A DNA stretch of 64,000 bases from an uncultured Flavobacteriaceae bacterium (GTDB taxonomy: Bacteria; Bacteroidota; Bacteroidia; Flavobacteriales; Flavobacteriaceae). A program made the position numbers and the translations under genes. Below are positions 1 through 64,000 of the stretch, in pieces; the first letter of the stretch is position 1; each line of letters opens with the position of its first letter. The stretch covers positions 248,001-312,000 of the forward strand of contig CANNAC010000002.1 in assembly GCA_947502495.1 (NCBI GenBank). Direction: 5' to 3'. The notes beneath the pieces are model-generated. The model did no database searches. It worked only from the letters and a program-made list of their open reading frames with translations, and was not told the DNA's origin.

Positions 1-220
1 TCATGCTTTTAGAAACTTTCAATTTTTCTGGAAACAAAACAAATCTAGGATCTGGAGACCACCATAAAACAGGATCACCGCTATTAAACCAAGGAAAAAT
101 GCCACTTTGATATGCTAGCAAAAGTCGTGCTACACTTAAATCGCCACCAATGGCAAGCAAGCCTTCTTCGTCTGCTTCCTCAACCTTTGGAAATTCTATT
201 TTACTCGTTAAATATTGCAT
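1..220 (-). CDS. aat: Leucyl/phenylalanyl-tRNA--protein transferase, N-terminal part (runs off the window)
   Basis: This is the N-terminal 73 residues of Aat, which transfers Leu or Phe from an aminoacyl-tRNA to the N-terminus of proteins carrying a basic N-terminal residue, marking them for the N-end-rule protease pathway in the cytoplasm. Reading the minus strand from the ATG at 218-220 gives a short leader, then [18 protein letters not shown] and WWSPDPR, which are the family's signature blocks in the expected order and spacing near the N-terminus. The gene continues beyond base 1. The call rests on these motifs and is firm although only about a third of the protein is present. Confidence 0.88.
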
Positions 221-369
221 ATAGACTATACTTCTTTTTCATTGAAAAAATAGCAAATACTATACAGAACAAAAACTATTAGACTATTTAATATTGATTT
301 TCGTAAGTAAAAGTAAATGACTTTTATAAATTTTGTTATAAATCAGTTAAATATTTTGTAGATTTGTTT

Positions 370-409
370 AATGAAAAAACGCCAATGCTACGAACATTGA
401 CGTTTTCCG
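370..409 (-). terminator. Intrinsic terminator-like hairpin
   Basis: On the minus strand an imperfect stem (AACGtCAATG paired with CATTGgCGTT, one mismatch) around a 7-base loop is followed by a run of six T. It would stop minus-strand transcripts coming from the DUF3127 gene or from the intervening 160 bases. Confidence 0.5.
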
Positions 410-521
410 ACAGTAATACTTATATCGGCATCCTAATGAAAGATCGCACAATATATGTATGTATATTAATTTGTACGTTTCCTGTCTATTTACTTCTAAA
501 TGAAGAAGCTACTTATATATT

Positions 522-551
522 AAGCACTCAATTATATTGAGTGCTTTTTAT
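522..551 (+). terminator. Intrinsic terminator-like hairpin, plus strand
   Basis: A perfect 11-bp stem (522-532 with 536-546) around a 3-base loop is followed by TTTTATTT on the plus strand only. No plus-strand gene lies upstream, so it may end an unannotated RNA. The 221-561 interval otherwise holds the minus-strand hairpin near 370-409 and a TAGATTTG promoter-like box at 359-366; no ORF is seen. Confidence 0.45.
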
Positions 552-561
552 TTACTAATGC

Positions 562-939
562 TTAAAATGGAAGATCATCGTGATCTTCTTCATTTACATT
601 TGCTGCAGGCTCAAAAGCATCTGCTGGTGGTACTGGAGGCATTTCGCCAGAAGCACTTTCTCCTTGCGCAGCTTCAATTCTCCAACCTTGAATAGAGTTG
701 AAATATTTAGTTTCTCCTTGTGGATTAACCCATTCTCTTCCTCTTAAATTGATGTTTACTTTTACAGCTTGTCCTGCTTGGTAGTTGTTTAAAAGATCTG
801 TTTTATCTTGCACAAACTCTACTAGTATATGTTGTGGATATTGCTCGTCTGTTGTTACTACTAATTCTCTCTTTCTAAACCCATTACTTCCAAAAGTTTG
901 AGTTTCTCCAATCATTTTTACTTTTCCTTGTACTTCCAT
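562..939 (-). CDS. DUF3127 OB-fold protein with SSB-like acidic C-terminus
   Basis: A 125-residue protein of the DUF3127 family, which is common in Bacteroidota and has an OB-fold-like domain; its function is not established. Residues 1-90 form the conserved domain (start MEVQGKVKMIGE, a GREW block near residue 67). A low-complexity Pro/Ala/Glu linker follows. The last residues, EEDHDDLPF, match the acidic-hydrophobic tip by which bacterial single-stranded DNA-binding proteins recruit partners; the genuine SSB at 34977-35438 ends in the same DDLPF. A role in DNA metabolism as an SSB-like protein is therefore inferred, not shown. It appears monocistronic, with the ATG at 937-939. Confidence 0.85.
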   Translation of the reverse strand: MEVQGKVKMIGETQTFGSNGFRKRELVVTTDEQYPQHILVEFVQDKTDLLNNYQAGQAVKVNINLRGREWVNPQGETKYFNSIQGWRIEAAQGESASGEMPPVPPADAFEPAANVNEEDHDDLPF

Positions 940-984
940 CTTCTATATAATTTTTAAATATTCGTCTAATTTGATATCGCAAAG

Positions 985-1839
985 TTACGATAATAACATT
1001 TTCCAAGCACTCTCTACATCATTAAAACTTAAAAAATCTTTTGCTTTTTTATGTTTTATTTCCGTGGATAAAGAACTTAAATTATGTTCGTTTTTAAAAG
1101 CCTGAATGCTTTTTTCTTCCGGTAAGTTTTCAACATTCCCCAACATACCTAAATCATTTCCTGTTAAAATAGTACTATTTCTAATTTCTTCTGGTACATT
1201 ATCTACACCAATTCCTAAGGTGGAAAGTGGTTTCGGTATTTCAAAAAAACCAGTTTTTGCACGACTATAATAACTTCCTCCTGCTCTTGCTACTAAATCT
1301 AATAATTCTTGATTAATAGATTGGTCTTCGTTTAAAACACCTTCAGAGATATGAAGTTTTACCACTTCACAAATTACTAAATTTCCAGCGCCTCCTTCGG
1401 TTCCTAATTTTACAATTTCGTTTACTTTACATTCCAATTGTATTGGAGATTCTGCAACACGAAAAGGTTTTACTATGTCGGATTTCAACATGGTTAATCC
1501 CGCTTTTTCAAACTCATTTACACCTTCCGGGTATTCGGTACTACTCAAAGACATTTGATGCACCAAATCGTAATTCACCACATTAATGACTACTTCTTTT
1601 GTAGTTTCTACATTTTCAAGTGTATGCTTTGTGGTATTATCTCGTACTCTTCGAGCGGGCGAAAATATTAATATTGGCGGGTTTGCACTAAACACATTAA
1701 AAAAACTAAAAGGCGACAAATTAGGATTGCCATCAACATCTATAGTACTTGCGAAAGCAATAGGTCTTGGCGCAACGGCACTTAATAAGTACCCATGCAA
1801 TTTTCCTGTAGTAAGTTCTTTTGGTTCGAATGATAACAT
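985..1839 (-). CDS. Flavin reductase-like, FMN-binding split-barrel family protein
   Basis: A 284-residue cytoplasmic protein of the flavin reductase domain (FMN-binding split barrel) family. Recognisable blocks near the N-terminus are the SAVAPRPIAFAST and NLSPFSFFNVFSANPP segments, which form the flavin-binding part in this family. Members reduce FMN/FAD or act as flavoenzymes; the substrate cannot be told here. The start is set at the ATG at 1837-1839 because residues from there match the family N-terminus; the reading frame stays open 45 bases further up but only to a TTG. The C-terminal 100 residues are less conserved. Confidence 0.82.
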   Translation of the reverse strand: MLSFEPKELTTGKLHGYLLSAVAPRPIAFASTIDVDGNPNLSPFSFFNVFSANPPILIFSPARRVRDNTTKHTLENVETTKEVVINVVNYDLVHQMSLSSTEYPEGVNEFEKAGLTMLKSDIVKPFRVAESPIQLECKVNEIVKLGTEGGAGNLVICEVVKLHISEGVLNEDQSINQELLDLVARAGGSYYSRAKTGFFEIPKPLSTLGIGVDNVPEEIRNSTILTGNDLGMLGNVENLPEEKSIQAFKNEHNLSSLSTEIKHKKAKDFLSFNDVESAWKMLLS

Positions 1840-1997
1840 GTTCACAATAATTTCTACAAAACTAAGGCTTTTGATGCGCAACAAAAAACCTATTTACTAA
1901 CAACTACACAATAATATTAACAGAATAGCATTATATTTAAAATTTAAATCCGGAAACAAGTTCTGGATGCCGCTAAAAATATTTTTCAAACTAAATT

Positions 1998-3173
1998 ATG
2001 GGTTTTTCAAAAAATAGAAATCTTATTCGATGGGTTATTATAATTGCTTCCTTTGCTATTATTTCTCTTATTTTATGGAATACGTATGTTTTCTTTCAGA
2101 AATTTAAAGCAGAAGAACGCGTTAAAATGGAAAACTGGTCTTTTGCACAAAATGAATTTTTAAAAGTTGTAAGCGAGCTTTCTACAGATGAAAATGCTTC
2201 TTCCAATTTAGATTTAACATTAAAAATATTGAGTAGCAATAACACCACACCAATGATTGTTGTGGATAAAGATTCTGCGATAGTTACTTTTAATAATATT
2301 GGTAGTGGAAAAAAGACGGACTCTTTATTTGTTATTAAAAACGTTAAAAACTTAATCACCCAATTTAGTAGTGAAAATGTTCCTGTAGATGTAAATTACG
2401 AAGGACAAGTACTTTATTACGGGAACTCGCCTTTATTAAACAAACTAAAATATTACCCTTTAGCTTTATTGTTAATCATTATTTTATTTGGTGCTGTAGT
2501 TTACTTCTTTTACCGAAGTAATAAAACAGCAATCGAAAATAAATTATGGTCTGGAATGGCAAAAGAAACAGCCCATCAAATTGGGACACCTTTGTCTTCG
2601 CTAATTGGTTGGGCGGAAATTTTAAAAATAGAAAACGTTAATCCGGAATATATTAAAGAAATAGAAAAAGACATTACAAGATTACAAACCATTACCGAAC
2701 GTTTTAGCAAAATAGGCTCTTTACCAAAATTAGAGAAAACAGATATTGTAGCAGAAACGCTTACGACAACAGATTATCTAAAAACTAGACTATCCAAACT
2801 AATTGATTTCGAGATAATTGTGCCAGAAAATAAAATTTTCGTAAATTTAAACAAACAGTTATATAGTTGGACAATTGAAAACCTTGTAAAAAATGGTATT
2901 GATGCCATGAAAGGAAAAGGGAAGCTTAAAATTGAGATCTTACAATTAGAAAATAATATAAGTATTCGGATTACAGACTCGGGAAAAGGTTTAGCTAAAA
3001 ACCAATTCAAAGCTGTTTTCGAACCTGGTTATACTACAAAAAAAAGAGGCTGGGGTTTAGGACTCTCTTTAGCAAAGCGTATTATTGAAGAATTTCATGA
3101 CGGTAAAATCAAAGTTTTACGTTCGGAAATTGGTAAAGGTACTACCATGCAAATTGCATTAAAAAGCATTTAA
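1998..3173 (+). CDS. Membrane-bound sensor histidine kinase (orphan)
   Basis: A 391-residue two-component sensor kinase. Transmembrane segments at about residues 9-33 and 152-173 flank a periplasmic sensor domain of about 120 residues with no recognised fold. The dimerisation/phosphoacceptor region has the H-box AHQIGTPLSS with His193, followed by an ATPase domain with N-box (NLVKNGIDAM), G1 (DSGKG) and G2 (GWGLGLSL) motifs. The Gln after the phosphoacceptor His differs from the usual HE and is seen in a Bacteroidota subgroup. No response regulator gene lies nearby, so its partner and signal are unknown. The following small gene starts 2 bases after the stop and is probably co-transcribed. 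Confidence 0.88.
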   Translation: MGFSKNRNLIRWVIIIASFAIISLILWNTYVFFQKFKAEERVKMENWSFAQNEFLKVVSELSTDENASSNLDLTLKILSSNNTTPMIVVDKDSAIVTFNNIGSGKKTDSLFVIKNVKNLITQFSSENVPVDVNYEGQVLYYGNSPLLNKLKYYPLALLLIIILFGAVVYFFYRSNKTAIENKLWSGMAKETAHQIGTPLSSLIGWAEILKIENVNPEYIKEIEKDITRLQTITERFSKIGSLPKLEKTDIVAETLTTTDYLKTRLSKLIDFEIIVPENKIFVNLNKQLYSWTIENLVKNGIDAMKGKGKLKIEILQLENNISIRITDSGKGLAKNQFKAVFEPGYTTKKRGWGLGLSLAKRIIEEFHDGKIKVLRSEIGKGTTMQIALKSI

Positions 3174-3175
3174 AT

Positions 3176-3520
3176 ATGGACGAAAAATTAATTACAATAA
3201 AGGAAGTAGCCTTAAACAATAATTGTCCGGAATGCTATAACACCAATGGCTTACAATTAACTTTTAAGCAAAAATTTATAGAAACGTCGCTTTACAAATC
3301 TATCACCAACGAAACGACACAAGCAATACATTGTAAAACTTGCAGTACAGATATTTTTCCTGTGATGTGGACCGAAGATATAGAGCGCGTTTTTGCTTAC
3401 CAACAAAAGGCATTTACACCTAAAATAGCATCTACTAAACTAAAAAAGAAAGCGTGGTTACTAATTTCGCTAATTAGCGTATTGGTTCTTTCTGTAATTT
3501 TATTGGCAGCCTTTTTATAG
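3176..3520 (+). CDS. Small membrane protein with zinc-ribbon-like cysteines
   Basis: A 114-residue protein of unknown function. Cysteine pairs CPEC (near residue 18) and CKTC (near residue 58) could bind one zinc ion. The C-terminal 22 residues form one hydrophobic membrane anchor with almost nothing after it, so the bulk of the protein should face the cytoplasm. It is placed 2 bases behind the histidine kinase and may be its accessory factor; this is inferred from position only. Its stop codon overlaps the convergent HIT gene by 6 bases. Confidence 0.7.
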   Translation: MDEKLITIKEVALNNNCPECYNTNGLQLTFKQKFIETSLYKSITNETTQAIHCKTCSTDIFPVMWTEDIERVFAYQQKAFTPKIASTKLKKKAWLLISLISVLVLSVILLAAFL

Positions 3521-3904
3521 ATAAGACTGAATAGCCTTTGCTACATCTTGAAACTCTTGGGTAGTCAGTTTTGTTTTTTGTAAGAATCGTGCATCTTCCA
3601 TCTCATTTAGCGGAATTAAATGCACATGTACATGCGGTACTTCTAAACCAATTACCGAAACACCAACACGTTTGCAGTCTACAGCTTTTTCTAATGCAAT
3701 AGCTACTTTACGCGAAAACTGCATTAAAGCCGTATATGTTGCTTCATCCAGATCAAAGATTTTATCGACTTCCTTTTTAGGAATACAAAGCGTATGCCCT
3801 TTGGCATTCGGGTTTACATCTAAAAACGCCAAGAAATCGTCTGTTTCTGCAACTTTATAACAAGGTATTTCACCTTGAACAATTTTAGTAAATATAGAAG
3901 CCAT
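3515..3904 (-). CDS. HIT family protein (histidine triad nucleotide hydrolase)
   Basis: A 129-residue histidine-triad protein. The active-site motif HVHVHLIPL is at residues 91-99, giving the HxHxH triad, and the FLDVNPNAKGHTLCIPKK block at residues 27-44 is typical of the HINT/Hit branch. These enzymes hydrolyse nucleoside phosphoramidates or similar nucleotide conjugates in the cytoplasm; the physiological substrate is unknown. Full length for the family. It converges on and overlaps the preceding small membrane protein gene by 6 bases, and lies upstream of nothing else on its strand. Confidence 0.92.
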   Translation of the reverse strand: MASIFTKIVQGEIPCYKVAETDDFLAFLDVNPNAKGHTLCIPKKEVDKIFDLDEATYTALMQFSRKVAIALEKAVDCKRVGVSVIGLEVPHVHVHLIPLNEMEDARFLQKTKLTTQEFQDVAKAIQSYL

Positions 3905-3930
3905 AAAAAAAGGGATTATATGTAAATATA

Positions 3931-4016
3931 AAAATTCCTATTTAAAACCGAATTGTTTTCAGTTAAAAATAGGAATCTTATTGTTTTACTTGAAAGATTT
4001 CCACCTTAGTGGAAAT
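3931..4016. terminator. Two inverted repeats between greA and the HIT gene
   Basis: A 10-bp stem (3934-3943 with 3967-3976, long AT-rich loop) and an 8-bp stem (ATTTCCAC / GTGGAAAT, 3998-4017, loop CTTA) lie just downstream of greA. Neither has a strong T-tract on the minus strand, so termination of greA here is only likely. Confidence 0.35.
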
Positions 4017-4027
4017 AAAAAAAATAT

Positions 4028-4501
4028 TTATCTAGAAATTTCTACAATATCAAACTTCATGATACCACTAGGCACTTGTATTTCGGCAACATCACCAACC
4101 GTTTTACCCAATAAACCCTTACCAATAGGTGAGTTAACAGATATTTTACCGGCAGCTAAATCTGCTTCACCATCTGCAACCAAAGTATATAACATTTCCA
4201 TACCATTGGTTTGGTTTTTTATTTTCACTTTAGAAAGTACCAAAATTTTAGAGTTATCCATTTGCGACTCATCAATAACACGTGCTCCGGCAAGTTGATC
4301 TTCTAATTTAGAAATACGCATTTCCAGCATACCTTGTGCTTCTTTTGCTGCGTCATATTCTGCATTTTCACTTAAATCTCCTTTATCTCTTGCTTCTGCA
4401 ATTGCTCTAGATGCCTTAATTCGTTCCACATCCTTAAGCTGCTTAAGCTCTTCTCTTAATCTTTTTAATCCTTCTGCTGTATAATAAGATACTTTACTCA
4501 T
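4028..4501 (-). CDS. greA: Transcription elongation factor GreA
   Basis: A 157-residue GreA, which enters the secondary channel of RNA polymerase and stimulates cleavage of backtracked transcripts. The N-terminal coiled coil carries the conserved block EARDKGDLSENAEYDAAKEA around residues 45-64, containing the two acidic tip residues (in DLSENAEY) that coordinate the catalytic magnesium. The C-terminal FKBP-like domain ends in GIMKFDIVEI. The ATG at 4499-4501 gives the family-standard start MSKVSYYTAEGLKRL and length; the open frame upstream of it is leader sequence. A promoter-like box and a 5' hairpin lie about 75-110 bases upstream. Confidence 0.96.
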   Translation of the reverse strand: MSKVSYYTAEGLKRLREELKQLKDVERIKASRAIAEARDKGDLSENAEYDAAKEAQGMLEMRISKLEDQLAGARVIDESQMDNSKILVLSKVKIKNQTNGMEMLYTLVADGEADLAAGKISVNSPIGKGLLGKTVGDVAEIQVPSGIMKFDIVEISR

Positions 4502-4569
4502 AACTTCGTCGTTTAATATAAAAAATGCTGAAATCTTCTTAGGCAATTCGCTGCTTAAGTGTTCCGCAT

Positions 4570-4608
4570 AAAAAAATCTCGCATACACGAGATTGTATAA
4601 CAAAAGTA
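4570..4608 (-). promoter_or_regulatory. greA promoter-like box and leader hairpin
   Basis: On the minus strand TACTTTTG (4608 to 4601) matches the Bacteroidota TAnnTTTG box. A few bases downstream a perfect 7-bp hairpin (4588-4594 with 4575-4581, 6-base loop) is followed by five more T, giving a terminator-like element at the very 5' end of the greA leader. It could be an attenuator or a 5' stabilising hairpin. Confidence 0.4.
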
Positions 4609-4752
4609 CGAAATTTTTATATACATAATGAAAAATGCATATAAAAGTACTTTAGGTAATACACATATTTTTTTATAAAAAGGCCTTTTCAAAGGAGACA
4701 AAACAATTAATTCAAAGTACATTTTTTGTACCTTGCTAAACAAAAAAAAGGA

Positions 4753-5190
4753 ATGAAAAACTTGGTATTAATAGTACTAGCAAGCTTTTTACTAAACGCT
4801 TGTAGTAAAAATGATGACAATAACGATAACGAATATTTAACGGATATAAATTTTGATACTGGAACTGCAATAAACACTAATTTCCCGCAGTATAACAGCT
4901 TACAATTCCCTGGAAATCATGCGGTAATCAATGGTTTCGGATTAAGCGGTATTGTCGTTTACTATTCCGGAAGCTCTTATAGTGCTTTTGAATTAAGTGA
5001 TCCAAACCATATTTATCAGTCATGTTCTGCTTTAACGGTATCGGGAGTTTTAGCAACTTGTAGTTGTGATGACGAAAATGTGTATGATATTTTAACCGGA
5101 CAACCAAATGGAAGCACGACAGGACAATACGGACTAAAACCATATTTTGTAGAAGTAACTGGTAACATTATTAGGGTATATAATAATTAA
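4753..5190 (+). CDS. Small lipoprotein of unknown function
   Basis: A 145-residue secreted protein. The ATG at 4753 gives a clean lipoprotein signal (MKNLVLIVLASFLLNAC, lipid-attached Cys17) followed by an Asn/Asp-rich stretch SKNDDNNDNE, which could act as a surface-export signal of the kind described for Bacteroidota lipoproteins. The mature part is rich in Ser, Tyr and Gly and includes a close cysteine pair (TCSCDD near residue 115), with no family I recognise. Similar short lipoproteins are frequent in flavobacterial genomes. It stands alone, followed by a terminator at 5304-5334. Confidence 0.75.
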   Translation: MKNLVLIVLASFLLNACSKNDDNNDNEYLTDINFDTGTAINTNFPQYNSLQFPGNHAVINGFGLSGIVVYYSGSSYSAFELSDPNHIYQSCSALTVSGVLATCSCDDENVYDILTGQPNGSTTGQYGLKPYFVEVTGNIIRVYNN

Positions 5191-5303
5191 ACCCATTTTT
5201 TAAAGCTTGAAAAAAAGCTTCTTTTATAAAAATTAGTCCATTCATTTATTCCAACCAACAAATTATAAAGAACTTCAACAATTGCATAATCCTTTTTAAA
5301 GCA

Positions 5304-5337
5304 AAAAGTACTAAATTATTCATTTAGTACTTTTCTA
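5304..5337. terminator. Bidirectional intrinsic terminator
   Basis: A perfect 13-bp stem (5304-5316 with 5322-5334) and 5-base loop sit between the convergent lipoprotein and RDD genes, with T/A tracts on both sides. Confidence 0.7.
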
Positions 5338-5373
5338 TTTAACAAGATTTATCTTGCATTATTTCTTATCCAT

Positions 5374-5778
5374 TTAAACAACCTTTAAAGGAGAGTATTT
5401 ATCTTGTAAGAGATACTTATTTTTAAATAGATACAAAAGAATAGATATTGGTAAAATAATTATGGTGATTATTTTTAGCAATGATCTTTTTAATAAATCT
5501 ACTACTTGAAGATTATTATCAGCAGTATTATCTATAGATAAATTAAAAATCATTTTCCCAAACGTTATCCCTTTATTAAAAAGATCAAACAATATTATAT
5601 AAATATAAAACGATAAAATCATAAAACTAAAACTCAGCTTTATTTTGGTTTCAAATAACGTTAATTCCGTTATTTGAAATGATAGCGAAAGCATATCATC
5701 AAGTATTTTATAAATAAAACTGACAATAACAAAATCAATTAAAAATGCCAAAAATCTCTTTAAATAAATATCCTTCAT
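5374..5778 (-). CDS. RDD family membrane protein
   Basis: A 134-residue integral membrane protein of the RDD family. Residues 8-20 carry the KRFLAFLIDFVIV start typical of the domain, residues 68-82 the GITFGKMIFNLSI block, and LLKRSLLKI near residue 100 the third conserved segment. Three hydrophobic segments are visible. RDD proteins are of mostly unknown function, some being linked to ion or small-molecule transport. The region is very AT-rich, and a decayed membrane-protein ORF lies immediately upstream on the same strand. Confidence 0.8.
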   Translation of the reverse strand: MKDIYLKRFLAFLIDFVIVSFIYKILDDMLSLSFQITELTLFETKIKLSFSFMILSFYIYIILFDLFNKGITFGKMIFNLSIDNTADNNLQVVDLLKRSLLKIITIIILPISILLYLFKNKYLLQDKYSPLKVV

Positions 5779-5793
5779 AGTAAGTTATGATTA

Positions 5794-6006
5794 TTATTTA
5801 GGTAAAACAATATACTCTAAATCTAGAATTTCTCCAGTTTTCATATCTATATTATACTTGTGCAAGTCATTATTGTTCGAGCTTAGGTCAATATTTTTCA
5901 AGAGTGACTTCTAAACAACTCTTTTATACCATTGACTTATCAAAGCTAAAAATAAAAAAATAAAAAAACTAATTTTATATAGAATATTTTCTATATAATT
6001 TGTATC
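5794..6006 (-). pseudogene. Possible remnant of a small membrane protein with an in-frame stop
   Basis: Reading the minus strand from 6006, an open frame without an ATG encodes a hydrophobic segment (ILYKISFFIFLFLALIS) and ends at TAG (5911-5913). The same frame then continues for 38 codons (KSLLKNIDLSSNNNDLHKY, ending EYIVLPK) to a TAA at 5794. A single amber codon thus separates a membrane anchor from a soluble tail, which looks like a broken gene. It has no recognised family. A chance ORF in AT-rich DNA is the alternative. Confidence 0.3.
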
Positions 6007-6051
6007 TTAGACTTGGGAATTTTTAAATTAATTAAAGTGTTAATTAATTGG

Positions 6052-6083
6052 AAAGCCATTCTTTCATTAGAATGGCTTTTTTT
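6052..6083 (+). terminator. Intrinsic terminator without an upstream gene
   Basis: A perfect 11-bp stem (6052-6062 with 6069-6079), 6-base loop, then a T-tract on the plus strand. No plus-strand ORF precedes it, so it may end a short non-coding RNA or be left from a lost gene. Apart from this and the next hairpin, 6010-6285 holds nothing recognisable. Confidence 0.5.
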
Positions 6084-6204
6084 TGTCTAAGATAAACCCT
6101 TCCGGTTTTTCATTATTAGAAATGGACATATACCTTCAAAAAGGGAAAGCGTTTGTCTTGTTCAAAATCACTTCAGAACAATATAAATGAACAGGTTCAA
6201 CTAA

Positions 6205-6240
6205 AAAACTCTCCAGCATGAACACTGGAGAGTTTTATTT
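6205..6240. terminator. Terminator of the thiamine-type TonB receptor gene
   Basis: A perfect 12-bp stem (6205-6216 with 6225-6236) and 8-base loop lie 50 bases past the receptor stop codon, with a T-tract on both strands. Confidence 0.75.
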
Positions 6241-6285
6241 TAGATTCTGAAACAAGTTCCGAATAACAATTTATAATCTTGGGTT

Positions 6286-8469
6286 TTAAAACTTAAGTGT
6301 TGCACCAACTAAAAAATTCCTTGTTGCTTGCGGATAATAACCCGTTCCTTCAATGGTAGTTGTTACATCTGGCGCAGACCAAGTATCATCATACGTGTAG
6401 TAATACCCGTTGGATATATATTTTTCATTAAAAATATTATTTACTAAAGCAGAAAAAGTAATAGACTTCACAAATGCATTGGTATCTAATTTATAAGACA
6501 CATTAAAATCATTTACAAAATAACTATCTAGTTTAGATGCTGCACTATCTGTGTTTCCCATAAACTGTTCGCCAACATATTTGGTTAATAATGAGAAATT
6601 AAGATTGTTAATTGGGTTAAACACTAAAGCGTTAGATAGTACCACTTCTGGAGAAAAGGAAATATTTGTTTTTCCCAAATCGGCTAAACTACCATCTCTA
6701 GAAACCACCGTGCTCTTGTTTTTATTAGAACTCACCGTAATAGAAGGCTGTATCGTTAACCATTCTAAAGGTTTTACCGCAGCTTCTATTTCTAAACCTA
6801 ATCTATAACTTTCCCCACTATTGGTGCGTATTGGATTACCAACATTATCTCTATCTCCTGTTAAAATTAATTGTTCGTTATACAGCATATAGTACAAATT
6901 GGTGTTGATACTAAATACTTCCGATTGGTGTCTGAAACCCAATTCGAAATCATTTAACTGTTCTGGTTTAACGGTTTCATTGTTTTCAAAATCATCTCTA
7001 TTCGGCTCTCTATTTGCTCTAGCATATGAAAAATAGATGTTGTTATTGGTATTCAACTCGTAAGTAATTCCGGCTTTCGGATTAAAAAAGCTATAATTCT
7101 CATCTACTCTTAAAGCAATTCTATCGGATGTTAATCCTGTAGTTTTATAATCTACTAAACGCCATTGTAGATCTCCAAAAAGACTAATCTTGTCATTTAA
7201 TTTAACCGTTGCTTTAGTAAAGAAACTCAAATCTTTTTTCTTTCCGTTTCCATCATAATAGGTGTCATTTATTTCACTAGAGCTTGCATTTCTTGCCCAA
7301 ATGATTTCACCAAAATGATCTCCGTCATAGGTACTATACGATCCTCCAAAAATCATATCTAATTTATTTTTCTTAAAATTAGCATTCGCATTTACTACAT
7401 AGAAATCATTGTCTAACCAACGTCTTCTAATTAAATCTGTAGTATTAATGGTTTCACTACCAACCATAATTTCTTCTAAATCATAATCTTCAAAATCCTG
7501 ATCCTCTTTGTACTGCTCAAAATAACCTTTACCATGTGTGTAATTAAGACTTAGATTCGTAGACCAGTTATTATTAATACGTTCTGTATAATGCAATTGG
7601 TAATGGTCTTGCTTGTAATTGTCTTCTTCATTTTCATGAAAACGCGGATTACCAGCTTCGTCGGTATACATTCCAGCCGTATTAAACGTTCTATCATCTT
7701 CTAATAGATCTAAATCTTCTAAACCGTTCCAAGACTGATAGGTCACTTCATGACCACTAAAGGTAATTGCTTTTATTAAGCGATTGTCATCTACATAAGC
7801 ACCTTGTAGGAAATACGATTTTAAATCGGACGAAGCTCTATCGATATAACCATCTGATTTTATTTGCGATAAACGCCCAGCGATTTCGAAATGATTATTT
7901 AGTTTTCCGGTACTAAATTTCACATTGTGTTTTCTAGTGTTATAACTTCCGAAGGAATTAGAAATTTCGCCATTTGCAACTTCTGAAACAACATCGGTTA
8001 GCACATTAATACTAGCTCCAAAAGCACCAGAACCATTACTAGATGTCCCAACACCACGTTGTAACTGCAGACTTTCTACAGAGGAAGCAAAATCACCCAG
8101 ATTTACCCAAAAAGTACCCAACGATTCGGCATCGTTATACGGAATACCATTAAGCGTAATATTGGTAGATTGTGCGTTAATACCGCGAACACGAATGTAA
8201 GTGTAACCAATTCCTGCACCTGCATCTGTTGTAGTAACTACGGATGGTAAAAAGTTAAGTAGCACAGGAATATCCAGTCCTAGATTACGTTTCGCAAGGT
8301 CTTCTTTACTTACGTTAGTGTGTGTAATTGGTGATGTTGCGTTTACTCGAACGGCTTTAATTAAGACCTCATCTAGTTGTTCTAGTTTTGTAGAGTCTTG
8401 TGGTTTTTCTTGTGCATTTGCACAGACGGTTAACACTAAAAGTGTTAAAAAAAGAAATAGGTTTTTCAT
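6286..8469 (-). CDS. TonB-dependent outer-membrane receptor under a TPP riboswitch (predicted thiamine uptake)
   Basis: A 727-residue TonB-dependent receptor. A signal peptide (residues 1-19, ending CANAQ) precedes a plug domain at about 45-160 with the IRVRGINAQSTNITLNGIPYND and GVGTSSNGSGAFGASINVLT blocks, then a 22-strand-type barrel ending in the aromatic residue of VGATLKF. It lacks the N-terminal carboxypeptidase-like domain found on the second receptor in this window. The long 5' leader contains a TPP aptamer, and TPP-controlled TonB receptors of Bacteroidota have been predicted to import thiamine or its precursors. The substrate is therefore inferred from regulation and from the neighbouring PnuC/kinase genes, not from the protein itself; barrel motifs alone would fit an iron chelate receptor. 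Confidence 0.88.
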   Translation of the reverse strand: MKNLFLFLTLLVLTVCANAQEKPQDSTKLEQLDEVLIKAVRVNATSPITHTNVSKEDLAKRNLGLDIPVLLNFLPSVVTTTDAGAGIGYTYIRVRGINAQSTNITLNGIPYNDAESLGTFWVNLGDFASSVESLQLQRGVGTSSNGSGAFGASINVLTDVVSEVANGEISNSFGSYNTRKHNVKFSTGKLNNHFEIAGRLSQIKSDGYIDRASSDLKSYFLQGAYVDDNRLIKAITFSGHEVTYQSWNGLEDLDLLEDDRTFNTAGMYTDEAGNPRFHENEEDNYKQDHYQLHYTERINNNWSTNLSLNYTHGKGYFEQYKEDQDFEDYDLEEIMVGSETINTTDLIRRRWLDNDFYVVNANANFKKNKLDMIFGGSYSTYDGDHFGEIIWARNASSSEINDTYYDGNGKKKDLSFFTKATVKLNDKISLFGDLQWRLVDYKTTGLTSDRIALRVDENYSFFNPKAGITYELNTNNNIYFSYARANREPNRDDFENNETVKPEQLNDFELGFRHQSEVFSINTNLYYMLYNEQLILTGDRDNVGNPIRTNSGESYRLGLEIEAAVKPLEWLTIQPSITVSSNKNKSTVVSRDGSLADLGKTNISFSPEVVLSNALVFNPINNLNFSLLTKYVGEQFMGNTDSAASKLDSYFVNDFNVSYKLDTNAFVKSITFSALVNNIFNEKYISNGYYYTYDDTWSAPDVTTTIEGTGYYPQATRNFLVGATLKF

Positions 8470-8638
8470 TACGATTATGTTTTATAATCGAATAAAAAGA
8501 GGTAATTATTCTTTAGTTATTAATTGGTTTATTTTGAGCTTTAACTAATACAATATTGAAAATGCTAGTTTACATTTTAAATCCTTACATGTATAATTTT
8601 GAACATGTTCAGACTTCGAAGTAAAATTAACATTGATG

Positions 8639-8685
8639 ACCTTATCGCACTCGCTAAAAATATCCACAGGACATTTTTTTAACGC
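8639..8685 (-). repeat. Leader repeat copy A (terminator-like hairpin)
   Basis: A 47-base unit that is 46/47 identical to the copy at 8706-8752. On the minus strand it holds AAATGTCC-TGT-GGATATTT, a stem that tolerates the single difference as a G-U pair, followed by T-rich sequence. It lies between the TPP aptamer and the receptor start codon. Confidence 0.85.
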
Positions 8686-8705
8686 CTTACTTATAATCAT
8701 CGATA

Positions 8706-8752
8706 ACCTTATCGCACTCGCTAAAAATGTCCACAGGACATTTTTTTAACGC
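8706..8752 (-). repeat. Leader repeat copy B (terminator-like hairpin)
   Basis: The aptamer-proximal copy. On the minus strand a perfect 10-bp stem (AAAAATGTCC with GGACATTTTT, 3-base loop) can form. Its first bases overlap the 3' strand of the aptamer's P1 helix (8750-8754), so the aptamer and the outer part of this hairpin compete. Confidence 0.85.
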
Positions 8753-8865
8753 TCGCTTCCTAAACAGCATTACCTGTTCTAGGTTCAATGGGTATGATCT
8801 CAGCCGTTATAAGTTAAAAATCGAAATGATTACTAACTCTAAAAAGCACCCCTTTTTTGAGAACG
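8750..8865 (-). promoter_or_regulatory. TPP (THI-element) riboswitch
   Basis: The minus strand carries the conserved blocks of the thiamine pyrophosphate aptamer in order: GGGGTGC (8852 to 8846), GGCTGAGATCATACCC (8805 to 8790) and GAACCTAGAACAGGTAATGC (8786 to 8767), ending GGAAGCGAGCG. P1 can form between CGTTC (8865 to 8861) and GAGCG (8754 to 8750). The P3 arm is long and AT-rich. It controls the TonB receptor gene downstream; TPP binding normally represses such genes. Confidence 0.93.
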
Positions 8866-8868
8866 CTG

Positions 8869-8895
8869 CAAATGTAATTAAGAATGAATAATTAA
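8869..8895 (-). promoter_or_regulatory. Promoter-like element of the riboswitch transcript
   Basis: TACATTTG (8876 to 8869, minus strand) matches TAnnTTTG, with a CTTG at a 19-base spacing upstream. It would start transcription just before the aptamer's P1 helix. Confidence 0.5.
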
Positions 8896-8916
8896 CAAGC
8901 AATAATCCATAATTTT

Positions 8917-9324
8917 TTAATCGATGTTTGGTTTTTTTCGATTGGTTTTCTTTTCCGAATTAGAACGCTTTGATTTTAAGCGTCTTATTTTTACTGCTCT
9001 TGGTATTCTAGTTGGTTTCCGTTTTTTAGGAACAACCAAACCTTCCCTTATTATTTGAAGAAATCTTTGTATTGCTAATTTTTTATTTTTATGCTGGCTT
9101 CTACTTTCGCCACATTGTATAATAAGTACGTTTTCTTTGGTTAGCCTAGTATTTAATTTACTTTTTAAGCGTTCTTTTTGTTCTTCATTAAAAACTTGAG
9201 AATCCTCTAAATTAAAGGTTAATTCTATTTTGGAAGACACTTTATTTACATGCTGTCCTCCTGCACCAGAACTTCGTATTGCTTTATAATTTAACTCGCT
9301 AATTAACTGCTTTTCACTAAACAT
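8917..9324 (-). CDS. arfB: Alternative ribosome-rescue factor ArfB (class I release-factor-like)
   Basis: A 135-residue single-domain peptidyl-tRNA hydrolase of the ArfB/YaeJ family, which frees ribosomes stalled without a stop codon. The catalytic GGQ motif sits in RSSGAGGQHVNKVSSKIEL (residues 17-35). A Lys/Arg-rich C-terminal tail (from about residue 100) matches the tail that enters the empty mRNA channel. The codon-recognition domain of true release factors is absent. The ATG overlaps the stop of the DUF4301 gene by one base, so the two are translationally coupled. Confidence 0.93.
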   Translation of the reverse strand: MFSEKQLISELNYKAIRSSGAGGQHVNKVSSKIELTFNLEDSQVFNEEQKERLKSKLNTRLTKENVLIIQCGESRSQHKNKKLAIQRFLQIIREGLVVPKKRKPTRIPRAVKIRRLKSKRSNSEKKTNRKKPNID

Positions 9325-10880
9325 TACTCGTTTATTTGATGTGCTGCTTTTAATAAATCTGTAACTGTTTTTACAGGATTAAAAGTAATTAATGGAACTT
9401 CTACAAAAATGGTGTTCCAATGCGCCATAGAACCGTTCCAAAGTCCCGGAAGTTCTAAGGCTTTTAAGTCTTTTCCGGTTTTAGTTTTCATGGTTATAAA
9501 TGCTGTTTTTGGATCTACGTATTGGTTAAGATCAAACTTTTCGTCTTTATAATTTTTAATGCCGCAAACAAGATCTACAGGATTAAAATGTGTTGCGTTT
9601 TTTAATATTTTCTTTTGGGTTTTATTCTTTTTATCAATTTGTGCAGACTCTACAATTTGCAAGGAAACATTACCACTTTCATCTTTCACCCAAAATGGTC
9701 CTCCTCCAGGTTCTCCTTCATTTTTCACCATACCGCAAACACGAATAGGGCGATTTAGTTTTTCCTTTAAATATTCGATTTGATAGGTTTTAGAATATTT
9801 TTCAAATTCTATATTAATAACCACATGCAGTTCATTTTTCAAGAATTCTGCAATCGTAATTAATTCTGCTTCCGAAAGGTTATTTTCTTCCAGTTTCTCT
9901 AAATAAACAAATGCTTGCTCCTGTAATTTCATTAATAAACCACCAAGCATTTTTTTGGATTCTGCTACTTCTCTTTCGTATTTAGAAACTACAATATTAT
10001 CAATGTTTTTAATAAAAATAACATCTGCATCTAGCTGGTTTAAATTATTTAAAAGTGCGCCATGCCCAGAAGGTCTAAACAGTAAATCGTTGTTATCTTC
10101 TCTAAAAGCATCATTTTTTGGTGTTACCGCAATAGTGTCTGTAGATTGGCATTGGTAGGAAAACGAGATATTAAATTTAGTCTTCGTTTTTGCTTCTACA
10201 ATTTTTTCTATTCGCTTAAACTCTTCATCAAAAATATGCTTGTGTATTTCTGAGATAGTAAAATGCAAATCTGCTTCATTATTAGAGGATGCATATAGTG
10301 CTGCTTCAAATAAATGCTCTTCAAAAGCTGTGGAAACATGATCTTTATATTGATGAAAAGGAAGTAATCCTTTTGGATAAAAACCGTAATTAAGTTTATC
10401 GGTTTCTAATATTGTTTTAATAAATTCTAGCTTTTTTTTATCCTGTGAAAGCATATTAAAATCAGGAAGACGTTTTTTCACCTTCGCTAGCACTTCGGTA
10501 TAAAAAGGAAATTTTTCTACACCTACCAAAAACAAAGATAACTCGGAAGCTTTATTCCTATTAATATAGGAATTTACACTTTCTTCATCCCCATTATATT
10601 CTTGTATAAATTGAAACAAGAATTTAAACATTCTAGTTGCGGCTCCAGAAGCTGGTACAAATTTAAGAATGGTTTTATGGTTTCTTTTCTTTTCGAAAAA
10701 GGCAATTGCTTCCTTCTTTTCTGCTTCAGAAAACTTTAAAATACCATTACCAATATTGGCTGCATCTTTTAAATTTACAAACGGAACTCCTGTTTTAAAA
10801 AGTTGTATTTGTGCATTAACTTTTTCTGTAGTTAGGTTTTTAGATTTTATTTGCTGTATATCTTTTTCTGTAAATTTCAC
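9324..10880 (-). CDS. DUF4301 family protein
   Basis: A 518-residue cytoplasmic protein of the DUF4301 family, found mainly in Bacteroidota and without an assigned function. Visible blocks are KFVPASGAATRMFKFL (about residues 73-88), FRPSGHGALLNNLNQLDADVIFIKNIDN in the middle, which is reminiscent of sugar-nucleotide pyrophosphorylase folds, and VCGMVKNEGEPGGGPFWV around residue 385. A nucleotidyltransferase-like activity is an inference from these glycine-rich segments. The gene starts at a GTG (10878-10880) that overlaps the stop of the upstream kinase gene by 4 bases, so it belongs to the same operon. Confidence 0.85.
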   Translation of the reverse strand: MKFTEKDIQQIKSKNLTTEKVNAQIQLFKTGVPFVNLKDAANIGNGILKFSEAEKKEAIAFFEKKRNHKTILKFVPASGAATRMFKFLFQFIQEYNGDEESVNSYINRNKASELSLFLVGVEKFPFYTEVLAKVKKRLPDFNMLSQDKKKLEFIKTILETDKLNYGFYPKGLLPFHQYKDHVSTAFEEHLFEAALYASSNNEADLHFTISEIHKHIFDEEFKRIEKIVEAKTKTKFNISFSYQCQSTDTIAVTPKNDAFREDNNDLLFRPSGHGALLNNLNQLDADVIFIKNIDNIVVSKYEREVAESKKMLGGLLMKLQEQAFVYLEKLEENNLSEAELITIAEFLKNELHVVINIEFEKYSKTYQIEYLKEKLNRPIRVCGMVKNEGEPGGGPFWVKDESGNVSLQIVESAQIDKKNKTQKKILKNATHFNPVDLVCGIKNYKDEKFDLNQYVDPKTAFITMKTKTGKDLKALELPGLWNGSMAHWNTIFVEVPLITFNPVKTVTDLLKAAHQINE

Positions 10881-11446
10881 TTCTTTCGATTTAGTAATTC
10901 ATCTATATGCTTTGCAGCCATTTCTAAACGTGTTTTCTTATCGCCTTTTAATAAAACATACGGTCTATCATACTTTATTAAAGTGTCTTGAAAAGATTGA
11001 AACATACCCAAACGTTCTTCCGGTTTATCGCGTAAATCATCTGCTTCCCAAGGCGTATCAATATACGTTAAAAAGTATATATCATAGGTGTTTTCTAAAG
11101 CATATTTTTCTAATAGAGGATCGCAAATCCCTGAATAATACGTTTCTGAGTACACTTTGGTTTCTAATAAATCGGTATCGCAAATTAAAACAGAATCTGT
11201 TTTTTTAGCTAAAGTATTTTCTAGTTTCATTTGCCCAATAGCAATGGGCAACAAGTCTTTTGCTTCACAAGTTTTGCGCTCGTTATTCCATTTCTCTTGA
11301 AGGTATTCTCTAGCATATTCTGGCGCCCAAACCGAATTATAATGACGTGCCAATTGTTTTGACAAGGTGGTTTTACCTGTAGATTCAGGACCAAATAAAA
11401 CTACTTTTATGCAGTTGCTAGGCTGCTGTTTAAGCTTTTCTTCCAT
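10877..11446 (-). CDS. NadR-type kinase / AAA_28 ATPase (candidate thiamine or nicotinamide-riboside kinase)
   Basis: A 189-residue P-loop kinase resembling the ribosylnicotinamide-kinase domain of NadR. The Walker A motif GPESTGKTT is at residues 19-27, WAPEYAREYL near residue 41 is a NadR-type block, and CDTDLLETKVYS near residue 90 would be the acidic Walker B region. The adenylyltransferase domain of full NadR is absent. It overlaps the PnuC-type transporter gene by 40 bases, a pairing expected when the kinase traps an imported vitamin by phosphorylation. NadR similarity argues for nicotinamide riboside; the thiamine-binding protein upstream and TPP-controlled receptor downstream argue for thiamine. 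Confidence 0.8.
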   Translation of the reverse strand: MEEKLKQQPSNCIKVVLFGPESTGKTTLSKQLARHYNSVWAPEYAREYLQEKWNNERKTCEAKDLLPIAIGQMKLENTLAKKTDSVLICDTDLLETKVYSETYYSGICDPLLEKYALENTYDIYFLTYIDTPWEADDLRDKPEERLGMFQSFQDTLIKYDRPYVLLKGDKKTRLEMAAKHIDELLNRKK

Positions 11447-12039
11447 GCTAAATATCCTAAAATTGCTATAAATGTAAATCCTAAATATTGAAAACTTGTA
11501 AAAGTAAACCCTTTATAAAAATATAAAGGAATAGAAATAATATCGCCAATAATCCAATAGATCCAGTTTTCTATTTTACGCTTGGCCATAAGCCACATAC
11601 CAACAAAAAATATAGCCGTAGTTATTGTGTCTACATAGGCAACCCAACCGTTCCACTTGTCAAATGTTTTATATATAACAAAAACAAAAACTAGGGTTGC
11701 TAAAAAGATAGCTACGCTAATTTTCTTTTCCTTTTTTGTCGTTCTAGAAATTTGAGTTACATGGCTTGCGTCTGTTTTACGGGTCCAAATATACCAGCCA
11801 AAAACACTCATAATAAAATAATAAGCGTTAATCATCATATCTCCTAGAAGTCCCCATTTTAATAACAAATACACAAAAATGCAGGTACTTATCATTCCTG
11901 TTGGAAAAACTAAAATGTTGTTTTTTCTAGAAAACCATACCGAAAGAAACCCAAAAATAACGGCTACAATCTCTAAGACAATATCTAATGTTTGGTAATC
12001 GGAATACTGACCGAATAAAAAATCAAAAATGGGGTTCAT
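11407..12039 (-). CDS. PnuC-family vitamin transporter (PnuC or PnuT)
   Basis: A 210-residue integral membrane protein of the PnuC family with about seven hydrophobic segments. Typical blocks are TGMISTCIFVYLLLKWGLLGDMMINAYYF and WIYWIIGDIISIPLYFYKG, the latter with the conserved WxxxxxxD pattern of the substrate site. PnuC proteins carry nicotinamide riboside by facilitated diffusion; the PnuT branch carries thiamine. The overlapping genes on both sides (a thiamine-binding family protein upstream, a vitamin kinase downstream) favour PnuT, but residues alone do not settle it. Confidence 0.85.
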   Translation of the reverse strand: MNPIFDFLFGQYSDYQTLDIVLEIVAVIFGFLSVWFSRKNNILVFPTGMISTCIFVYLLLKWGLLGDMMINAYYFIMSVFGWYIWTRKTDASHVTQISRTTKKEKKISVAIFLATLVFVFVIYKTFDKWNGWVAYVDTITTAIFFVGMWLMAKRKIENWIYWIIGDIISIPLYFYKGFTFTSFQYLGFTFIAILGYLAWKKSLNSSLATA

Positions 12040-12283
12040 AGTCGCTTCTATTTGTTTTTACCACTTTCATTGTTAGTACAGAAATACCTGCCTCTTCAAA
12101 AGAACGCTTTATTTCCTTATTTAAAAAAGGCATTAAGGTATCATAATCTCCAAAAATTTGGGTGCTTAATGGATTCTCTAAAACTTTGAATTCAGAGTTA
12201 CGTAATGCTTTTATAAAGTTAATTACGTGTTTTTCATAATCATCCTGCAAAGGAGAAAGTGTTAAATCTACAGATATTTCCAT
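12023..12283 (-). CDS. Thiamine-binding family protein (MTH1187/YkoF-like)
   Basis: An 86-residue cytoplasmic protein of the thiamine-binding (formerly DUF77, MTH1187/YqgV) family with a ferredoxin-like fold. The start MEISVDLTLSPLQDDYEKHV, the LENPLSTQIFGDYDTLMPFL block in the middle and the final beta strand TMKVVKTNRSD fit the family in order and length. Related proteins bind thiamine or its hydroxymethylpyrimidine part. It overlaps the PnuC-type gene by 17 bases, which supports a thiamine-handling operon. Whether it binds, stores or passes on thiamine is unknown. Confidence 0.75.
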   Translation of the reverse strand: MEISVDLTLSPLQDDYEKHVINFIKALRNSEFKVLENPLSTQIFGDYDTLMPFLNKEIKRSFEEAGISVLTMKVVKTNRSDYEPHF

Positions 12284-12367
12284 ATGTATTTCCCGTAAAA
12301 ATGGGTGTTTTATTTATTAAACGTTCATTTTATTCCGACTTCTATTCTGATCTGTCGAGCATTATTT

Positions 12368-13093
12368 CTATTTTTTTAATTCCGTAAAGAATGATTCATC
12401 CTCTTCAAAAGCCGTACCAATAACTACTAAATCTGCTCCTGCTTGGTATGCTTTATCTAATTGTTGTTTACTTCGTATACCGCCACCAACAATTAAAGGA
12501 ATTTTTAAATCCTCTTTTACGGCACTAATTACAGAAGAAGGAATTGCTTTTTCTGCACCACTTCCCGCTTCTAAATAGATAAGTTGCATACCAAGTAACT
12601 CTCCTGCTTTTGCGGTATCTACAATAGCTTGCACCTTATTAATTGGCATTGTTTCTGTTTGCGTTACGCGTTGTACTGCTGTTTCTTTTCCGTTTTCTAT
12701 TAGCAAATAACCCGTTGGAATCACTTCTAAACTGCTATTTCGTAATTTAGAAACCGAGGCTACCTGTTTTCCTATTAAATATTCCGGATTTCTACCAGAC
12801 AATAAAGACAAAAACAATATAGCATTCGCATGATTGGTAATTTGCGATATATCTCCTGGAAATAATATGATTGGTAAATTGGTATGCTTTTTTAATGCTA
12901 TAACCAGATTTTCTGTTGCAAATGCTTCCACAGTACTTCCACCAACAAAAATATGTGTAGCAGCCGAGCTGTTTACTTTTCGCATAAAATCGTCTAAACC
13001 TTCCGGCTTCGTTTTATCCGGATCTATTAAAACCGCTAAGAGCTTTTCCCCTTTTTTAATAGACTGCAATATGTTTTTATAAATGCTTTTCAT
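12368..13093 (-). CDS. Geranylgeranylglyceryl/heptaprenylglyceryl phosphate synthase
   Basis: A 241-residue TIM-barrel prenyltransferase of the GGGP synthase/PcrB family, which joins a polyprenyl diphosphate to sn-glycerol-1-phosphate to give an ether lipid precursor. Seen blocks: LLAVLIDPDK near residue 20, IFVGGST near 49, YLEAGSGA near 173 and VGGGIRS near 203, the last two binding the phosphate. Bacteroidota members make long-chain glyceryl ethers of uncertain role. The ATG at 13091-13093 matches the family start; a GTG lies five codons upstream. It lies 90 bases behind the PPTase gene. Confidence 0.9.
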   Translation of the reverse strand: MKSIYKNILQSIKKGEKLLAVLIDPDKTKPEGLDDFMRKVNSSAATHIFVGGSTVEAFATENLVIALKKHTNLPIILFPGDISQITNHANAILFLSLLSGRNPEYLIGKQVASVSKLRNSSLEVIPTGYLLIENGKETAVQRVTQTETMPINKVQAIVDTAKAGELLGMQLIYLEAGSGAEKAIPSSVISAVKEDLKIPLIVGGGIRSKQQLDKAYQAGADLVVIGTAFEEDESFFTELKK

Positions 13094-13182
13094 TAGCCAA
13101 GAATACACAAATGTTTTTCTTTTTACTTCTCCTCTTATTAGGTCTTCTTATTTTTAGTCTATTTTCTTTGCTCTATAAAATA

Positions 13183-13812
13183 TTAAGCTGGTAAAGCATA
13201 GGCACAAGTAAATCCTTCAAACTCAAAAAATGTAGTTTGGTATCTATGTTTTTTTTCTTCATAATCAATCCAGGCTATAGTAGCACCTTCTTCAACGGTA
13301 AACGGAATGACTAAGGTATGCTGTAAAAAACTCAATCCTGGAGTAGCAAACAATTTGTAAAGCGATTCTTTAATACACCAAATAACCGTTAATTTATTGA
13401 TATAATCTTTTGCCTCCTTATCTAAATACACGTTTTCATAATCTAAAAACTTATGTGCAATGACACCAATTTTTTCGCGTTGTTTTTCTACATCAATACC
13501 CACAACCGTATCACTGACTACGACTGCCGAGAACGTAAACGAATGCGTAATAGAAATATGTTTCCCATCTTTTAAATGTGGTTTTCCGTTCTGGTCATAA
13601 ACTAAATCGGCATCGGTATAACCAAAAGCCGCAAGTAAATGACGCACACTTAAAAAGCCACGTCTGTGCAATTCACTTTTCATCCCTAAAACACGCTGCA
13701 TATTTTCAGGTTTCAAGGTAATAGGTGCTAGTAAATCTTCATAAGACTCTGTAATCTTCCAGATTTTAACAGTAGTTTGTGAGTTTGGTGTAAGAGTTTT
13801 ATAAATAGGCAT
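13183..13812 (-). CDS. 4'-phosphopantetheinyl transferase superfamily protein
   Basis: A 209-residue Sfp-like phosphopantetheinyl transferase, which moves the phosphopantetheine arm of CoA onto a serine of carrier proteins. The magnesium-binding motifs are visible: VVGIDVEK near residue 105 and the WCIKESLYKLF block near residue 145 (W-x3-KE-x3-K), with the KPHLKDGKHISITHSF substrate-loop segment before them. The length fits the two-domain Sfp type rather than the short AcpS type. No polyketide or peptide synthetase is nearby, so the carrier target is not evident. Confidence 0.9.
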   Translation of the reverse strand: MPIYKTLTPNSQTTVKIWKITESYEDLLAPITLKPENMQRVLGMKSELHRRGFLSVRHLLAAFGYTDADLVYDQNGKPHLKDGKHISITHSFTFSAVVVSDTVVGIDVEKQREKIGVIAHKFLDYENVYLDKEAKDYINKLTVIWCIKESLYKLFATPGLSFLQHTLVIPFTVEEGATIAWIDYEEKKHRYQTTFFEFEGFTCAYALPA

Positions 13813-13835
13813 TTAATATTCTAAAAGTTATTGAT

Positions 13836-13843
13836 TATCTTTG
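13836..13843 (+). promoter_or_regulatory. ahcY promoter-like box
   Basis: TATCTTTG matches TAnnTTTG and is followed by CATCG, like the rplU and HU promoters in this window. It would give a leader of about 95 bases before the ahcY start. No known riboswitch was recognised in that leader. Confidence 0.5.
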
Positions 13844-13945
13844 CATCGTCTAAGGCGGATTCGGCAAATTTTTATATAGCGAATTTAGTTATTTCAGCCA
13901 TAAAGCCAAAGGCAAGTGCAATTTTAAAACAAGATAAAAAATAAT

Positions 13946-15262
13946 ATGAGTACAAAAACTGTTGCTTACGTACCTAATAAGGTAAAAGATATGTCGCTTG
14001 CGGCTTGGGGAAGAAAAGAAATGGATTTAGCTGAAGCAGAAATGCCTGGACTAATGAGTTTACGTGAAGAGTACAAAAACACGCAACCATTAAAAGGAGC
14101 ACGTATTGCAGGATGTTTACACATGACTATTCAAACTGCTGTTTTAATTGAAACTTTACAAGCTCTTGGAGCAGAAGTTACTTGGAGTTCTTGTAACATT
14201 TTCTCTACACAAGATCAAGCTGCTGCTGCTGTTGCAGAAGCAGGAACTGCTGTGTATGCATGGAAAGATATGACAGAAGAAGAATTTGATTGGTGTATTG
14301 AACAAACCTTATTTTTTGGTGAAGACAGAAAACCATTAAATATGATCTTAGATGATGGTGGTGATTTAACCAACATGGTTTTAGACAAATACCCAGAATT
14401 AGCTGCAGGAATTAACGGTTTATCTGAAGAGACTACAACTGGAGTTCACAGATTATATGAGCGTGTAAAAAACGGAACATTACCAATGCCGGCAATTAAT
14501 GTTAACGATTCGGTTACTAAATCTAAATTTGATAATAAATACGGTTGTAAAGAATCTGCAGTAGATGCAATTCGTCGTGCAACAGATATTATGCTAGCTG
14601 GAAAACGTGTAACGGTTTGTGGTTATGGTGATGTTGGTAAAGGTACTGCTGCTTCTTTTAAAGGTGCAGGAAGTATTGTAACCGTAACTGAAATCGATCC
14701 TATTTGTGCTTTACAAGCTGCAATGGATGGTTTTGAAGTAAAGAAATTAGAAACGGTTGTTGGTAATTCAGATATTATTATCACTACTACAGGAAATAAA
14801 GATATTGTACGTGCGGAGCATTTTGAAGCAATGAAAGACAAAGTTATTGTTGCGAATATTGGTCACTTTGATAACGAAATCCAAGTTGGATGGTTAAACG
14901 AAAAGCATGGTCATACTAAAGACACTATCAAACCTCAAGTTGACAAATACGTTATTAACGGAAAAGACATTATTTTACTTGCCGAAGGTCGTTTAGTAAA
15001 CTTAGGTTGCGCAACAGGTCACCCAAGTTTTGTAATGAGTAACTCTTTTACAAACCAAACTTTAGCGCAAATTGAACTTTGGACAAACAAAGAAGCATAC
15101 GGAAACGATGTGTACATGTTACCAAAAGTTTTAGACGAAAAAGTAGCAAAATTACACTTAGCTAAAATTGGTGTAGAGCTTACAGAACTTAAACCTTACC
15201 AAGCAGAATACATTGGTGTAACGGTAGAAGGCCCATACAAGCCAGAACATTACAGATACTAA
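13946..15262 (+). CDS. ahcY: Adenosylhomocysteinase (S-adenosyl-L-homocysteine hydrolase)
   Basis: A 438-residue enzyme that reversibly splits S-adenosylhomocysteine into adenosine and homocysteine, clearing the product inhibitor of methyltransferases. Conserved parts: [16 protein letters not shown] near residue 56, the NAD-binding Rossmann motif [12 protein letters not shown] near residue 226, [21 protein letters not shown] near residue 358 and the C-terminal YKPEHYRY that closes over the NAD of the neighbouring subunit. Full length without the insertions found in some plant forms. Translation starts at the ATG 13946 within an AT-rich leader. Confidence 0.97.
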
Positions 15263-15266
15263 ATTT

Positions 15267-15296
15267 GTCATTCCGAGCGCAAGCTAAGAATCTCAA
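15267..15296. repeat. Fragment of a common intergenic repeat
   Basis: GTCATTCCGAGCG followed by AAGAATCTCA resembles the degenerate 'GTCATTCC...GAATCTC' intergenic palindromes scattered through many flavobacterial genomes. Recognised from memory only. Confidence 0.35.
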
Positions 15297-15311
15297 AATC
15301 TAATTATATTT

Positions 15312-15346
15312 AAATCCCAAGCATTCGTGTTTGGGATTTTTTTTTG
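15312..15346 (+). terminator. Terminator downstream of ahcY
   Basis: AAATCCCAA and TTGGGATTT form a 9-bp stem around a short loop, followed by a long T-tract on the plus strand about 50 bases past the ahcY stop. Confidence 0.75.
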
Positions 15347-15540
15347 GTTTGTCGAACGAAACTTTAGTGTAGTTCGGGCAATTTGTTTTTGGCAGAAAAA
15401 ACCAAAACCAACCAGGCTTTACACTATATCTTTTTGTCGTGCCTCAAAAAGGATGCCGTTGCAATCCTTATCGCGGGCTAATCCTTTACGGTCATTGCTA
15501 GAGATAACGAAGTGCAATCTGTTGGTTTCATTTCTAGCTT
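15347..15540. other. Non-coding interval, probable dispersed repeat element
   Basis: No gene is seen in this stretch. It is less AT-rich than the surrounding intergenic DNA and contains phrases (GGATGCCGTTGCAATCCTTA, CGCGGGCTAATCC) that I associate with a dispersed non-coding element of flavobacterial genomes. Short ORFs in it have no coding features. The assignment is from memory. Confidence 0.35.
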
Positions 15541-15544
15541 TTAA

Positions 15545-15625
15545 AATGCACTTCGTTTATTTTTAGACAAACCTTCCGAGTTTTTAATTCCTAAAAACCC
15601 ACCTTCCTTTAGCTAAAGGAAGGTG
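15545..15625. repeat. Direct repeat, left copy, with 22-bp perfect palindrome
   Basis: An 81-base segment closely matching 16222-16301: AAAATGCxCTTCG, then GACAAACCTTCCG, then AAAAACCCACCTTCC. Its end (15604-15625) is a perfect 22-base palindrome built on CCTTCCTTTAG. Confidence 0.85.
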
Positions 15626-15732
15626 CTTGTTAACCACTAACCGGTTACCAAAAAAAAAACAAAATAAGCAAACAAATAGTTTTACTCCTTTCGTTTTTAA
15701 ATAAGTACCTTTCCTTTTTAAATATAAAAATC

Positions 15733-16197
15733 ATGAGTTTAGAAAAGACAACCGTAACACTTAACAGATTAGAATCGCATATAGAAAACCATAGTATTTC
15801 TAACCCTAAAGTATCAAAAGGGGATATCGCTTGGCATATAGATCACAGTCTCAAAATAATCAATGCTGTTGTTATTTCTACTCAAAAATCAGATCCAAAT
15901 ACATTTAAAAACAATTTTAGTTTTTTAGGAAAGCTATTCTTTACCCTTGGTTTTTTTCCTAGAGGAAAAGCAAAAGCACCAAAGTATGTTACACCACCTG
16001 AAGTGGTTTTAAAAGAAGACCTTATAAGTCAGTTACAAGAAGCTAAAGCAAATATGAATAGTATAGCCGACTTAGATAAGAACGCCTATTTTAAACATCC
16101 GCTATTCGGACATGTGAACAAAAAAAGAATCTATACTTTTTTGGTTCTGCACACGACACATCATTTGAAAATTATGGAGGATATTCTGAAAAAATAG
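15733..16197 (+). CDS. DinB-like / DUF1569 family protein
   Basis: A 154-residue protein with a DinB/YfiT-like four-helix bundle. Candidate metal ligands are the His residues of WHIDHSLK (residues 34-41) and HTTHHLKI (near residue 140), the pattern expected of this superfamily. Some relatives are thiol-dependent transferases or hydrolases, most are uncharacterised. The PPxVVLKED and FGHVNKKR segments fit the DUF1569 branch. The gene stands alone and is bracketed by two direct repeats (15545-15625 and 16222-16301), which suggests that it entered or moved as a unit. Confidence 0.78.
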   Translation: MSLEKTTVTLNRLESHIENHSISNPKVSKGDIAWHIDHSLKIINAVVISTQKSDPNTFKNNFSFLGKLFFTLGFFPRGKAKAPKYVTPPEVVLKEDLISQLQEAKANMNSIADLDKNAYFKHPLFGHVNKKRIYTFLVLHTTHHLKIMEDILKK

Positions 16198-16221
16198 ATT
16201 TTAATATTAGCGTAGCTCAAT

Positions 16222-16301
16222 AAAATGCGCTTCGCTATTTTATGACAAACCTTCCGCGTTTTTATTTCACAAAAACCCACCTTCCTTTAGCTAAAGGAAG
16301 G
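16222..16301. repeat. Direct repeat, right copy, with 22-bp perfect palindrome
   Basis: The 80-base counterpart of 15545-15625. The palindrome (16280-16301) is identical in both copies while the upstream part differs at several positions. Confidence 0.85.
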
Positions 16302-16351
16302 AACTCATGACGATAAGCTTTTCAGAAAAAACTTTAATATTAAAGCTATTT

Positions 16352-16397
16352 TAAAAACAAAAAAAATGCCTTTCTGTTTCCAAAAAAGCATTTTTAC
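16352..16397 (-). terminator. Terminator of the hydroxybutyrate-type operon
   Basis: On the minus strand AAAAATGC and GCATTTTT pair, the stem can continue inward through T-rich/AGAAAG pairing, and a run of eight T follows. It lies just past the dehydrogenase stop codon. Confidence 0.65.
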
Positions 16398-16411
16398 CAA
16401 CTAATCAAAAA

Positions 16412-17182
16412 TTATTGTGCACTCCAACCTCCATCTAAAACAAAGGAGGAACCTGTTATGGTTGTGGAGCTATCTTTTGCCAGCAATATTGCCATATCGG
16501 TAATCGCTTCTAGAGGCACAAATTGTTTTACTGCTTGCTTTTTAAGCATCACTTTTTCTACAACCTCCTCTTCGGTCATATGATGTGCTTTGGCTTGGTC
16601 TTTTATTTGTCCGATAACCAAAGGTGTTTTTACATAACCCGGACAAATAGCATTACACGTAATATTAAAAGCTGCGCCCTCTAAAGCCAAGACTTTGGTC
16701 ATACCAATCACACCATGTTTTGCGGTGACGTAAGCCGATTTAAATTCGGAAGCTCGAATGCCATGCACCGAAGAGACATTTATTATTCTACCAAACTTTT
16801 GTTTTTTCATCTGTTTCCAAACGGCTTTAGAAGCGTAAAAAACAGCGTTCATATTTATAGCTATAATATTTTCGTATTTCTTGTTTGGAAAATCTTCTAT
16901 TGGCGAAACAAATTGTATTCCGGCATTATTCACTAATACATGCAAGGCACCAAAGGTTTTTATGGTTTCTTCTACTAAACCTTCAATAGCTTCCGCTTGC
17001 AATAAATTTGCATTAGAAAAAGCTACTTTCACCTTATATCTCTCACCAACTTCCTTTGCTATTTCTGCGCCATTTTTTTCTAAACCATGAAACATAATAG
17101 CATATCCTTCCTTAGCAAATTGATTTGCTATTCCTAAACCAATTCCGCTGGTACTACCTGTAATAAGAACGGTTTTATTCAT
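16412..17182 (-). CDS. 3-hydroxybutyrate dehydrogenase (short-chain dehydrogenase)
   Basis: A 256-residue NAD-dependent short-chain dehydrogenase that by sequence belongs to the D-3-hydroxybutyrate dehydrogenase group, oxidising 3-hydroxybutyrate to acetoacetate. Seen: the cofactor motif TGSTSGIG (7-14), NNAG (85-88), catalytic Ser138, Tyr151 and Lys155 (SAYVTAKHG), and the C-terminal GSSFVLDGGWSAQ. The substrate-lid region (PLVIGQIKDQAKAHHMTEEE) matches the 3HB dehydrogenase type. It overlaps the upstream hydrolase gene by 8 bases and is the last gene of a long minus-strand cluster with a receptor, ligase and symporter. Confidence 0.88.
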   Translation of the reverse strand: MNKTVLITGSTSGIGLGIANQFAKEGYAIMFHGLEKNGAEIAKEVGERYKVKVAFSNANLLQAEAIEGLVEETIKTFGALHVLVNNAGIQFVSPIEDFPNKKYENIIAINMNAVFYASKAVWKQMKKQKFGRIINVSSVHGIRASEFKSAYVTAKHGVIGMTKVLALEGAAFNITCNAICPGYVKTPLVIGQIKDQAKAHHMTEEEVVEKVMLKKQAVKQFVPLEAITDMAILLAKDSSTTITGSSFVLDGGWSAQ

Positions 17183-17957
17183 CTTCTAAAAATTTTTCAA
17201 GTGCGACATTAAAAGCTTCTGGCTGATCGATAACAACACCATGTCTAGAATTTTCAATAACCACCAAGGAAGCGTGTTGTAATGTATCTACATAAGCTTG
17301 CTTAAAGGCAATTGGCGTATAATCCATATCGGATGCCACCACTAAAGTTCTCGTTTTAATATCCTTAATTCTATCTCCTAATCCCCAATCCATTAAGGTT
17401 ACAAAGGATTTGAAGTACGCATTGTAATCATTCTTTTTGCAACGTGCTTCAAATTGGTTTCGCATATCTATTTGATGCGCTTCGGGAAACATATTAAATG
17501 AAATTTCTTTGGCTAATGGTTCTATACCTTTTGTTTTTAAAAATGCTGTTCGATTCTTTAAAAGGTCTTCGCCCGTTTTTCCCATATCGTTAAAATCGGG
17601 ACCACTATTTACAATCACTAGATTATCTAAGTATTCTGGATGTTTTGCAGCCATTTCAAAAGCTACAGCGCCACCCATGGAAAAACCAACAAAAGTTGCT
17701 TTTTTAATCGCTAGTTTATCTAATAACTGCTTTACATCTTCGGTCATTAATTCTACACCATACGCATCTAATGGTTTTGTAGAATCTCCGTGACCTCTTA
17801 AATCTAAGGCAATAACTCGATATTTTTCAGAAAAGAAAGGGACTTGACCGTCCCAATCTTTTTTTGTGGATCCTAAACCATGAAGTAACAGAAGTACATC
17901 TCCTTTTCCATAATCTTCATAATCAAGTTCTATATCATTAACTTGTATTTTTGGCAT
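17175..17957 (-). CDS. Cytosolic alpha/beta hydrolase
   Basis: A 260-residue alpha/beta-hydrolase without a signal peptide. HGLGSTKKDWDGQ (oxyanion hole, near residue 26), ALDLRGHGDSTKP, the nucleophile elbow GFSMGG with Ser near residue 94, an acidic residue in the ASDMDYTP stretch and the C-terminal His in NSRHGVVIDQP make up a complete catalytic triad. Such enzymes cleave esters, lactones or C-C bonds. Overlap with the 3-hydroxybutyrate dehydrogenase gene suggests that it hydrolyses an imported ester to a hydroxyacid, but the substrate is not known. Confidence 0.87.
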   Translation of the reverse strand: MPKIQVNDIELDYEDYGKGDVLLLLHGLGSTKKDWDGQVPFFSEKYRVIALDLRGHGDSTKPLDAYGVELMTEDVKQLLDKLAIKKATFVGFSMGGAVAFEMAAKHPEYLDNLVIVNSGPDFNDMGKTGEDLLKNRTAFLKTKGIEPLAKEISFNMFPEAHQIDMRNQFEARCKKNDYNAYFKSFVTLMDWGLGDRIKDIKTRTLVVASDMDYTPIAFKQAYVDTLQHASLVVIENSRHGVVIDQPEAFNVALEKFLEDE

Positions 17958-17968
17958 GATTTGGAAGC

Positions 17969-20464
17969 TTAGTTAATAGTTGCTGGTTTCTTTTTAAAGA
18001 AGTTCACCTTGTACTTTAACTCAAAAGAAACTAATGTTTCAATGACAGGAGAAGCTACAAACTCTCTATTTTTAGCATTAAATAAGTTTGTAATACTTAA
18101 ACCAAGTGATAAGTTATCATTAAAGTTATATCCTGCATTTGCATCTACGGAGAAACCACCTAATTGTCCGTAGTTCCAAGTTCTTCCTACCTGAGCGTTT
18201 TCAACAATTTCATTGATACCATCTCCATCTTGATCTTGTGTTTCTGCAGCTACATTAATACCTGAGAAGAAATCATATTTTTGCACATATCTTCCGAAGA
18301 GCGCACCATAGAATTTACCTTTTCCGTAATGAAGACCAACACTAAACTTGTGGTTAGGTGTATTAATTGGTAATTCACTTTCTAAAACTTGTCCGTCTAA
18401 ATTCCCATCATTATCCAAATCATTTTTATCTAGATCTCTATCAAAATACGAATAGTTTACAGAGGTTCTAAAACTATCATTAAAGTAATAGTTTAATCCT
18501 ACATCTAGTCCGTAGGTATCTACATGACCAAAATTTAAGTACGTCAATACAAAAGCTCCTGTAGAACCATCTACAACATCACCAATTGGTTGGTCACCAA
18601 CATGCGTTACATTGTTACCATTTGCTGCATCTGCAATATTACGCAACGGACTAATAAAGTTATCCGATTGGTTGTAATACGCATTAGTATCTATAAATAA
18701 TTTTTCGGTAAGTTTTCCTTTGTATCCTATTTCATAAGAATGAATAGTTTCTACATCTAACTTTTCAATTTTTGTACCATCGGTTAAGGTGAATCCTTCT
18801 CCATTTCCTAAAACTAATCCACCAAATAGGTTTCCTTTAAGATTTAAAATAGAAGGAACAGCAATACCTTTACCGTATGTTATTCTGAAAGTTCCGCTTT
18901 TTACTTTTTTAGTAATAGCTGCTTTTGGAATAAAGTTAGAACCGTATAATTCGTGATTATCTATTCTTCCTCCTAACAAAAATCCCCATCCAGAATCGTC
19001 TAATTTATATTCCATTTGTGTGTACACTCCTGTTTGATCTAAATCAATTCCGCCTTCATCTAAAAGGTACGTACCATCAGAATCCGCCATATCTAATTGA
19101 TATTGCGCACCTAATGTTAAGTAGAATTTATTCCAGTTATTATTGTATTGCGCTTCGGCATTAAAACGTTTGGAAGCATCTTTAAAAAGCGCACCACGTT
19201 GCAATGCAACACCGTCACCAAAATTAGCTCCTGTTTGTAACCATTGCTCAGCATAAGAACGCTCACGAGCTTCTGCTTCTGAAAAACCATTTTCTACAAA
19301 CGACACATAATTTTGTGTACGCTGATTCATAGCGTAGGTTTTATCGGTCTTACTCCATGTATAATAAGTGTTTGCAAAAAAGTTTTTAGAAACAAACTTT
19401 ACTTGGGCAACATCGATACTCCAATCTTTTATTTGGTTACGACCTGCACTTGTAATACCAATATTATTGCTATTACTATGCCCGTAATACCCAGATAATT
19501 CGGAACTTTTTGTTGGTTTATAAAATAACGAAGCACCATATTTTTGGGAGTCGAAATCACGATCAAGATCTAATTCTTTATATGCTGTTGTTCCAACATA
19601 CACACTATCTGCGTAATCAAATTCTGTTCCTTGCGATCTTTCAAAATGAAATTTATAAGCAAATTTATCATTCAGTACTTGTGCATGTCTTAATCTTGCT
19701 GTTACCACGTTTTGGTTTCCAGCTCCTACTGCAAATGTTGTTCCTTCAGACTGTCTAGGGTTTTTAGTAATCGTACTTACTAATCCGTTGTGTGCATTTG
19801 GGCCATACAATGTTCCGTTTGGGCCTAATAATATTTCCACTCTAGAGATATCATCTTTAGTTACTGTAGAAAAAGAACCCATTGGTAATCCTGTAGCAAT
19901 TAATGTAGATAGTCTATCATCTGTTACTTGTAAATTTTTAGAATTAAAAGCAGAATTAAATCCTCTAATATTAATTCCAGTTCCTAAAACACCACTACGT
20001 ACAAAATCAACACCTTTTTGTCTTGCTGCTAATTCCCCAATATTAAAACTAGGAAACTCTTCAATATCCCTAGCGGTAATTACATTTACTGTAGCTGGTA
20101 CATCTGTAATTTTTTGTGGTTTTTTCCCTGCGGTTATAATAACTTCATCTAAAACACTATTAGATTCTTTTAATTGGGAGTTTAATGCTGTTACGCTTCC
20201 GGCAGTTACGGATATACTTTGTTCTAGCGTTTCAAAACCAATATAAGATATAGACACCGTATGTGTACCTTCTGCAACATCTTCAATGGTAAAATTACCA
20301 TCAAAATCGGTAACGCTTCCTTTGTCTAAACTTTTAATATATACTGCTGCTCCGGCTAAAGGCATACCACTTGCTTCGGTAATTGTTCCTGTTACGCTTC
20401 CAGAATCTTGCGCATGAATAACCAGAGAGCTAATCAAGGTTATTAAGAATAGTAGTTTTTTCAT
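17969..20464 (-). CDS. TonB-dependent receptor with carboxypeptidase-like domain
   Basis: An 831-residue outer-membrane receptor. Signal peptide (residues 1-18, ending IHAQ), then a carboxypeptidase-regulatory-like beta domain at about 22-105 (GTITEASGMPLAGAAVYIK, TDFDGNFTIEDV), a plug at about 115-235 (ITDVPATVNVITARDIEE, INIRGFN, LYGPNAHNGLVSTITKNP) and a barrel to the end. No SusD partner gene is present, so it is not a classical polysaccharide utilisation receptor. It lies 11 bases upstream of the cytosolic hydrolase gene; with the symporter, ligase, esterase and dehydrogenase it would supply the outer-membrane step of one catabolic pathway. Confidence 0.9.
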   Translation of the reverse strand: MKKLLFLITLISSLVIHAQDSGSVTGTITEASGMPLAGAAVYIKSLDKGSVTDFDGNFTIEDVAEGTHTVSISYIGFETLEQSISVTAGSVTALNSQLKESNSVLDEVIITAGKKPQKITDVPATVNVITARDIEEFPSFNIGELAARQKGVDFVRSGVLGTGINIRGFNSAFNSKNLQVTDDRLSTLIATGLPMGSFSTVTKDDISRVEILLGPNGTLYGPNAHNGLVSTITKNPRQSEGTTFAVGAGNQNVVTARLRHAQVLNDKFAYKFHFERSQGTEFDYADSVYVGTTAYKELDLDRDFDSQKYGASLFYKPTKSSELSGYYGHSNSNNIGITSAGRNQIKDWSIDVAQVKFVSKNFFANTYYTWSKTDKTYAMNQRTQNYVSFVENGFSEAEARERSYAEQWLQTGANFGDGVALQRGALFKDASKRFNAEAQYNNNWNKFYLTLGAQYQLDMADSDGTYLLDEGGIDLDQTGVYTQMEYKLDDSGWGFLLGGRIDNHELYGSNFIPKAAITKKVKSGTFRITYGKGIAVPSILNLKGNLFGGLVLGNGEGFTLTDGTKIEKLDVETIHSYEIGYKGKLTEKLFIDTNAYYNQSDNFISPLRNIADAANGNNVTHVGDQPIGDVVDGSTGAFVLTYLNFGHVDTYGLDVGLNYYFNDSFRTSVNYSYFDRDLDKNDLDNDGNLDGQVLESELPINTPNHKFSVGLHYGKGKFYGALFGRYVQKYDFFSGINVAAETQDQDGDGINEIVENAQVGRTWNYGQLGGFSVDANAGYNFNDNLSLGLSITNLFNAKNREFVASPVIETLVSFELKYKVNFFKKKPATIN

Positions 20465-20623
20465 AATTAGAAATGATGTTTTAAGTTAGATTATGATGGC
20501 AATCTATTGTGAAAAAGGAAATAAACAGTAGTGAAATTTAGTAATGAGAAGTATGACTTTGGATTAAAAAAACAAAAATAACATCTAAAAAACCCATATA
20601 TAAAGGAGTTTTACCGCAAAATT

Positions 20624-22039
20624 TTAAATGTATGACTTTAGTTTAAAAAACGCTTCCGGTAAATTATTTGAAAGTGTATCAATGACCTTTATCATCAATT
20701 GTTTCTGATTTTTTGTGGGTTGCACCCCTTTAATTGGTGCTTTAATTTCCTCTAACAAACGTGTAGAATTTATTTTGCCTTCCATATATCTTGAAAGCGA
20801 TATACTCCATGAAATATTAGGCACGTAATTACTTTGTTTTTGTCGTTCGCTTTCCTTTTCTATCAAATTGAATTTTGCAGCAAGCTTCAGTACTTCTTCG
20901 TACTTTTCTTGTATTACTAGCACATTGATATACGATGTGAAAAAGTGATGCCAACGATGTTTCAGCACTTCTTTTTTATATTTTATTAAAAATGTTTTTG
21001 CTGTCGCTTCGGCAAGGTCGTTTTTTTGAAGTTCGGATAAGACACGAACTTGATAGGAACAATACCCAATTTTTTGATGGTAGTTATGTGTTTCTTTATA
21101 CCATTCTTGATACGCATCTAATAATGCAAAAGCTTTTTCCGGACTGTTATTTCGCAATAAAATAGCCACCAAATTATTCAAATACATCAGGGTATCATTA
21201 TTGTTTTGCCTTATAGACAAATAGCCATAAAATTCTGCTTCTTCAAATTCGTCTTGTTTAGAATGCAGCAACACACGACTTGCATAATAATTAGAAAGCA
21301 AACGTCTGGAATACATTTCGCCTTGACTAAAATAATAGTCAATTTGGTCGAAAATGATTTTCAACTTATCATTTTCATTATAATTGGTGTAGATAAAAGC
21401 CAGTAAAACAAATGCTTGATACCTGTTTTTTCCATCTATATTTTTATCATTAAAAACAGCGAGCAACCAAGTTTCTAAGTGCTTTGTCTCGTTATTATTT
21501 AGGGTATACTGGTTGGTGATTTCTGTTGTTGCTGTGTAGAGTTTTTCGTTAATCTCTTTAACCTCTGCATAATTCTCTTTATAGGTTTCAATGAAATCTG
21601 CTATTATTTGATGGTCTTTATAGCGCATTCTAACCAACAAATAGGATTTATATTCTTTAGCCAAATCATATAAAATCTGAAAATTAAAATCCAAGTTCTT
21701 ATATGTAGAGATATAATATAAGAATTCTTTTTCCTCACTAGAAGCTATGGCATCGGTAAGTATTTTTTGCTTTAATGGCATCAACCAACCAATAGTTACA
21801 TCGACATCAATATTAGCTAATTTTTTTTCGATCCAATCTTTAATATAGGAATATTTGCGCTTATTTATGCTAGTATCAAAATCTACAAATGCCTTTTGAG
21901 ATAGAGCATTAGAAATAATCAACTCCATAATTTGAAGTTTTTCTACATCTGTAAATTGATATCTAGTTTGCAGATATTTGGCTTCATTTGGCAGTATGGT
22001 TTTACTAAATTCTGTAAATTTTTTAAGTTTCGTTTTCAT
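20624..22039 (-). CDS. Helical-repeat (TPR-like) protein of unknown function
   Basis: A 471-residue soluble protein with no signal peptide and no family I recognise. It is almost entirely alpha-helical by composition, with amphipathic helix pairs in the C-terminal two thirds (for example YYASRVLLHSKQDEFEEAEF and AFALLDAYQEWYKETHNY) that look like degenerate tetratricopeptide repeats. No DNA-binding, catalytic or receiver motif was seen. It sits between the exported esterase and the TonB receptor on the same strand, with a 44-base gap upstream and 159 downstream, so it may be a pathway-specific regulator or scaffold; this is inference from place only. Confidence 0.75.
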   Translation of the reverse strand: MKTKLKKFTEFSKTILPNEAKYLQTRYQFTDVEKLQIMELIISNALSQKAFVDFDTSINKRKYSYIKDWIEKKLANIDVDVTIGWLMPLKQKILTDAIASSEEKEFLYYISTYKNLDFNFQILYDLAKEYKSYLLVRMRYKDHQIIADFIETYKENYAEVKEINEKLYTATTEITNQYTLNNNETKHLETWLLAVFNDKNIDGKNRYQAFVLLAFIYTNYNENDKLKIIFDQIDYYFSQGEMYSRRLLSNYYASRVLLHSKQDEFEEAEFYGYLSIRQNNNDTLMYLNNLVAILLRNNSPEKAFALLDAYQEWYKETHNYHQKIGYCSYQVRVLSELQKNDLAEATAKTFLIKYKKEVLKHRWHHFFTSYINVLVIQEKYEEVLKLAAKFNLIEKESERQKQSNYVPNISWSISLSRYMEGKINSTRLLEEIKAPIKGVQPTKNQKQLMIKVIDTLSNNLPEAFFKLKSYI

Positions 22040-22083
22040 TAAACACCAAATGAAATTAAGTAATTATTATTTCTCGTTTTGTA

Positions 22084-23028
22084 TTAATTAGCCTCCATAA
22101 ATTGCTGAATAAGCTGATTAACTTCCGTCGGTTTTTCAAATTGCACAAAATGACCAGCATCTTCTACATAGGCTACTTTTACTTCTTTTATTTTTTGGGA
22201 AGCTATTTCACCAACATCTTGGATGGTTAAAGTAGGATTTAAATACCGATTAGGAATAAGCATATCTTTATTACCAAAAACAACTAATGTCTTTTTTGTA
22301 ATATTCTCTAAATCTGTATACACCGGATCGTTTAGCATTCCAGAAATACTATTCACAATAGCGGTACAATGTGCATCAAAATCTGTAGCCAATTTAATTT
22401 GTTTTCTATCTTCAATCATTTTAGAAGTCCCTTCAGGCAACTGATAAAAGTTTAAGGCATAGTTTTTTTCAATTTGTTCATCTGTTGTGTTCTTCACCAT
22501 ATCGACAGTGAAAAAACTTTTTAGCATATTAGCACCAGCTTCCGAAAACTGCTCCAAACCTGCTGGAGCAATCAAAATTAGTTTTTCAATATCTGTTGCA
22601 TAAGAAGTAGCTAGTTTAATACTTGCTTGTCCGCCCATAGAATGTCCAACAAGAACCACGTTTTTCAATTCTAATTTTGCAATGAACTTGTGTGAAATTT
22701 CAGCGAAATAGGTTGGCGTATAATCTACTTCTGGCTTAGAAGACTTTCCGTAACCTGGCAAATCTAAAGCAACGCATGTGTAGTGTTCTTTTAAGTACTT
22801 TATGTTTTCGGACCATGCATCAGAATTACTACTTAATCCATGTACAAACAAGATTGTTTTCTCACCAACTCCTTCTTTAATATAGCTTATTTCTGTACTG
22901 TCAATTACCACAGCATGCGATTTAAAATCATATTGAGAAATTATATCTTTCATAAGTTTATCCGATTTTTGCGAAAACATAATGGTGCTAATTAAAGTGA
23001 AAATAAATAGTAGCGTAAGTCTTTTCAT
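22084..23028 (-). CDS. Exported alpha/beta hydrolase (predicted periplasmic esterase)
   Basis: A 314-residue alpha/beta hydrolase with a signal peptide (residues 1-20, ending TIMFSQ), so it should act in the periplasm or outside. HGLSSNSDAW near residue 63, DLPGYGKSS, the nucleophile elbow GHSMGG near residue 132, GNKDMLIP with the likely acid and DAGHFVQFEKP with the catalytic His complete the triad. It overlaps the acyl-CoA ligase gene by 4 bases (ATGA). In context it would cleave an ester brought through the TonB receptor and release an acid for the symporter. The substrate class is inferred. Confidence 0.87.
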   Translation of the reverse strand: MKRLTLLFIFTLISTIMFSQKSDKLMKDIISQYDFKSHAVVIDSTEISYIKEGVGEKTILFVHGLSSNSDAWSENIKYLKEHYTCVALDLPGYGKSSKPEVDYTPTYFAEISHKFIAKLELKNVVLVGHSMGGQASIKLATSYATDIEKLILIAPAGLEQFSEAGANMLKSFFTVDMVKNTTDEQIEKNYALNFYQLPEGTSKMIEDRKQIKLATDFDAHCTAIVNSISGMLNDPVYTDLENITKKTLVVFGNKDMLIPNRYLNPTLTIQDVGEIASQKIKEVKVAYVEDAGHFVQFEKPTEVNQLIQQFMEAN

Positions 23029-24530
23029 TGTTCTGATTTAATAGTATTAAAATAATTATATAATTTCTTTCTAGAAACTTTACCCAAACTAGTTAGCGGA
23101 ATTTCATCTAAAATAAACAGGTGTTTTGGATGCTTAAAAGCGACCAGATTCGTTTTTAAAACTTCCCGAATTGCTTCCACGGAAAGATCTTCATTTTCTG
23201 TGGCTACAAATGCTATGCCGCATTCTCCCCATTTTTCATCCTTCACACTTAAAACTACTGCTTTCTTTATTCCTTTTATTAATTCCAATTGCACTTCAAT
23301 TTCTTGGGGATAAATATTTTCACCACCAGAAATATACATGTCGTTTTTGCGTCCTTTCATATACAAAAAACCTTCTTCATCACTATACGCAAAGTCGCCA
23401 GTAAACAGCCATCCTTTTTTTATTTTACTACTAGTTTTAACGGAATTATTCCAATATCCCGGAGTTACTATATCCCCTTTAATACAGAGTTCGCCAACCT
23501 CATTTGCTTTAAGACGCTCGCCTTTTTCATTGACAATTTTCAGATCTAAATAAAAATTAGGCTTCCCTATAGAATTTGGTTTAAGCGCTGCCATTTTATG
23601 ATGCAAAGAAGTAATACTTGGTCCGGCTTCGGTTAAACCATAACCAGGCCTTATGTAAATGTTTTTTTCGGTTTTCCAGAAAGAAACGAGTTCTGACGGC
23701 ACTTTTTCTCCACCAGAAATAATGTAACGCATTTTTTCTAGGTTGACATTTTTAAAAACATCCGTTTTCTGCATCATTAATAGCATGGTTGGCAAAGCCA
23801 TAAACAAAGTCGTTTTGTTGCGTTCTAAAAGGCATAATATGTTTTCGGCATCGAACTTTTCTAACATACCAATATGTGCTCCTTTATGCAAAAGTGGCGT
23901 TATAAAAACATTCCATCCAGATGTATGATACGGCGGCAAGGTATTTATTGTGGAATCTCGAAAGGTAATCCCCAACTGCATCGATGTATTTAAGCTATTC
24001 CAAAATAACATTTTATTGGTATAAATAACCCCTTTTGGCGCACCGGTTGTTCCTGAAGTATAAAATATAAATAAGGCATTATCCTCTTTAATAGAATAGG
24101 TTTTTACTGCATGATTTTCTTCATTATGAAAAAAGCGTTCTAGCTTGTTCACAGAGATTGTTTGTATATTTTCTAGTGGTAATTGCGCTAATTTATCTTG
24201 ATGATTTTCATTATATATAAATAAACAAGGCGTACAGTCTACAAGAAGTTTTGCTATTTCATTTACCGGCAAGCGATAATTTAAAGGAACCATTACCAAA
24301 CCCATACGCTGGCAAGCCACAAAGAGCACCATATATTCTAAGCTATGCTCTGCTAAAACAGCTATTCTATCGCCTTCTTCTAAATCGAGTTCTGTAAATT
24401 TATGAATTAACCGATTGGCATAGATATGCAAGTCGTTATACGTATAACTAATATTGGTGTCATACGATGTTAATGCAATTTTATCGGGCGTATAATCTGC
24501 CCATTTAGCTGTCCAATCTAGTGCGTCCAC
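23025..24530 (-). CDS. AMP-forming acyl-CoA synthetase/ligase
   Basis: A 501-residue member of the ANL adenylate-forming family, which activates a carboxylic acid with ATP and transfers it to CoA. Motifs: FYTSGTTGAPKGV near residue 155 (P-loop), GYGLTEAGPS near 300 (A5), GWLFTGDFAY near 376 (A7), GRKNDMYISGGENIYPQEIE near 391 (A8) and the catalytic Lys in LTSLGKVSRKKL near the C-terminus (A10). The overall type resembles medium/long-chain acyl-CoA and MenE-like ligases; the acid cannot be read from sequence. Translation begins at a GTG (24528-24530) inside the last 26 bases of the symporter gene. Confidence 0.9.
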   Translation of the reverse strand: MDALDWTAKWADYTPDKIALTSYDTNISYTYNDLHIYANRLIHKFTELDLEEGDRIAVLAEHSLEYMVLFVACQRMGLVMVPLNYRLPVNEIAKLLVDCTPCLFIYNENHQDKLAQLPLENIQTISVNKLERFFHNEENHAVKTYSIKEDNALFIFYTSGTTGAPKGVIYTNKMLFWNSLNTSMQLGITFRDSTINTLPPYHTSGWNVFITPLLHKGAHIGMLEKFDAENILCLLERNKTTLFMALPTMLLMMQKTDVFKNVNLEKMRYIISGGEKVPSELVSFWKTEKNIYIRPGYGLTEAGPSITSLHHKMAALKPNSIGKPNFYLDLKIVNEKGERLKANEVGELCIKGDIVTPGYWNNSVKTSSKIKKGWLFTGDFAYSDEEGFLYMKGRKNDMYISGGENIYPQEIEVQLELIKGIKKAVVLSVKDEKWGECGIAFVATENEDLSVEAIREVLKTNLVAFKHPKHLFILDEIPLTSLGKVSRKKLYNYFNTIKSEQ

Positions 24531-26016
24531 TTGCTTCTTTATTAAAATCTAATTTATATATAATATAACCAATTACTAGAGATGTAATAATTCCTATTGC
24601 AGCAGAAACCCCTGGATTATTTACAGGCTCTTGCATGTACGGTGTTATTCTTCCGTAGTAAATACCAAAATGTACTACTATTGCCGTAATACTTGCTGTG
24701 AAAACAGCCCTTAAAGAAACATTTTCTAAAAATGTACCAAACAGAACAGGGACAAAAGCCGCTGCAAAGTAAGCATAGACGCCATTTTGAGCAAAAATAG
24801 CCACACTAACATCTGGGTTTTTGATCTGTTCCCAACTTAATAAAAAGCTTACAATACCAAGAACAATAATAACTACTTTATTAATTGAAATTGTTTTTTC
24901 AGTAAACTTATCCTTAAACAAAGGGTTGATGATATCGGAAGTAATAGTTATAGACAGGGATTGAATTAAGCTTTCTAAGGTAGATAATCCTGCCGAAATT
25001 AAACCCACTACAATCACTAAACCAATACCAACAGAAAACTTAGTAACTACGTAGGTTGGTATAATTTCATCCATTCTTAATTTTTCGCCATTGACCATAA
25101 AGTCTGGAAAACTAATTCGAGCATATAAACCAACAATTACCACTAAAAAGAAAACAATCATAAAAGCAATCCCACTAAACAAATAGGTATTGATTTTTGA
25201 AGAATCTTTTAATAATAGGGATTTTGTAATAATGTGTGGCTGACAAACAATAGCAACACCAATTACTATTTGCGTAAAAATGATTTCAAAATAATCTCGA
25301 AATAAAAAGCTTGAAGGATTTGTTGTTTTTGTAAGATTAGGATCTATTGCATTTAATTTATCGAAGAAACCAGAAACACCATCGGTAAAATATTCTGATC
25401 CAGAACTAATTAAAATAATAGCTACAACAAACATAATGATGGCTTGAATAGTGTTGGTATACACCATGGAGTTTGCGCCACCAAACATCATATAACCAAA
25501 CACAAATGCGGTAATTCCCATAAGCACATAAAAAGGATCCGCATTTAGGGATTTGGAAATAACTTGTGTTAATCCTACATTAATTAGTACGATAAAAGTA
25601 ATAAGCAAGAGTGCTATAATACCGAAGAAAAATGCATAGCTTTTACTTTTATAGCGTTTCCCTATCCATTGTGCCATCGTTGTGGCTTTCACAGAATTAC
25701 CTTGTTTTACAAACCCTTTAGTAAAAACAATTAATGATACAAATGCAGCAATAGGTAATACCACAGCAAAAGAGATTACTCCAGAAATGCCGTATAGCGC
25801 TATAAATCCCGGATTAATAATAAAGGTTGCAGCACTTGTCATGGAAGCTGCTAAAGACAAACCAACCACCCAAGAAGGGAAACCGATATTACCAACGGCA
25901 TAATCTTTAATACTTGTGTTTTTTCGAGCGCCTCGTATAACGAAGAATAATATTACTGCAGCATACACTGCTAATAAAATCCACATGTAAGTTACTAACT
26001 TGTCTGATGCTATCAT
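24505..26016 (-). CDS. Sodium:solute symporter (SSS family)
   Basis: A 503-residue inner-membrane transporter with 13 or so hydrophobic segments, of the sodium:solute symporter family (sialic acid, proline, monocarboxylate and pantothenate carriers). Blocks such as SMTSAATFIINPGFIALYG near residue 65 and GLISAGLSTLESLIQSLSITITSDI in the middle are typical, the latter holding the conserved Na2-site serines. The ATG at 26014-26016 is preferred over the TTG eight codons upstream. As the first gene of the cluster it should import the acid that the overlapping ligase gene then activates. A promoter-like box lies about 80 bases upstream. Confidence 0.9.
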   Translation of the reverse strand: MIASDKLVTYMWILLAVYAAVILFFVIRGARKNTSIKDYAVGNIGFPSWVVGLSLAASMTSAATFIINPGFIALYGISGVISFAVVLPIAAFVSLIVFTKGFVKQGNSVKATTMAQWIGKRYKSKSYAFFFGIIALLLITFIVLINVGLTQVISKSLNADPFYVLMGITAFVFGYMMFGGANSMVYTNTIQAIIMFVVAIILISSGSEYFTDGVSGFFDKLNAIDPNLTKTTNPSSFLFRDYFEIIFTQIVIGVAIVCQPHIITKSLLLKDSSKINTYLFSGIAFMIVFFLVVIVGLYARISFPDFMVNGEKLRMDEIIPTYVVTKFSVGIGLVIVVGLISAGLSTLESLIQSLSITITSDIINPLFKDKFTEKTISINKVVIIVLGIVSFLLSWEQIKNPDVSVAIFAQNGVYAYFAAAFVPVLFGTFLENVSLRAVFTASITAIVVHFGIYYGRITPYMQEPVNNPGVSAAIGIITSLVIGYIIYKLDFNKEASGRTRLDS

Positions 26017-26093
26017 TTCCTTTTTTGTCTTTAAAAACAAATAACAAACTTTATATTATTTGGATTTCAAATATTCGCCTTTTCAAAGGTATG

Positions 26094-26101
26094 ACTTTTA
26101 G
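26094..26101 (-). promoter_or_regulatory. Promoter-like box of the symporter-ligase cluster
   Basis: TACCTTTG on the minus strand matches TAnnTTTG, 78 bases ahead of the symporter start. Confidence 0.45.
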
Positions 26102-26229
26102 AAATTAAAACGAAAAAACAGCCAAACACATTATAATAACTAGCAAAACACTTTATATGACTTTTATATTTTTAAACGCTCTTTGATGCATACGGCTAGT
26201 AAGTAGACCTTTTTTAATTATAGCGCATA

Positions 26230-26263
26230 AAAAAACGCCTTTACTTATAAATAAGTAAAGGCG
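26230..26263 (-). terminator. Terminator-like hairpin in the gap upstream of the symporter and downstream of rpmA
   Basis: A perfect 13-bp stem (26236-26248 with 26251-26263) is followed on the minus strand by seven T. It ends the rplU-rpmA transcript. Confidence 0.85.
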
Positions 26264-26292
26264 CTTTAAATTTTTAAGGATTTATAAAATTC

Positions 26293-26553
26293 CTAAGCTT
26301 CGAAAGGCTCAATAGATACATAAGATCTATTGTTTCTTTTCTTTGTGAATTTTACTAAACCATCTACTCTAGCGTGTAAAGTGTGATCTTTTCCTTGGTA
26401 TACGTTCTCCGCTGGGTGATGCGTATTACCTCTTTGTCTTAATATGATATTTCCAGCAATAGCAGCTTGTCCACCAAATATCTTCACGCCTAAACGTTTT
26501 GATTCTGATTCTCTACCATTCTTCGAACTACCAACTCCTTTTTTATGAGCCAT
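26293..26553 (-). CDS. rpmA: 50S ribosomal protein L27
   Basis: An 86-residue bL27, whose N-terminal tail reaches the peptidyl-transferase centre of the large ribosomal subunit. The start [20 protein letters not shown] and the GNIILRQRG and [15 protein letters not shown] blocks are diagnostic. There is no N-terminal extension of the kind cleaved by Prp in Firmicutes. It is co-transcribed with rplU, 41 bases upstream, in the usual order. Confidence 0.97.
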
Positions 26554-26594
26554 TGTCTTAAGGTTTTATTTGTTATACTTAAGTAGTTTCGCAA

Positions 26595-27233
26595 TTAAGC
26601 TTTACCACCATCTAATTCGTCTTGCCATTTTTTAAGCTCGTCCCACTTACCATCAGCAGCTAATTTAGCTTGTGCTGGCCAAGTATCGGTTACGTGACTA
26701 CCACGAACGCCTGCAATGATTTCAGAAATTTTTGCTGCATCTGTTTTAGCTAAATCTGCGAAAGTCGCGATTCCTGCTTCTACTAATGTTTCAGCAATTT
26801 TAGGTCCAATACCTTCAACTTTCTTTAAATCATCTGCTTTACCTGTTGCTTTTTTAGCAGCTGGTTTTGCTTCTGCCTTTGGAGCAGCGGCTTTTTTAGC
26901 TGGAGCAGCTTTTTTAGCTCCTGAAGCTACAATGCTCTCAATCACGATTTCCGTTAAGGCTTGTCTGTGTCCATTCTTTACACGGTAACCTTTTCTTCTT
27001 TTCTTTTTGAAAACAATAACTTTATCACCTTGAAGGTGCTTTAAGACTTTCACACTTACTTGTGCTCCATCTATAGCTGGGGCGCCTACAGTTACATTGC
27101 TACCATCTGCAATTAAAAGAACATTATCGAAAGACATTGTCTTTCCTTCTTCTGATGCTAAACGGTTAACAAAAACTTTTTGGTCTTTTTCAACTTTAAA
27201 TTGATGCCCTGCTATCTCTACAATTGCGTACAT
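26595..27233 (-). CDS. rplU: 50S ribosomal protein L21 with a helix-hairpin-helix C-terminal extension
   Basis: A 212-residue bL21, about twice the usual 100-105 residues. Residues 1-103 are a complete L21 (MYAIVEIAGHQFKVEKDQ to GHRQALTEIVIESI). A linker rich in Ala, Lys and Pro (residues 105-130) joins a helix-hairpin-helix-like domain at about 131-175 (LKKVEGIGPKIAETLVEAGI), followed by a short acidic helix. Similar extended L21 proteins occur in Bacteroidota. The HhH domain usually binds nucleic acid, so it may contact rRNA or another factor on the ribosome surface; its role is unknown. Confidence 0.95.
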   Translation of the reverse strand: MYAIVEIAGHQFKVEKDQKVFVNRLASEEGKTMSFDNVLLIADGSNVTVGAPAIDGAQVSVKVLKHLQGDKVIVFKKKRRKGYRVKNGHRQALTEIVIESIVASGAKKAAPAKKAAAPKAEAKPAAKKATGKADDLKKVEGIGPKIAETLVEAGIATFADLAKTDAAKISEIIAGVRGSHVTDTWPAQAKLAADGKWDELKKWQDELDGGKA

Positions 27234-27295
27234 AGCGTAACGTTTTTATTAATTAATTTATATAAAATAATCTCATTTTCCTTAGAAAACGGATG

Positions 27296-27326
27296 CAAAT
27301 ATACTGCTAATTAATTAAACTACAAA
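27296..27326 (-). promoter_or_regulatory. rplU-rpmA promoter
   Basis: On the minus strand TTTG (27326 to 27323), a 19-base spacer and TATATTTG (27303 to 27296) match the Bacteroidota -33/-7 promoter. The downstream GCATCC is shared with the HU promoter. Confidence 0.7.
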
Positions 27327-27330
27327 CGTT

Positions 27331-27786
27331 TTATTGCTTTTGAACAACTTTTGTACTGTTTTTTAAAATCTGCATGAAAGTAAGTGTTAAAATTGTGGTG
27401 GATGCTAAACCTTCCACAATAATTACAAAAATTAAAATTCCGCCGCCATAACCACTATCATCGAACCAATCTTTTAATAAAGTGTTCATAAAATCTACAT
27501 CCAGATGAAACATGTAAATCCCCATAAATAAAGCAAAAATAAAAGTGGCCAAAAAGCCAGTAATTAACCCAACCTTAAATCCGTTGATATAATTAAAATC
27601 TATCCCCGAAATTAGCTTATACCTTTTCATAGCCATATAAATGCCGTAGCCCATAAATAATCCATTTACCATTCTAAACCAGGGATTTGTATGTAGTCCT
27701 AAAAATTTAATCATTAAAAAATATGCTATAAGCGCTATAGTTGTAAAAACGCCATATTTAACAGCTACAGATGAAGAAGAGTTCAT
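27331..27786 (-). CDS. DUF4199 membrane protein
   Basis: A 151-residue integral membrane protein of the DUF4199 family, with four hydrophobic segments (about residues 10-28, 34-50, 70-95 and 115-140). The family is frequent in Bacteroidota and has no known function. Conserved features visible here are the Asn/Gly-rich INGFKVGLITGFLAT stretch at the third segment and the short acidic loop DWFDDSGYGGG before the fourth. It is a single-gene unit. Confidence 0.8.
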   Translation of the reverse strand: MNSSSSVAVKYGVFTTIALIAYFLMIKFLGLHTNPWFRMVNGLFMGYGIYMAMKRYKLISGIDFNYINGFKVGLITGFLATFIFALFMGIYMFHLDVDFMNTLLKDWFDDSGYGGGILIFVIIVEGLASTTILTLTFMQILKNSTKVVQKQ

Positions 27787-27898
27787 ATCAATAAAGCTTT
27801 AAGGGTTATACTCTTTTAAATTTCGTGAAAAATTTTCAATTAATATAATTTAAGTCCAACTTTCTGATTCTGTTAACATTAAAAACAGTTATAATTAT

Positions 27899-27906
27899 TA
27901 TTTTTG
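27899..27906 (+). promoter_or_regulatory. Promoter-like box of the M16 peptidase genes
   Basis: TATTTTTG matches TAnnTTTG, 65 bases ahead of the first M16 start codon. Confidence 0.4.
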
Positions 27907-27970
27907 AAAACTTGTAACTATTCTTTGTAGTTAAAGACAAATCATTAAAATCACATAAATCAAACACACA

Positions 27971-29290
27971 ATGAAAAAACGCATTTTGGCTTTAGCTTCT
28001 TTATGTTTAGCTGGCTTTGCAGCAACCGCTCAAGAAGTGAAATATGAAGAGTACGACTTAGATAACGGCATGCACGTTATTTTACATAAAGACAACGCTG
28101 CTCCTGTAGTAATAACTTCGGTTATGTATCACGTAGGTGCAAAAGATGAAAATCCAGAGCGCACTGGTTTTGCTCACTTTTTTGAACACCTTTTATTCGA
28201 AGGAACCGAAAACATTAAAAGAGGAGAATGGTTTAACATAGTAACTTCTAACGGTGGAAGTGTTAATGCAAACACCAATGAGGATAGAACCTATTACTTT
28301 GAAGTATTTCCTTCCAATAGTATAGAACTTGGTTTATGGATGGAATCGGAAAGATTAATGCATCCTATTATTAACCAAATAGGTGTAGATACCCAAAACG
28401 AAGTAGTTAAAGAAGAAAAACGTTTACGTGTAGACAATTCACCATATGGTAAGTTTTTTGAAAATGTGAAGAAAAACATATTTAAAAAACATCCTTACCG
28501 ATGGACTACTATTGGAGAAATGGCACATTTAGACGCTGCTACTTTAGAAGAATTTCAAGCATTCAATAAAAAATTCTATGTTCCTAATAACGCTGTTTTA
28601 ATCGTTGCTGGAGATATCGACGTTCCTTCTACAAAAAAAATGATTCAAGACTATTTTGGCCCAATTCCTAGAGGAGAAGCTATTACTAGAAACTTTACTA
28701 AAGAAGATCCAATAACAGAAACTATTAAAACAAAAGCTTACGATTCTAACATTCAAATTCCAGCAATCGTAGCTGCCTACAGAACACCTTCGATGAAAGA
28801 AAGAGATGCCTATGCACTAGACATGTTATCGACCTACTTAAGTAGCGGTAAAAGTTCTGTTTTGTATAAAAAATTAGTGGACGATAAAAAGATAGCAATG
28901 CAAGTTGGTGCCTTTAATAATAGCCAAGAAGATTATAGCACCTACATTATATATGGTATACCTTTAGGAGATGCCTCTTTAGCAGACTTACTTAAAGAAA
29001 TCGATGAAGAAATTGTAAAAGTTCAAAATGAATTAATTTCGGAAAGAGATTATCAAAAACTTCAAAACATATCTGAGAATGATTTTGTAAACTCCAATTC
29101 TGGTGTAGAAGGAATTGCTGGTTCTCTAGCCACGTACTACATGTTATATGGAGACACTTCTTTAATCAATAAAGAAATTGAAATTTACAGATCTATTACT
29201 AGAGAAGAAATTCAAGCGGTTGCAAAAAAATATCTAAACGCTAATCAACGTTTAGAAATGGAGTATTTACCAGAAGAAAAAGAGCAATAA
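27971..29290 (+). CDS. M16 family zinc metallopeptidase (active subunit)
   Basis: A 439-residue exported peptidase of the M16 (pitrilysin/processing peptidase) family. Signal peptide residues 1-21 (ending AATAQ). The inverted zinc-binding motif HFFEH (His69, Glu72, His73) and a downstream Glu in NEVVKEEKR, about 76 residues later, form the active site. This is the catalytic half of a two-gene M16 pair; the partner follows 103 bases downstream. Such pairs assemble as heterodimers in the periplasm and degrade peptides. The protein carries both M16 half-domains and ends with LNANQRLEMEYLPEE. Confidence 0.93.
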   Translation: MKKRILALASLCLAGFAATAQEVKYEEYDLDNGMHVILHKDNAAPVVITSVMYHVGAKDENPERTGFAHFFEHLLFEGTENIKRGEWFNIVTSNGGSVNANTNEDRTYYFEVFPSNSIELGLWMESERLMHPIINQIGVDTQNEVVKEEKRLRVDNSPYGKFFENVKKNIFKKHPYRWTTIGEMAHLDAATLEEFQAFNKKFYVPNNAVLIVAGDIDVPSTKKMIQDYFGPIPRGEAITRNFTKEDPITETIKTKAYDSNIQIPAIVAAYRTPSMKERDAYALDMLSTYLSSGKSSVLYKKLVDDKKIAMQVGAFNNSQEDYSTYIIYGIPLGDASLADLLKEIDEEIVKVQNELISERDYQKLQNISENDFVNSNSGVEGIAGSLATYYMLYGDTSLINKEIEIYRSITREEIQAVAKKYLNANQRLEMEYLPEEKEQ

Positions 29291-29393
29291 AATAAAAACA
29301 TACCCAATGCATTTTTTCTTACTGAATACTTATTTGAAGTAATTTATAGTAAGGAAGTAGCATTTGAAATTAATTAAAAAAATATTATAACAA

Positions 29394-31457
29394 ATGAAAA
29401 CTAAAATATTTACCATATTAACTTTGTTTTTAATGACTGTTGTTGCGCAAGCACAAATAGATAGATCTAAACAACCAAAATCAGGTCCAGCTCCAAAAAT
29501 CGCCTTAGAAGTTCCTGGGGAATTTGAATTGCCTAATGGTTTAAAGGTACTTGTTGTAGAAAATCACAAGCTACCTCGTGTTTCTTATAGCTTAACCATA
29601 GATAACCAACCTATTAAAGAAGGAGATATCGCTGGTGTATCTGGATTACTAGGAAGTATGCTAGGAAACGGAACAACAACCATTTCTAAAGATGTATTTA
29701 ATGAAGAAATAGACTTCCTTGGAGCAAGAATGAGCTTTAGATATAATGGAGGTTATGCCAGTTCATTATCTAAATATTCGGATAGAATTCTAAAACTAAT
29801 GGCAGATGCTATTAACAACCCAATATTAACGGAAGAAGAATTTCAAAAAGAAAAAGAACAAGCTATCGAAGGTTTAAAATCTAACCAAAAGAGTGTAGAT
29901 GTTGTTGCTGGCCGTGTTGGTAATGCTTTAGCATATGGTACACATCATCCGTATGGAGAATTTATAACCGAAGAAACGATTGGTAAAGTAACTTTAAAAG
30001 ACGTTAAAACTTTTTACGAAAGATACTACACGCCTTCAAACGCTTATTTAGTAGTAGTTGGTGATGTAGATTACACTACTATTGAAAGACAAATTAGAAA
30101 TTACTTTTCTACTTGGGAAAGCAAGCTAAAAATCGTTTCTACAGTACCTGAAGCAATGCCGAATGTGAAATACGCGCAAATAAACTTCGTAGACATGCCA
30201 AACGCGGTACAGTCTAACATTTCTTTAACGAGCAATGTAGATTTAAAAATGAGCGATCCAGATTATCACGCTGTTTTAATTGCAAATAAAATATTAGGTG
30301 GTGGTTTTAATAGCTACTTAAACATGAACCTTCGTGAAACACATGCATACACATATGGAGCACGTTCTAGCGTTGGTTCCGATAAATACGTGTCTCGTTT
30401 TAAAGCTGGAGCAGCAGTTCGAAATGCAGTTACAGACAGTGCTGTTGTAGAAACTTTAAAAGAAATAAAACGAATTAAAGAAGAACCAGTTTCTGCACAA
30501 GCATTAGAAAATGCAAAAGCAAAATATCTTGGTGACTTTGTTTTAAATCTTGAAGACCCACAAAATATTGCACGTTATGCACTAAATATCAAGTTGAATG
30601 ATTTACCAAAAGATTTTTACACTACCTATTTAGAAAAAATAAAAGCAGTTACCATTGAAGACGTAACTAGAGTAGCAAATAAATATTTTGGTACCAATAG
30701 TGCTAGAATTATTGTTGTTGGAAAAGGTAGTGAAGTGCTAGAAAACCTAGAGAAAGTAACCTTTGAAGGAAGCAATGTACCAATCAAATATTATGATGTA
30801 TATGCAAATCAAGTAGAAAAGCCGAACTACAATATAGAAATGTCCAGTGACGTGAATGTAAACACCGTGCTTAACAAATACATTGACGCTATTGGCGGAA
30901 AAGCGAACTTAGACAAAGTAACTTCTGTTTTTATTACTGCTGAAGCGGAATTACAACCAGGTATGATGATGCATTTAGAAATGAAGAAAACATCTAAAGA
31001 CCAATTTGCAACCGAAGTTTTTGCAATGGGACAATCGATGATGAAAACCGTGGTTGATGGTAAAAGTGGCTATAAAGTACAACAAGGACAACGTTCGGAA
31101 ATGACTCCTGACGAAGTGAAGACAACACAAGAAGAAGGATCTCCATTCCCAGAAGTAAACTACTTAAAAGGAGGAGTTACTTTAGAAAAAATTGAAGATG
31201 TTGATGGTGAAAAAGCGTACAGAGTTAAAATTTCGGATACGCAAACAAACTACTATAGCGTTGAAACTGGATTAAAAATTAAGATAGATAAATCTACCGA
31301 AATGGGTTCTGCTACTACTTACTTAACAGAATACCAAGAAGTATCTGGTGTGAAATTTCCATTTAAAATCGGACAAACAAATGGACCTCGTAAATTTGAT
31401 TTTGCAGTAAAAGAAATCAAAGTAAATGAAGGTGTTACCGATGCTGATTTTAACTAA
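29394..31457 (+). CDS. M16 family protein lacking the zinc motif, with an extra C-terminal domain
   Basis: A 687-residue exported M16 homologue (signal peptide residues 1-21, ending VAQAQ). At the position of HxxEH it has GLLGSMLGNG, so it cannot bind zinc and should be the non-catalytic, substrate-binding partner of the upstream peptidase. The YYTPSNAYLVVVGDVDY and GGGFNSYLNMNLRETHAYTYGARS blocks are the usual markers of such partners. Residues from about 490 to the end form an additional domain beginning with LNKYIDAIGGKANLDKV, a LolA/LolB-like lipoprotein-carrier type fold often seen in Bacteroidota exported proteins. Confidence 0.92.
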   Translation: MKTKIFTILTLFLMTVVAQAQIDRSKQPKSGPAPKIALEVPGEFELPNGLKVLVVENHKLPRVSYSLTIDNQPIKEGDIAGVSGLLGSMLGNGTTTISKDVFNEEIDFLGARMSFRYNGGYASSLSKYSDRILKLMADAINNPILTEEEFQKEKEQAIEGLKSNQKSVDVVAGRVGNALAYGTHHPYGEFITEETIGKVTLKDVKTFYERYYTPSNAYLVVVGDVDYTTIERQIRNYFSTWESKLKIVSTVPEAMPNVKYAQINFVDMPNAVQSNISLTSNVDLKMSDPDYHAVLIANKILGGGFNSYLNMNLRETHAYTYGARSSVGSDKYVSRFKAGAAVRNAVTDSAVVETLKEIKRIKEEPVSAQALENAKAKYLGDFVLNLEDPQNIARYALNIKLNDLPKDFYTTYLEKIKAVTIEDVTRVANKYFGTNSARIIVVGKGSEVLENLEKVTFEGSNVPIKYYDVYANQVEKPNYNIEMSSDVNVNTVLNKYIDAIGGKANLDKVTSVFITAEAELQPGMMMHLEMKKTSKDQFATEVFAMGQSMMKTVVDGKSGYKVQQGQRSEMTPDEVKTTQEEGSPFPEVNYLKGGVTLEKIEDVDGEKAYRVKISDTQTNYYSVETGLKIKIDKSTEMGSATTYLTEYQEVSGVKFPFKIGQTNGPRKFDFAVKEIKVNEGVTDADFN

Positions 31458-31469
31458 TTAAAACACTTG

Positions 31470-31500
31470 TTATTTCGACTACGCTCAAAATGACTTCGTA
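31470..31500. repeat. Fragment of a common intergenic repeat
   Basis: TTATTTCGACTACGCTCAAA followed by ATGACTTCG resembles a degenerate repeat frequent between flavobacterial genes; recognised from memory. Confidence 0.3.
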
Positions 31501-31510
31501 TAGAAAATTA

Positions 31511-31537
31511 AAACCACGCAATTAGCGTGGTTTTTTT
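31511..31537. terminator. Bidirectional terminator between M16 and EamA genes
   Basis: A perfect 9-bp stem (31511-31519 with 31525-31533), 5-base loop and T-tracts on both strands lie between convergent genes. Confidence 0.8.
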
Positions 31538-31544
31538 ATATGAA

Positions 31545-32441
31545 TTATTTATCCGCTAATTTTTTACCACTTCTTTTTTGTGATAAATAAACACCTATTA
31601 ATATAATACCAGAACCAAAAGCTTGCAACACACTAAAACCTTCGCCATCTAAAACTCCCCAAACCAAAGCCACAATTGGCATGACATAAGTAACAGAAGA
31701 AGCAAAAACCGGAGTAGACATTTGCACTAATTTATTAAAAATCACTTTAGCTAAAGCGGTACCAAAAAAGGATAATAGCGTAACATAAAATATAGACATA
31801 CCTAACTCAGGCTTACGAAACGTAGCTTCGGTAAAAAAATCGGTAAACAGCAAAACAATAATAGCAGGAATAAAGATAATGACATAGTTTCCTGTTGCAA
31901 TAGCCAAAGGTTTAACATCTTGAAGATACCTTTTTATAATATTTACATTTACAGCGTACATAAAGGTAGATACAATAATAAAACCAGCATACATATAGTT
32001 TTGTTCCGGGTTTAATGCAGCACCTTTTAAAATTAATATTGCAGTACCAATAAAACCAATTATAACTCCTAAAACTTGTCTTTTTGTAGAAGCTATTTGA
32101 AACACGGCAAAGCCAAGTAATATCGTATTTAATGGCACTAAAGAATTTAGAACAGAAACCACTGCACTATCAATTTCTGTTTCTGCTATTGCGAAGAAAA
32201 AAGCAGGAATAAATGATCCGAAAAAACCAGAAATAGCAATCCATTTCCAATCTTCTTTTTTAATCGTTTTTATGGTATTAAAACCTGCAGCAAACAAAAA
32301 CAAACCGGTTATGATTGTCCGTAAAGCCCCTAATTGATAGGGATTCAAACCAATTAGCGCTTTTTTAATAAGTATAAATGAAGTTCCCCAAATTAGCGAT
32401 AAAACGATAAGATAGGCCCATTTTTTATTATCCTGAAACAT
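31545..32441 (-). CDS. EamA/DMT family transporter
   Basis: A 298-residue inner-membrane protein with ten predicted transmembrane segments, made of two EamA repeats (residues about 5-137 and 148-288). The WGTSFILIKKALIGLNPYQLGALR start is typical of the drug/metabolite transporter superfamily. Members export amino acids, metabolites or drugs; the substrate cannot be told. It is transcribed singly and diverges from the HMA lipoprotein gene. Confidence 0.9.
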   Translation of the reverse strand: MFQDNKKWAYLIVLSLIWGTSFILIKKALIGLNPYQLGALRTIITGLFLFAAGFNTIKTIKKEDWKWIAISGFFGSFIPAFFFAIAETEIDSAVVSVLNSLVPLNTILLGFAVFQIASTKRQVLGVIIGFIGTAILILKGAALNPEQNYMYAGFIIVSTFMYAVNVNIIKRYLQDVKPLAIATGNYVIIFIPAIIVLLFTDFFTEATFRKPELGMSIFYVTLLSFFGTALAKVIFNKLVQMSTPVFASSVTYVMPIVALVWGVLDGEGFSVLQAFGSGIILIGVYLSQKRSGKKLADK

Positions 32442-32502
32442 ACGTCCTTTTTTAGTACTACAAATGTGCTACTTTTTAACACAATTAACAGCAAATAATT
32501 AT

Positions 32503-32510
32503 TAGATTTG
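32503..32510 (+). promoter_or_regulatory. Promoter-like box of the HMA lipoprotein gene
   Basis: TAGATTTG matches TAnnTTTG 30 bases before the start codon. Confidence 0.5.
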
Positions 32511-32539
32511 CAAACAGTTGAATAATAAAAACTTATACA

Positions 32540-32959
32540 ATGAAACAAATAAAAAAAATAGCAGCAATAGCTGTAATCGCTTTAGTAACATTTAGTTGCA
32601 AAAACGAACCTAAGGCAGAAGTAGTTACCATAGAAACAGAAACGGCTGTAGAAACTACAAAAGCAGCATTAGACCCAAATGCAACATATGCAAAAGCAGA
32701 ATTCACAATTGAAGGTATGACTTGTGCAATTGGTTGTGCAAGAACTATTGAAAAGAAACTAGCTAAAATGGAAGGTGTAAAATCTGCAAAAGTAGATTAC
32801 GACAAAAAATTAGCAATGGTAGAATATGACAACGCTAAAGTGACTACTACTTCTTTAGAAGAAACAGTAACTAAAGTTGGAGAAACATATACGGTTAAAG
32901 AAATGAAAACGGTAGAGTCTTTTACTGCTAAAAAAGCAGAAGCACCTGCAGACAAGTAA
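32540..32959 (+). CDS. Heavy-metal-associated (HMA) domain lipoprotein
   Basis: A 139-residue lipoprotein (lipid-attached Cys20 in VTFSC) with an HMA/CopZ-like ferredoxin fold at about residues 52-118. The metal loop reads GMTCAIGCA, a CxxxC pair rather than the canonical CxxC, and is followed by the usual EGVKSAKVDYDKKLAMVEYD strand pattern. It is anchored outside the cytoplasm and could bind copper or zinc in the periplasm. No metal ATPase is adjacent; the efflux operon lies 22 kb away. The Ala/Glu/Lys-rich tail is low complexity. Confidence 0.88.
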   Translation: MKQIKKIAAIAVIALVTFSCKNEPKAEVVTIETETAVETTKAALDPNATYAKAEFTIEGMTCAIGCARTIEKKLAKMEGVKSAKVDYDKKLAMVEYDNAKVTTTSLEETVTKVGETYTVKEMKTVESFTAKKAEAPADK

Positions 32960-32984
32960 ACAACTTGTTCGGATATAAATAATA

Positions 32985-33016
32985 AAAAAAGGCTTCTCAT
33001 AGAGAAGCCTTTTTTT
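32985..33016. terminator. Bidirectional terminator between HMA lipoprotein and gldD
   Basis: GGCTTCTC (32991-32998) and GAGAAGCC (33002-33009) with flanking A and T tracts extend to a 13-bp or longer stem around ATA. It reaches into the gldD stop codon. Confidence 0.85.
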
Positions 33017-33617
33017 ATTTCCAAATAATGCTTTCCATGATATGTTTAATATCATTTTTTAAATAACTTGCTGCTGGAAGTATGGAATCGAAATTAGGCT
33101 TTGTATAAAAGTATAAAGAACCGGTTAAAAAATGATCGGTACTATCGGTCACATAAAACTGTGATTGTGACGCTGCGTTTCCACCAACTTCATAAAACAT
33201 TCCGTAGACCTTGTTTTTAGGATTTTCAAATAAATCGCTAAATATCTCATCTGCTTTCTGCGTGTGTTCTTGCGTAAAATTTTGAGCATCTCGCAAATAA
33301 GAAATCAATTTCTCTTCGCTTTTATTTATAGACTTATACGTTAAGTAAATGGTTCCTTTTAAAGATGGATACTCTAAGTTCACACCATAACTATCCTCTC
33401 CATTTAATTTTCTTGTTTTGACATTGGTTGCTAATGCATTTTTTTCAAAATCAAAAGGCATATTTAAATGCGTTGCTACATAATTAGGTTCTGGATATTC
33501 TAATCGAAGTTTCGCTTCTGGTTTAGGTGTTATTTCGTTTCCGCAAGAAATTGCAAAAAAACAGATTACGATAATTAAACTTTTTAATAGGAGATTATGG
33601 TTTGGCTTATATATCAT
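33015..33617 (-). CDS. gldD: Gliding motility lipoprotein GldD
   Basis: A 200-residue lipoprotein (lipid-attached Cys25 in FFAISC) matching GldD, one of the Gld proteins that gliding in Flavobacterium depends on. The KLRLEYPEPNYVATHLNMPFDFEKN stretch after the signal and the C-terminal LPAASYLKNDIKHIMESIIW are recognisable family segments. GldD's exact job is not known; loss affects gliding and T9SS function. The order mutY-ssb-gldE-gldD on one strand is the conserved flavobacterial arrangement and supports the call. Confidence 0.92.
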   Translation of the reverse strand: MIYKPNHNLLLKSLIIVICFFAISCGNEITPKPEAKLRLEYPEPNYVATHLNMPFDFEKNALATNVKTRKLNGEDSYGVNLEYPSLKGTIYLTYKSINKSEEKLISYLRDAQNFTQEHTQKADEIFSDLFENPKNKVYGMFYEVGGNAASQSQFYVTDSTDHFLTGSLYFYTKPNFDSILPAASYLKNDIKHIMESIIWK

Positions 33618-33649
33618 AAAGTAAGTAATATTCAGTGTTCTAATATGTA

Positions 33650-34954
33650 TTATGGAAGAGTAACTTTTACGCGTATTATTCGTTTTTTATCTAATGCTTC
33701 AATAGTGAAAACATAATCTTGAAAAAGTATTTTGCTATTCGTTTTTGGGAAACTTCTAGAAATCTCCAAAACAAAACCTGCTATCGTTTCTGCTTCTCCT
33801 TTTTTGTTTTCAAAAATATCTTGTCCGTCTAATCTAATGACTTTATAAAAATCTTTCAAAGCGGTCTTCCCTTCAAAAACATAATTTTTATCATCTAATT
33901 TAGAGTATACTAATCCTTCATCATCAAACTCATCGCTGATATCTCCAACAATTTCTTCTATAATATCTTCTAAAGAAATAAGTCCAGAAGTTCCTCCGTA
34001 TTCATCTACCACAACAGCTAAATGCACTTTCTTCTCCTGAAACTCTGCCATTAAATCATCTAATTTTTTGTTTTCAGGAACAAAGAATGGTTCGCGTAAT
34101 AAGGTTTTCCAATCTAATTGCTTTCTATCGATAAAAGGCAATAAGTCTTTAACGTATAGAACGCCAACAACCGTATCAATATTATCTTTATATACCGGAA
34201 TTCTAGAATAACCGTTTTTAATGATCTCAGGAATTATGTCTGCATATTTTTGTTCTAAATTTAATGCAAAAATATCGATTCTTGGTCGCATCACTTGCTT
34301 GGTATCTGTATTACCAAAAGACACAATACCTTGTAGTATTTTTTGTTCTTCTTTAGTGGTATCTTCATCACTTGCCAACTCTAATGCTTGCGAAAGCTGA
34401 TCTACGCTAAGGTTCGATTTTTGTTTCGCAAATTTATTATTGATAGCTAATGTAATGCTTCGCATTGGTAAGCTTATAGGAGAAAAAACAACATCTAGAA
34501 AACGTATAGGATACGCCATAAATGTAGCAAATTTCAGCCTATTTCTAATAGCATATACTTTTGGTAAAATTTCACCAAATAGCAATATTAAAAAAGTAAC
34601 CAGAACAACTTCTAAAATAAATTTTATAGCCGAAGAACGAATACTTTCAAACATGAAATTACCCAAATAAGCAAACAGAATTACGATTGCAATATTTATA
34701 AAATTATTAGCAACAAGAATCGTTGCCAATAGTTTTTTAGGTCTTTCTAATAAATAGGAAATAATCTGAATTGGTTTTGCATTCTCCTCTAAACCTTCTT
34801 CTATATCTGTATCTGTTAAGGAAAAAAATGCCACTTCTGCTCCAGAGATTAGTGCTGAACACAGCAATAGCAAAAATAACAGTACAAAACCACTTACAAT
34901 TGAAAAATCAACAGCTAGATTTATTAGTAAAAAACTCGTGGGTTCAGGGTCCAA
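33650..34954 (-). CDS. gldE: Gliding motility-associated protein GldE (CNNM/CorC-type membrane protein)
   Basis: A 434-residue inner-membrane protein with a DUF21/CNNM transmembrane domain (about residues 15-200, including SGAEVAFFSL), a pair of CBS domains (about 205-335, with MRPRIDIFALN and DEYGGTSGLISLEDIIEEIVGDI) and a C-terminal CorC/HlyC domain. Relatives are magnesium or cobalt transport modulators; in gliding bacteria GldE supports GldD. The reading frame opens with a TTG at 34952-34954 and no ATG occurs until well inside the domain, so TTG is taken as start; it lies 22 bases past ssb. Confidence 0.9.
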   Translation of the reverse strand: MDPEPTSFLLINLAVDFSIVSGFVLLFLLLLCSALISGAEVAFFSLTDTDIEEGLEENAKPIQIISYLLERPKKLLATILVANNFINIAIVILFAYLGNFMFESIRSSAIKFILEVVLVTFLILLFGEILPKVYAIRNRLKFATFMAYPIRFLDVVFSPISLPMRSITLAINNKFAKQKSNLSVDQLSQALELASDEDTTKEEQKILQGIVSFGNTDTKQVMRPRIDIFALNLEQKYADIIPEIIKNGYSRIPVYKDNIDTVVGVLYVKDLLPFIDRKQLDWKTLLREPFFVPENKKLDDLMAEFQEKKVHLAVVVDEYGGTSGLISLEDIIEEIVGDISDEFDDEGLVYSKLDDKNYVFEGKTALKDFYKVIRLDGQDIFENKKGEAETIAGFVLEISRSFPKTNSKILFQDYVFTIEALDKKRIIRVKVTLP

Positions 34955-34976
34955 GGATTATATTTTTAGTTAAACG

Positions 34977-35438
34977 TTAAAAGGGTAGATCATCATTACC
35001 TTCTTCTACCTTTGGCTGACTAGCATTTGGTTGTGCTACTTGCGGCTTTTGTTGTTGTTGTTGTTGTTGCGGCTGACCACTATTGGCAGATCCACTTTCA
35101 TTTTTTGTAGTTAAGAAAGTAAAGTCATTACATTGAATTTCTGTAGAAAAACGATCATTTCCACCTTCATCTTGCCATTTTCTGGTTTTAATCCTTCCTT
35201 CTATATATACTTTATCTCCTTTGCTTAAATATTTTTCGCAAATTTCGGCACCTTTATTACGCACCACAATATTATGCCATTCGGTATTAGTAACACGCTC
35301 ATTCGTTTGCTTATTGGTATAGGTTTCATTCGTTGCCAAAGGAAAACGGCCAACACAGCCACCTCCTTCAAAATAATGCATTTTCACTTCATCCCCTAAA
35401 TGCCCAATTAGCATTACTTTATTTAACGTACCTGACAT
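34977..35438 (-). CDS. ssb: Single-stranded DNA-binding protein
   Basis: A 153-residue SSB. Residues 1-110 form the OB fold (MSGTLNKVMLIGHLGDEVK, TEWHNIVVRNKGAEICEKYLSKGDKVYIEGRI), followed by a Gln/Pro-rich linker with seven consecutive Gln and the acidic tip GNDDLPF that recruits replication and repair proteins. Length and domain order are standard. It precedes gldE by 22 bases. The Gln run is encoded by a (TTG)n microsatellite on the plus strand, a possible slippage site. Confidence 0.96.
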   Translation of the reverse strand: MSGTLNKVMLIGHLGDEVKMHYFEGGGCVGRFPLATNETYTNKQTNERVTNTEWHNIVVRNKGAEICEKYLSKGDKVYIEGRIKTRKWQDEGGNDRFSTEIQCNDFTFLTTKNESGSANSGQPQQQQQQQKPQVAQPNASQPKVEEGNDDLPF

Positions 35439-35461
35439 GATATCTTGTTTTTAATGTTCGA

Positions 35462-35469
35462 CAAAATTA
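35462..35469 (-). promoter_or_regulatory. ssb promoter-like box
   Basis: TAATTTTG on the minus strand matches TAnnTTTG 24 bases ahead of the ssb start, suggesting that ssb-gldE-gldD has its own promoter apart from mutY. Confidence 0.45.
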
Positions 35470-35627
35470 CGCTTTTGCAATTGATAAACTTAAAATTAAT
35501 AAAAAAATATGATATAGACTAATGCCAATTTAATCCTTGAAAAATGCATGACCTATTGTTTCTTTAAAATTCAAAAACAAGAACCGCTTTAACAGGCTAT
35601 TTCTAATCTAAATTAGGATATTCCTCT

Positions 35628-36668
35628 TTAAAAATCAAAAGCCTCCATAAAATTTGAAAGCAACACAGGAACCGGATAATCTATTATTTCATGAATAGAA
35701 ACTCCTTGAATACTAAGCGTGTCTGTTTCTATAATCCAAAATTTAGTATGCAAATGTTGGTGCGATAATTTATGAATAATTGCCTCTTCATTATATAAGG
35801 ACAAACGAAATGAAGAAGTATCTATTAAAGCATGATGCTCTAATTGCGAATTCATGGTGGTAAAGTCCATACTTGCATCACTCTCAATTAACGGAAACTG
35901 ATACAGATTTTGCCAAATACCTTTTCCTTCTCTTTTCTCTAAAATGGTTTTTTTATCGCTGGAAAGAAATACTAAAAAATTAAAATGTTTTGTCTTCGGT
36001 TTTAGACTCTTCTTCTTTACTGGTAATTCGGTAATTATATTTTTCTGCAAACCAACACAACCATTTTGTAGCGGACAAACAGTACAATCTGGGCTTTTAG
36101 GTTTGCATTGTCTGGCACCAAACTCCATAATAGCCTGGTTAAATTCTGCCGGATCATCTTTGTCTATTAATTTTTGAGCTAGTACTTTAAACTCTTTTTG
36201 ACCTTGACTACTATTAATAGGAGTAGCAATTCCGAAATATCTAGAAAACGCACGATATACATTCCCATCTACAACCGCACAAACCTCATTAAAGCAAATG
36301 GAAGCAATAGCACTTGCGGTATAATCACCTACACCTTTAAGTTTTAATAAATCTTTATAGTTATTTGGAAAGTCACCATTTAGTTCTTCTACTATATATT
36401 TTGCAGTTGCGTGTAAGTTTCTAGCTCTAGAATAATAGCCTAAACCTTGCCATAATTTTAAAACATCGCTTTCCGCTGCACTCGCAAGATCAAAAATTGT
36501 TGGAAAATTAGTAACAAAAGCTTCATAATAAGGTAATCCTTGATCCACTTTTGTTTGTTGTAAAATAATTTCGGACATCCATATGAAGTACGGATCCTTA
36601 GTTCTTCGCCATGGTAAATCCCTCTTATTTACTGAATACCAATGCGTTAAAGTTTTGTTTATAGTCAT
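35628..36668 (-). CDS. mutY: A/G-specific adenine glycosylase MutY
   Basis: A 346-residue MutY, which removes adenine mispaired with 8-oxoguanine. The helix-hairpin-helix LKGVGDYTASAIASI near residue 112 leads to the catalytic Asp in VVDGNVYR; LQQTKVDQGLPYYEAF near residue 37 contains the catalytic Glu region. The iron-sulfur cluster cysteines are in CKPKSPDCTVCPLQNGC (C-x6-C-x2-C-x5-C). The C-terminal NUDIX-like domain that reads 8-oxoG follows from about 225. Full length. It is the first gene of the mutY-ssb-gldE-gldD group. Confidence 0.95.
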   Translation of the reverse strand: MTINKTLTHWYSVNKRDLPWRRTKDPYFIWMSEIILQQTKVDQGLPYYEAFVTNFPTIFDLASAAESDVLKLWQGLGYYSRARNLHATAKYIVEELNGDFPNNYKDLLKLKGVGDYTASAIASICFNEVCAVVDGNVYRAFSRYFGIATPINSSQGQKEFKVLAQKLIDKDDPAEFNQAIMEFGARQCKPKSPDCTVCPLQNGCVGLQKNIITELPVKKKSLKPKTKHFNFLVFLSSDKKTILEKREGKGIWQNLYQFPLIESDASMDFTTMNSQLEHHALIDTSSFRLSLYNEEAIIHKLSHQHLHTKFWIIETDTLSIQGVSIHEIIDYPVPVLLSNFMEAFDF

Positions 36669-36728
36669 TTATTATATATAGTAAGTGCAAAAATAAACGT
36701 TTATTAGGTTAAATTTAAGTGAATTAGG

Positions 36729-36761
36729 TTTGAAATATTGAAATTTAAATTCCTATATTTG
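36729..36761 (+). promoter_or_regulatory. HU gene promoter
   Basis: TTTG (36729-36732), a 21-base spacer and TATATTTG (36754-36761), followed by GCATCC. The same 13-base core TATATTTGCATCC occurs before rplU. Confidence 0.7.
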
Positions 36762-36803
36762 CATCCCTTAATAACTGATTACAATAATTAAAAATAATAG
36801 AGA

Positions 36804-37094
36804 ATGACTAAGGCTGATTTAGTAGCAAAAATTTCTGAGAAATTAGGAATTGAAAAAGGAGATGTTCAAGCAACAGTTGAAACTTTTATGGAAGAAGTAA
36901 AAACTTCTTTAGAAGGTGGAGATAATGTATACTTAAGAGGATTTGGAAGCTTCATCATTAAGACAAGAGCTGAAAAAACGGGTAGAAATATTTCTAAGAA
37001 TACAACTATAAAAATACCTGCTCATAATATTCCAGCATTTAAACCTGCTAAAGTATTTGTAGAAGGAGTGAAAACAAATGTAGACGTTAAGTAA
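36804..37094 (+). CDS. DNA-binding protein HU
   Basis: A 96-residue HU/IHF-family nucleoid protein. The beta-arm region LRGFGSFIIKTRAEKTGRN with the DNA-intercalating Pro in KIPAHNIPAFKP is clear, as is the N-terminal MTKADLVAKISEKLGI. It bends and compacts DNA as a dimer. A strong promoter-like element lies 45 bases upstream. The tiny basic ribosomal-type gene follows 38 bases downstream. Confidence 0.95.
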   Translation: MTKADLVAKISEKLGIEKGDVQATVETFMEEVKTSLEGGDNVYLRGFGSFIIKTRAEKTGRNISKNTTIKIPAHNIPAFKPAKVFVEGVKTNVDVK

Positions 37095-37132
37095 GACGCT
37101 AAAATAATATTAATTTAAAAAAGATCAAACTT

Positions 37133-37225
37133 ATGCCAAGTGGTAAAAAACGCAAAAGACACAAGGTTGCTACGCATAAGCGTAAAAAAAGAAGACGCGC
37201 TAATCGTCACAAAAAGAAGAAATAG
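37133..37225 (+). CDS. 30-residue highly basic protein (AURKAIP1/COX24, bS22-like)
   Basis: A very short gene of 30 codons starting MPSGKKRKRHKVATHKRKKR. About 60 per cent of residues are Lys, Arg or His and no acidic residue is present. It matches the AURKAIP1/COX24-type small proteins found in Bacteroidota, relatives of mitochondrial mS38 and mycobacterial bS22, so a small-subunit ribosomal role is likely. It is conserved in this position between HU and the RNase G/E gene as far as I recall. The terminator at 37231-37255 lies six bases after its stop. Confidence 0.8.
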   Translation: MPSGKKRKRHKVATHKRKKRRRANRHKKKK

Positions 37226-37230
37226 ATTGA

Positions 37231-37256
37231 AAAAGTAGTTAATAGCTACTTTTTTG
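37231..37256 (+). terminator. Terminator after the HU / small basic protein unit
   Basis: AAAAGTAG (37231-37238) pairs with CTACTTTT (37246-37253) around a 7-base loop, followed by more T. Confidence 0.75.
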
Positions 37257-37345
37257 GTTTATAGCAAACGTTCTTTGAAATGAGTTCTATAAAAACACGT
37301 ACTACCTTGCGTAGTTTGAACTCCACGGATTTAAAAACCCTGTGA

Positions 37346-37394
37346 TTTCTAATCATAGTTAAAGTTAATAGATAGCTTTAACTATGATTAGAAA
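37346..37394. repeat. Perfect 19-bp inverted repeat in the rng leader region
   Basis: Bases 37346-37364 are the exact reverse complement of 37376-37394, with an 11-base spacer. There is no T-tract on the plus strand, so it is not an ordinary terminator. It lies 125 bases before the RNase G/E start codon. The rest of the 37257-37518 interval shows no gene. Confidence 0.85.
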
Positions 37395-37518
37395 AATAAT
37401 GTATAATCCATCTGTATAATTTGGTTATTGGTTTTTAGTTACTGGTCGTTATTCTAAAAAGAATTACAACCTATAACTTATAACTCGTAACTAGAGCGTA
37501 TGGATAAAAATTAACAAA

Positions 37519-39069
37519 ATGGATAAAGAATTGATCATTAGATCTAGTTCCAACCACGTTGATTTTGCCTTATTAAAAGATGGAAAACTTATTGAATTAC
37601 AAAAAGATGAAGATGGTAACGACTTTTCTGTTGGCGATGTGTTTATTGCCAAAACCAGAAAAGCAGTTCCTGGTCTAAATGCCGCATTTGTTAATGTTGG
37701 CTATGAAAAAGATGCATTTTTGCATTATCATGATTTAGGACCAAAACTACCTTCTCTTTTAAAATTCACAAAAAGTGTAAGCACAGGTAAACTAAATGAT
37801 TTTTCATTAAAGAATTTCCCATTTGAAAAAGATATTGATAAAAACGGAAGCATTGCTAACGTTATAAAATCAAATCAATCGTTACTCGTACAAATAGTAA
37901 AAGAACCAATATCTACAAAAGGCCCTAGAATAAGCTCAGAGCTTTCTATTGCTGGTAGATATATTGTTTTAGTTCCTTTTTCTGATCGTATTTCTATTTC
38001 TCAAAAAATAGAAAGTAAAGAAGAGAAAGAAAGACTAAAACGATTGGTTAAAAGTATTACTCCAAAAGGTTTTGGTGTAATAATACGTACGGTAGCAGAA
38101 GGCAAAAAAGTAGCTGAACTAGATAAAGATTTACAAAATTTGTTAGGTCGTTGGACCGCAATGTGTAAAAAGCTACATAAAGCACAACATCCAAGTAAAG
38201 TATTAGGAGAAATGAATAAAGCTTCTTCTATTTTACGAGACATATTTAATGATTCCTTTACAGGAATTCATGTGGATGATGAAGCGCTTTACGTTCAAAT
38301 TAAAGATTATGTGCAACTAATTGCACCAAAAAAAGAATCCATAGTTAAATTGTATCAGTCAAACGTTCCAATATTTGAAAAATTTGGAGTGGAAAGACAA
38401 ATTAAAACCTCTTTTGGAAAAACTGTTTCCATGGCAAAAGGAGCGTATTTGGTAATAGAACACACCGAAGCACTTCATGTTGTAGATGTAAATAGTGGAA
38501 ATCGCTCTAATAAAGCAAATTCCCAAGAGGATACAGCACTTGAAGTTAATTTAATTGCAGCAACAGAAATGGCCAGACAATTGCGTTTACGTGATATGGG
38601 CGGTATAATTGTTGTAGATTTTATTGACCTAAACACTGCTGAACACAGAAAAAAGCTTTTCAATCATCTACGTGATGAAATGAAAGATGATAGAGCTAAA
38701 CATAAAATACTACCTCCAAGTAAATTTGGATTGATACAAATAACTAGACAAAGAGTAAGACCAGAAATGAACATTAAAACTCGCGAGGAAAATCCGGATG
38801 AGATTATTAATGGTACAGAAGTTGAAGCTCCAATCAGTATTGTTCCAAAAATCAAAGATGATATGGAACGATTATTTAAAAAAGACTATCAGAAGGTGAC
38901 TTTAAACACACATCCTTTTATAGCAGCCTTTTTAACAAAAGGTTTTCCATCGATACGTTCAAAATGGTTTTTTGAACATAAGAAATGGGTGAAAATTTTA
39001 CCAAGAGATGCTTACACGTATTTAGAATATCATTTTTTTGATAAAGATGGTAATCAAATAAAAAAATAA
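37519..39069 (+). CDS. rng: Ribonuclease E/G family protein
   Basis: A 516-residue endoribonuclease of the RNase E/G family, acting in rRNA maturation and mRNA decay. The S1 RNA-binding region is at about residues 35-125 (VGDVFIAKTRKAVPGLNAAFVNVGYEKDAFL), and the DNase I-like catalytic region contains HVVDVNSGN near residue 318 and VVDFIDL near 365, with the two magnesium-binding Asp residues. The zinc-link CPxC motif that joins protomers in E. coli RNase E/G is absent: after TRQRVRP the sequence contains no cysteine. There is no long C-terminal degradosome scaffold, so it is the short RNase G type. Confidence 0.93.
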   Translation: MDKELIIRSSSNHVDFALLKDGKLIELQKDEDGNDFSVGDVFIAKTRKAVPGLNAAFVNVGYEKDAFLHYHDLGPKLPSLLKFTKSVSTGKLNDFSLKNFPFEKDIDKNGSIANVIKSNQSLLVQIVKEPISTKGPRISSELSIAGRYIVLVPFSDRISISQKIESKEEKERLKRLVKSITPKGFGVIIRTVAEGKKVAELDKDLQNLLGRWTAMCKKLHKAQHPSKVLGEMNKASSILRDIFNDSFTGIHVDDEALYVQIKDYVQLIAPKKESIVKLYQSNVPIFEKFGVERQIKTSFGKTVSMAKGAYLVIEHTEALHVVDVNSGNRSNKANSQEDTALEVNLIAATEMARQLRLRDMGGIIVVDFIDLNTAEHRKKLFNHLRDEMKDDRAKHKILPPSKFGLIQITRQRVRPEMNIKTREENPDEIINGTEVEAPISIVPKIKDDMERLFKKDYQKVTLNTHPFIAAFLTKGFPSIRSKWFFEHKKWVKILPRDAYTYLEYHFFDKDGNQIKK

Positions 39070-39070
39070 A

Positions 39071-39104
39071 AAAAGCCTTACTTTAAAAAGTAAGGCTTTT
39101 TTGT
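39071..39104 (+). terminator. Terminator of the RNase G/E gene
   Basis: A perfect 14-bp stem (39071-39084 with 39087-39100) followed by TTGTTTT, right after the stop codon. Confidence 0.85.
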
Positions 39105-39163
39105 TTTATATACTTTTCTATTTATAAATTTCATATCCAAAAACACGAAACTACTTGTATAAA

Positions 39164-39192
39164 AAAACCATCTCCTTAGAGATGGTTTTTAT
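39164..39192. terminator. Terminator of the T9SS adhesin operon
   Basis: A perfect 11-bp stem (39164-39174 with 39179-39189), loop CTTA, with an A-tract before and T-tract after. It lies 25 bases past the PorE-like gene on the minus strand. Confidence 0.8.
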
Positions 39193-39214
39193 TTGTTATA
39201 CTGTTGTTTTAGTA

Positions 39215-41128
39215 TTAATTGCTATGTGGACTTCCACTTACAATAATAAACTCACTACGTCTGTTTAATTGATGATCTTCTTCACTACAATTAGCACCAC
39301 AGTTCACTGCTGGCTCACTTTCACCTTTACCAATTCCAGAAATTCTAGAAGCATCAATACCTTTAGAAATTACATATTGTACGGTAGTTTTAGCTCTTCT
39401 GTCTGATAATCTTTCGTTATAAGAATTAGGACCTCTGCTATCTGTATGCGATTTTGCATTAATAACCATTTCCGGATACTTGTTCATTACTTGCACTAGT
39501 TTATCTAATTCAAAAGCAGCTTTTGCCGTTACGTTAGATTTATCAAAGTCAAAATAAATAGGATCTAACACTACGCGATCCGCTTTCACTATTTCTTCAA
39601 TAGGATCTAAAGCAATAGCAACTGCTAGTTCTTCTTCATCGGTACCTTTAATGGTTAATCTATTGCTTTCGTATTCATCCATAGTTACTTCTAACTCTGT
39701 CTCTGTATCACACTCTATAATGAATTCTGCAATACCTTCTGCATTGGTAGGCTTAGAAGCTATTTTATTTCCTTTAGCATCATATAAAGTTGCCATCGCA
39801 CCAACTAAAATCACTCCTGTTTTATTATCGGTTACAGCGGCAGTAATTTCAACATCACATAAAGGTTGTAGTTTTTTAATTGCATAAATATCATCACTAC
39901 CTTTTCCTCCTTCTCTATTAGAAGAAATAAATCCGTCACCTGATTCTTCGTCAATACTAAATGCAAAATCGTCTCCATTACTATTTACAGGAAGTCCTAC
40001 GTTACGAATTTTAGACATTTTACCATCTATTTCTTTCGTATAGAAAACATCTAAACCACCAAGACCTAAATGCCCATCTGAAGATAAGTATAATGTACCA
40101 TTATCACTTATAAAAGGAAACATCTCACGACCTTCTGTGTTAATTTTTTGACCTAAGTTTTTAGCTTCACCAAAACTACCATCACTATTAATAGTTGTTT
40201 TGTAAATATCTCCTTGACCAAATCCTCCAGGCATATCGGAAGTAAAATAAAGTGTTTTACCATCTGTACTTACAGAAGGATGATCTGTATTATAGTTATT
40301 ACTATTAAAAGGTAATGGTTGAATGTTTGACCAACCGCTTCCTGATTTCGTAGCTCTAAATAAATTTAAAACACTAAATCTAGTGTTCGATAAAGAATCT
40401 TTTTGAAATTGTTTTTCATAAAAACTCTCTCTAGAAAAATACATGGTATTTCCATCTGGGCTAAAAGCAACTACACCTTCATGATATTTTGTATTTATAT
40501 CACTTCCTAATAGACTTTCATTTTGGTACGTACCATCTTCTTCTGCAGTAAACTCATACAGGTCCAAGAAAGGTTGCTCATTCCAACCATATTCTCTTCT
40601 TGCTTTATTTCTAGCAGAAGTAATATATAGTTTTCCGTTTTTTAAAGTTCCTCCAAAATCGGAAACCGCAGAGTTAATTTCTAAGTTTTGCACATTAAAC
40701 TTCTTTCCTTTTTCTAATATTTTAGGAAGGTAGTCTGGATTCTCTTTAAAAGCAATAGCTCTAACATCTGCTGGTCTCATACTAGCAAACTTAGTCATCC
40801 ATTCGTTTGATTTTTCATACTTACCATTTGCCTTAAGCATTTGTACGTAGTTAATCATTGTTTCTGGATCTTGTGAAGTTTCCAGCGCTTTTGCATACCA
40901 TTTTTCAGCATCTACCGTATTGAAAATATTGAAATTCGATTCGGCTAAACGTTTGTATACATACTCGTCTGCATTCCCTTTCTCCACTAATTTTTGATAA
41001 GACTCAATAGCCTTATTAAAATCAAACCTAGAAAAGTGCTTGTCTGCAGTACTAGTAGATTTATTTTGAGCAGTTAAACTTAAGCTACTCAATAATAGTA
41101 ATGTAATATATATTTTAAAGTTTTTCAT
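39215..41128 (-). CDS. PorE-like OmpA family protein with TPR and PD40 repeats
   Basis: A 637-residue exported protein (signal residues 1-20, ending SLTAQ). Domains in order: TPR helices (about 22-130), a PD40/WD40-like propeller (about 150-430, repeats such as AFSPDGNTMYFSR, STDGKTLYFTSD and ISDNGTLYLSSDG), a carboxypeptidase-like beta sandwich (about 435-505) and a C-terminal OmpA domain (about 520-637, with ydF-type IYFDFDKSNVTAKA, NAKSHTDSRG and NRRSEFIIVSG). This is the domain order of T9SS protein PorE and its paralogues, which tie the secretion machinery to peptidoglycan. It is the last gene of a cassette with a PorP/SprF protein and a giant type B adhesin, so it probably serves display of that adhesin. 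Confidence 0.9.
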   Translation of the reverse strand: MKNFKIYITLLLLSSLSLTAQNKSTSTADKHFSRFDFNKAIESYQKLVEKGNADEYVYKRLAESNFNIFNTVDAEKWYAKALETSQDPETMINYVQMLKANGKYEKSNEWMTKFASMRPADVRAIAFKENPDYLPKILEKGKKFNVQNLEINSAVSDFGGTLKNGKLYITSARNKARREYGWNEQPFLDLYEFTAEEDGTYQNESLLGSDINTKYHEGVVAFSPDGNTMYFSRESFYEKQFQKDSLSNTRFSVLNLFRATKSGSGWSNIQPLPFNSNNYNTDHPSVSTDGKTLYFTSDMPGGFGQGDIYKTTINSDGSFGEAKNLGQKINTEGREMFPFISDNGTLYLSSDGHLGLGGLDVFYTKEIDGKMSKIRNVGLPVNSNGDDFAFSIDEESGDGFISSNREGGKGSDDIYAIKKLQPLCDVEITAAVTDNKTGVILVGAMATLYDAKGNKIASKPTNAEGIAEFIIECDTETELEVTMDEYESNRLTIKGTDEEELAVAIALDPIEEIVKADRVVLDPIYFDFDKSNVTAKAAFELDKLVQVMNKYPEMVINAKSHTDSRGPNSYNERLSDRRAKTTVQYVISKGIDASRISGIGKGESEPAVNCGANCSEEDHQLNRRSEFIIVSGSPHSN

Positions 41129-41147
41129 AATTCTTTAGCTTAACTGA

Positions 41148-42053
41148 TTAGAAATAACGTGGTGAACGGGATACACGTTTTGGAAACGCAATATCAAAAT
41201 TAATAAACACTTCGTGTGATGAACTTGTAGCGTAATTTAAATCTGATTGAATAGCATCATACGCATAACCAATTCTTAAACGTGGTGTTACCATAAAATT
41301 TATCATACCACTAAAAGAATCCTCTAATCGGTATCCAACTCCTACTTCAACGATATCATACATAAATACATTTGCATTAACATCAAAACTAGTAGGTGCA
41401 TCAAATGCTGTTTTTACCAAAGCATGAGGCTTTAATTTAAAGTTTTCAGATAAATTAAATACATAACCTGCTGCTGCAAATAAATGCTGTGTTTCTGAAC
41501 CAATATTTAAACCATTAGCATCTAAGTGCGTTGCGTTTAAAATATTTGGCATAGAAGCTGAAATGTAATATTTGTTTGGTTTGTAAAAATAAACTCCAGC
41601 TCCAATATTAGGTGTTACTTCATTGATGTCTTGAAAAAGGTCATCGTCTGCATCGGATAATTCTAAACTTCCTAATCCTATATCATGAAATGTAGCACCT
41701 GCTTTTAAACCGAAGGCTAATTTATTGTCAGCTCCCATTGGTAAGGTATAAGAAAAATCTGCATACGCATTCGTTTCTCTTACTGGTCCAATTTCATCAC
41801 TAATAAAAGATAAACCTAAACCAACTTTTTTACCAACTGGGGAATGAATTGCGAAGGTTCCGGTTTTTGGAGCTCCTTCTAAACCAACCCATTGGCTTCT
41901 ATATAGCATACCTACTGCAACTCCTTCATAAGAACCTGCATATGCTGGGTTAACAACATTCATGTTATACATATACTGTGTGTACTGCGGATCTTGTTGT
42001 GCTTGCATTTGAACAACAAACAAGAAAGCGAGAATAATATATAATTTTTTCAT
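41148..42053 (-). CDS. PorP/SprF family type IX secretion outer-membrane protein
   Basis: A 301-residue outer-membrane barrel protein (signal ends MQAQ at residue 19). QDPQYTQYMYNMNVVNPAYAGSYEGVAVGMLYRSQWVGLEGAP at residues 20-62 is the hallmark of the PorP/SprF family, and the C-terminal region ends in a beta strand with aromatic Phe. SprF-type proteins sit next to large type B sorting-domain proteins and are needed for their secretion and attachment. Here it lies 17 bases downstream of such a protein, so it is the dedicated partner of the 1931-residue adhesin. Confidence 0.95.
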   Translation of the reverse strand: MKKLYIILAFLFVVQMQAQQDPQYTQYMYNMNVVNPAYAGSYEGVAVGMLYRSQWVGLEGAPKTGTFAIHSPVGKKVGLGLSFISDEIGPVRETNAYADFSYTLPMGADNKLAFGLKAGATFHDIGLGSLELSDADDDLFQDINEVTPNIGAGVYFYKPNKYYISASMPNILNATHLDANGLNIGSETQHLFAAAGYVFNLSENFKLKPHALVKTAFDAPTSFDVNANVFMYDIVEVGVGYRLEDSFSGMINFMVTPRLRIGYAYDAIQSDLNYATSSSHEVFINFDIAFPKRVSRSPRYF

Positions 42054-42070
42054 TTTAATTAATTAGTTTA

Positions 42071-45000
42071 TTAGTTTTCTCTATTAATATATATCCAAGA
42101 TGTTCTTGTTTTATTTCCTTGATATTCCATCATATAGAAATAAGTACCAACTGGAAGTTCGTCTCCGTCATCAGACTGACCATACCATTCATTAGTATAG
42201 TTTGTTTTTGAATATACTTTCATACCATGTCTATTGAAAATTTCTAATCGACTTACATCATATCCTCTTAAATCGAAAGCATCATTTTTACCATCGCCAT
42301 TTGGTGATATACCTTGTGATATGATGCAATTAATACTTTCAACTAGTACTTCATTTGTTGTTACACAACCATTACTGTCTGTAACCTTAACCACATAGTT
42401 GTAAGTACTTCCAGACATTGGAGGTGTAAAGATACTCTCATCTATTACAATTACATTATCTCCAACTGCATTAGTATGTAATAAGGAATTCATATCATCG
42501 TATAATTCATACGTTGCAGTATTAGCATCGTAACCAACATTTAATGGATCTACCGTTAATTCATAGATAGCACCATTACAATCACCAATTACTACAAAAT
42601 CAAATGTATCTATAAGTAATGTTACGTTTTGCGCAGTAGGTACGGAACAAGCATCAGAAATAGCATACTCTACAGTATACGTAGCTCCTGCTGTTCCTCC
42701 TGAAACTTCTCCGGTCACCATATCTATCACAGCCCCATCTGTTGGTACTGGATTAAATGTAAATGTACCTCCAGTATCTCCAGTTATAACGGCTGTTCCC
42801 CCTGTACAAGATGCTGTCATTGTAAATGAAGTATCACTTGTTAATAAAGTTGTTACCGTACTAGAAATAGTTATCGGACATACTCCAGGAGTTGTATACG
42901 TTATATTGTATGTAACTTCAGAGCCTCCTCCTGTTACTGTTCCTGTTGCTGCATCGATTACCGCTCCATCTGTTGGTGCTGGTGCTTCGAATGCAAAAGT
43001 TCCGCCTGTAGCTCCAGTTACATTTGCTGTACCACCATCACATGTTGCAGTCATAGTAAGTGTAGCAGCATCTGTTGTTAACGTAGTAAAAGAAACAGTA
43101 CTTGAAGCTGGACAAATTCCAGATGTTGTATATACAACCGCATAAGCTGTTGCAGAACTTCCGCCTGTTACTTCTCCTGTTGTTGCATTTATTACTGCTC
43201 CATCTGTTGGTGCTGGTGCTTCGAATGCAAAGGTTCCTCCTGGAACAGTTGCAGTGTCTACTGTAGCTCCATCACAAGTTTCTATCATAGTAAACGTAGC
43301 GTCATCTTCTGGTAATGTTGTTACTGTTACCACAGTAGTTGCAGGACATACTCCAGTAGTTGTATATTCTACGTTGTACATCGTTTCAGGAGTTCCTCCT
43401 GTTACAGTACCTGTTGTTGCATCTATTATAGCTCCATCTACTGGCACTGGTGCTTCGAATGCAAATACGCCACCAGGAGTTCCGGATACTGTTGCTATTC
43501 CTCCATCACATGTTGGTGCCATAGTAAAAGTCCCATCATCTGCTTGGTCTCCAACAAACTCTACAAGTATATCATCTGTAATTGTAGCAGTTCCTCCAGT
43601 ACAAAGTTGATATGTAATAGCTGCTGTATAAGTTGTTGTTTCGGTTGGTGAAACAGTAATTATTTCTGTATTCCCTAAAGAAGTAGTACCCTCGAACCAT
43701 TCAAAAGAATAGTTTGGTGTTCCTTGAGAAGGAGTATATCTCCAAAATTCATTAGTTGCATCCCAAACTCCTGTATTTCTTCCTGGTGGTACATAACCAA
43801 TATCTCCTGCATTGTTTTGAATACCTGTAACTGCTAAACCACCGTTCCAACCTAAACAAGTTGGTTTTTCAAAAACATTAATATCAATAGCATTAGAAGA
43901 TTCATATAATATGATTTGACTTGAAGAAGTTAAACCTGTACATGCAGTTCCAAAGTGACATATATCTGTAAAGTTGATAATAAATTGTCTTGCTGGTGCT
44001 GTACCTGCAATAATATAATTAATATCACCACAAACACTTGGGTCAATATCATGACATACACCAAAGATATTACCTTCTGCTAAGGTTGGGTTTGTATTAT
44101 TAGGTAATCCTTCACCTTCATTTAAATTCCATGCATTCGTTCCTGGTCCAACATCGATAACATCGATCTCAAAACGTAAGGCACCATTTGCTCCAATTTG
44201 TACGCGATCATAAGTGTCACCAAAATAACAAAATTCAAAACTTAAGTTAATAGGATCTGTCCATGAATCATCAATAAATAAACTAGTTGGTGTACCTCCA
44301 GATGCTGGTGGTGTTGGACAGTCTAGTGCATTAATTTCGTAAGAAGAAGTATCCTGACCAAAAGCCATAAAAGATGCAGATAATTCTAATTCTGTATCTG
44401 CACATGTGATACTTAAATCATCTCCCGCATTAATAATAGGACATTCTACTATTGGTAACGGACAAACAAAAGAGAAAGCATCACTACTAGTAGTACAAGT
44501 TAAATTACTTGTAGGTGCCATAGAGATAACTACTTGAGTTACGCCACCGCCAGGGTAAGGTCCGAAGGTTAACACACCTTGTGCTGTAGCTTCTTGACTT
44601 GGACTTCCTTGATTATCTGTCACTGTAACCGAACCAGTACTACCTACATTCGTTACATCTACAGCAATATTAAATTGTCCATTATCACAGTCTGGTACAA
44701 TAGCATATGTAGCTTCTTGAAGTATATAAGATTCGCATCTTACCGTGTAGTTTAAAGGATCTTGGCTTCCAGAAGAACAACTTCCAGAACCGTCAGATTG
44801 TACTTGCACCGATAATGAAGTACCTGTAGAGGTAAATTGTAAACCACTAACATCACCACCATTTCCATAAGGAGTAGCAGCATTTAAGTTTGTAACGCCA
44901 TCAGAATCTAAGATAATAAGTTCATCCCAGTTGTTTTCTACTTCACCACTATTAAATGTAATTACTACAGGCCCGCCTGTTTCGCTAGTAAAACTAAAAA

Positions 45001-47866
45001 CATTAGTATCATTATTTTCATAACAATACAATCTATTTATTGGACATTCATCACAACTAACTACTGTGTTAGGATCTGGCTCTGTAGTAAAACTTTCTTC
45101 TATACATCCATCTGTTGCTGGACCATTATCATTATATGGTACAATAGAAACATAATATGTTGTTTCGAAATCTAGTGTTGTAGGAAGTGTATATGTTGTA
45201 GTATCTCCTACATCAAGGCCATTTACAATATCCGTTCCGCCAGGTGTACTTCCAACAAAGACAGAATAACCTGTTACAAAAATACTTGCTGGACTCCAAC
45301 TAATATCTGTATTTACCGCTACATTAACCTCTTCATTTAAAGGTGCTGTTAAAACCGAATTACAATTTGGTACCGCCGTTGTATCTAAACACAAAGCATC
45401 AAAATCCCAAGGATCATTCGTACAGTTTACAAAAACACCATCAGAAGTTACTCCTACAGTTATATTATCTCCTGAAGACACAAATACTAATCCAGTAAGA
45501 TCTCCATTATTTCCATAGCCATTATATAAAATACTTCCGTCTGAATCTGTAATTACTAATTCATCCCAGTTATTTTCCGTTGTACCAGAATTAAATGCAA
45601 TCACTATTTGCGAACCATCTAAACTGGTAAAACTAAACTCTGAAGTATCATTATTTTCATAACAGAATACCGTATTGACAACTTGACCTGAAGCACAATC
45701 TATAAATTGATTTGGGTCGTTTTTTGTTGTAAAACTTTCTTCCACACAACCAACAGTAGCATTTCCATTGAGGTTATATGGAGTAATTGTTATGTAATAT
45801 GTGGTTTCATAGTTTAAAGCTCCTGGATCATAGGTTAAAACATTTCCTACATCTACATTGGCTATATCTGAAGCTCCTGGAGAAGTCCCTATAGAAACCA
45901 TATAACCAGTAACTAATACCGATGCTGGACTCCAGTTAATAACAGTATCAATTTCAACACCAATTTCTCCATTAGTAGGAGTTGTTAAGGCAGCATCACA
46001 ATTTGGAGGAATAGTGGTATCCACACAAAATACATCAAAATCCCATTCTGTTCTAGAATTAGATTCACAACTTACACTACTATCCGAATCTACTTGTAGA
46101 AAAAGCATATCTCCAGTCGATGTTGCGGAAACACCTGTTAAATCCCCTCCATTGTTTCCTGTAAATAAAACAGGAAATGTTGCATCCGGACCGTCATATA
46201 TAGTAATATTATCACAACAACTTTCAATTGTTCCTGAATTAAAAATTAAAAACAAAGGAGATCCTTCACTACTTATAAAGTTAAAACCTGTAGTATCACT
46301 ATTCCCATAACAATACAGGGTGTTTTTAGGTGCACCAGAGGCACAATCTACAGGAGAATTTGGATCATCTCTAGTTGTAAAGATTTGTTCATTACAATTC
46401 TCTGCTGGTCCATTATCATTATAAGGTCTTATCGTTATATAATAGGTAGTTAAAAATTCTAAGGTTGCTGGAGGATCCCAAGAAGTAACATTACCAACAT
46501 CAATATTATTAGCAATATCTGTTCCTCCTGAAGTACTTCCTACAGAAATAACATAACCAGTTACAAAAATACTTGCTGGCGTCCAGTTAATATTAGTGTT
46601 CTCACTTACGTTTATATCTCCATTATCTGGATTATTTAATGCTGCATCACAATTAGGTAATGCTGTTGTATCAACACAAAACACATCAAAATCCCAAAGT
46701 TCCATACCAGATTGACAACTTGTAAATCCGTCGGTTTGAATCGTTATAAAAATGTCACCACTATTTGCTGTTACCGATAGCCCAGTAAAATCACCACCGT
46801 TATCTCCCGTAAATAATACTGGAGCTGTAGCATCTACACCATCATAAATGGTAATACCATCATTTCCTACTTGAATTTCACCTGCATTAAATTGTAAAAA
46901 TAAAGGTGCTCCATCAGAACTAGTAAAGCTAAAGAAAGTAGTATCTAAACTTTCATAACAATATATTGTATTTACTGGAATTCCAGAATCACAATCTACG
47001 GGTGCATTTGGATCTGCTCCAGTAGTAAAAGAATACTCTGAACATCCAGTAGCATTTCCGTTTGCATTAAAAGGAGTAATAGTTACATAATATGTAGTTC
47101 CGTATGCTAACTCTGAAAAAGAATAGGTTGTTGACAAACCTGTATTTTCATTATCCACAACATCTGTTCCTCCAGACGTAGTACCAACACTTAAAGTATA
47201 TCCTGTTGGTAATCCGGATGCAGGAGACCATTCTAAACCTGTATCCACAGAAACTCCAATAGCTCCATTAGAAGGAGTAATTAAAGTAGAACAAGATGGT
47301 GCATCTGCAACGACCTGAGTAGCCGAAATATTATCCATATATATAAAGTAAACCTCTGCGACTCTGTTTACCTCTATACGCATTTTAAAATCTGAACCCA
47401 TTGGTAGATTTGCAGAAGGAACTACAACAGACCAGTTAGCACAAGTATCTGACGTCACATGATTGGAGTCATTAATAGTATCAATCGTTGTCCATGTACC
47501 TCCATTATTAGTAGAATATTGAATTAACATTTCTCCCCAACCTGCTGGAGTTGCAAATATAGCATCCGACCAATCTACTATTTTATAATCAAAGGAAATG
47601 GTTAAGTCGGTTCCGTTAGACTGTCCGAAAACGTTTGGAGAGATCAATTGAGAGCTTAAAGTAGTGTCATCCATAACGGCTCTAATAGATCTACCATCAC
47701 AATTTGTCGCTTCATTAAACGCAAAATTAAAACCATCTGGATCACTTGTCCAACCTGACGTTGTTGGCATAGCAAATTCAGAATCGAAATTTTCTACTAA
47801 ACCTACTTGAGAGAAGCCAATAATAGACATAAACCCAAATAATAGGGAAAGGGTAATTTTTTTCAT
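42071..47866 (-). CDS. Giant T9SS type B surface protein (SprB-like repetitive adhesin)
   Basis: A 1931-residue secreted protein. A signal peptide (residues 1-20) precedes a jelly-roll/MAM-like domain (about 22-188). Then come four units of about 215 residues (about 190-1060), each an FnIII-like domain (NWSPASxxxTGYxVSVG, TTYYITIxPYN) plus a CUB-like domain that begins CxSGxPxNTxYCY. A glycine/Cys-containing domain follows (about 1130-1400), then four tandem beta domains of about 77 residues (about 1442-1750; TCDGG, GGTFAFEAPAPTDGAVI, TTSGICPA). The end (about 1845-1931) is the CHU_C type B sorting domain: ISPNGDGKNDAFDLRG, LEIFNRHGMKVYSK, GTYFYMMEY. It is exported by the T9SS with the downstream SprF partner; adhesion or gliding is the expected role. 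Confidence 0.93.
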   Translation of the reverse strand: MKKITLSLLFGFMSIIGFSQVGLVENFDSEFAMPTTSGWTSDPDGFNFAFNEATNCDGRSIRAVMDDTTLSSQLISPNVFGQSNGTDLTISFDYKIVDWSDAIFATPAGWGEMLIQYSTNNGGTWTTIDTINDSNHVTSDTCANWSVVVPSANLPMGSDFKMRIEVNRVAEVYFIYMDNISATQVVADAPSCSTLITPSNGAIGVSVDTGLEWSPASGLPTGYTLSVGTTSGGTDVVDNENTGLSTTYSFSELAYGTTYYVTITPFNANGNATGCSEYSFTTGADPNAPVDCDSGIPVNTIYCYESLDTTFFSFTSSDGAPLFLQFNAGEIQVGNDGITIYDGVDATAPVLFTGDNGGDFTGLSVTANSGDIFITIQTDGFTSCQSGMELWDFDVFCVDTTALPNCDAALNNPDNGDINVSENTNINWTPASIFVTGYVISVGSTSGGTDIANNIDVGNVTSWDPPATLEFLTTYYITIRPYNDNGPAENCNEQIFTTRDDPNSPVDCASGAPKNTLYCYGNSDTTGFNFISSEGSPLFLIFNSGTIESCCDNITIYDGPDATFPVLFTGNNGGDLTGVSATSTGDMLFLQVDSDSSVSCESNSRTEWDFDVFCVDTTIPPNCDAALTTPTNGEIGVEIDTVINWSPASVLVTGYMVSIGTSPGASDIANVDVGNVLTYDPGALNYETTYYITITPYNLNGNATVGCVEESFTTKNDPNQFIDCASGQVVNTVFCYENNDTSEFSFTSLDGSQIVIAFNSGTTENNWDELVITDSDGSILYNGYGNNGDLTGLVFVSSGDNITVGVTSDGVFVNCTNDPWDFDALCLDTTAVPNCNSVLTAPLNEEVNVAVNTDISWSPASIFVTGYSVFVGSTPGGTDIVNGLDVGDTTTYTLPTTLDFETTYYVSIVPYNDNGPATDGCIEESFTTEPDPNTVVSCDECPINRLYCYENNDTNVFSFTSETGGPVVITFNSGEVENNWDELIILDSDGVTNLNAATPYGNGGDVSGLQFTSTGTSLSVQVQSDGSGSCSSGSQDPLNYTVRCESYILQEATYAIVPDCDNGQFNIAVDVTNVGSTGSVTVTDNQGSPSQEATAQGVLTFGPYPGGGVTQVVISMAPTSNLTCTTSSDAFSFVCPLPIVECPIINAGDDLSITCADTELELSASFMAFGQDTSSYEINALDCPTPPASGGTPTSLFIDDSWTDPINLSFEFCYFGDTYDRVQIGANGALRFEIDVIDVGPGTNAWNLNEGEGLPNNTNPTLAEGNIFGVCHDIDPSVCGDINYIIAGTAPARQFIINFTDICHFGTACTGLTSSSQIILYESSNAIDINVFEKPTCLGWNGGLAVTGIQNNAGDIGYVPPGRNTGVWDATNEFWRYTPSQGTPNYSFEWFEGTTSLGNTEIITVSPTETTTYTAAITYQLCTGGTATITDDILVEFVGDQADDGTFTMAPTCDGGIATVSGTPGGVFAFEAPVPVDGAIIDATTGTVTGGTPETMYNVEYTTTGVCPATTVVTVTTLPEDDATFTMIETCDGATVDTATVPGGTFAFEAPAPTDGAVINATTGEVTGGSSATAYAVVYTTSGICPASSTVSFTTLTTDAATLTMTATCDGGTANVTGATGGTFAFEAPAPTDGAVIDAATGTVTGGGSEVTYNITYTTPGVCPITISSTVTTLLTSDTSFTMTASCTGGTAVITGDTGGTFTFNPVPTDGAVIDMVTGEVSGGTAGATYTVEYAISDACSVPTAQNVTLLIDTFDFVVIGDCNGAIYELTVDPLNVGYDANTATYELYDDMNSLLHTNAVGDNVIVIDESIFTPPMSGSTYNYVVKVTDSNGCVTTNEVLVESINCIISQGISPNGDGKNDAFDLRGYDVSRLEIFNRHGMKVYSKTNYTNEWYGQSDDGDELPVGTYFYMMEYQGNKTRTSWIYINREN
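42963..43231 (-). repeat. Near-identical DNA repeats inside the adhesin gene
   Basis: A 35-base segment starting GCTCCATCTGTTGGTGCTGG is identical at 42963-42997 and 43197-43231, one repeat unit (234 bases, 78 codons) apart. It marks the third and second of the tandem C-terminal domains. Confidence 0.85.
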
Positions 47867-48109
47867 TTTATGGTTAAGGTTAGTTATTAAATACTAAATA
47901 CATATCACATAATTCGCTGTTAAACAAATCATTATATTTAATTGAAATTTAAATATTAAAACACCAAGCAAATCCTGACGCCTTAATTAATTACCTAAAG
48001 TATAAAAAAAGATTAGCCCTAATAAATTAACTTTACTTTAATAGATTAAATACATATTTTTACGATAAATGACTTAAAATATTAACAAGTAAGTGGTTTC
48101 TGTAAACAA

Positions 48110-49147
48110 CTATGCTGTTGGGTTTGGAATCACATCATGAACCTCTTTTATTTGTTCTAAAACACCCGTATTTAATTCCACATTTACGCTATCTATATTC
48201 TCTTTCAACTGCTCTATAGTAGTAGCTCCTATTATATTACTTGTAACAAAAGGTTGTTGTGTTACAAATGCTAAAGACATTTGAGCTAGAGACATATTAT
48301 TTTCTTCCGCAATTTTCAAATATCGCTTCGTAGCTTCGGTACAAGAATCCGAACTATACCTTTTAAATCTTGGGAACAATTTCAATCTAGAATTATCTGC
48401 CGCTGTCCCTTTTACATATTTACCAGATAGCACACCAAATGCCATTGGTGAATATGCCAATAAACCTATATTTTCACGCATGGCTACTTCTGCCATATCT
48501 CCTTCAAAAACACGATTTAATAAAGAGTACGCATTTTGAATGGTTACCATTCTTGGTAAGTTATGCTTTTTAAATTCTTCTAAATAACGCATGGTTCCCC
48601 AAGCTTTTTCATTAGAGATTCCTATTTGGCGAATTTTTCCTTCTTTTACAATTTCATCTAAAGTATGTAAGACTTCATTAAAGTTATCTTGCCATGTATC
48701 GTGCGCATTATGCGCGTAATCTCGAGTTTCAAAAGTATTGGTTTGTCTTTCTGGCCAATGCAGTTGATATAAATCGATATAATCTGTTTGTAAACGTTCT
48801 AAACTTTTGTTTACCGCATCCTTAATAGCTTCGGGTTTAAACCCATTCGTTCTAATGTGCGCTGTATAATCCCCAGGTCCCGCAATTTTGGATGCCAAGA
48901 CTACTTTATCTCTATTACCAGATTTTTTAAACCAATTCCCTATAATGCGTTCTGTCTCTGCATACGTTTCTGCTGTTGCAGGAACAGGATACAATTCTGC
49001 GGTATCAAAAAAGTTTACACCTTGATCTACGGCATAATCCATTTGTTCAAAACCCTCATCTTGGGTATTTTGATTTCCCCAAGTCATGGTGCCTAAACAG
49101 ATTTTACTTACTTTAATTTTGGTATTTGGTAGTGTTGTGTATTTCAT
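48110..49147 (-). CDS. Aldo/keto reductase (Tas family)
   Basis: A 345-residue NADPH-dependent aldo/keto reductase. The N-terminal CLGTMTWGNQNTQDEGFEQMDYAVDQGVNFFDTAELYPVP matches the Tas subfamily, with the catalytic Asp (FDTAE), Tyr (ELYPVP), Lys (VVLASKIAG) and His (YQLHWPER) in order. Tas complements a tyrosine auxotroph phenotype in E. coli under starvation; the physiological substrate is unclear. Full length. It is transcribed alone, well separated from the adhesin cassette by 240 bases that contain no visible feature. Confidence 0.92.
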   Translation of the reverse strand: MKYTTLPNTKIKVSKICLGTMTWGNQNTQDEGFEQMDYAVDQGVNFFDTAELYPVPATAETYAETERIIGNWFKKSGNRDKVVLASKIAGPGDYTAHIRTNGFKPEAIKDAVNKSLERLQTDYIDLYQLHWPERQTNTFETRDYAHNAHDTWQDNFNEVLHTLDEIVKEGKIRQIGISNEKAWGTMRYLEEFKKHNLPRMVTIQNAYSLLNRVFEGDMAEVAMRENIGLLAYSPMAFGVLSGKYVKGTAADNSRLKLFPRFKRYSSDSCTEATKRYLKIAEENNMSLAQMSLAFVTQQPFVTSNIIGATTIEQLKENIDSVNVELNTGVLEQIKEVHDVIPNPTA

Positions 49148-49148
49148 C

Positions 49149-49236
49149 TTTTAGTTCCTGCGAAAGCCGGAATCTCATTTTAGTTAAACGTTTATTTTAA
49201 TAGATTGCCACGTCGTTAATACTCCTCGCAATGACA
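49149..49236. repeat. Fragments of common intergenic palindromic repeats
   Basis: TTCCTGCGAAAGCCGGAATC and, further on, GATTGCCACGTCG with CCTCGCAATGAC are typical phrases of the GCAATGAC...GCCACGTC and GAAAGCxGGAATC intergenic repeats seen across many bacteria including flavobacteria. The copies here are partial. Confidence 0.5.
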
Positions 49237-50196
49237 CTAAATATCCTTTAAAAGTTTTGAAACTTCGTCTAACTTCGGCGTCAAGATAACTTCAATCCTT
49301 CTGTTTTTTGCTTTTCCTTCCGCAGTATCATTACCTGCAATTGGCGCAAATTCTCCACGTCCTGCCGCTGTTAAATTTTCTGGACTAATCGCGTTGTTTT
49401 CTCTTAATATATTTACAATAGCTGTAGCTCTTTTAGTCGATAAATCCCAATTTCCTGAAATTTGCCCTGTTCCTGTATATGGTACATTATCGGTATGACC
49501 TTCTATTAAAACCGCTATTTCTGGGTTATCTCCTAAAACAGTTCCTAATTGTTGTACCGCTTTTTTTCCTTGCGTACCAACGGCCCAACTACCAGATTCG
49601 AAAAGCAGTTTGTTTTCCATAGACACATATACTTTTCCGTCACGTTGCTCAACCGTTAAACCTTTTCCTTCAAAATCGGTTAAGGCTTTAGAAATTGCAT
49701 TTTTTAACTGGGTCATCGCCGCATCTTTAGATGCTATCACATTTTCTAACTCCGCAACTCTATTAGAACGTTGTTCTAATTCGCTTTTTAATTTTTCAAG
49801 TCTTATATTCTCTGCTTCCAAAGCTTGTTCTTTTGCTTCTAATTGCGCTAATAACTCTCTGTTTTTCTGAGAATTTTCAGCTAGGGAAGCCGAACTGTTT
49901 TTTTCTAAAGCATCATAAGAAGCTTTTAAATTATCTAGATTTGTTTTAGACGCATTGTAATCTGCTTGCAATTTATCGCGATTTTCAATAGCTGCATCAT
50001 AATCACTTTTTAGTTTTGCGTAGTCGTTTTCGGTTTTATTATTGGCGTTCAATAAAGATTCGTTGGTATCAGAAAGTTTTCTGTTTTCCTTTTTTAAGTG
50101 TGCATATTTACTTTCTAAATCTTTATAGACTTTAGGAGAAACACAAGAAGTTATTAAAACAGTTGTTATTACAATGGTTAAGATTCTATTTTTCAT
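49237..50196 (-). CDS. OmpA family lipoprotein with coiled-coil stalk
   Basis: A 319-residue lipoprotein (lipid-attached Cys18 in TSCVSPK). Residues 25-165 are a long coiled coil rich in Glu, Lys, Leu and Asn with heptad spacing. The C-terminal OmpA/MotB domain (about 185-310) has LLFESGSWAVG, IEGHTDNVPY with the peptidoglycan-binding Asp, LSTKRATAIVNIL and GRGEFAPIAGNDTAEGKAKNRRIEVIL. It should anchor the outer membrane to peptidoglycan. It is followed by, and 21 bases apart from, the exonuclease III gene on the same strand. Confidence 0.92.
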   Translation of the reverse strand: MKNRILTIVITTVLITSCVSPKVYKDLESKYAHLKKENRKLSDTNESLLNANNKTENDYAKLKSDYDAAIENRDKLQADYNASKTNLDNLKASYDALEKNSSASLAENSQKNRELLAQLEAKEQALEAENIRLEKLKSELEQRSNRVAELENVIASKDAAMTQLKNAISKALTDFEGKGLTVEQRDGKVYVSMENKLLFESGSWAVGTQGKKAVQQLGTVLGDNPEIAVLIEGHTDNVPYTGTGQISGNWDLSTKRATAIVNILRENNAISPENLTAAGRGEFAPIAGNDTAEGKAKNRRIEVILTPKLDEVSKLLKDI

Positions 50197-50217
50197 TTTA
50201 TTTTAATTTGAGGTATT

Positions 50218-50979
50218 TTAATTTTCTATTTCTAACAAAACGGGGCAATGATCACTATGCACCGCTTCTTGAAGTATAACGCTTCTTTTTATTTTTTCTT
50301 TTATCGGATTAGAAACCATGGTGTAATCTAATCGCCAACCTTTATTATTCGCTCTAGAATTTGCGCGATAACTCCACCAGCTATATTCTTGTTTCTCTGG
50401 ATGTATAAAACGAAAAGCATCTGTAAATCCGCTGTCGATAAAACTACCAATCCATTCTCTTTCTATAGGAAGAAATCCAGAAACGCCTTTCATTTTAGGG
50501 TTATGAATATCTATTTCTTCATGACATATATTATAATCACCACAAATAATAAGATTAGGAATTTCCTTTTTCAGATTATTTATATACTCTTGAAACATGT
50601 CCATATACTCCAACTTATGACTCAACCTTGCATCGTTAGTTCCAGATGGCAAATACAAACTCATCACAGAAACACCATCAAAATCTAAGCGAAGATTTCT
50701 ACCTTCAAAATCCATAGATTCAATTCCTGTTCCAAAAGCCACATGATCTGGTTCGGTTTTACTTAAAATAGCAACTCCACTATACCCTTTCTTTTGCGCA
50801 GAAAACCAATAATTATACTTGTAACCAGCTTCAATAAAAACATCTAAATCTAGTTGCTCTTTCATTGCTTTTATTTCTTGCAAACAAATGACATCTGGAT
50901 TTGCTGCTTTCAGCCATCCTATAAAGTCTTTTTTTAGTGCTGCACGAATGCCGTTTACGTTGTATGAGATTATTTTCAA
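50218..50979 (-). CDS. xth: Exodeoxyribonuclease III
   Basis: A 253-residue AP endonuclease/3'-exonuclease of the ExoIII family, acting in base excision repair. The standard motifs are in order: MKIISYNVNGIRAA, ICLQEIKA with the metal-binding Glu near residue 36, the ICGDYNICH active-site Asp/Asn segment, WWSYR, WRLDYTMVS and the C-terminal SDHCPVLLEI with the catalytic Asp-His. Translation must start at the TTG at 50977-50979 because the conserved N-terminus begins there and no ATG precedes it in frame. Confidence 0.95.
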   Translation of the reverse strand: MKIISYNVNGIRAALKKDFIGWLKAANPDVICLQEIKAMKEQLDLDVFIEAGYKYNYWFSAQKKGYSGVAILSKTEPDHVAFGTGIESMDFEGRNLRLDFDGVSVMSLYLPSGTNDARLSHKLEYMDMFQEYINNLKKEIPNLIICGDYNICHEEIDIHNPKMKGVSGFLPIEREWIGSFIDSGFTDAFRFIHPEKQEYSWWSYRANSRANNKGWRLDYTMVSNPIKEKIKRSVILQEAVHSDHCPVLLEIEN

Positions 50980-51112
50980 GAGATTTTTATTTTAAAAAAG
51001 TTATGTTTCAGCTAAAATAAATAATGCTTTACATTTACACTATAATATTAATGTCCTTTTAACAAAAAACTATCAACAAAATATTTTAACTATTTTGCAG
51101 TTTTAGTATCGC

Positions 51113-54100
51113 ATGAAGTTTATATACTTTCTTTTTATCTTTTTTATTGGTTTTACTGCTTTCGCTCAAGATCAAGAATCCAACTACAAAACGAAAACCG
51201 TTGTGGTGCAAGATAGTATTGCCATAGATAGTGTGAGTATAAATTCAGCATACTTCACCATTAAAAGAAAAGACAATTCGGTAATTGACTCTACCTATTA
51301 TATAGTCGATTTTAAAAAAGCCTTACTTACTTTTAAAAAACCGATAGAAACAGACTCCATAATTATCGATTATTTGAAATACCCAGAATTCTTAACCAAA
51401 ACCTATAAGCAACTAGACGATAAGATCATTGTACAAAGCACAGAAAACCAACAGCAATTATACAAAATAAAGCAATCTAGCGAAACCAACACTTTTACTC
51501 CTTTTGATGGTTTAACCACTTCTGGAAGTATTTCTCGAGGTGTTATTATTGGAAATAATCAAAACTCGGTTTTAAACAGTGAATTAGATTTACAAATCAC
51601 AGGAAAACTGAATGATAAGGTTTCTCTTAGAGCCTCGATTCAAGATGCAAACATACCTTTACAAGAAAGTGGTTACTCCCAAAGATTAGATGAGTTTGAC
51701 CAAGTATTTGTAGAACTTTTTAGTGATAATTGGAAAATTCGTGCTGGTGACGTCGACCTTCAAAACACGAAATCTGCTTTTGCTAATTTTTCTAAACGCG
51801 TACAAGGTCTTTCACTTGGCGCAACTATAAATCATTCCGATTCTAAAACCAATATTTTTGCTGCAGGAGCCATTGTTAGAGGCCAATTTACTTCTAGCCA
51901 ATTTACCGCGCAAGAAGGAAACCAAGGTCCGTATAAACTTCGCGGTCCTAGTGGCGAATTATTTGTACTTGTAGTTTCTGGTAGTGAAATTGTTTACGTT
52001 AACGGAGTTGCTCTAGAACGAGGAGAAAACAACGATTATATTATAAATTATAATGCTGGTGAAATCATTTTCAACGCTACTTTTCCTATCACTAGTGAAA
52101 TGCGAATTACTGTAGATTATCAATATAGCGAACGCAACTATTCTAGATTAGTAGTTTACGGCGGAAGTAATTACGAAAGCGAAAAACTAAAACTCGGATT
52201 CTCCGTTTATAGCGAGAATGATGCAAAAAACAATCCGTTGCAACAAAACCTTTCTAGTGAGCAAGTAGAAATTTTAGCAAATGCTGGAGACGACGAAACA
52301 TTAATGACTGCTCCATCGGCATCTCCAGAAGCGTATAACGAAAACAGAATATTATATAAAAAGGAAATCGTAAGTGGCGTGGAAACCTTTGTGTTTTCTA
52401 ACAATGAAGCAGATGAATTATTTAGTGTTAACTTTTCTTTGGTTGGTGACAATCAAGGAGATTACATAGTGAGTAGCATTAATGCCATCAGTACTATTTA
52501 TGAATATATTGGAATAGGCCAAGGAAACTACCAACCAATCACAAGACTCGTTGCGCCAAACAAATTGCAATTAGCCGTTTTAAACGGAAACTATGCACCA
52601 ACCGAGAAAACAAATATTGGCTTTGAAGTTGCTGGAAGTAAAAATGATTTAAACTTATTTTCTAATATAGACGATGGCAATAACGACGGATTTGCAGCAA
52701 AAATAAAGGTCGAACAAACAATTATTAAAAAGGATAGTCTTTGGAATGTAAATGCATTTGCGGATGCGAATTATATTCAAGAAGATTTTAGAACCATTGA
52801 GCGATTGTACAACGCAGAGTTTATTAGGGATTGGAATATTGAACAATCTACAAGCAATCAAAACGTTATTAACAATGGCAATCAAACTCTTTTTGCTTCT
52901 GGTGTGCAAGCGCTTCATCAAGAAAAAGGACTAGCAAAATACCAGTTTGAGTATTTAAATTATTCGGAAAACTTTAACGGAAGCAGACACATTCTTTTTG
53001 GGGATTTAAAACTCAATAAATGGCAAATCCTTTCCAACTCTAGTATATTAAATGCGGAATCTAATATAAATAATTCTACTTTTTTACGAAGCTATAACCG
53101 CATCACCTATAATTTAAAAAATGCTTGGGTGGGTACAAAACTGGCCGTAGAAAACAACGAACAAAAAAACAAGGTCACCGATTCTTTTACTGCTTTAAGC
53201 CAACGTTACAAATCGTATGAAGTCTTTACAGGAATTGGAGATAGCACCAAAATATTTGCAGAAATCGGATATAAGCACAGGATTAATGATAGCTTGGTAC
53301 ATGGAGATCTTCAAAAAGTAAACACCTCCAATACCTATTATGTAGATTCCAGAATTATTCAAAATAACAACACCAATTTATCGCTATATGTAAATTATAG
53401 AACCTTAAATAATACAGACGAATCGCTAGAAAAGGAAGAATCTTTAAATTCTAGAATGCAATTCAGTCAGAAATTATTTAAGCAAATGATACACTGGAAT
53501 ACGGTTTACGAAACCAACTCTGGAACCTTAGCGCAACAAGAATTCACATACGTAGAAGTAGAAGCAGGACAAGGCGCTTACACTTGGATCGATTACAATA
53601 ACAATGGCATTCAAGAATTAGAAGAATTCGAAATTGCCCAATTTACAGATCAAGGCACCTATATAAGAGTATTACTTCCGAATCAAGTATTTGTAAAAAC
53701 ACATCAAAACAGATTTAGTCAAACGATAACTTTAAATCCGTTGCAATGGTCTAGTAGTGAAAATGGTTTCCAAAAAGTAGCTTCTCATTTTTATAATCAG
53801 ACTTCCTATTTAATAGACCGAAAACAAAAACGAGAAGGAAGCACTTTTAACCTCAACCCTTTTAGTGACGATGAAGAAAAGCGCCTTGGTTTGCAGTCTA
53901 ACTTTAGAAATGTCTTCTTTTTTAATAGAGGAAAACAGCATTACACAACATCCTATACTTTTTTAACTAATAGCTCTAGAAACCTATTAACTATTGGTTC
54001 TTTGGAAGCAAAATCTAAAAGCCACCAATTGCTTTTCAATCATAAATTTGCAACCAATTGGCTTGCAAATTTACTAACGAGCTTAAATACCAACGAAAGT

Positions 54101-54535
54101 AAAAGTGAAAATTACACCAGTAAGAATTATACCATTGAAGAAACGCAGTTCAATCCAAAAATTTCGTATTTACTGAATGACAACACACGTTTTGACCTTT
54201 TCTACCAATACACAAATAAAGACAATACGATTGGTGATTTAGAAATTTTAAAACAACAAAAATACGGTGCTTCCTTCGCTTTCTCCAGCAAGCAGCAAAT
54301 GGCAATTTCTGGAGAATTCAACTATTTTGCCAATCAATTTACGGGGAATGCAAATTCTCCTGTAGCCTATCAAATGCTGGAAGGTTTACAACCAGGAAAA
54401 AACTTTACTTGGTCATTTTTAGCGCAAAAGAAACTAACCAAATACCTAGATCTAAACCTAAGTTACTTTGGTAGAAATACAGAAACTAGTAAAACCATTC
54501 ACACCGGAAACATTCAGTTAAAAGCTTATTTTTAG
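51113..54535 (+). CDS. Large outer-membrane beta-barrel protein of unknown function
   Basis: A 1140-residue exported protein (signal peptide residues 1-19, ending FAQ) that I do not recognise with certainty. Residues 40-115 are a beta-rich N-terminal domain. GSISRGVIIGNNQNSVLN near residue 138 opens a long stretch of alternating-hydrophobic strands with DANIPLQESGYSQRLDEFDQVF and KIRAGDVDL, a phrase pattern that I associate with SprA-related Bacteroidota proteins. An EF-hand-like loop DYNNNGIQELEE near residue 826 could bind calcium. The chain ends in a strand closing with Phe, as in outer-membrane barrels. The gene stands alone after xth on the other strand. A T9SS or surface-assembly role is possible but unproven. 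Confidence 0.75.
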   Translation: MKFIYFLFIFFIGFTAFAQDQESNYKTKTVVVQDSIAIDSVSINSAYFTIKRKDNSVIDSTYYIVDFKKALLTFKKPIETDSIIIDYLKYPEFLTKTYKQLDDKIIVQSTENQQQLYKIKQSSETNTFTPFDGLTTSGSISRGVIIGNNQNSVLNSELDLQITGKLNDKVSLRASIQDANIPLQESGYSQRLDEFDQVFVELFSDNWKIRAGDVDLQNTKSAFANFSKRVQGLSLGATINHSDSKTNIFAAGAIVRGQFTSSQFTAQEGNQGPYKLRGPSGELFVLVVSGSEIVYVNGVALERGENNDYIINYNAGEIIFNATFPITSEMRITVDYQYSERNYSRLVVYGGSNYESEKLKLGFSVYSENDAKNNPLQQNLSSEQVEILANAGDDETLMTAPSASPEAYNENRILYKKEIVSGVETFVFSNNEADELFSVNFSLVGDNQGDYIVSSINAISTIYEYIGIGQGNYQPITRLVAPNKLQLAVLNGNYAPTEKTNIGFEVAGSKNDLNLFSNIDDGNNDGFAAKIKVEQTIIKKDSLWNVNAFADANYIQEDFRTIERLYNAEFIRDWNIEQSTSNQNVINNGNQTLFASGVQALHQEKGLAKYQFEYLNYSENFNGSRHILFGDLKLNKWQILSNSSILNAESNINNSTFLRSYNRITYNLKNAWVGTKLAVENNEQKNKVTDSFTALSQRYKSYEVFTGIGDSTKIFAEIGYKHRINDSLVHGDLQKVNTSNTYYVDSRIIQNNNTNLSLYVNYRTLNNTDESLEKEESLNSRMQFSQKLFKQMIHWNTVYETNSGTLAQQEFTYVEVEAGQGAYTWIDYNNNGIQELEEFEIAQFTDQGTYIRVLLPNQVFVKTHQNRFSQTITLNPLQWSSSENGFQKVASHFYNQTSYLIDRKQKREGSTFNLNPFSDDEEKRLGLQSNFRNVFFFNRGKQHYTTSYTFLTNSSRNLLTIGSLEAKSKSHQLLFNHKFATNWLANLLTSLNTNESKSENYTSKNYTIEETQFNPKISYLLNDNTRFDLFYQYTNKDNTIGDLEILKQQKYGASFAFSSKQQMAISGEFNYFANQFTGNANSPVAYQMLEGLQPGKNFTWSFLAQKKLTKYLDLNLSYFGRNTETSKTIHTGNIQLKAYF

Positions 54536-54568
54536 CCTTTTGTAACCTTTGTTACCGTTTGATTCTAC

Positions 54569-54576
54569 TATTTTTG
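54569..54576 (+). promoter_or_regulatory. Promoter-like box of the metal-efflux operon
   Basis: TATTTTTG matches TAnnTTTG, 16 bases before the first start codon; TTTG lies 17 bases upstream (54548-54551). A GTAAC...GTTAC inverted repeat overlaps the upstream part and might be an operator. Confidence 0.5.
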
Positions 54577-54592
54577 TAATTTAGCAGGTACT

Positions 54593-54982
54593 ATGACTAA
54601 AGTATTAGCATTTACATATTCCTTTTTGATTCTCTTTCAGAGTTTCAACATAAACTTAGAAGATTTTTCTAAGTTTAATGTATTGCTAAACCATGCCGAA
54701 TTTCATAAAGAAATGTACGGCGATACGTTTTTTCAGTTTTTAGCGGAACATTACGGAGATGCTAAAGAAGCGCATGGTAACGACCACAAAGAACATGAAG
54801 ACTTACCGTTTAAGGACAGTCATCACATGTGTACACATATTAATACTTCTTTTATTAGCATCGCTAATCATTTCGAGTTTACTTATCCCGAATTTATCGA
54901 AATCCCTTTTAATTTTCACTACGACGAAACGGTAACAGATTCCGAAAAAACTTCTATTTTTCAGCCACCCAAGTACGCATAA
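54593..54982 (+). CDS. Histidine-rich exported small protein of the metal-efflux operon
   Basis: A 129-residue protein with a hydrophobic N-terminus (residues 1-19) that is a signal peptide or anchor. Residues 53-84 are rich in His, Asp, Glu and Cys (EHYGDAKEAHGNDHKEHED, DSHHMCTHIN), a likely metal-binding stretch. Similar proteins commonly precede CusA/CzcA genes in Bacteroidota but are not characterised. It lies 66 bases ahead of the RND pump gene. A periplasmic metal sensor or chaperone is a plausible role. Confidence 0.75.
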   Translation: MTKVLAFTYSFLILFQSFNINLEDFSKFNVLLNHAEFHKEMYGDTFFQFLAEHYGDAKEAHGNDHKEHEDLPFKDSHHMCTHINTSFISIANHFEFTYPEFIEIPFNFHYDETVTDSEKTSIFQPPKYA

Positions 54983-55048
54983 TTCATTTTAGATTTCCAT
55001 CCTGTTTTATAAAACAGGCATTTATCATTTCTTAAATCATCATGAATT

Positions 55049-58000
55049 ATGTTAGAAAACATCATAAAATTCAGCTTAAAAAACAAGCTGATTATACTTC
55101 TATTTACAGCCTTTATTGTAGGCTTTGGTATTTTTTCATTAACCAAAATACCCATTGGCGCAGTGCCAGACATTACCAATAACCAAGTACAGGTTATTAC
55201 TACTTCTCGCAATTTATCTACACAAGATGTAGAGCAATTTATCACCTATCCTGTAGAGCTAGAAATGGCTAATTTACCGGGAGTTGAAGAAATTCGTTCG
55301 GTTTCCAAATTCGGATTATCTGTGGTAACCATTGTATTTAGTGACGATTTAGGCACTTTTTTACCAAGACAGCTTATCGCTGAAAAAATCAAATCAGCCT
55401 CTGAGCAAATACCTAAAGGGTTTGGATCTCCAGAAATGGGCCCAATTACTACCGGTTTAGGAGAAATTTATCAATACATTTTAGACGTAAAACCGGGTTA
55501 TGAAGATACATATACCACCACCGATTTGCGTACCATTCAAGATTGGGTTGTAAAGCGTCAATTATCTGGAATTCCTGGAGTAGTTGAAGTGAATACTTGG
55601 GGCGGATTTTTAAAACAATACGAAGTCGCAATCAACCCAAACAAGCTAAACGCAATGCATATTACTATCGCAGAAATTTATGAAGCGTTAGAAAAAAACA
55701 ATAGTGTTTCTGGTGGTGGCTATATTGAAAAAAATAACAAAGCCTTTTTTATTCGTGGAGAAGGACTGGTAGCTTCACTAGAAGATATTAAAAACATTGT
55801 TGTTAAAAATGATGGTGCGCCTATTTACATTAAAGATGTTGCTACTGTTGGCTTTGGAAGCGCAACGCGTTTTGGAGCCATTACCGGAAATGGAGAAGGC
55901 GAAAAAGTATTAGGACAAATCATGATGCTTAAAGATGGTAACTCTAAAGAAGTTATTGACACCGTTAAAGAACGCGTAGCATCCATACAAAGTACATTAC
56001 CAGAAGGTGTTTATATTAATGGCTTTTTAGAGCGAAGTGAACTGATTGCCAAAACCACATTTACCGTTGCCGAAAACTTAATTTTAGGATCGCTAATTGT
56101 GATTTTTGTGGTGGTTCTATTACTTGGTAATTGGCGTTCTGGTTTAGTCGTTGCCTCGGTGATTCCTTTGAGTTTATTATTTGCTATTATTTTGATGCGT
56201 CAATTTGGTGTAGATGCCAACTTGATGAGTTTAGGTGCCATCGATTTTGGAATTATCATTGACGGCGCAGTTATTATTGTGGAATTTATTGCGTTTCAAA
56301 TCATGTCTAAAGCTTCTCATCTTTCTGAAATTAGTAAAAACAAAAAACAAGCCGAAATTGACCAAATAACACTAAAAAGCGCCTCAAAAATGATGAATTC
56401 CGCTATTTTCGGACAATTAATCATCTTAATTGTATTTATCCCAATTCTATCTTTAAGTGGTATTGAAGGTAAAATGTTTAAGCCTATGGCAATGACTTTC
56501 AGCTTTGCTTTAATAGGCGCCATGATTTTATGCTTAACCTATGTTCCTGTAGTCTCATCCTTGTTTTTAAAACCTAGTAAGCAATCCGCTAAAAACATTT
56601 CAGTTAGACTAATGCACTTCTTAAATAAAGGCTACCAACCTATTATTCACTGGGCTTTATCTAACAAAAGAATAATCATTTTGCTTTCGGCTATCTTATT
56701 AGCTTCCAGTGTTTGGATTTTTAGTAAAATGGGAGGCGAATTTATTCCCACTTTAGATGAAGGCGATTTTGTTATTCAACCGGTTTTAAAAACAGGAACA
56801 TCGCTTGGAAAAACGATAGAAATCACGACTAGAATAGAACAAATTCTTTTAGATAATTTCCCGGAAGTTGACCAAGTGGTTAGTAGAATTGGAGCTGCAG
56901 AAGTACCAACAGACCCAATGTCTATGGAACAAAGTGATGTTATTATAAAACTGAAACCTAAAAAGGAATGGACTTCTAATTATAGCAAAGATGAACTCGC
57001 CGATAAATTTAAAGAAGCTTTGTCTGTAATTCCAGGAATGGAAGTGGAGTTTACACAACCTATAGAGATGCGATTTAACGAGCTAGTAACTGGTGTTCGT
57101 GCCGATGTTGCTATTAAATTATTTGGAGAAGACTTAACGGTTTTAGCTACTAAAGCTAACGAAATTAAAGAGCTTATTGAAAATGTAGAAGGCGCTGTAG
57201 ATCTTTCGGTGGAAAAGGTGGAAGGTTTACCACAAATGAGTGTAAAATTCAACCGAAGTAAAATTGCGCGTTACGGACTTAATATTTCCGATTTAAACGA
57301 TGTGATTTCTATGGGATTTGCGGGTAAAACTGCAGGAAGTGTTTTTGAGGGAGAAAAACGTTTTGATTTAGTGCTTCGTCTTCAGGAAAACAACAGAAAA
57401 AACATTGAAAGTCTGGAAAACTTATATGTGGATACACCTAACGGAAATAAAATTCCGCTTAGCGAATTAGCAGAAATCAGCTATACAACCGGTCCTGCTC
57501 AAATATCTCGAGATGATACCAAGCGTCGTATTGTGGTTGGACTTAATGTTAGAAATAGAGATCTACAATCTGTTGTAAAGGATGTACAACAAATTATAGA
57601 CAGCAAACTCAAATTACCTGTTGGTTACAACATTACTTATGGTGGCCAATTTGAAAACTTACAAAGCGCAAAAGACCGCTTATTAGTTGCTGTTCCTGTA
57701 GCTTTAGTTTTAATATTTATATTACTTTATTTTGCCTTTAATTCCATAAAAGAAGCACTAATTGTGTATTCCGCGATTCCGTTATCTGCAGTAGGTGGTA
57801 TTCTCTTATTATGGATCAGAGATTTACCTTTTAGTATATCGGCAGGAGTTGGTTTTATTGCATTATTCGGAATTGCAGTACTAAACGGCATTGTATTAAT
57901 CGAGCATTTTAAAGAGCTTAAAGCCGAAGGTATTAAGAACATTGAAGAACGAATCAAAAAAGGAACTTCTGAGCGCTTACGACCTGTTTTATTAACTGCA

Positions 58001-59362
58001 GCAGCTGCAGCTTTAGGCTTTTTACCCATGGCTATTTCTACCAATGCTGGAGCAGAAGTACAACGACCTTTAGCAACAGTTGTTATTGGTGGCTTGGTAA
58101 CAGCAACCTTGTTGACCTTAGTGGTCTTACCTGTTTTATATGCTTGGTTTGAAGAAAAAAAGGAACTTAAAATAAATAAAAAAGTAATAGCTTCTGTAAT
58201 TGTTTTGCTGTTTACTTTTAGTATTCAGGCGCAAAACAAACCATTAAATGTTGCACAGACTTTAGAATTAGCAATAGAAAATAACGCTAATTTAAAAGCC
58301 GAAAACTTAAAAATAGACCAATCAAACGCTTTCGTAAATTCGGCTTTTACGTTTAACAAAACCAATATTTATTATAATTATGACGAAAGTAATTTAGCCA
58401 TAAATAACGAACCTCTTAAAGTTTTTGGTGTCTCGCAAGACTTTAAATTTCCAACGGTTTATTTTGCTGAAAAGAAAGCAAACCAATCTAAAGTGAAGGT
58501 ACAAGAAGCCCATTTTAGTTTGCAATTACAGCAAATTAAAAAGCAAGTTTATGCTAATTATTACCAGTTAAGCTATGCTAAAAACAAAGCAGAAAACTAT
58601 AAATATTTAGATAGTTTATATCAAGATTTCGCAAAAAAAGCAGCACGTCGTTTTGAGTTAGGGGAAACAAACTACCTCGAAATGATTACTGCAAAATCGA
58701 AACAGAAACAATTAGAAACACGCTATAAGCAATCCCTTCAAGAGGTTGTTTTATATAGGGAGCAACTTAAAAAAGTAGTTCAAGTAGATTCTATTTCTAT
58801 TCCAGATGGTTTGCTTGAAAAATTAGAAGTCGAACAATTATCCGTTAATCAAAATGCTGGATTATCGGTTTTTGATGCGTCTATTAATTATCAAAAAGCG
58901 CAAACAAACCTAGAAAAGCAAAGCGTGCTTCCAGATTTAAATGCCGAATATTTTCAAGGCTCTAATAGTGGTTTAAACGATAATATTAAAGGCTATCAAC
59001 TAGGACTTAAAATTCCTATTCTGTTTGGCGGTCATCGTTCTAAAATTAAAGCAGCCAAAATTGCGCAAGATGTTATTGAAGCACAAAAACAAGATTATAA
59101 AACACAATTAAATGCCGAGCATCAATCCTTATTAGCAAAGCTTCAGCAGTATGAAGAAGCAATAACTTATTATGAAACGCAAGGACAATCGCTTTCCGAA
59201 GAAATAATAAAAACGGCTAACAGAACCTTTAAAGAAGGGGAAATTGATTTCTTTCAATACATTCAGAGTTTAGAGACTGCAAAAGATATTCAGCTTAACT
59301 ATTTAGAGCAATTAAATCAATACAACCAAACCGTAATTACCATCAACAACTTAACATTATAA
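55049..59362 (+). CDS. CusA/CzcA heavy-metal RND pump fused to a TolC-type outer-membrane channel
   Basis: A 1437-residue fusion. Residues 1-1040 form a complete heavy-metal-efflux RND permease: GIFSLTKIPIGAVPDITNNQVQV near the N-terminus, the proton-relay segment GAIDFGIIIDGAVIIVEF in TM4, and GALIFG-like TM11-12 regions. Residues about 1042-1062 (KKVIASVIVLLFTFSIQAQ) look like a flavobacterial signal peptide. Residues about 1063-1437 are an outer-membrane factor of the TolC/CzcC type (NVAQTLELAIENNANLKAENLKIDQSNA; RRFELGETNYLEMITAKSKQ). It would export divalent or monovalent heavy metal ions across both membranes with the adaptor encoded 4 bases downstream. The Cus versus Czc specificity is unclear. 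Confidence 0.93.
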   Translation: MLENIIKFSLKNKLIILLFTAFIVGFGIFSLTKIPIGAVPDITNNQVQVITTSRNLSTQDVEQFITYPVELEMANLPGVEEIRSVSKFGLSVVTIVFSDDLGTFLPRQLIAEKIKSASEQIPKGFGSPEMGPITTGLGEIYQYILDVKPGYEDTYTTTDLRTIQDWVVKRQLSGIPGVVEVNTWGGFLKQYEVAINPNKLNAMHITIAEIYEALEKNNSVSGGGYIEKNNKAFFIRGEGLVASLEDIKNIVVKNDGAPIYIKDVATVGFGSATRFGAITGNGEGEKVLGQIMMLKDGNSKEVIDTVKERVASIQSTLPEGVYINGFLERSELIAKTTFTVAENLILGSLIVIFVVVLLLGNWRSGLVVASVIPLSLLFAIILMRQFGVDANLMSLGAIDFGIIIDGAVIIVEFIAFQIMSKASHLSEISKNKKQAEIDQITLKSASKMMNSAIFGQLIILIVFIPILSLSGIEGKMFKPMAMTFSFALIGAMILCLTYVPVVSSLFLKPSKQSAKNISVRLMHFLNKGYQPIIHWALSNKRIIILLSAILLASSVWIFSKMGGEFIPTLDEGDFVIQPVLKTGTSLGKTIEITTRIEQILLDNFPEVDQVVSRIGAAEVPTDPMSMEQSDVIIKLKPKKEWTSNYSKDELADKFKEALSVIPGMEVEFTQPIEMRFNELVTGVRADVAIKLFGEDLTVLATKANEIKELIENVEGAVDLSVEKVEGLPQMSVKFNRSKIARYGLNISDLNDVISMGFAGKTAGSVFEGEKRFDLVLRLQENNRKNIESLENLYVDTPNGNKIPLSELAEISYTTGPAQISRDDTKRRIVVGLNVRNRDLQSVVKDVQQIIDSKLKLPVGYNITYGGQFENLQSAKDRLLVAVPVALVLIFILLYFAFNSIKEALIVYSAIPLSAVGGILLLWIRDLPFSISAGVGFIALFGIAVLNGIVLIEHFKELKAEGIKNIEERIKKGTSERLRPVLLTAAAAALGFLPMAISTNAGAEVQRPLATVVIGGLVTATLLTLVVLPVLYAWFEEKKELKINKKVIASVIVLLFTFSIQAQNKPLNVAQTLELAIENNANLKAENLKIDQSNAFVNSAFTFNKTNIYYNYDESNLAINNEPLKVFGVSQDFKFPTVYFAEKKANQSKVKVQEAHFSLQLQQIKKQVYANYYQLSYAKNKAENYKYLDSLYQDFAKKAARRFELGETNYLEMITAKSKQKQLETRYKQSLQEVVLYREQLKKVVQVDSISIPDGLLEKLEVEQLSVNQNAGLSVFDASINYQKAQTNLEKQSVLPDLNAEYFQGSNSGLNDNIKGYQLGLKIPILFGGHRSKIKAAKIAQDVIEAQKQDYKTQLNAEHQSLLAKLQQYEEAITYYETQGQSLSEEIIKTANRTFKEGEIDFFQYIQSLETAKDIQLNYLEQLNQYNQTVITINNLTL

Positions 59363-59366
59363 AAAG

Positions 59367-60512
59367 ATGAACAAGATATATATCCTATTATTTTCACTGG
59401 TTTTAGTAGCCTGCGGAAATGCAGAAAAAAAAGCAGAAATCGTTCCAGAAACAGAAACACATAACGATGCAATCACCATTACCAAAGCACAGTTTGAAGG
59501 TGAAAAAATGGCTTTTGGCACCTTAGCCGAATACGATTTTAACGAAACCGTAAAAGTAAACGGCATGATAGATGTGCCACCACATAACAAATCTAGCGTG
59601 ACTACTTTTACTGGTGGTTATATTACAAAAACACCATTATTAATTGGAGATAGCGTAAAAAAAGGACAACTTTTAGTTACGCTTGAAAATCCAGAATTTG
59701 TGGAGCTTCAGCAAAACTACTTGGAAGTTTCAGAGCAATTAAATTATTTAAAATCGGAATTTAACAGACAAAAAACATTGTTTGAAGAAAAGATTACTTC
59801 CGAAAAAAACTACTTAAAAGCGGAAAGCGCTTACAAAAGCAACCTTGCACACTACAACGGTTTACGCAAAAAATTACAAATGTTAAATCTAAATCCGAGT
59901 AGCGTGGAACAAGGACGTATTTCTTCCTCTATAAATTTATACGCACCAATTTCTGGTCACGTCACCAAGGTTAATGTAAGCAATGGAACCTATGTTTCGC
60001 CAAGCGATGTTATTATGGAAATTGTGGACATTGATCATATTCACTTAGAATTATCGGTCTTTGAAAAAGACATCATGCAGATTAAAAAAGATCAGAAAAT
60101 TCTGTTTACAATTCCTGAAGCTTCCAATAAAACCTTTGAAGCCGAAGTGCATTTGGTAGGTACTACCATTGATGAACAAACGAGACGCGTAAAAGTGCAT
60201 GGACACGTAGATAATGATAAAGAAAACTTTATTGTTGGGATGTTTGTGGATGCAGATATTATTATAGATAGCACGAAAAGCATGGGGCTTTCAAAAGAAG
60301 CTATTATTGAAGTTGGTGATGCATTTTATGTTTTGGTTTTAGAAGAACAACAGAATGAGGAATTTCATTTAGAAAAAGTTAAATTAGAGCTTGGAAAGCA
60401 AACCGAAACCAACGTCGAAATTTTAAATGTGGAAGTTTTAAAATACAAACAAATCTTGGTAAAAGGCAACAGTATGCTTTTAAACGAAAGTGAAAGTGGA
60501 CACAATCACTAA
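59367..60512 (+). CDS. Periplasmic adaptor of the metal RND efflux system (CusB/CzcB-like)
   Basis: A 381-residue membrane-fusion lipoprotein (lipid-attached Cys16 in LVACGNA). After the lipoyl-like half (GGYITKTPLLIGDSVKKGQLLVTLENPEF, near residues 75-105) come a helical hairpin of about 60 residues, the second lipoyl half (INLYAPISGHVTKVNVSNGTYV) and beta-barrel and membrane-proximal domains. It bridges the RND pump and channel in the periplasm. Its tail is His-containing (ESGHNH), as in other heavy-metal adaptors. It starts 4 bases after the pump gene and is followed 20 bases later by the P-type ATPase. Confidence 0.94.
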   Translation: MNKIYILLFSLVLVACGNAEKKAEIVPETETHNDAITITKAQFEGEKMAFGTLAEYDFNETVKVNGMIDVPPHNKSSVTTFTGGYITKTPLLIGDSVKKGQLLVTLENPEFVELQQNYLEVSEQLNYLKSEFNRQKTLFEEKITSEKNYLKAESAYKSNLAHYNGLRKKLQMLNLNPSSVEQGRISSSINLYAPISGHVTKVNVSNGTYVSPSDVIMEIVDIDHIHLELSVFEKDIMQIKKDQKILFTIPEASNKTFEAEVHLVGTTIDEQTRRVKVHGHVDNDKENFIVGMFVDADIIIDSTKSMGLSKEAIIEVGDAFYVLVLEEQQNEEFHLEKVKLELGKQTETNVEILNVEVLKYKQILVKGNSMLLNESESGHNH

Positions 60513-60532
60513 TCAAACGGAAAACAAATACT

Positions 60533-62509
60533 ATGGAGAATCTTAATAATGATGGGCACAACCACAGCCACAATTTAATTTTTGGAAAAAAAACAGAATT
60601 GTACTTCGCCATACTATGCGGTGTTTTTTTAGTCGCTGGTTTTACTATAGAAAAACTAACCGATGCTCCTGCTTGGGCATCGGTTTCTAGTTATATAATT
60701 GCTTACTTTTTTGGTGGTTATTTTATAACTATTGAAGCTTCAAAAAAAATACCAAAAGCAGAATTTGATATTGATTTTTTAATGATTGCTGCCGCAATAG
60801 GAGCAGCATACATTGGTAGTTGGGCCGAAGGTGCTTTACTATTATTCTTATTTAGTTTAGGGCATGCATTAGAGCACTATGCTATGAATAAAGCTAAAAA
60901 ATCTATTGAAGCGTTGAGTGATTTATCGCCAAAAAAGGCATTGGTAAAAAAAGGAAATCAAATAACAGAAATACCAATTGAAAATCTAAAAATTGGAGAC
61001 ATAATCATCGTTAAACCAAACACCAAAATAGCAGCAGACGGTGTAATTATAACCGGAAATAGCAGCATCAATCAAGCACCAATTACTGGTGAAAGCATGC
61101 CTGTAGATAAAACGGCAATTGCGACTTTAGACCAATTACCAGAATTTAAACACATCGATAAAAAGCATATCGCATTTACTGGAACTATAAATGGAGATAG
61201 CACTATTGAAGTACATGTTTTAAAACGAAGTCACGATTCTACCGTTGCCCGATTAATTAAAATGGTAAGCGAAGTAGAAACGCAAAAATCACCAACACAA
61301 CGTTTAACCAAAAAATTTGAAAAATGGTATGTACCGATTGTGATCATTGTAGTGGTATTATTGTGTTTTGCATATCTCATTATAGACGAAACCTTTAATG
61401 AAAGCCTCTACAGAGCAATAACGGTTTTGGTAGCCGCTAGTCCTTGTGCATTGGCAATATCTACGCCAAGTGCTGTACTTAGTGGAATTGCAAGAGCAGC
61501 TCAAAAAGGGGTTTTAATTAAAGGCGGAAAAGCACTAGAAGATCTAGGAAGTATTACCACTATTGCATTTGATAAAACAGGAACTTTAACCGAAGGTAAA
61601 CCGAAATTGACCAACGTCATCCCACTAAATGAATTTGATGAAAATGCGTTTTTACAAATCGTTTTAGAAGTGGAAAGCTTAAGCAATCATCCGTTAGCGA
61701 AAGCAATAGCTAAAGATATTGCAAAACAGTATGACATCCATTTTAAAAACACTGCTACAAATATTGAAGCCATTCAAGGCAAAGGAATTACGGCGACGTA
61801 TGAAAACGCTAAAGTATTTATTGGTAATTTAAAATTGATGGAAGATGAAGGTATAACAGTAACGGATGTAGTAACTTCTAAAATGGATGGTCTATTACAA
61901 AACGGACATACGGTAATGCTTGTGGCTTTTAAAAAGAAAGTTATTGGTATTCTTGGCGTGATGGATATTCCAAGAAAAACAGCTGCAGACACACTTAAAA
62001 AACTAAAATCCATTGGTATAAAACGAATGATTATGCTAACTGGAGATCATCAAAATGTTGGTGATGCCATTGCTAAACAAATAGGTTTAACCGAAGCAAA
62101 AGGAAACTTATTACCAGAAGATAAAGTTGCTGCTATTAAAAATTTACTAGCTACAGATGGAAAAATCGCTATGGTTGGTGATGGCGTAAATGATGCTCCA
62201 GCAATGGCTTTAAGTACCGTTAGTGTTGCCATGGGAGCAGCAGGAAGCGATGTTGCTTTAGAAACTGCAGATGTAGCGCTAATGTCGGATAAAATTGAAA
62301 ATTTACCATTTGTAATCGGATTAAGTAGAGCATCCAAACGCATTATAAAAGAAAACATTTTTATAAGCTTAGGTGTTGTTGCCGTACTGGTGCCCGTTAC
62401 CATTTTAGGACTAACCAACATTGGAATCGCTGTTTTGTTTCATGAAGGCTCCACAGTGGTAGTCGTTTTAAATGCTTTACGACTATTAGCCTACAAAGAG
62501 CATATATAA
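60533..62509 (+). CDS. Heavy-metal P-type ATPase, P1B-4-like (SPC motif)
   Basis: A 658-residue metal-translocating P-type ATPase. The N-terminus has a short His stretch (GHNHSHN) and no HMA domain. About six transmembrane segments are seen instead of eight, as in the P1B-4 group. Key motifs: TGES (actuator), SPC at residues 303-305 in TM6 with Pro six residues on, DKTGTLTEG with phosphorylated Asp347, the HP motif in SNHPLAKA, GDGVNDAPA, and HEGST (637-641) in the last membrane helix, the P1B-4 marker. Such enzymes export cobalt, zinc, nickel or ferrous iron from the cytoplasm. It would pass metal to the periplasm for the RND system of the same operon. Confidence 0.93.
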   Translation: MENLNNDGHNHSHNLIFGKKTELYFAILCGVFLVAGFTIEKLTDAPAWASVSSYIIAYFFGGYFITIEASKKIPKAEFDIDFLMIAAAIGAAYIGSWAEGALLLFLFSLGHALEHYAMNKAKKSIEALSDLSPKKALVKKGNQITEIPIENLKIGDIIIVKPNTKIAADGVIITGNSSINQAPITGESMPVDKTAIATLDQLPEFKHIDKKHIAFTGTINGDSTIEVHVLKRSHDSTVARLIKMVSEVETQKSPTQRLTKKFEKWYVPIVIIVVVLLCFAYLIIDETFNESLYRAITVLVAASPCALAISTPSAVLSGIARAAQKGVLIKGGKALEDLGSITTIAFDKTGTLTEGKPKLTNVIPLNEFDENAFLQIVLEVESLSNHPLAKAIAKDIAKQYDIHFKNTATNIEAIQGKGITATYENAKVFIGNLKLMEDEGITVTDVVTSKMDGLLQNGHTVMLVAFKKKVIGILGVMDIPRKTAADTLKKLKSIGIKRMIMLTGDHQNVGDAIAKQIGLTEAKGNLLPEDKVAAIKNLLATDGKIAMVGDGVNDAPAMALSTVSVAMGAAGSDVALETADVALMSDKIENLPFVIGLSRASKRIIKENIFISLGVVAVLVPVTILGLTNIGIAVLFHEGSTVVVVLNALRLLAYKEHI

Positions 62510-62601
62510 ATATCGGTTTTTGACGCAACCTTTTCTTATTTTAAGCATCTACTAGTGGTATGCCTTTTTATTAATCAAATACATAATTTAAAAACAAACC
62601 A

Positions 62602-63174
62602 ATGAAAAAAACCCTTTTAGGATTATTGTTATTTACCTCTTTTGCAACTTTTGCGCAAAAAGAGGTACAAGAAGAAAAAGTAAAACACAGTGAAATAAAG
62701 ATAAATGCTTTTAATCTTATTTTGTTTAAATCTATAGATGTTTCCTATGAATATTTATTAGATTCGGAATCTTCTATAGGTGCTTCTGTTTTAATCAATT
62801 TAAGAGATACCGATTCTGGAGAAGATATTTATTACAACGAAAAACTTGCCATCACGCCATATTACAGACGTTACTTTTCTAGTAAATATGCTTGGGGATT
62901 TTTCTTAGAAGCTTTTGGTATGTATAATGTGCAGGATGATGTCTATGAAGAATACAATTACAATATGGTTTTAGATGAATATGAATACACAAGATCTGAC
63001 GAAACGTCTAACAACCTTGCTTTCGGAATGGCTGTTGGCGGAAAATTTGTTAGTAAAAAAGGGTTTTTGTTTGAAGTATTTGGAGGAATAGGAAGAAATA
63101 TCATTCAATCTAACGAGAAAATTGGTAGTGAGTTTGTACCACGTTTAGGAGCAACCTTTGGTTGGAGGTTTTAA
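62602..63174 (+). CDS. Small exported barrel protein (DUF3575-like)
   Basis: A 190-residue outer-membrane protein (signal residues 1-18, ending FAQ). KINAFNLILFKSIDVSYEYLLDSESSIGAS and the following alternating strands, ending in LGATFGWRF with an aromatic C-terminus, describe an eight-stranded barrel similar to the DUF3575/porin-like proteins of Bacteroidota. An acidic, Tyr-rich loop (EEYNYNMVLDEYEYTRSDE) is notable. It lies 92 bases beyond the metal ATPase and may or may not belong to that operon. Function unknown. Confidence 0.8.
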   Translation: MKKTLLGLLLFTSFATFAQKEVQEEKVKHSEIKINAFNLILFKSIDVSYEYLLDSESSIGASVLINLRDTDSGEDIYYNEKLAITPYYRRYFSSKYAWGFFLEAFGMYNVQDDVYEEYNYNMVLDEYEYTRSDETSNNLAFGMAVGGKFVSKKGFLFEVFGGIGRNIIQSNEKIGSEFVPRLGATFGWRF

Positions 63175-63192
63175 CAACAAGACTGTTTTATA

Positions 63193-63228
63193 AAGAAACC
63201 CAAGCTTTTCGGCTTGGGTTTCTTATTT
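63193..63228 (+). terminator. Terminator after the small barrel gene
   Basis: A perfect 13-bp stem (63193-63205 with 63212-63224) with a 6-base loop, then ATTTTAT, about 20 bases after the stop codon. Confidence 0.7.
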
Positions 63229-63264
63229 TATATCAAAAAATCCTATTCGTAAATATTTGATGGA

Positions 63265-63307
63265 GGAAAAAAAAAAAACGCGCAAACAATTATTGCTTGA
63301 GCGTTTT
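63265..63307 (-). terminator. Terminator of glyS
   Basis: On the minus strand AAAACGC pairs with GCGTTTT and an inner GCAA/TTGC helix forms, followed by a run of about ten T. It lies about 35 bases after the glyS stop. Confidence 0.8.
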
Positions 63308-63340
63308 AGTTATAAGATTCCTTTTTTCAAAGGAATTCGA

Positions 63341-64000
63341 TTATTTCATCTTCATTAGCCAATGTTTCACATCGACCTCTGCTTTAATCAAGTCTTTTAA
63401 ATCTTCGATCTTCACACGTTTTTGTTCCATAGTATCTCTATGTCTTATAGTAACCGTGTTATTTTCTAAAGTTTCATGATCTACAGTAATACAAAATGGT
63501 GTTCCATTTGCATCTTGACGTCTGTAACGTTTTCCAACTGCATCTTTTTCGTCATAAAACACATTGAAATCCCATTTTAAATCTTCTACAATTTGTTTTG
63601 CTACTTCTGGTAAACCATCCTTTTTTACTAAAGGAAAAATGGCTGCTTTTACAGGAGCTAGAACTGCAGGCAATTTTAAAACGGTTCTTGTAGTATTGTT
63701 TTCTAGTTCTTCTTCCATTAAAGCATTAGAAAATACCGCTAAAAACATTCTGTCTAAACCAATAGAAGTTTCCAAAACATAAGGTGTATAGCTTTTGTTT
63801 TCTTCATGATCAAAATACTGAAGCTTCTTACCAGAAAATTCTTCGTGTTGTTTTAAATCAAAATCGGTACGCGAGTGAATTCCTTCTAACTCTTTAAATC
63901 CGAAAGGGAATTTAAACTCAATATCTGTTGCAGCATCTGCATAATGTGCTAATTTTTCGTGGTCATGAAAACGATAGTTATCTGCTCCCATTCCTAAAGA
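63341..64000 (-). CDS. glyS: Glycine--tRNA ligase, C-terminal part (runs off the window)
   Basis: The last 219 codons or so of a class II glycyl-tRNA synthetase of the single-chain (alpha2, archaeal/eukaryotic-like) type. LGMGADNYRFHDHEKLAHYADAATDIEF and GFKELEGIHSRTDFDLKQHEEFSGK are core catalytic-domain blocks, VLETSIGLDRMFLAVF is motif 3 with its ATP-binding Arg, and the tail (LPAVLAPVKAAIFPL to the end) is the anticodon-binding domain. The open frame continues to base 64000. It charges tRNA-Gly in the cytoplasm. Confidence 0.96.
   Translation of the reverse strand, partial: SLGMGADNYRFHDHEKLAHYADAATDIEFKFPFGFKELEGIHSRTDFDLKQHEEFSGKKLQYFDHEENKSYTPYVLETSIGLDRMFLAVFSNALMEEELENNTTRTVLKLPAVLAPVKAAIFPLVKKDGLPEVAKQIVEDLKWDFNVFYDEKDAVGKRYRRQDANGTPFCITVDHETLENNTVTIRHRDTMEQKRVKIEDLKDLIKAEVDVKHWLMKMK

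Follow-up and report, generated by a model that had tools for sequence, protein, structure and literature searches.

Introduction

In polysaccharide utilisation loci of the SusCD type, a TonB receptor, an exported hydrolase, an importer and catabolic enzymes are brought together in one locus. Polyhydroxybutyrate (PHB) ranks among the main storage polymers of bacteria and is also sold as a biodegradable plastic; 3-hydroxybutyrate dehydrogenases and oligomer-type hydrolases also act in its mobilisation, and a 3-hydroxybutyrate oligomer hydrolase and a 3-hydroxybutyrate dehydrogenase have reportedly been studied in Paracoccus. To our knowledge, the uptake of PHB breakdown products by cells is poorly known, and among the matches listed from the open-access literature there was no TonB-type uptake locus for such products.

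The window analysed here is a stretch of 64,000 nucleotides from an uncultured Flavobacteriaceae bacterium (GCA_947502495.1, contig CANNAC010000002.1, positions 248,001 to 312,000). It carries, at 16412-26101 on the minus strand, a cluster of seven genes in the order SSS, ACSL, ABHe, P471, TBDR, ABHc and BDH. With a probability of roughly 70%, these genes form a self-contained locus for the use of (R)-3-hydroxybutyrate esters from outside the cell, likeliest short PHB oligomers, in which both gene groups are activated via tandem promoter boxes and P471 is the likeliest actor.

Composition and conservation of the cluster

The six genes named in a preliminary description are all open frames of the minus strand. 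Its domain calls (symporter, AMP-binding ligase, two alpha/beta hydrolases, TonB receptor and SDR) agree with Pfam and NCBIfam, and the tight overlaps that it gave are found between symporter and ligase (26 bp, 24505-24530), ligase and esterase (4 bp, 23025-23028) and hydrolase and dehydrogenase (8 bp, 17175-17182). As a complete gene list it does not stand, given that the 471-aa P471 gene (20624..22039, minus strand), which sits between the ABHe and TBDR genes, was missing from it. The locus had also been set apart from polysaccharide loci, and rightly so: a Pfam search of the seven cluster proteins matched no SusD, glycosidase or sulfatase family, so that a polysaccharide locus is rejected.

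Related loci of the same layout (type I) number 49, genera being represented by several species each and one locus being duplicated (L067/L068); all seven genes are present in the same order in 47 of them, the other two being cut by contig ends, and the receptor, the exported hydrolase and the symporter occur in all 47 uncut loci. The seven-gene order is identical in the window and in 8/8 close relatives, flanking genes, as read by eye, differ outside the genus, and, of 249 Flavobacteriaceae, BDH (E<=1e-60) is confined to nine, the very genomes that have a type I P471. Conservation of gene order, proposed earlier as a check, therefore holds strongly, and the cluster is a real module, more than a chance neighbourhood.

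Type II P471 loci share SSS, ABHe, TBDR, ACSL, P471 and AAAGTC boxes with type I, but a FabG/PhaB-like SDR replaces BDH, ABHc is absent and an extra FabH-like protein is present. Such an SDR is found in 30 of the 36 other (non-type I) P471 loci. The FabH-like protein beside the type II reductase scores 261.8 bits against a cut-off of 249 and, in 17/17 examined members over 250 aa, keeps the Cys, with the aligned His and Asn replaced by Thr and Tyr. The type II reductases of L031 (257.1 bits) and L105 (253.7 bits) fall below the cut-off of the acetoacetyl-CoA reductase model PhaB TIGR01829 (302.1), and that of L105 passes FabG TIGR01830 (299.4 versus 297.75 bits), two models that do not separate FabG-like from PhaB-like reductases. 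Given these scores and the FabH-like neighbour, type II loci could handle other acyl chains. A thiolase over the TIGR01930 cut-off is encoded in L090 and L094, and PhaC-like genes occur in four P471 loci (L101, L105, L106 and L114); class III PhaC is over its cut-off in L101 and L105, as is PhaE on its Pfam model in both, the two loci examined.

Enzymes and transporters

TBDR (17969..20464, minus strand; 831 aa) is a TonB-dependent receptor without SusD, with a plug (PF07715, 57.5 bits) and a carboxypeptidase-regulatory domain (PF13715, 75.5 bits) besides the receptor family PF00593 (102.4 bits); on the NCBIfam SusC/RagA model it scores 102.1 bits, below the cut-off of 368.25. The sodium:solute symporter SSS (24505..26016, minus strand; PF00474, 125.6 bits) is presumed to be an inner-membrane importer of 3-hydroxybutyrate. 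Its likely start is the ATG at 26016, giving 503 aa, and a longer TTG form is also open; no NCBIfam model is over its cut-off, and the symporter is present in 49/50 type I loci, the exception, L037, being cut by a contig end.

Both hydrolases belong to PF00561. ABHe (22084..23028, minus strand; 96.4 bits) has an N-terminus that reads by eye as signal-like, making export probable, and Ser130-Asp255-His293 is present in 50/50 members. ABHc (17175..17957, minus strand; 100.4 bits) is presumed to be a cytosolic oligomer or dimer hydrolase; Ser93, Asp210, Asp212 and His239 are present in 49/49 members, and its second and third best solved relatives are the PHB depolymerase chains 8ynv and 8ynw, in a match that spans residues 11-118. 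ABHe and ABHc are both below the cut-offs of the PHA depolymerase models NF050089 (93.6 and 98.6 bits respectively, cut-off 300) and TIGR02240 (38.7 and 39.5 bits, cut-off 250.6). The acyl-CoA ligase ACSL (23025..24530, minus strand; 501 aa, GTG start; PF00501, 257.6 bits; PF13193, 41.9 bits) has a fatty-acyl-CoA synthase and a feruloyl-CoA synthetase as best solved relatives, and 0/25 NCBIfam models among the matches listed are over cut-off. Its presumed role is to activate acetoacetate or 3-hydroxybutyrate, a less certain assignment given the CoA-transferase pair elsewhere in the genome.

BDH (16412..17182, minus strand) can be aligned with the solved D-3-hydroxybutyrate dehydrogenase 1wmb and scores over the cut-offs of TIGR01963 PHB_DH (330.8 versus 307.05 bits) and NF009093 (313.2 versus 258 bits) and below that of NF009931 (264.3 versus 340 bits). 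The catalytic Ser-Tyr-Lys and the substrate residues Gln, His, Lys, Gln, Trp and Trp, at positions which we take to be those of the P. fragi enzyme, are kept in 48/48 members, save one Trp: the position of what is presumably the pocket residue Trp187 of P. fragi is Tyr in 48/48. BDH thus resembles the TIGR01963 dehydrogenases in score and in its catalytic and pocket residues, and differs from them at this one position. It is predicted to be an NAD-dependent (R)-3-hydroxybutyrate dehydrogenase, and its context points to 3-hydroxybutyrate.

Promoter boxes

Tandem AAAGTCAYAC boxes lie upstream of both the SSS and the TBDR genes, all on the minus strand. Before SSS, a distal box (AAAGTCATA, 26156..26164) and a proximal box (AAAGTCATA, 26090..26098) precede a conserved -7-like element, TTATTTG (26038..26044); before TBDR, the distal box (AAAGTCATA, 20631..20639), the proximal box (AAAGTCATA, 20552..20560) and the -7-like element TAGATTG (20500..20506) are arranged likewise, and in both promoters the proximal box lies 54 bp from the element. 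The distal TBDR box overlaps the 3' end of the P471 gene and is not non-coding, as had first seemed, and for this reason a codon test was applied: the P471 Lys codon under the box is AAG in 46/47 loci, compared with 28% of other P471 lysines, although kinship among the loci makes the P value of this test too low.

Across type I, the -7-like element follows the start of the proximal box by 53-55 bp in 30/49 SSS and 33/49 TBDR promoters, and the offset is exactly 54 in 27/33 SSS and 31/40 TBDR loci having both box and element. The distal box stands 65-67 bp from the next box before SSS in 15 of 17 type I loci, and 90/99 sense box copies fall in 2% of the sequence. AAAGTC is missing from 9/49 SSS and 4/49 TBDR upstream regions of type I, and the geometry is kept in only 5/12 SSS promoters of Winogradskyella and only 1/9 TBDR promoters of Gelidibacter. 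In type II, the offset is 53-55 in 6/10 promoters (6/12 boxes). In rearranged loci AAAAGTC ranks only 4th of 210 same-composition 7-mers, so that the type II box claim rests on position and geometry, and a k-mer count over 24 upstream regions of such loci gave nothing above the shuffle maximum at lengths 7 to 10. The 54-bp geometry is only suggestive in the distant loci L083 and L086-L115: offset 54 is top for A[AT]AGTCA with 3/171 sites, of which two come from near-identical loci, and it is not clearly top with looser boxes.

Within the organism's own 4.07-Mb genome, box pairs occur at this cluster only (reversed-pattern control, 0), and single AAAGTCAYAC sites number 16, three of them in the cluster (control, 7). 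By eye, no second operon was found among the 13 other sites; two of these, beside other short genes, precede the CoA-transferase pair by 5.4 and 6.9 kb. In 60 related genomes, pairs were found at 16 places in nine genomes: ten at a P471 locus by coordinates, two on small G250 contigs with no P471 locus assigned to them and four elsewhere (one each in G001, G022 and G260, and one of the two places in G028), the reversed control also giving four. G252 has P471 and no exact box pair. The shared boxes before each gene group suggest that the two groups would be co-regulated.

The P471 protein

No Pfam or NCBIfam family was matched by P471, and a relaxed Pfam search (E up to 10) returned two matches, both below cut-off. 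The structure model is all helical (pLDDT 91), and a fold search gave weak TPR-like matches. Its N-terminal six-helix domain carries an invariant KRKY and has no fold match in the PDB (best E 4.6). Regulators of the RRNPP type consist of an N-terminal helix-turn-helix or 3-helix domain and a TPR domain, and P471 resembles one of them, RapI (4i1a), in that helical repeats make up its body and a helical domain its N-terminal part (TM-score 0.65 normalised by target and 0.52 by query). However, the Foldseek E is 0.022 with an rmsd of 9.5, other TPR and PPR proteins rank above RapI, and the N-terminal domain of P471 resembles no PDB fold.

P471 is the best candidate for the protein that acts through the boxes, and it may bind DNA. 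Of the genes common to the type I and type II clusters of Flavobacteriaceae, its gene alone falls, by family, outside enzymes and transporters, and the paired boxes of the genome are confined to this cluster. The main challenge to P471 as regulator, compatible with any reading of the substrate, is that a protein encoded elsewhere binds the boxes and that P471 is a scaffold or a granule or enzyme partner. This is a serious contender, although held at rather less than even odds: relaxed Pfam and fold searches recognised no DNA-binding domain in P471, TPR-like solenoids often bind proteins, in L101 and L105 the P471 gene lies close to those for the reductase and PhaC, and in L092 and L108 it is found apart from the cluster. 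A broader proposal is offered tentatively: P471 may define a new family of activators of transcription, in which an N-terminal domain with no PDB fold match is joined to a TPR-like body that acts as sensor. Recognising the tandem AAAGTCAYAC boxes, of which the nearer begins 54 bp ahead of the -7 element, it would turn on a dedicated Bacteroidota system for using the polyester oligo-3-hydroxybutyrate. The products would go to acetyl-CoA or, wherever there are PHA synthase genes, might be stored again directly as PHB.

Discussion

The protein families, the retained catalytic residues, the co-conservation and the boxes with their spacing are read directly from the sequence; the substrate, the flux and step order, activation through the boxes and the part of P471 are deduced. 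An oligo-3-hydroxybutyrate substrate is well supported at the level of sequence, and its exact form may be monomer, dimer, oligomer or mixed ester. In the proposed order and direction of steps, TBDR would carry oligomers across the outer membrane, ABHe would trim them, SSS would import the monomer (or dimer) and ABHc would complete the hydrolysis; BDH would then form acetoacetate, and ACSL, or the CoA-transferase pair encoded elsewhere, would yield acetoacetyl-CoA for thiolysis. Activation, rather than repression, of both gene groups would go through the tandem boxes, of which the nearer begins 54 bp ahead of the -7-like element, and P471 would be the likeliest protein to act there.

The substrates could instead be other 3-hydroxyacid esters or lactones (mixed hydroxyvalerate esters, esters of longer 3-hydroxyacyl chains or natural products bearing hydroxybutyryl groups, for instance), with 3-hydroxybutyrate as just one product. 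The hydrolases and the ligase come from broad families, with no NCBIfam match listed over cut-off, the Trp187 position of BDH is occupied by Tyr throughout, and type II loci hold FabG-like and FabH-like proteins, including the L105 reductase over the FabG cut-off. Nevertheless, this is unlikely, although not negligible, for two reasons: first, BDH is over the cut-off of a 3-hydroxybutyrate model and second, the PhaC, PhaE and thiolase genes of some related loci point to C4 3-hydroxyacyl chemistry.

A further possibility is that the cluster serves to mobilise PHB stored by the cell itself, its transporters being incidental. BDH and oligomer-type hydrolases are known from that process, and PhaC-like genes, with PhaE in two cases, accompany P471 in the four loci named above. 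However, the class I PHA synthase model has no match in the organism's own genome, and class III PhaC is detectable with this model (L105, 141.7 bits; L101, 126.0 bits), so that a PHA synthase should have shown. The substrate is therefore probably external and, with the receptor, the exported hydrolase and the symporter also in every uncut type I locus, a storage role is rejected as very improbable. PF10503, the one PHB depolymerase family searched for, has 0 matches in the genome, and growth on the polymer itself may thus need another depolymerase. A chance grouping of seven unrelated catabolic genes, each family except P471 being common on its own and TonB receptor matches numbering 29 in the genome, is refuted by the gene-order counts, the differing flanks and the identical genome sets of BDH and type I P471, and hardly merits consideration.

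Marine Bacteroidota would thus most likely use the cluster to import fragments of PHB, a natural polyester, and to burn them, and an unrecognised gene together with a precisely spaced DNA signal looks like its dedicated switch. As a marker for the ability to take up PHB products across Bacteroidota, the locus makes the uptake question directly testable, and P471 becomes a candidate regulator family with mapped putative sites.

Compared with known systems, the cluster shares the logic of hydrolase and BDH with intracellular PHB mobilisation (depolymerase, oligomer hydrolase and dehydrogenase), but has a TonB receptor and a symporter in a genome without a PHA synthase match. With the SusCD loci of Bacteroidota it shares the grouping of an outer-membrane TonB receptor, an exported hydrolase, an importer and catabolic enzymes; where those loci have SusD, glycosidases or sulfatases, the present cluster lacks them and has hydrolases, an acyl-CoA ligase and a predicted 3-hydroxybutyrate dehydrogenase.

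Composition and conservation of the cluster

Seven genes on the minus strand make up the cluster, encoding in order of transcription a sodium:solute symporter (SSS, 24505-26016), an acyl-CoA ligase (ACSL, 23025-24530), a probably exported alpha/beta hydrolase (ABHe, 22084-23028), the 471-residue protein P471 (20624-22039), a TonB-dependent receptor (TBDR, 17969-20464), a cytosolic alpha/beta hydrolase (ABHc, 17175-17957) and a dehydrogenase (BDH, 16412-17182). Six of these were named correctly in the preliminary description, which missed P471; its gene overlaps of 26, 4 and 8 bp were found again. Adjoining the cluster, on the plus strand (15733-16197), is a gene whose small product weakly matches DUF1569 (22.8 bits against a cut-off of 21).

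The conservation of gene order proposed as a check in other Flavobacteriaceae is borne out: P471 is present in 14 of 249 genomes of the family and in 6 of 7 genomes of the window's genus, and nine of the 14 (59-100% identity) share the full set of seven genes in unchanged order (type I). The remaining five have a distant P471 (32-33% identity) in a rearranged cluster (type II). With scoring confined to the top ten candidates of each genome, BDH was found at E<=1e-60 in nine of the 249 genomes, and these are the same nine that carry a type I P471. Outside the genus, comparison by eye indicates that different genes flank the cluster. A wider scan of 84,980 species, one genome each, gave 125 relatives of P471; the best 80 of these were kept, all are named as Bacteroidota, and they include Lacinutrix, Oceanihabitans, Winogradskyella, Gelidibacter, Tenacibaculum, Mangrovimonas, Aureibaculum, Flavobacterium, Psychroflexus, Christiangramia, Fulvivirga, Saprospiraceae and Bacteroidales, among others. 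Among the 49 loci of type I (L036-L085, leaving out L083), 47 have all seven genes in this order, and the two incomplete loci, L037 and L080, are truncated by contig ends. Two loci of Mangrovimonas sp. TPBH4, L067 and L068, have mirror-image coordinates on one 418,880-base contig (NZ_LBIO01000037.1; 66348 + 352533 = 418,880 + 1), which suggests a palindromic assembly artefact.

A paired box upstream of SSS and TBDR

The window has four copies of the motif AAAGTCATA, always on the cluster strand and as two pairs, upstream of SSS and TBDR; 1.26 copies are expected, and four were reached by 3 of 100 shuffles. Across 49 type I loci (the window, L036, L038-L082, L084 and L085), AAAGTCAYA occurs 99 times in sense orientation; 90 of these copies fall within the two upstream regions, which cover 21,539 of 1,062,704 bp, and antisense copies number none there and eight elsewhere. 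The box is borne by 28 of 49 SSS regions and 37 of 49 TBDR regions, the maxima in 30 dinucleotide shuffles being 2 and 3. In the window's own genome (4.07 Mb) the box pair is found twice, both times at the cluster, and the reversed pattern not at all. Of 54 copies in the TBDR regions, 29 are non-coding and 25 lie inside the end of the P471 gene, where the lysine codon of the box is AAG in 46 of 47 cases, against 28% of other P471 lysines; the P value of this bias, 4e-24, is too small because the loci are related. Judged from codon choice, the coding box is constrained at the DNA level.

Neighbouring AAAGTC copies are 65-67 bp apart before SSS in 15 of 17 cases and 77-80 bp apart before TBDR in 29 of 33. 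The nearer AAAGTC starts 54 bp upstream of a conserved -7-like element, TTATTTG for SSS and TAGATTG for TBDR. Where box and element are both present, the offset is 54 in 27 of 33 loci and 55 in two for SSS, and 54 in 31 of 40 and 53 in one for TBDR. The general form T[TA][AG][AT]TTG at 53-55 bp is found in 30 of 49 SSS and 33 of 49 TBDR promoters or, by genus groups with the window as one group, in 11 and 13 of 18. The geometry is absent from both promoters in Aureibaculum, a Flavobacteriaceae MAG, Sediminicola, Psychroflexus and Christiangramia, and from the SSS promoters of Flavobacterium and Polaribacter; those of Aureibaculum, Flavobacterium and Psychroflexus lack any AAAGTC. Two genera keep it in part: Winogradskyella in 5 of 12 SSS promoters and Gelidibacter in 1 of 9 TBDR promoters. 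All five type II Flavobacteriaceae loci have AAAAGTC upstream of SSS, and TAnnTT[TG] stands at 53-55 bp from 6 of 12 type II box sites, compared with an average of 0.16 per offset over all 12 sites together, that is, in 6 of 10 divergent promoters: both sides of L031 and L035, the SSS side of L034 and the reductase side of L033. In the P471 loci more distant than these, L083 and L086-L115, the box geometry is only suggestive.

P471 as a candidate regulator

Of the genes common to the two Flavobacteriaceae cluster types, P471 alone is by family neither an enzyme nor a transporter. It is therefore the best candidate for a regulator, and we put the odds of this role, as a putative DNA binder, at a little better than even. 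P471 has no Pfam or NCBIfam family, and its best PHROGs match and PDB sequence relative have E values of 0.16 and 0.039. The predicted structure is all-helical with high confidence (pLDDT 91) and matches helical-repeat proteins, mostly TPR or PPR and none below E 0.001, among them RapI (E 0.022). A model of the first 121 residues built from 39 selected sequences (pLDDT 84.9) has no PDB fold match (best E 4.6); this N-terminal part contains an invariant K60-R61-K62-Y63. Two homologues (L092:9992-11425 and L108:9962-11413) stand away from any cluster, by eye among housekeeping-like genes, and may be compatible with an unlinked regulator or another function.

Enzymes and probable substrate

A 3-hydroxybutyrate-type dehydrogenase had been proposed, and BDH does score above the TIGR01963 cut-off and can be aligned with the solved D-3-hydroxybutyrate dehydrogenase 1wmb. 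The positions that we take to be the substrate contacts of 1wmb are conserved in 48 of 48 members, save that of Trp187, where every one of the 48 has Tyr. ABHe retains its Ser-Asp-His residues in 50 of 50 members, and ABHc retains its Ser and His and the two candidate Asp in 49 of 49. The closest solved relative of ABHc is the esterase 5egn, followed by two PHB depolymerase chains matching over residues 11-118; the same depolymerase ranks far lower for ABHe. The window's own genome contains no match to the PHA synthase model TIGR01838 (on which the class III PhaC of L105 and L101 score 141.7 and 126.0 bits), no PF10503 PHB depolymerase and one CoA-transferase pair, and the substrate is therefore probably external and already fragmented.

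Related loci

The other 36 P471 loci (L031-L035, L083 and L086-L115), many on short contigs, contain a common short-chain reductase (SDR) in 30 cases; ABHe is present at 26 of the loci, an ACSL at 21, a FabH-like protein and SSS at 18 each and TBDR at 13; BDH and ABHc are absent from all five type II Flavobacteriaceae loci. The SDR of L031 is above the cut-offs of two broad subfamily models; against a FabG model with a cut-off of 296 it reaches 289.7, against TIGR01830 FabG 279.4 (cut-off 297.75) and against acetoacetyl-CoA reductase 257.1 (cut-off 302.1); that of L105 passes TIGR01830 (299.4) and scores 253.7 on the reductase model. The label PhaB-like is thus founded on context, without model support. 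The Bacteroidales loci L090 and L094 have a thiolase gene between those for P471 and the SDR; its product scores 500.8 and 497.3 bits, respectively, against a TIGR01930 cut-off of 240.55.

A PhaC-like gene is near P471 in L101, L105, L106 and L114; the two scored, L101 and L105, reach 444.2 and 434.7 bits (cut-off 365.3). The adjoining PhaE passes the Pfam cut-off of 25.7 (35.1 and 32.7 bits in L101 and L105) and falls below that of NCBIfam (L105 21.3 against 154.95; L101 no match), and a phasin-like protein in L105 is also under its cut-off. The PhaE-like protein of L105 (6730-8292) has matches to L21, phasin PhaH and NuoE models; by eye, its C-terminus resembles the long C-terminal extension of a ribosomal protein L21-like gene in the window (26595-27233, minus strand).

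The FabH-like protein (261.8 bits on NF006829 against a cut-off of 249) is encoded beside the SDR in L031-L035 and further type II loci, one example being L034:17015-18001. It has an altered form of what we take to be the condensing triad of Cys, His and Asn: the active Cys is kept, and the aligned His and Asn are Thr and Tyr in all 17 members examined that exceed 250 residues. An uncharacterised protein of about 530 residues, its gene adjoined by a lipoprotein-like gene, is encoded between the ligase and the exported hydrolase in L090, L094, L105, L106, L109, L114 and L115. Neither Pfam nor NCBIfam matches the L094 copy; the protein is possibly an alternative outer-membrane component in loci where no receptor is seen.

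Comparison with published work

No such locus is described in the open-access titles and abstract openings listed, a set drawn from a collection with a minority of subscription-journal papers and no bioRxiv preprints. Passages from three papers do not describe the cluster; they report Saprospiraceae as one of the eight families to which dominant OTUs on PHBH films in seawater belonged (PMC5877338), PHA enzymes in an Oricola bin (PMC7029141) and, for Polaribacter BAL334, a 'polyhydroxybutyrate metabolism' subsystem whose relative expression was higher (PMC9671461).
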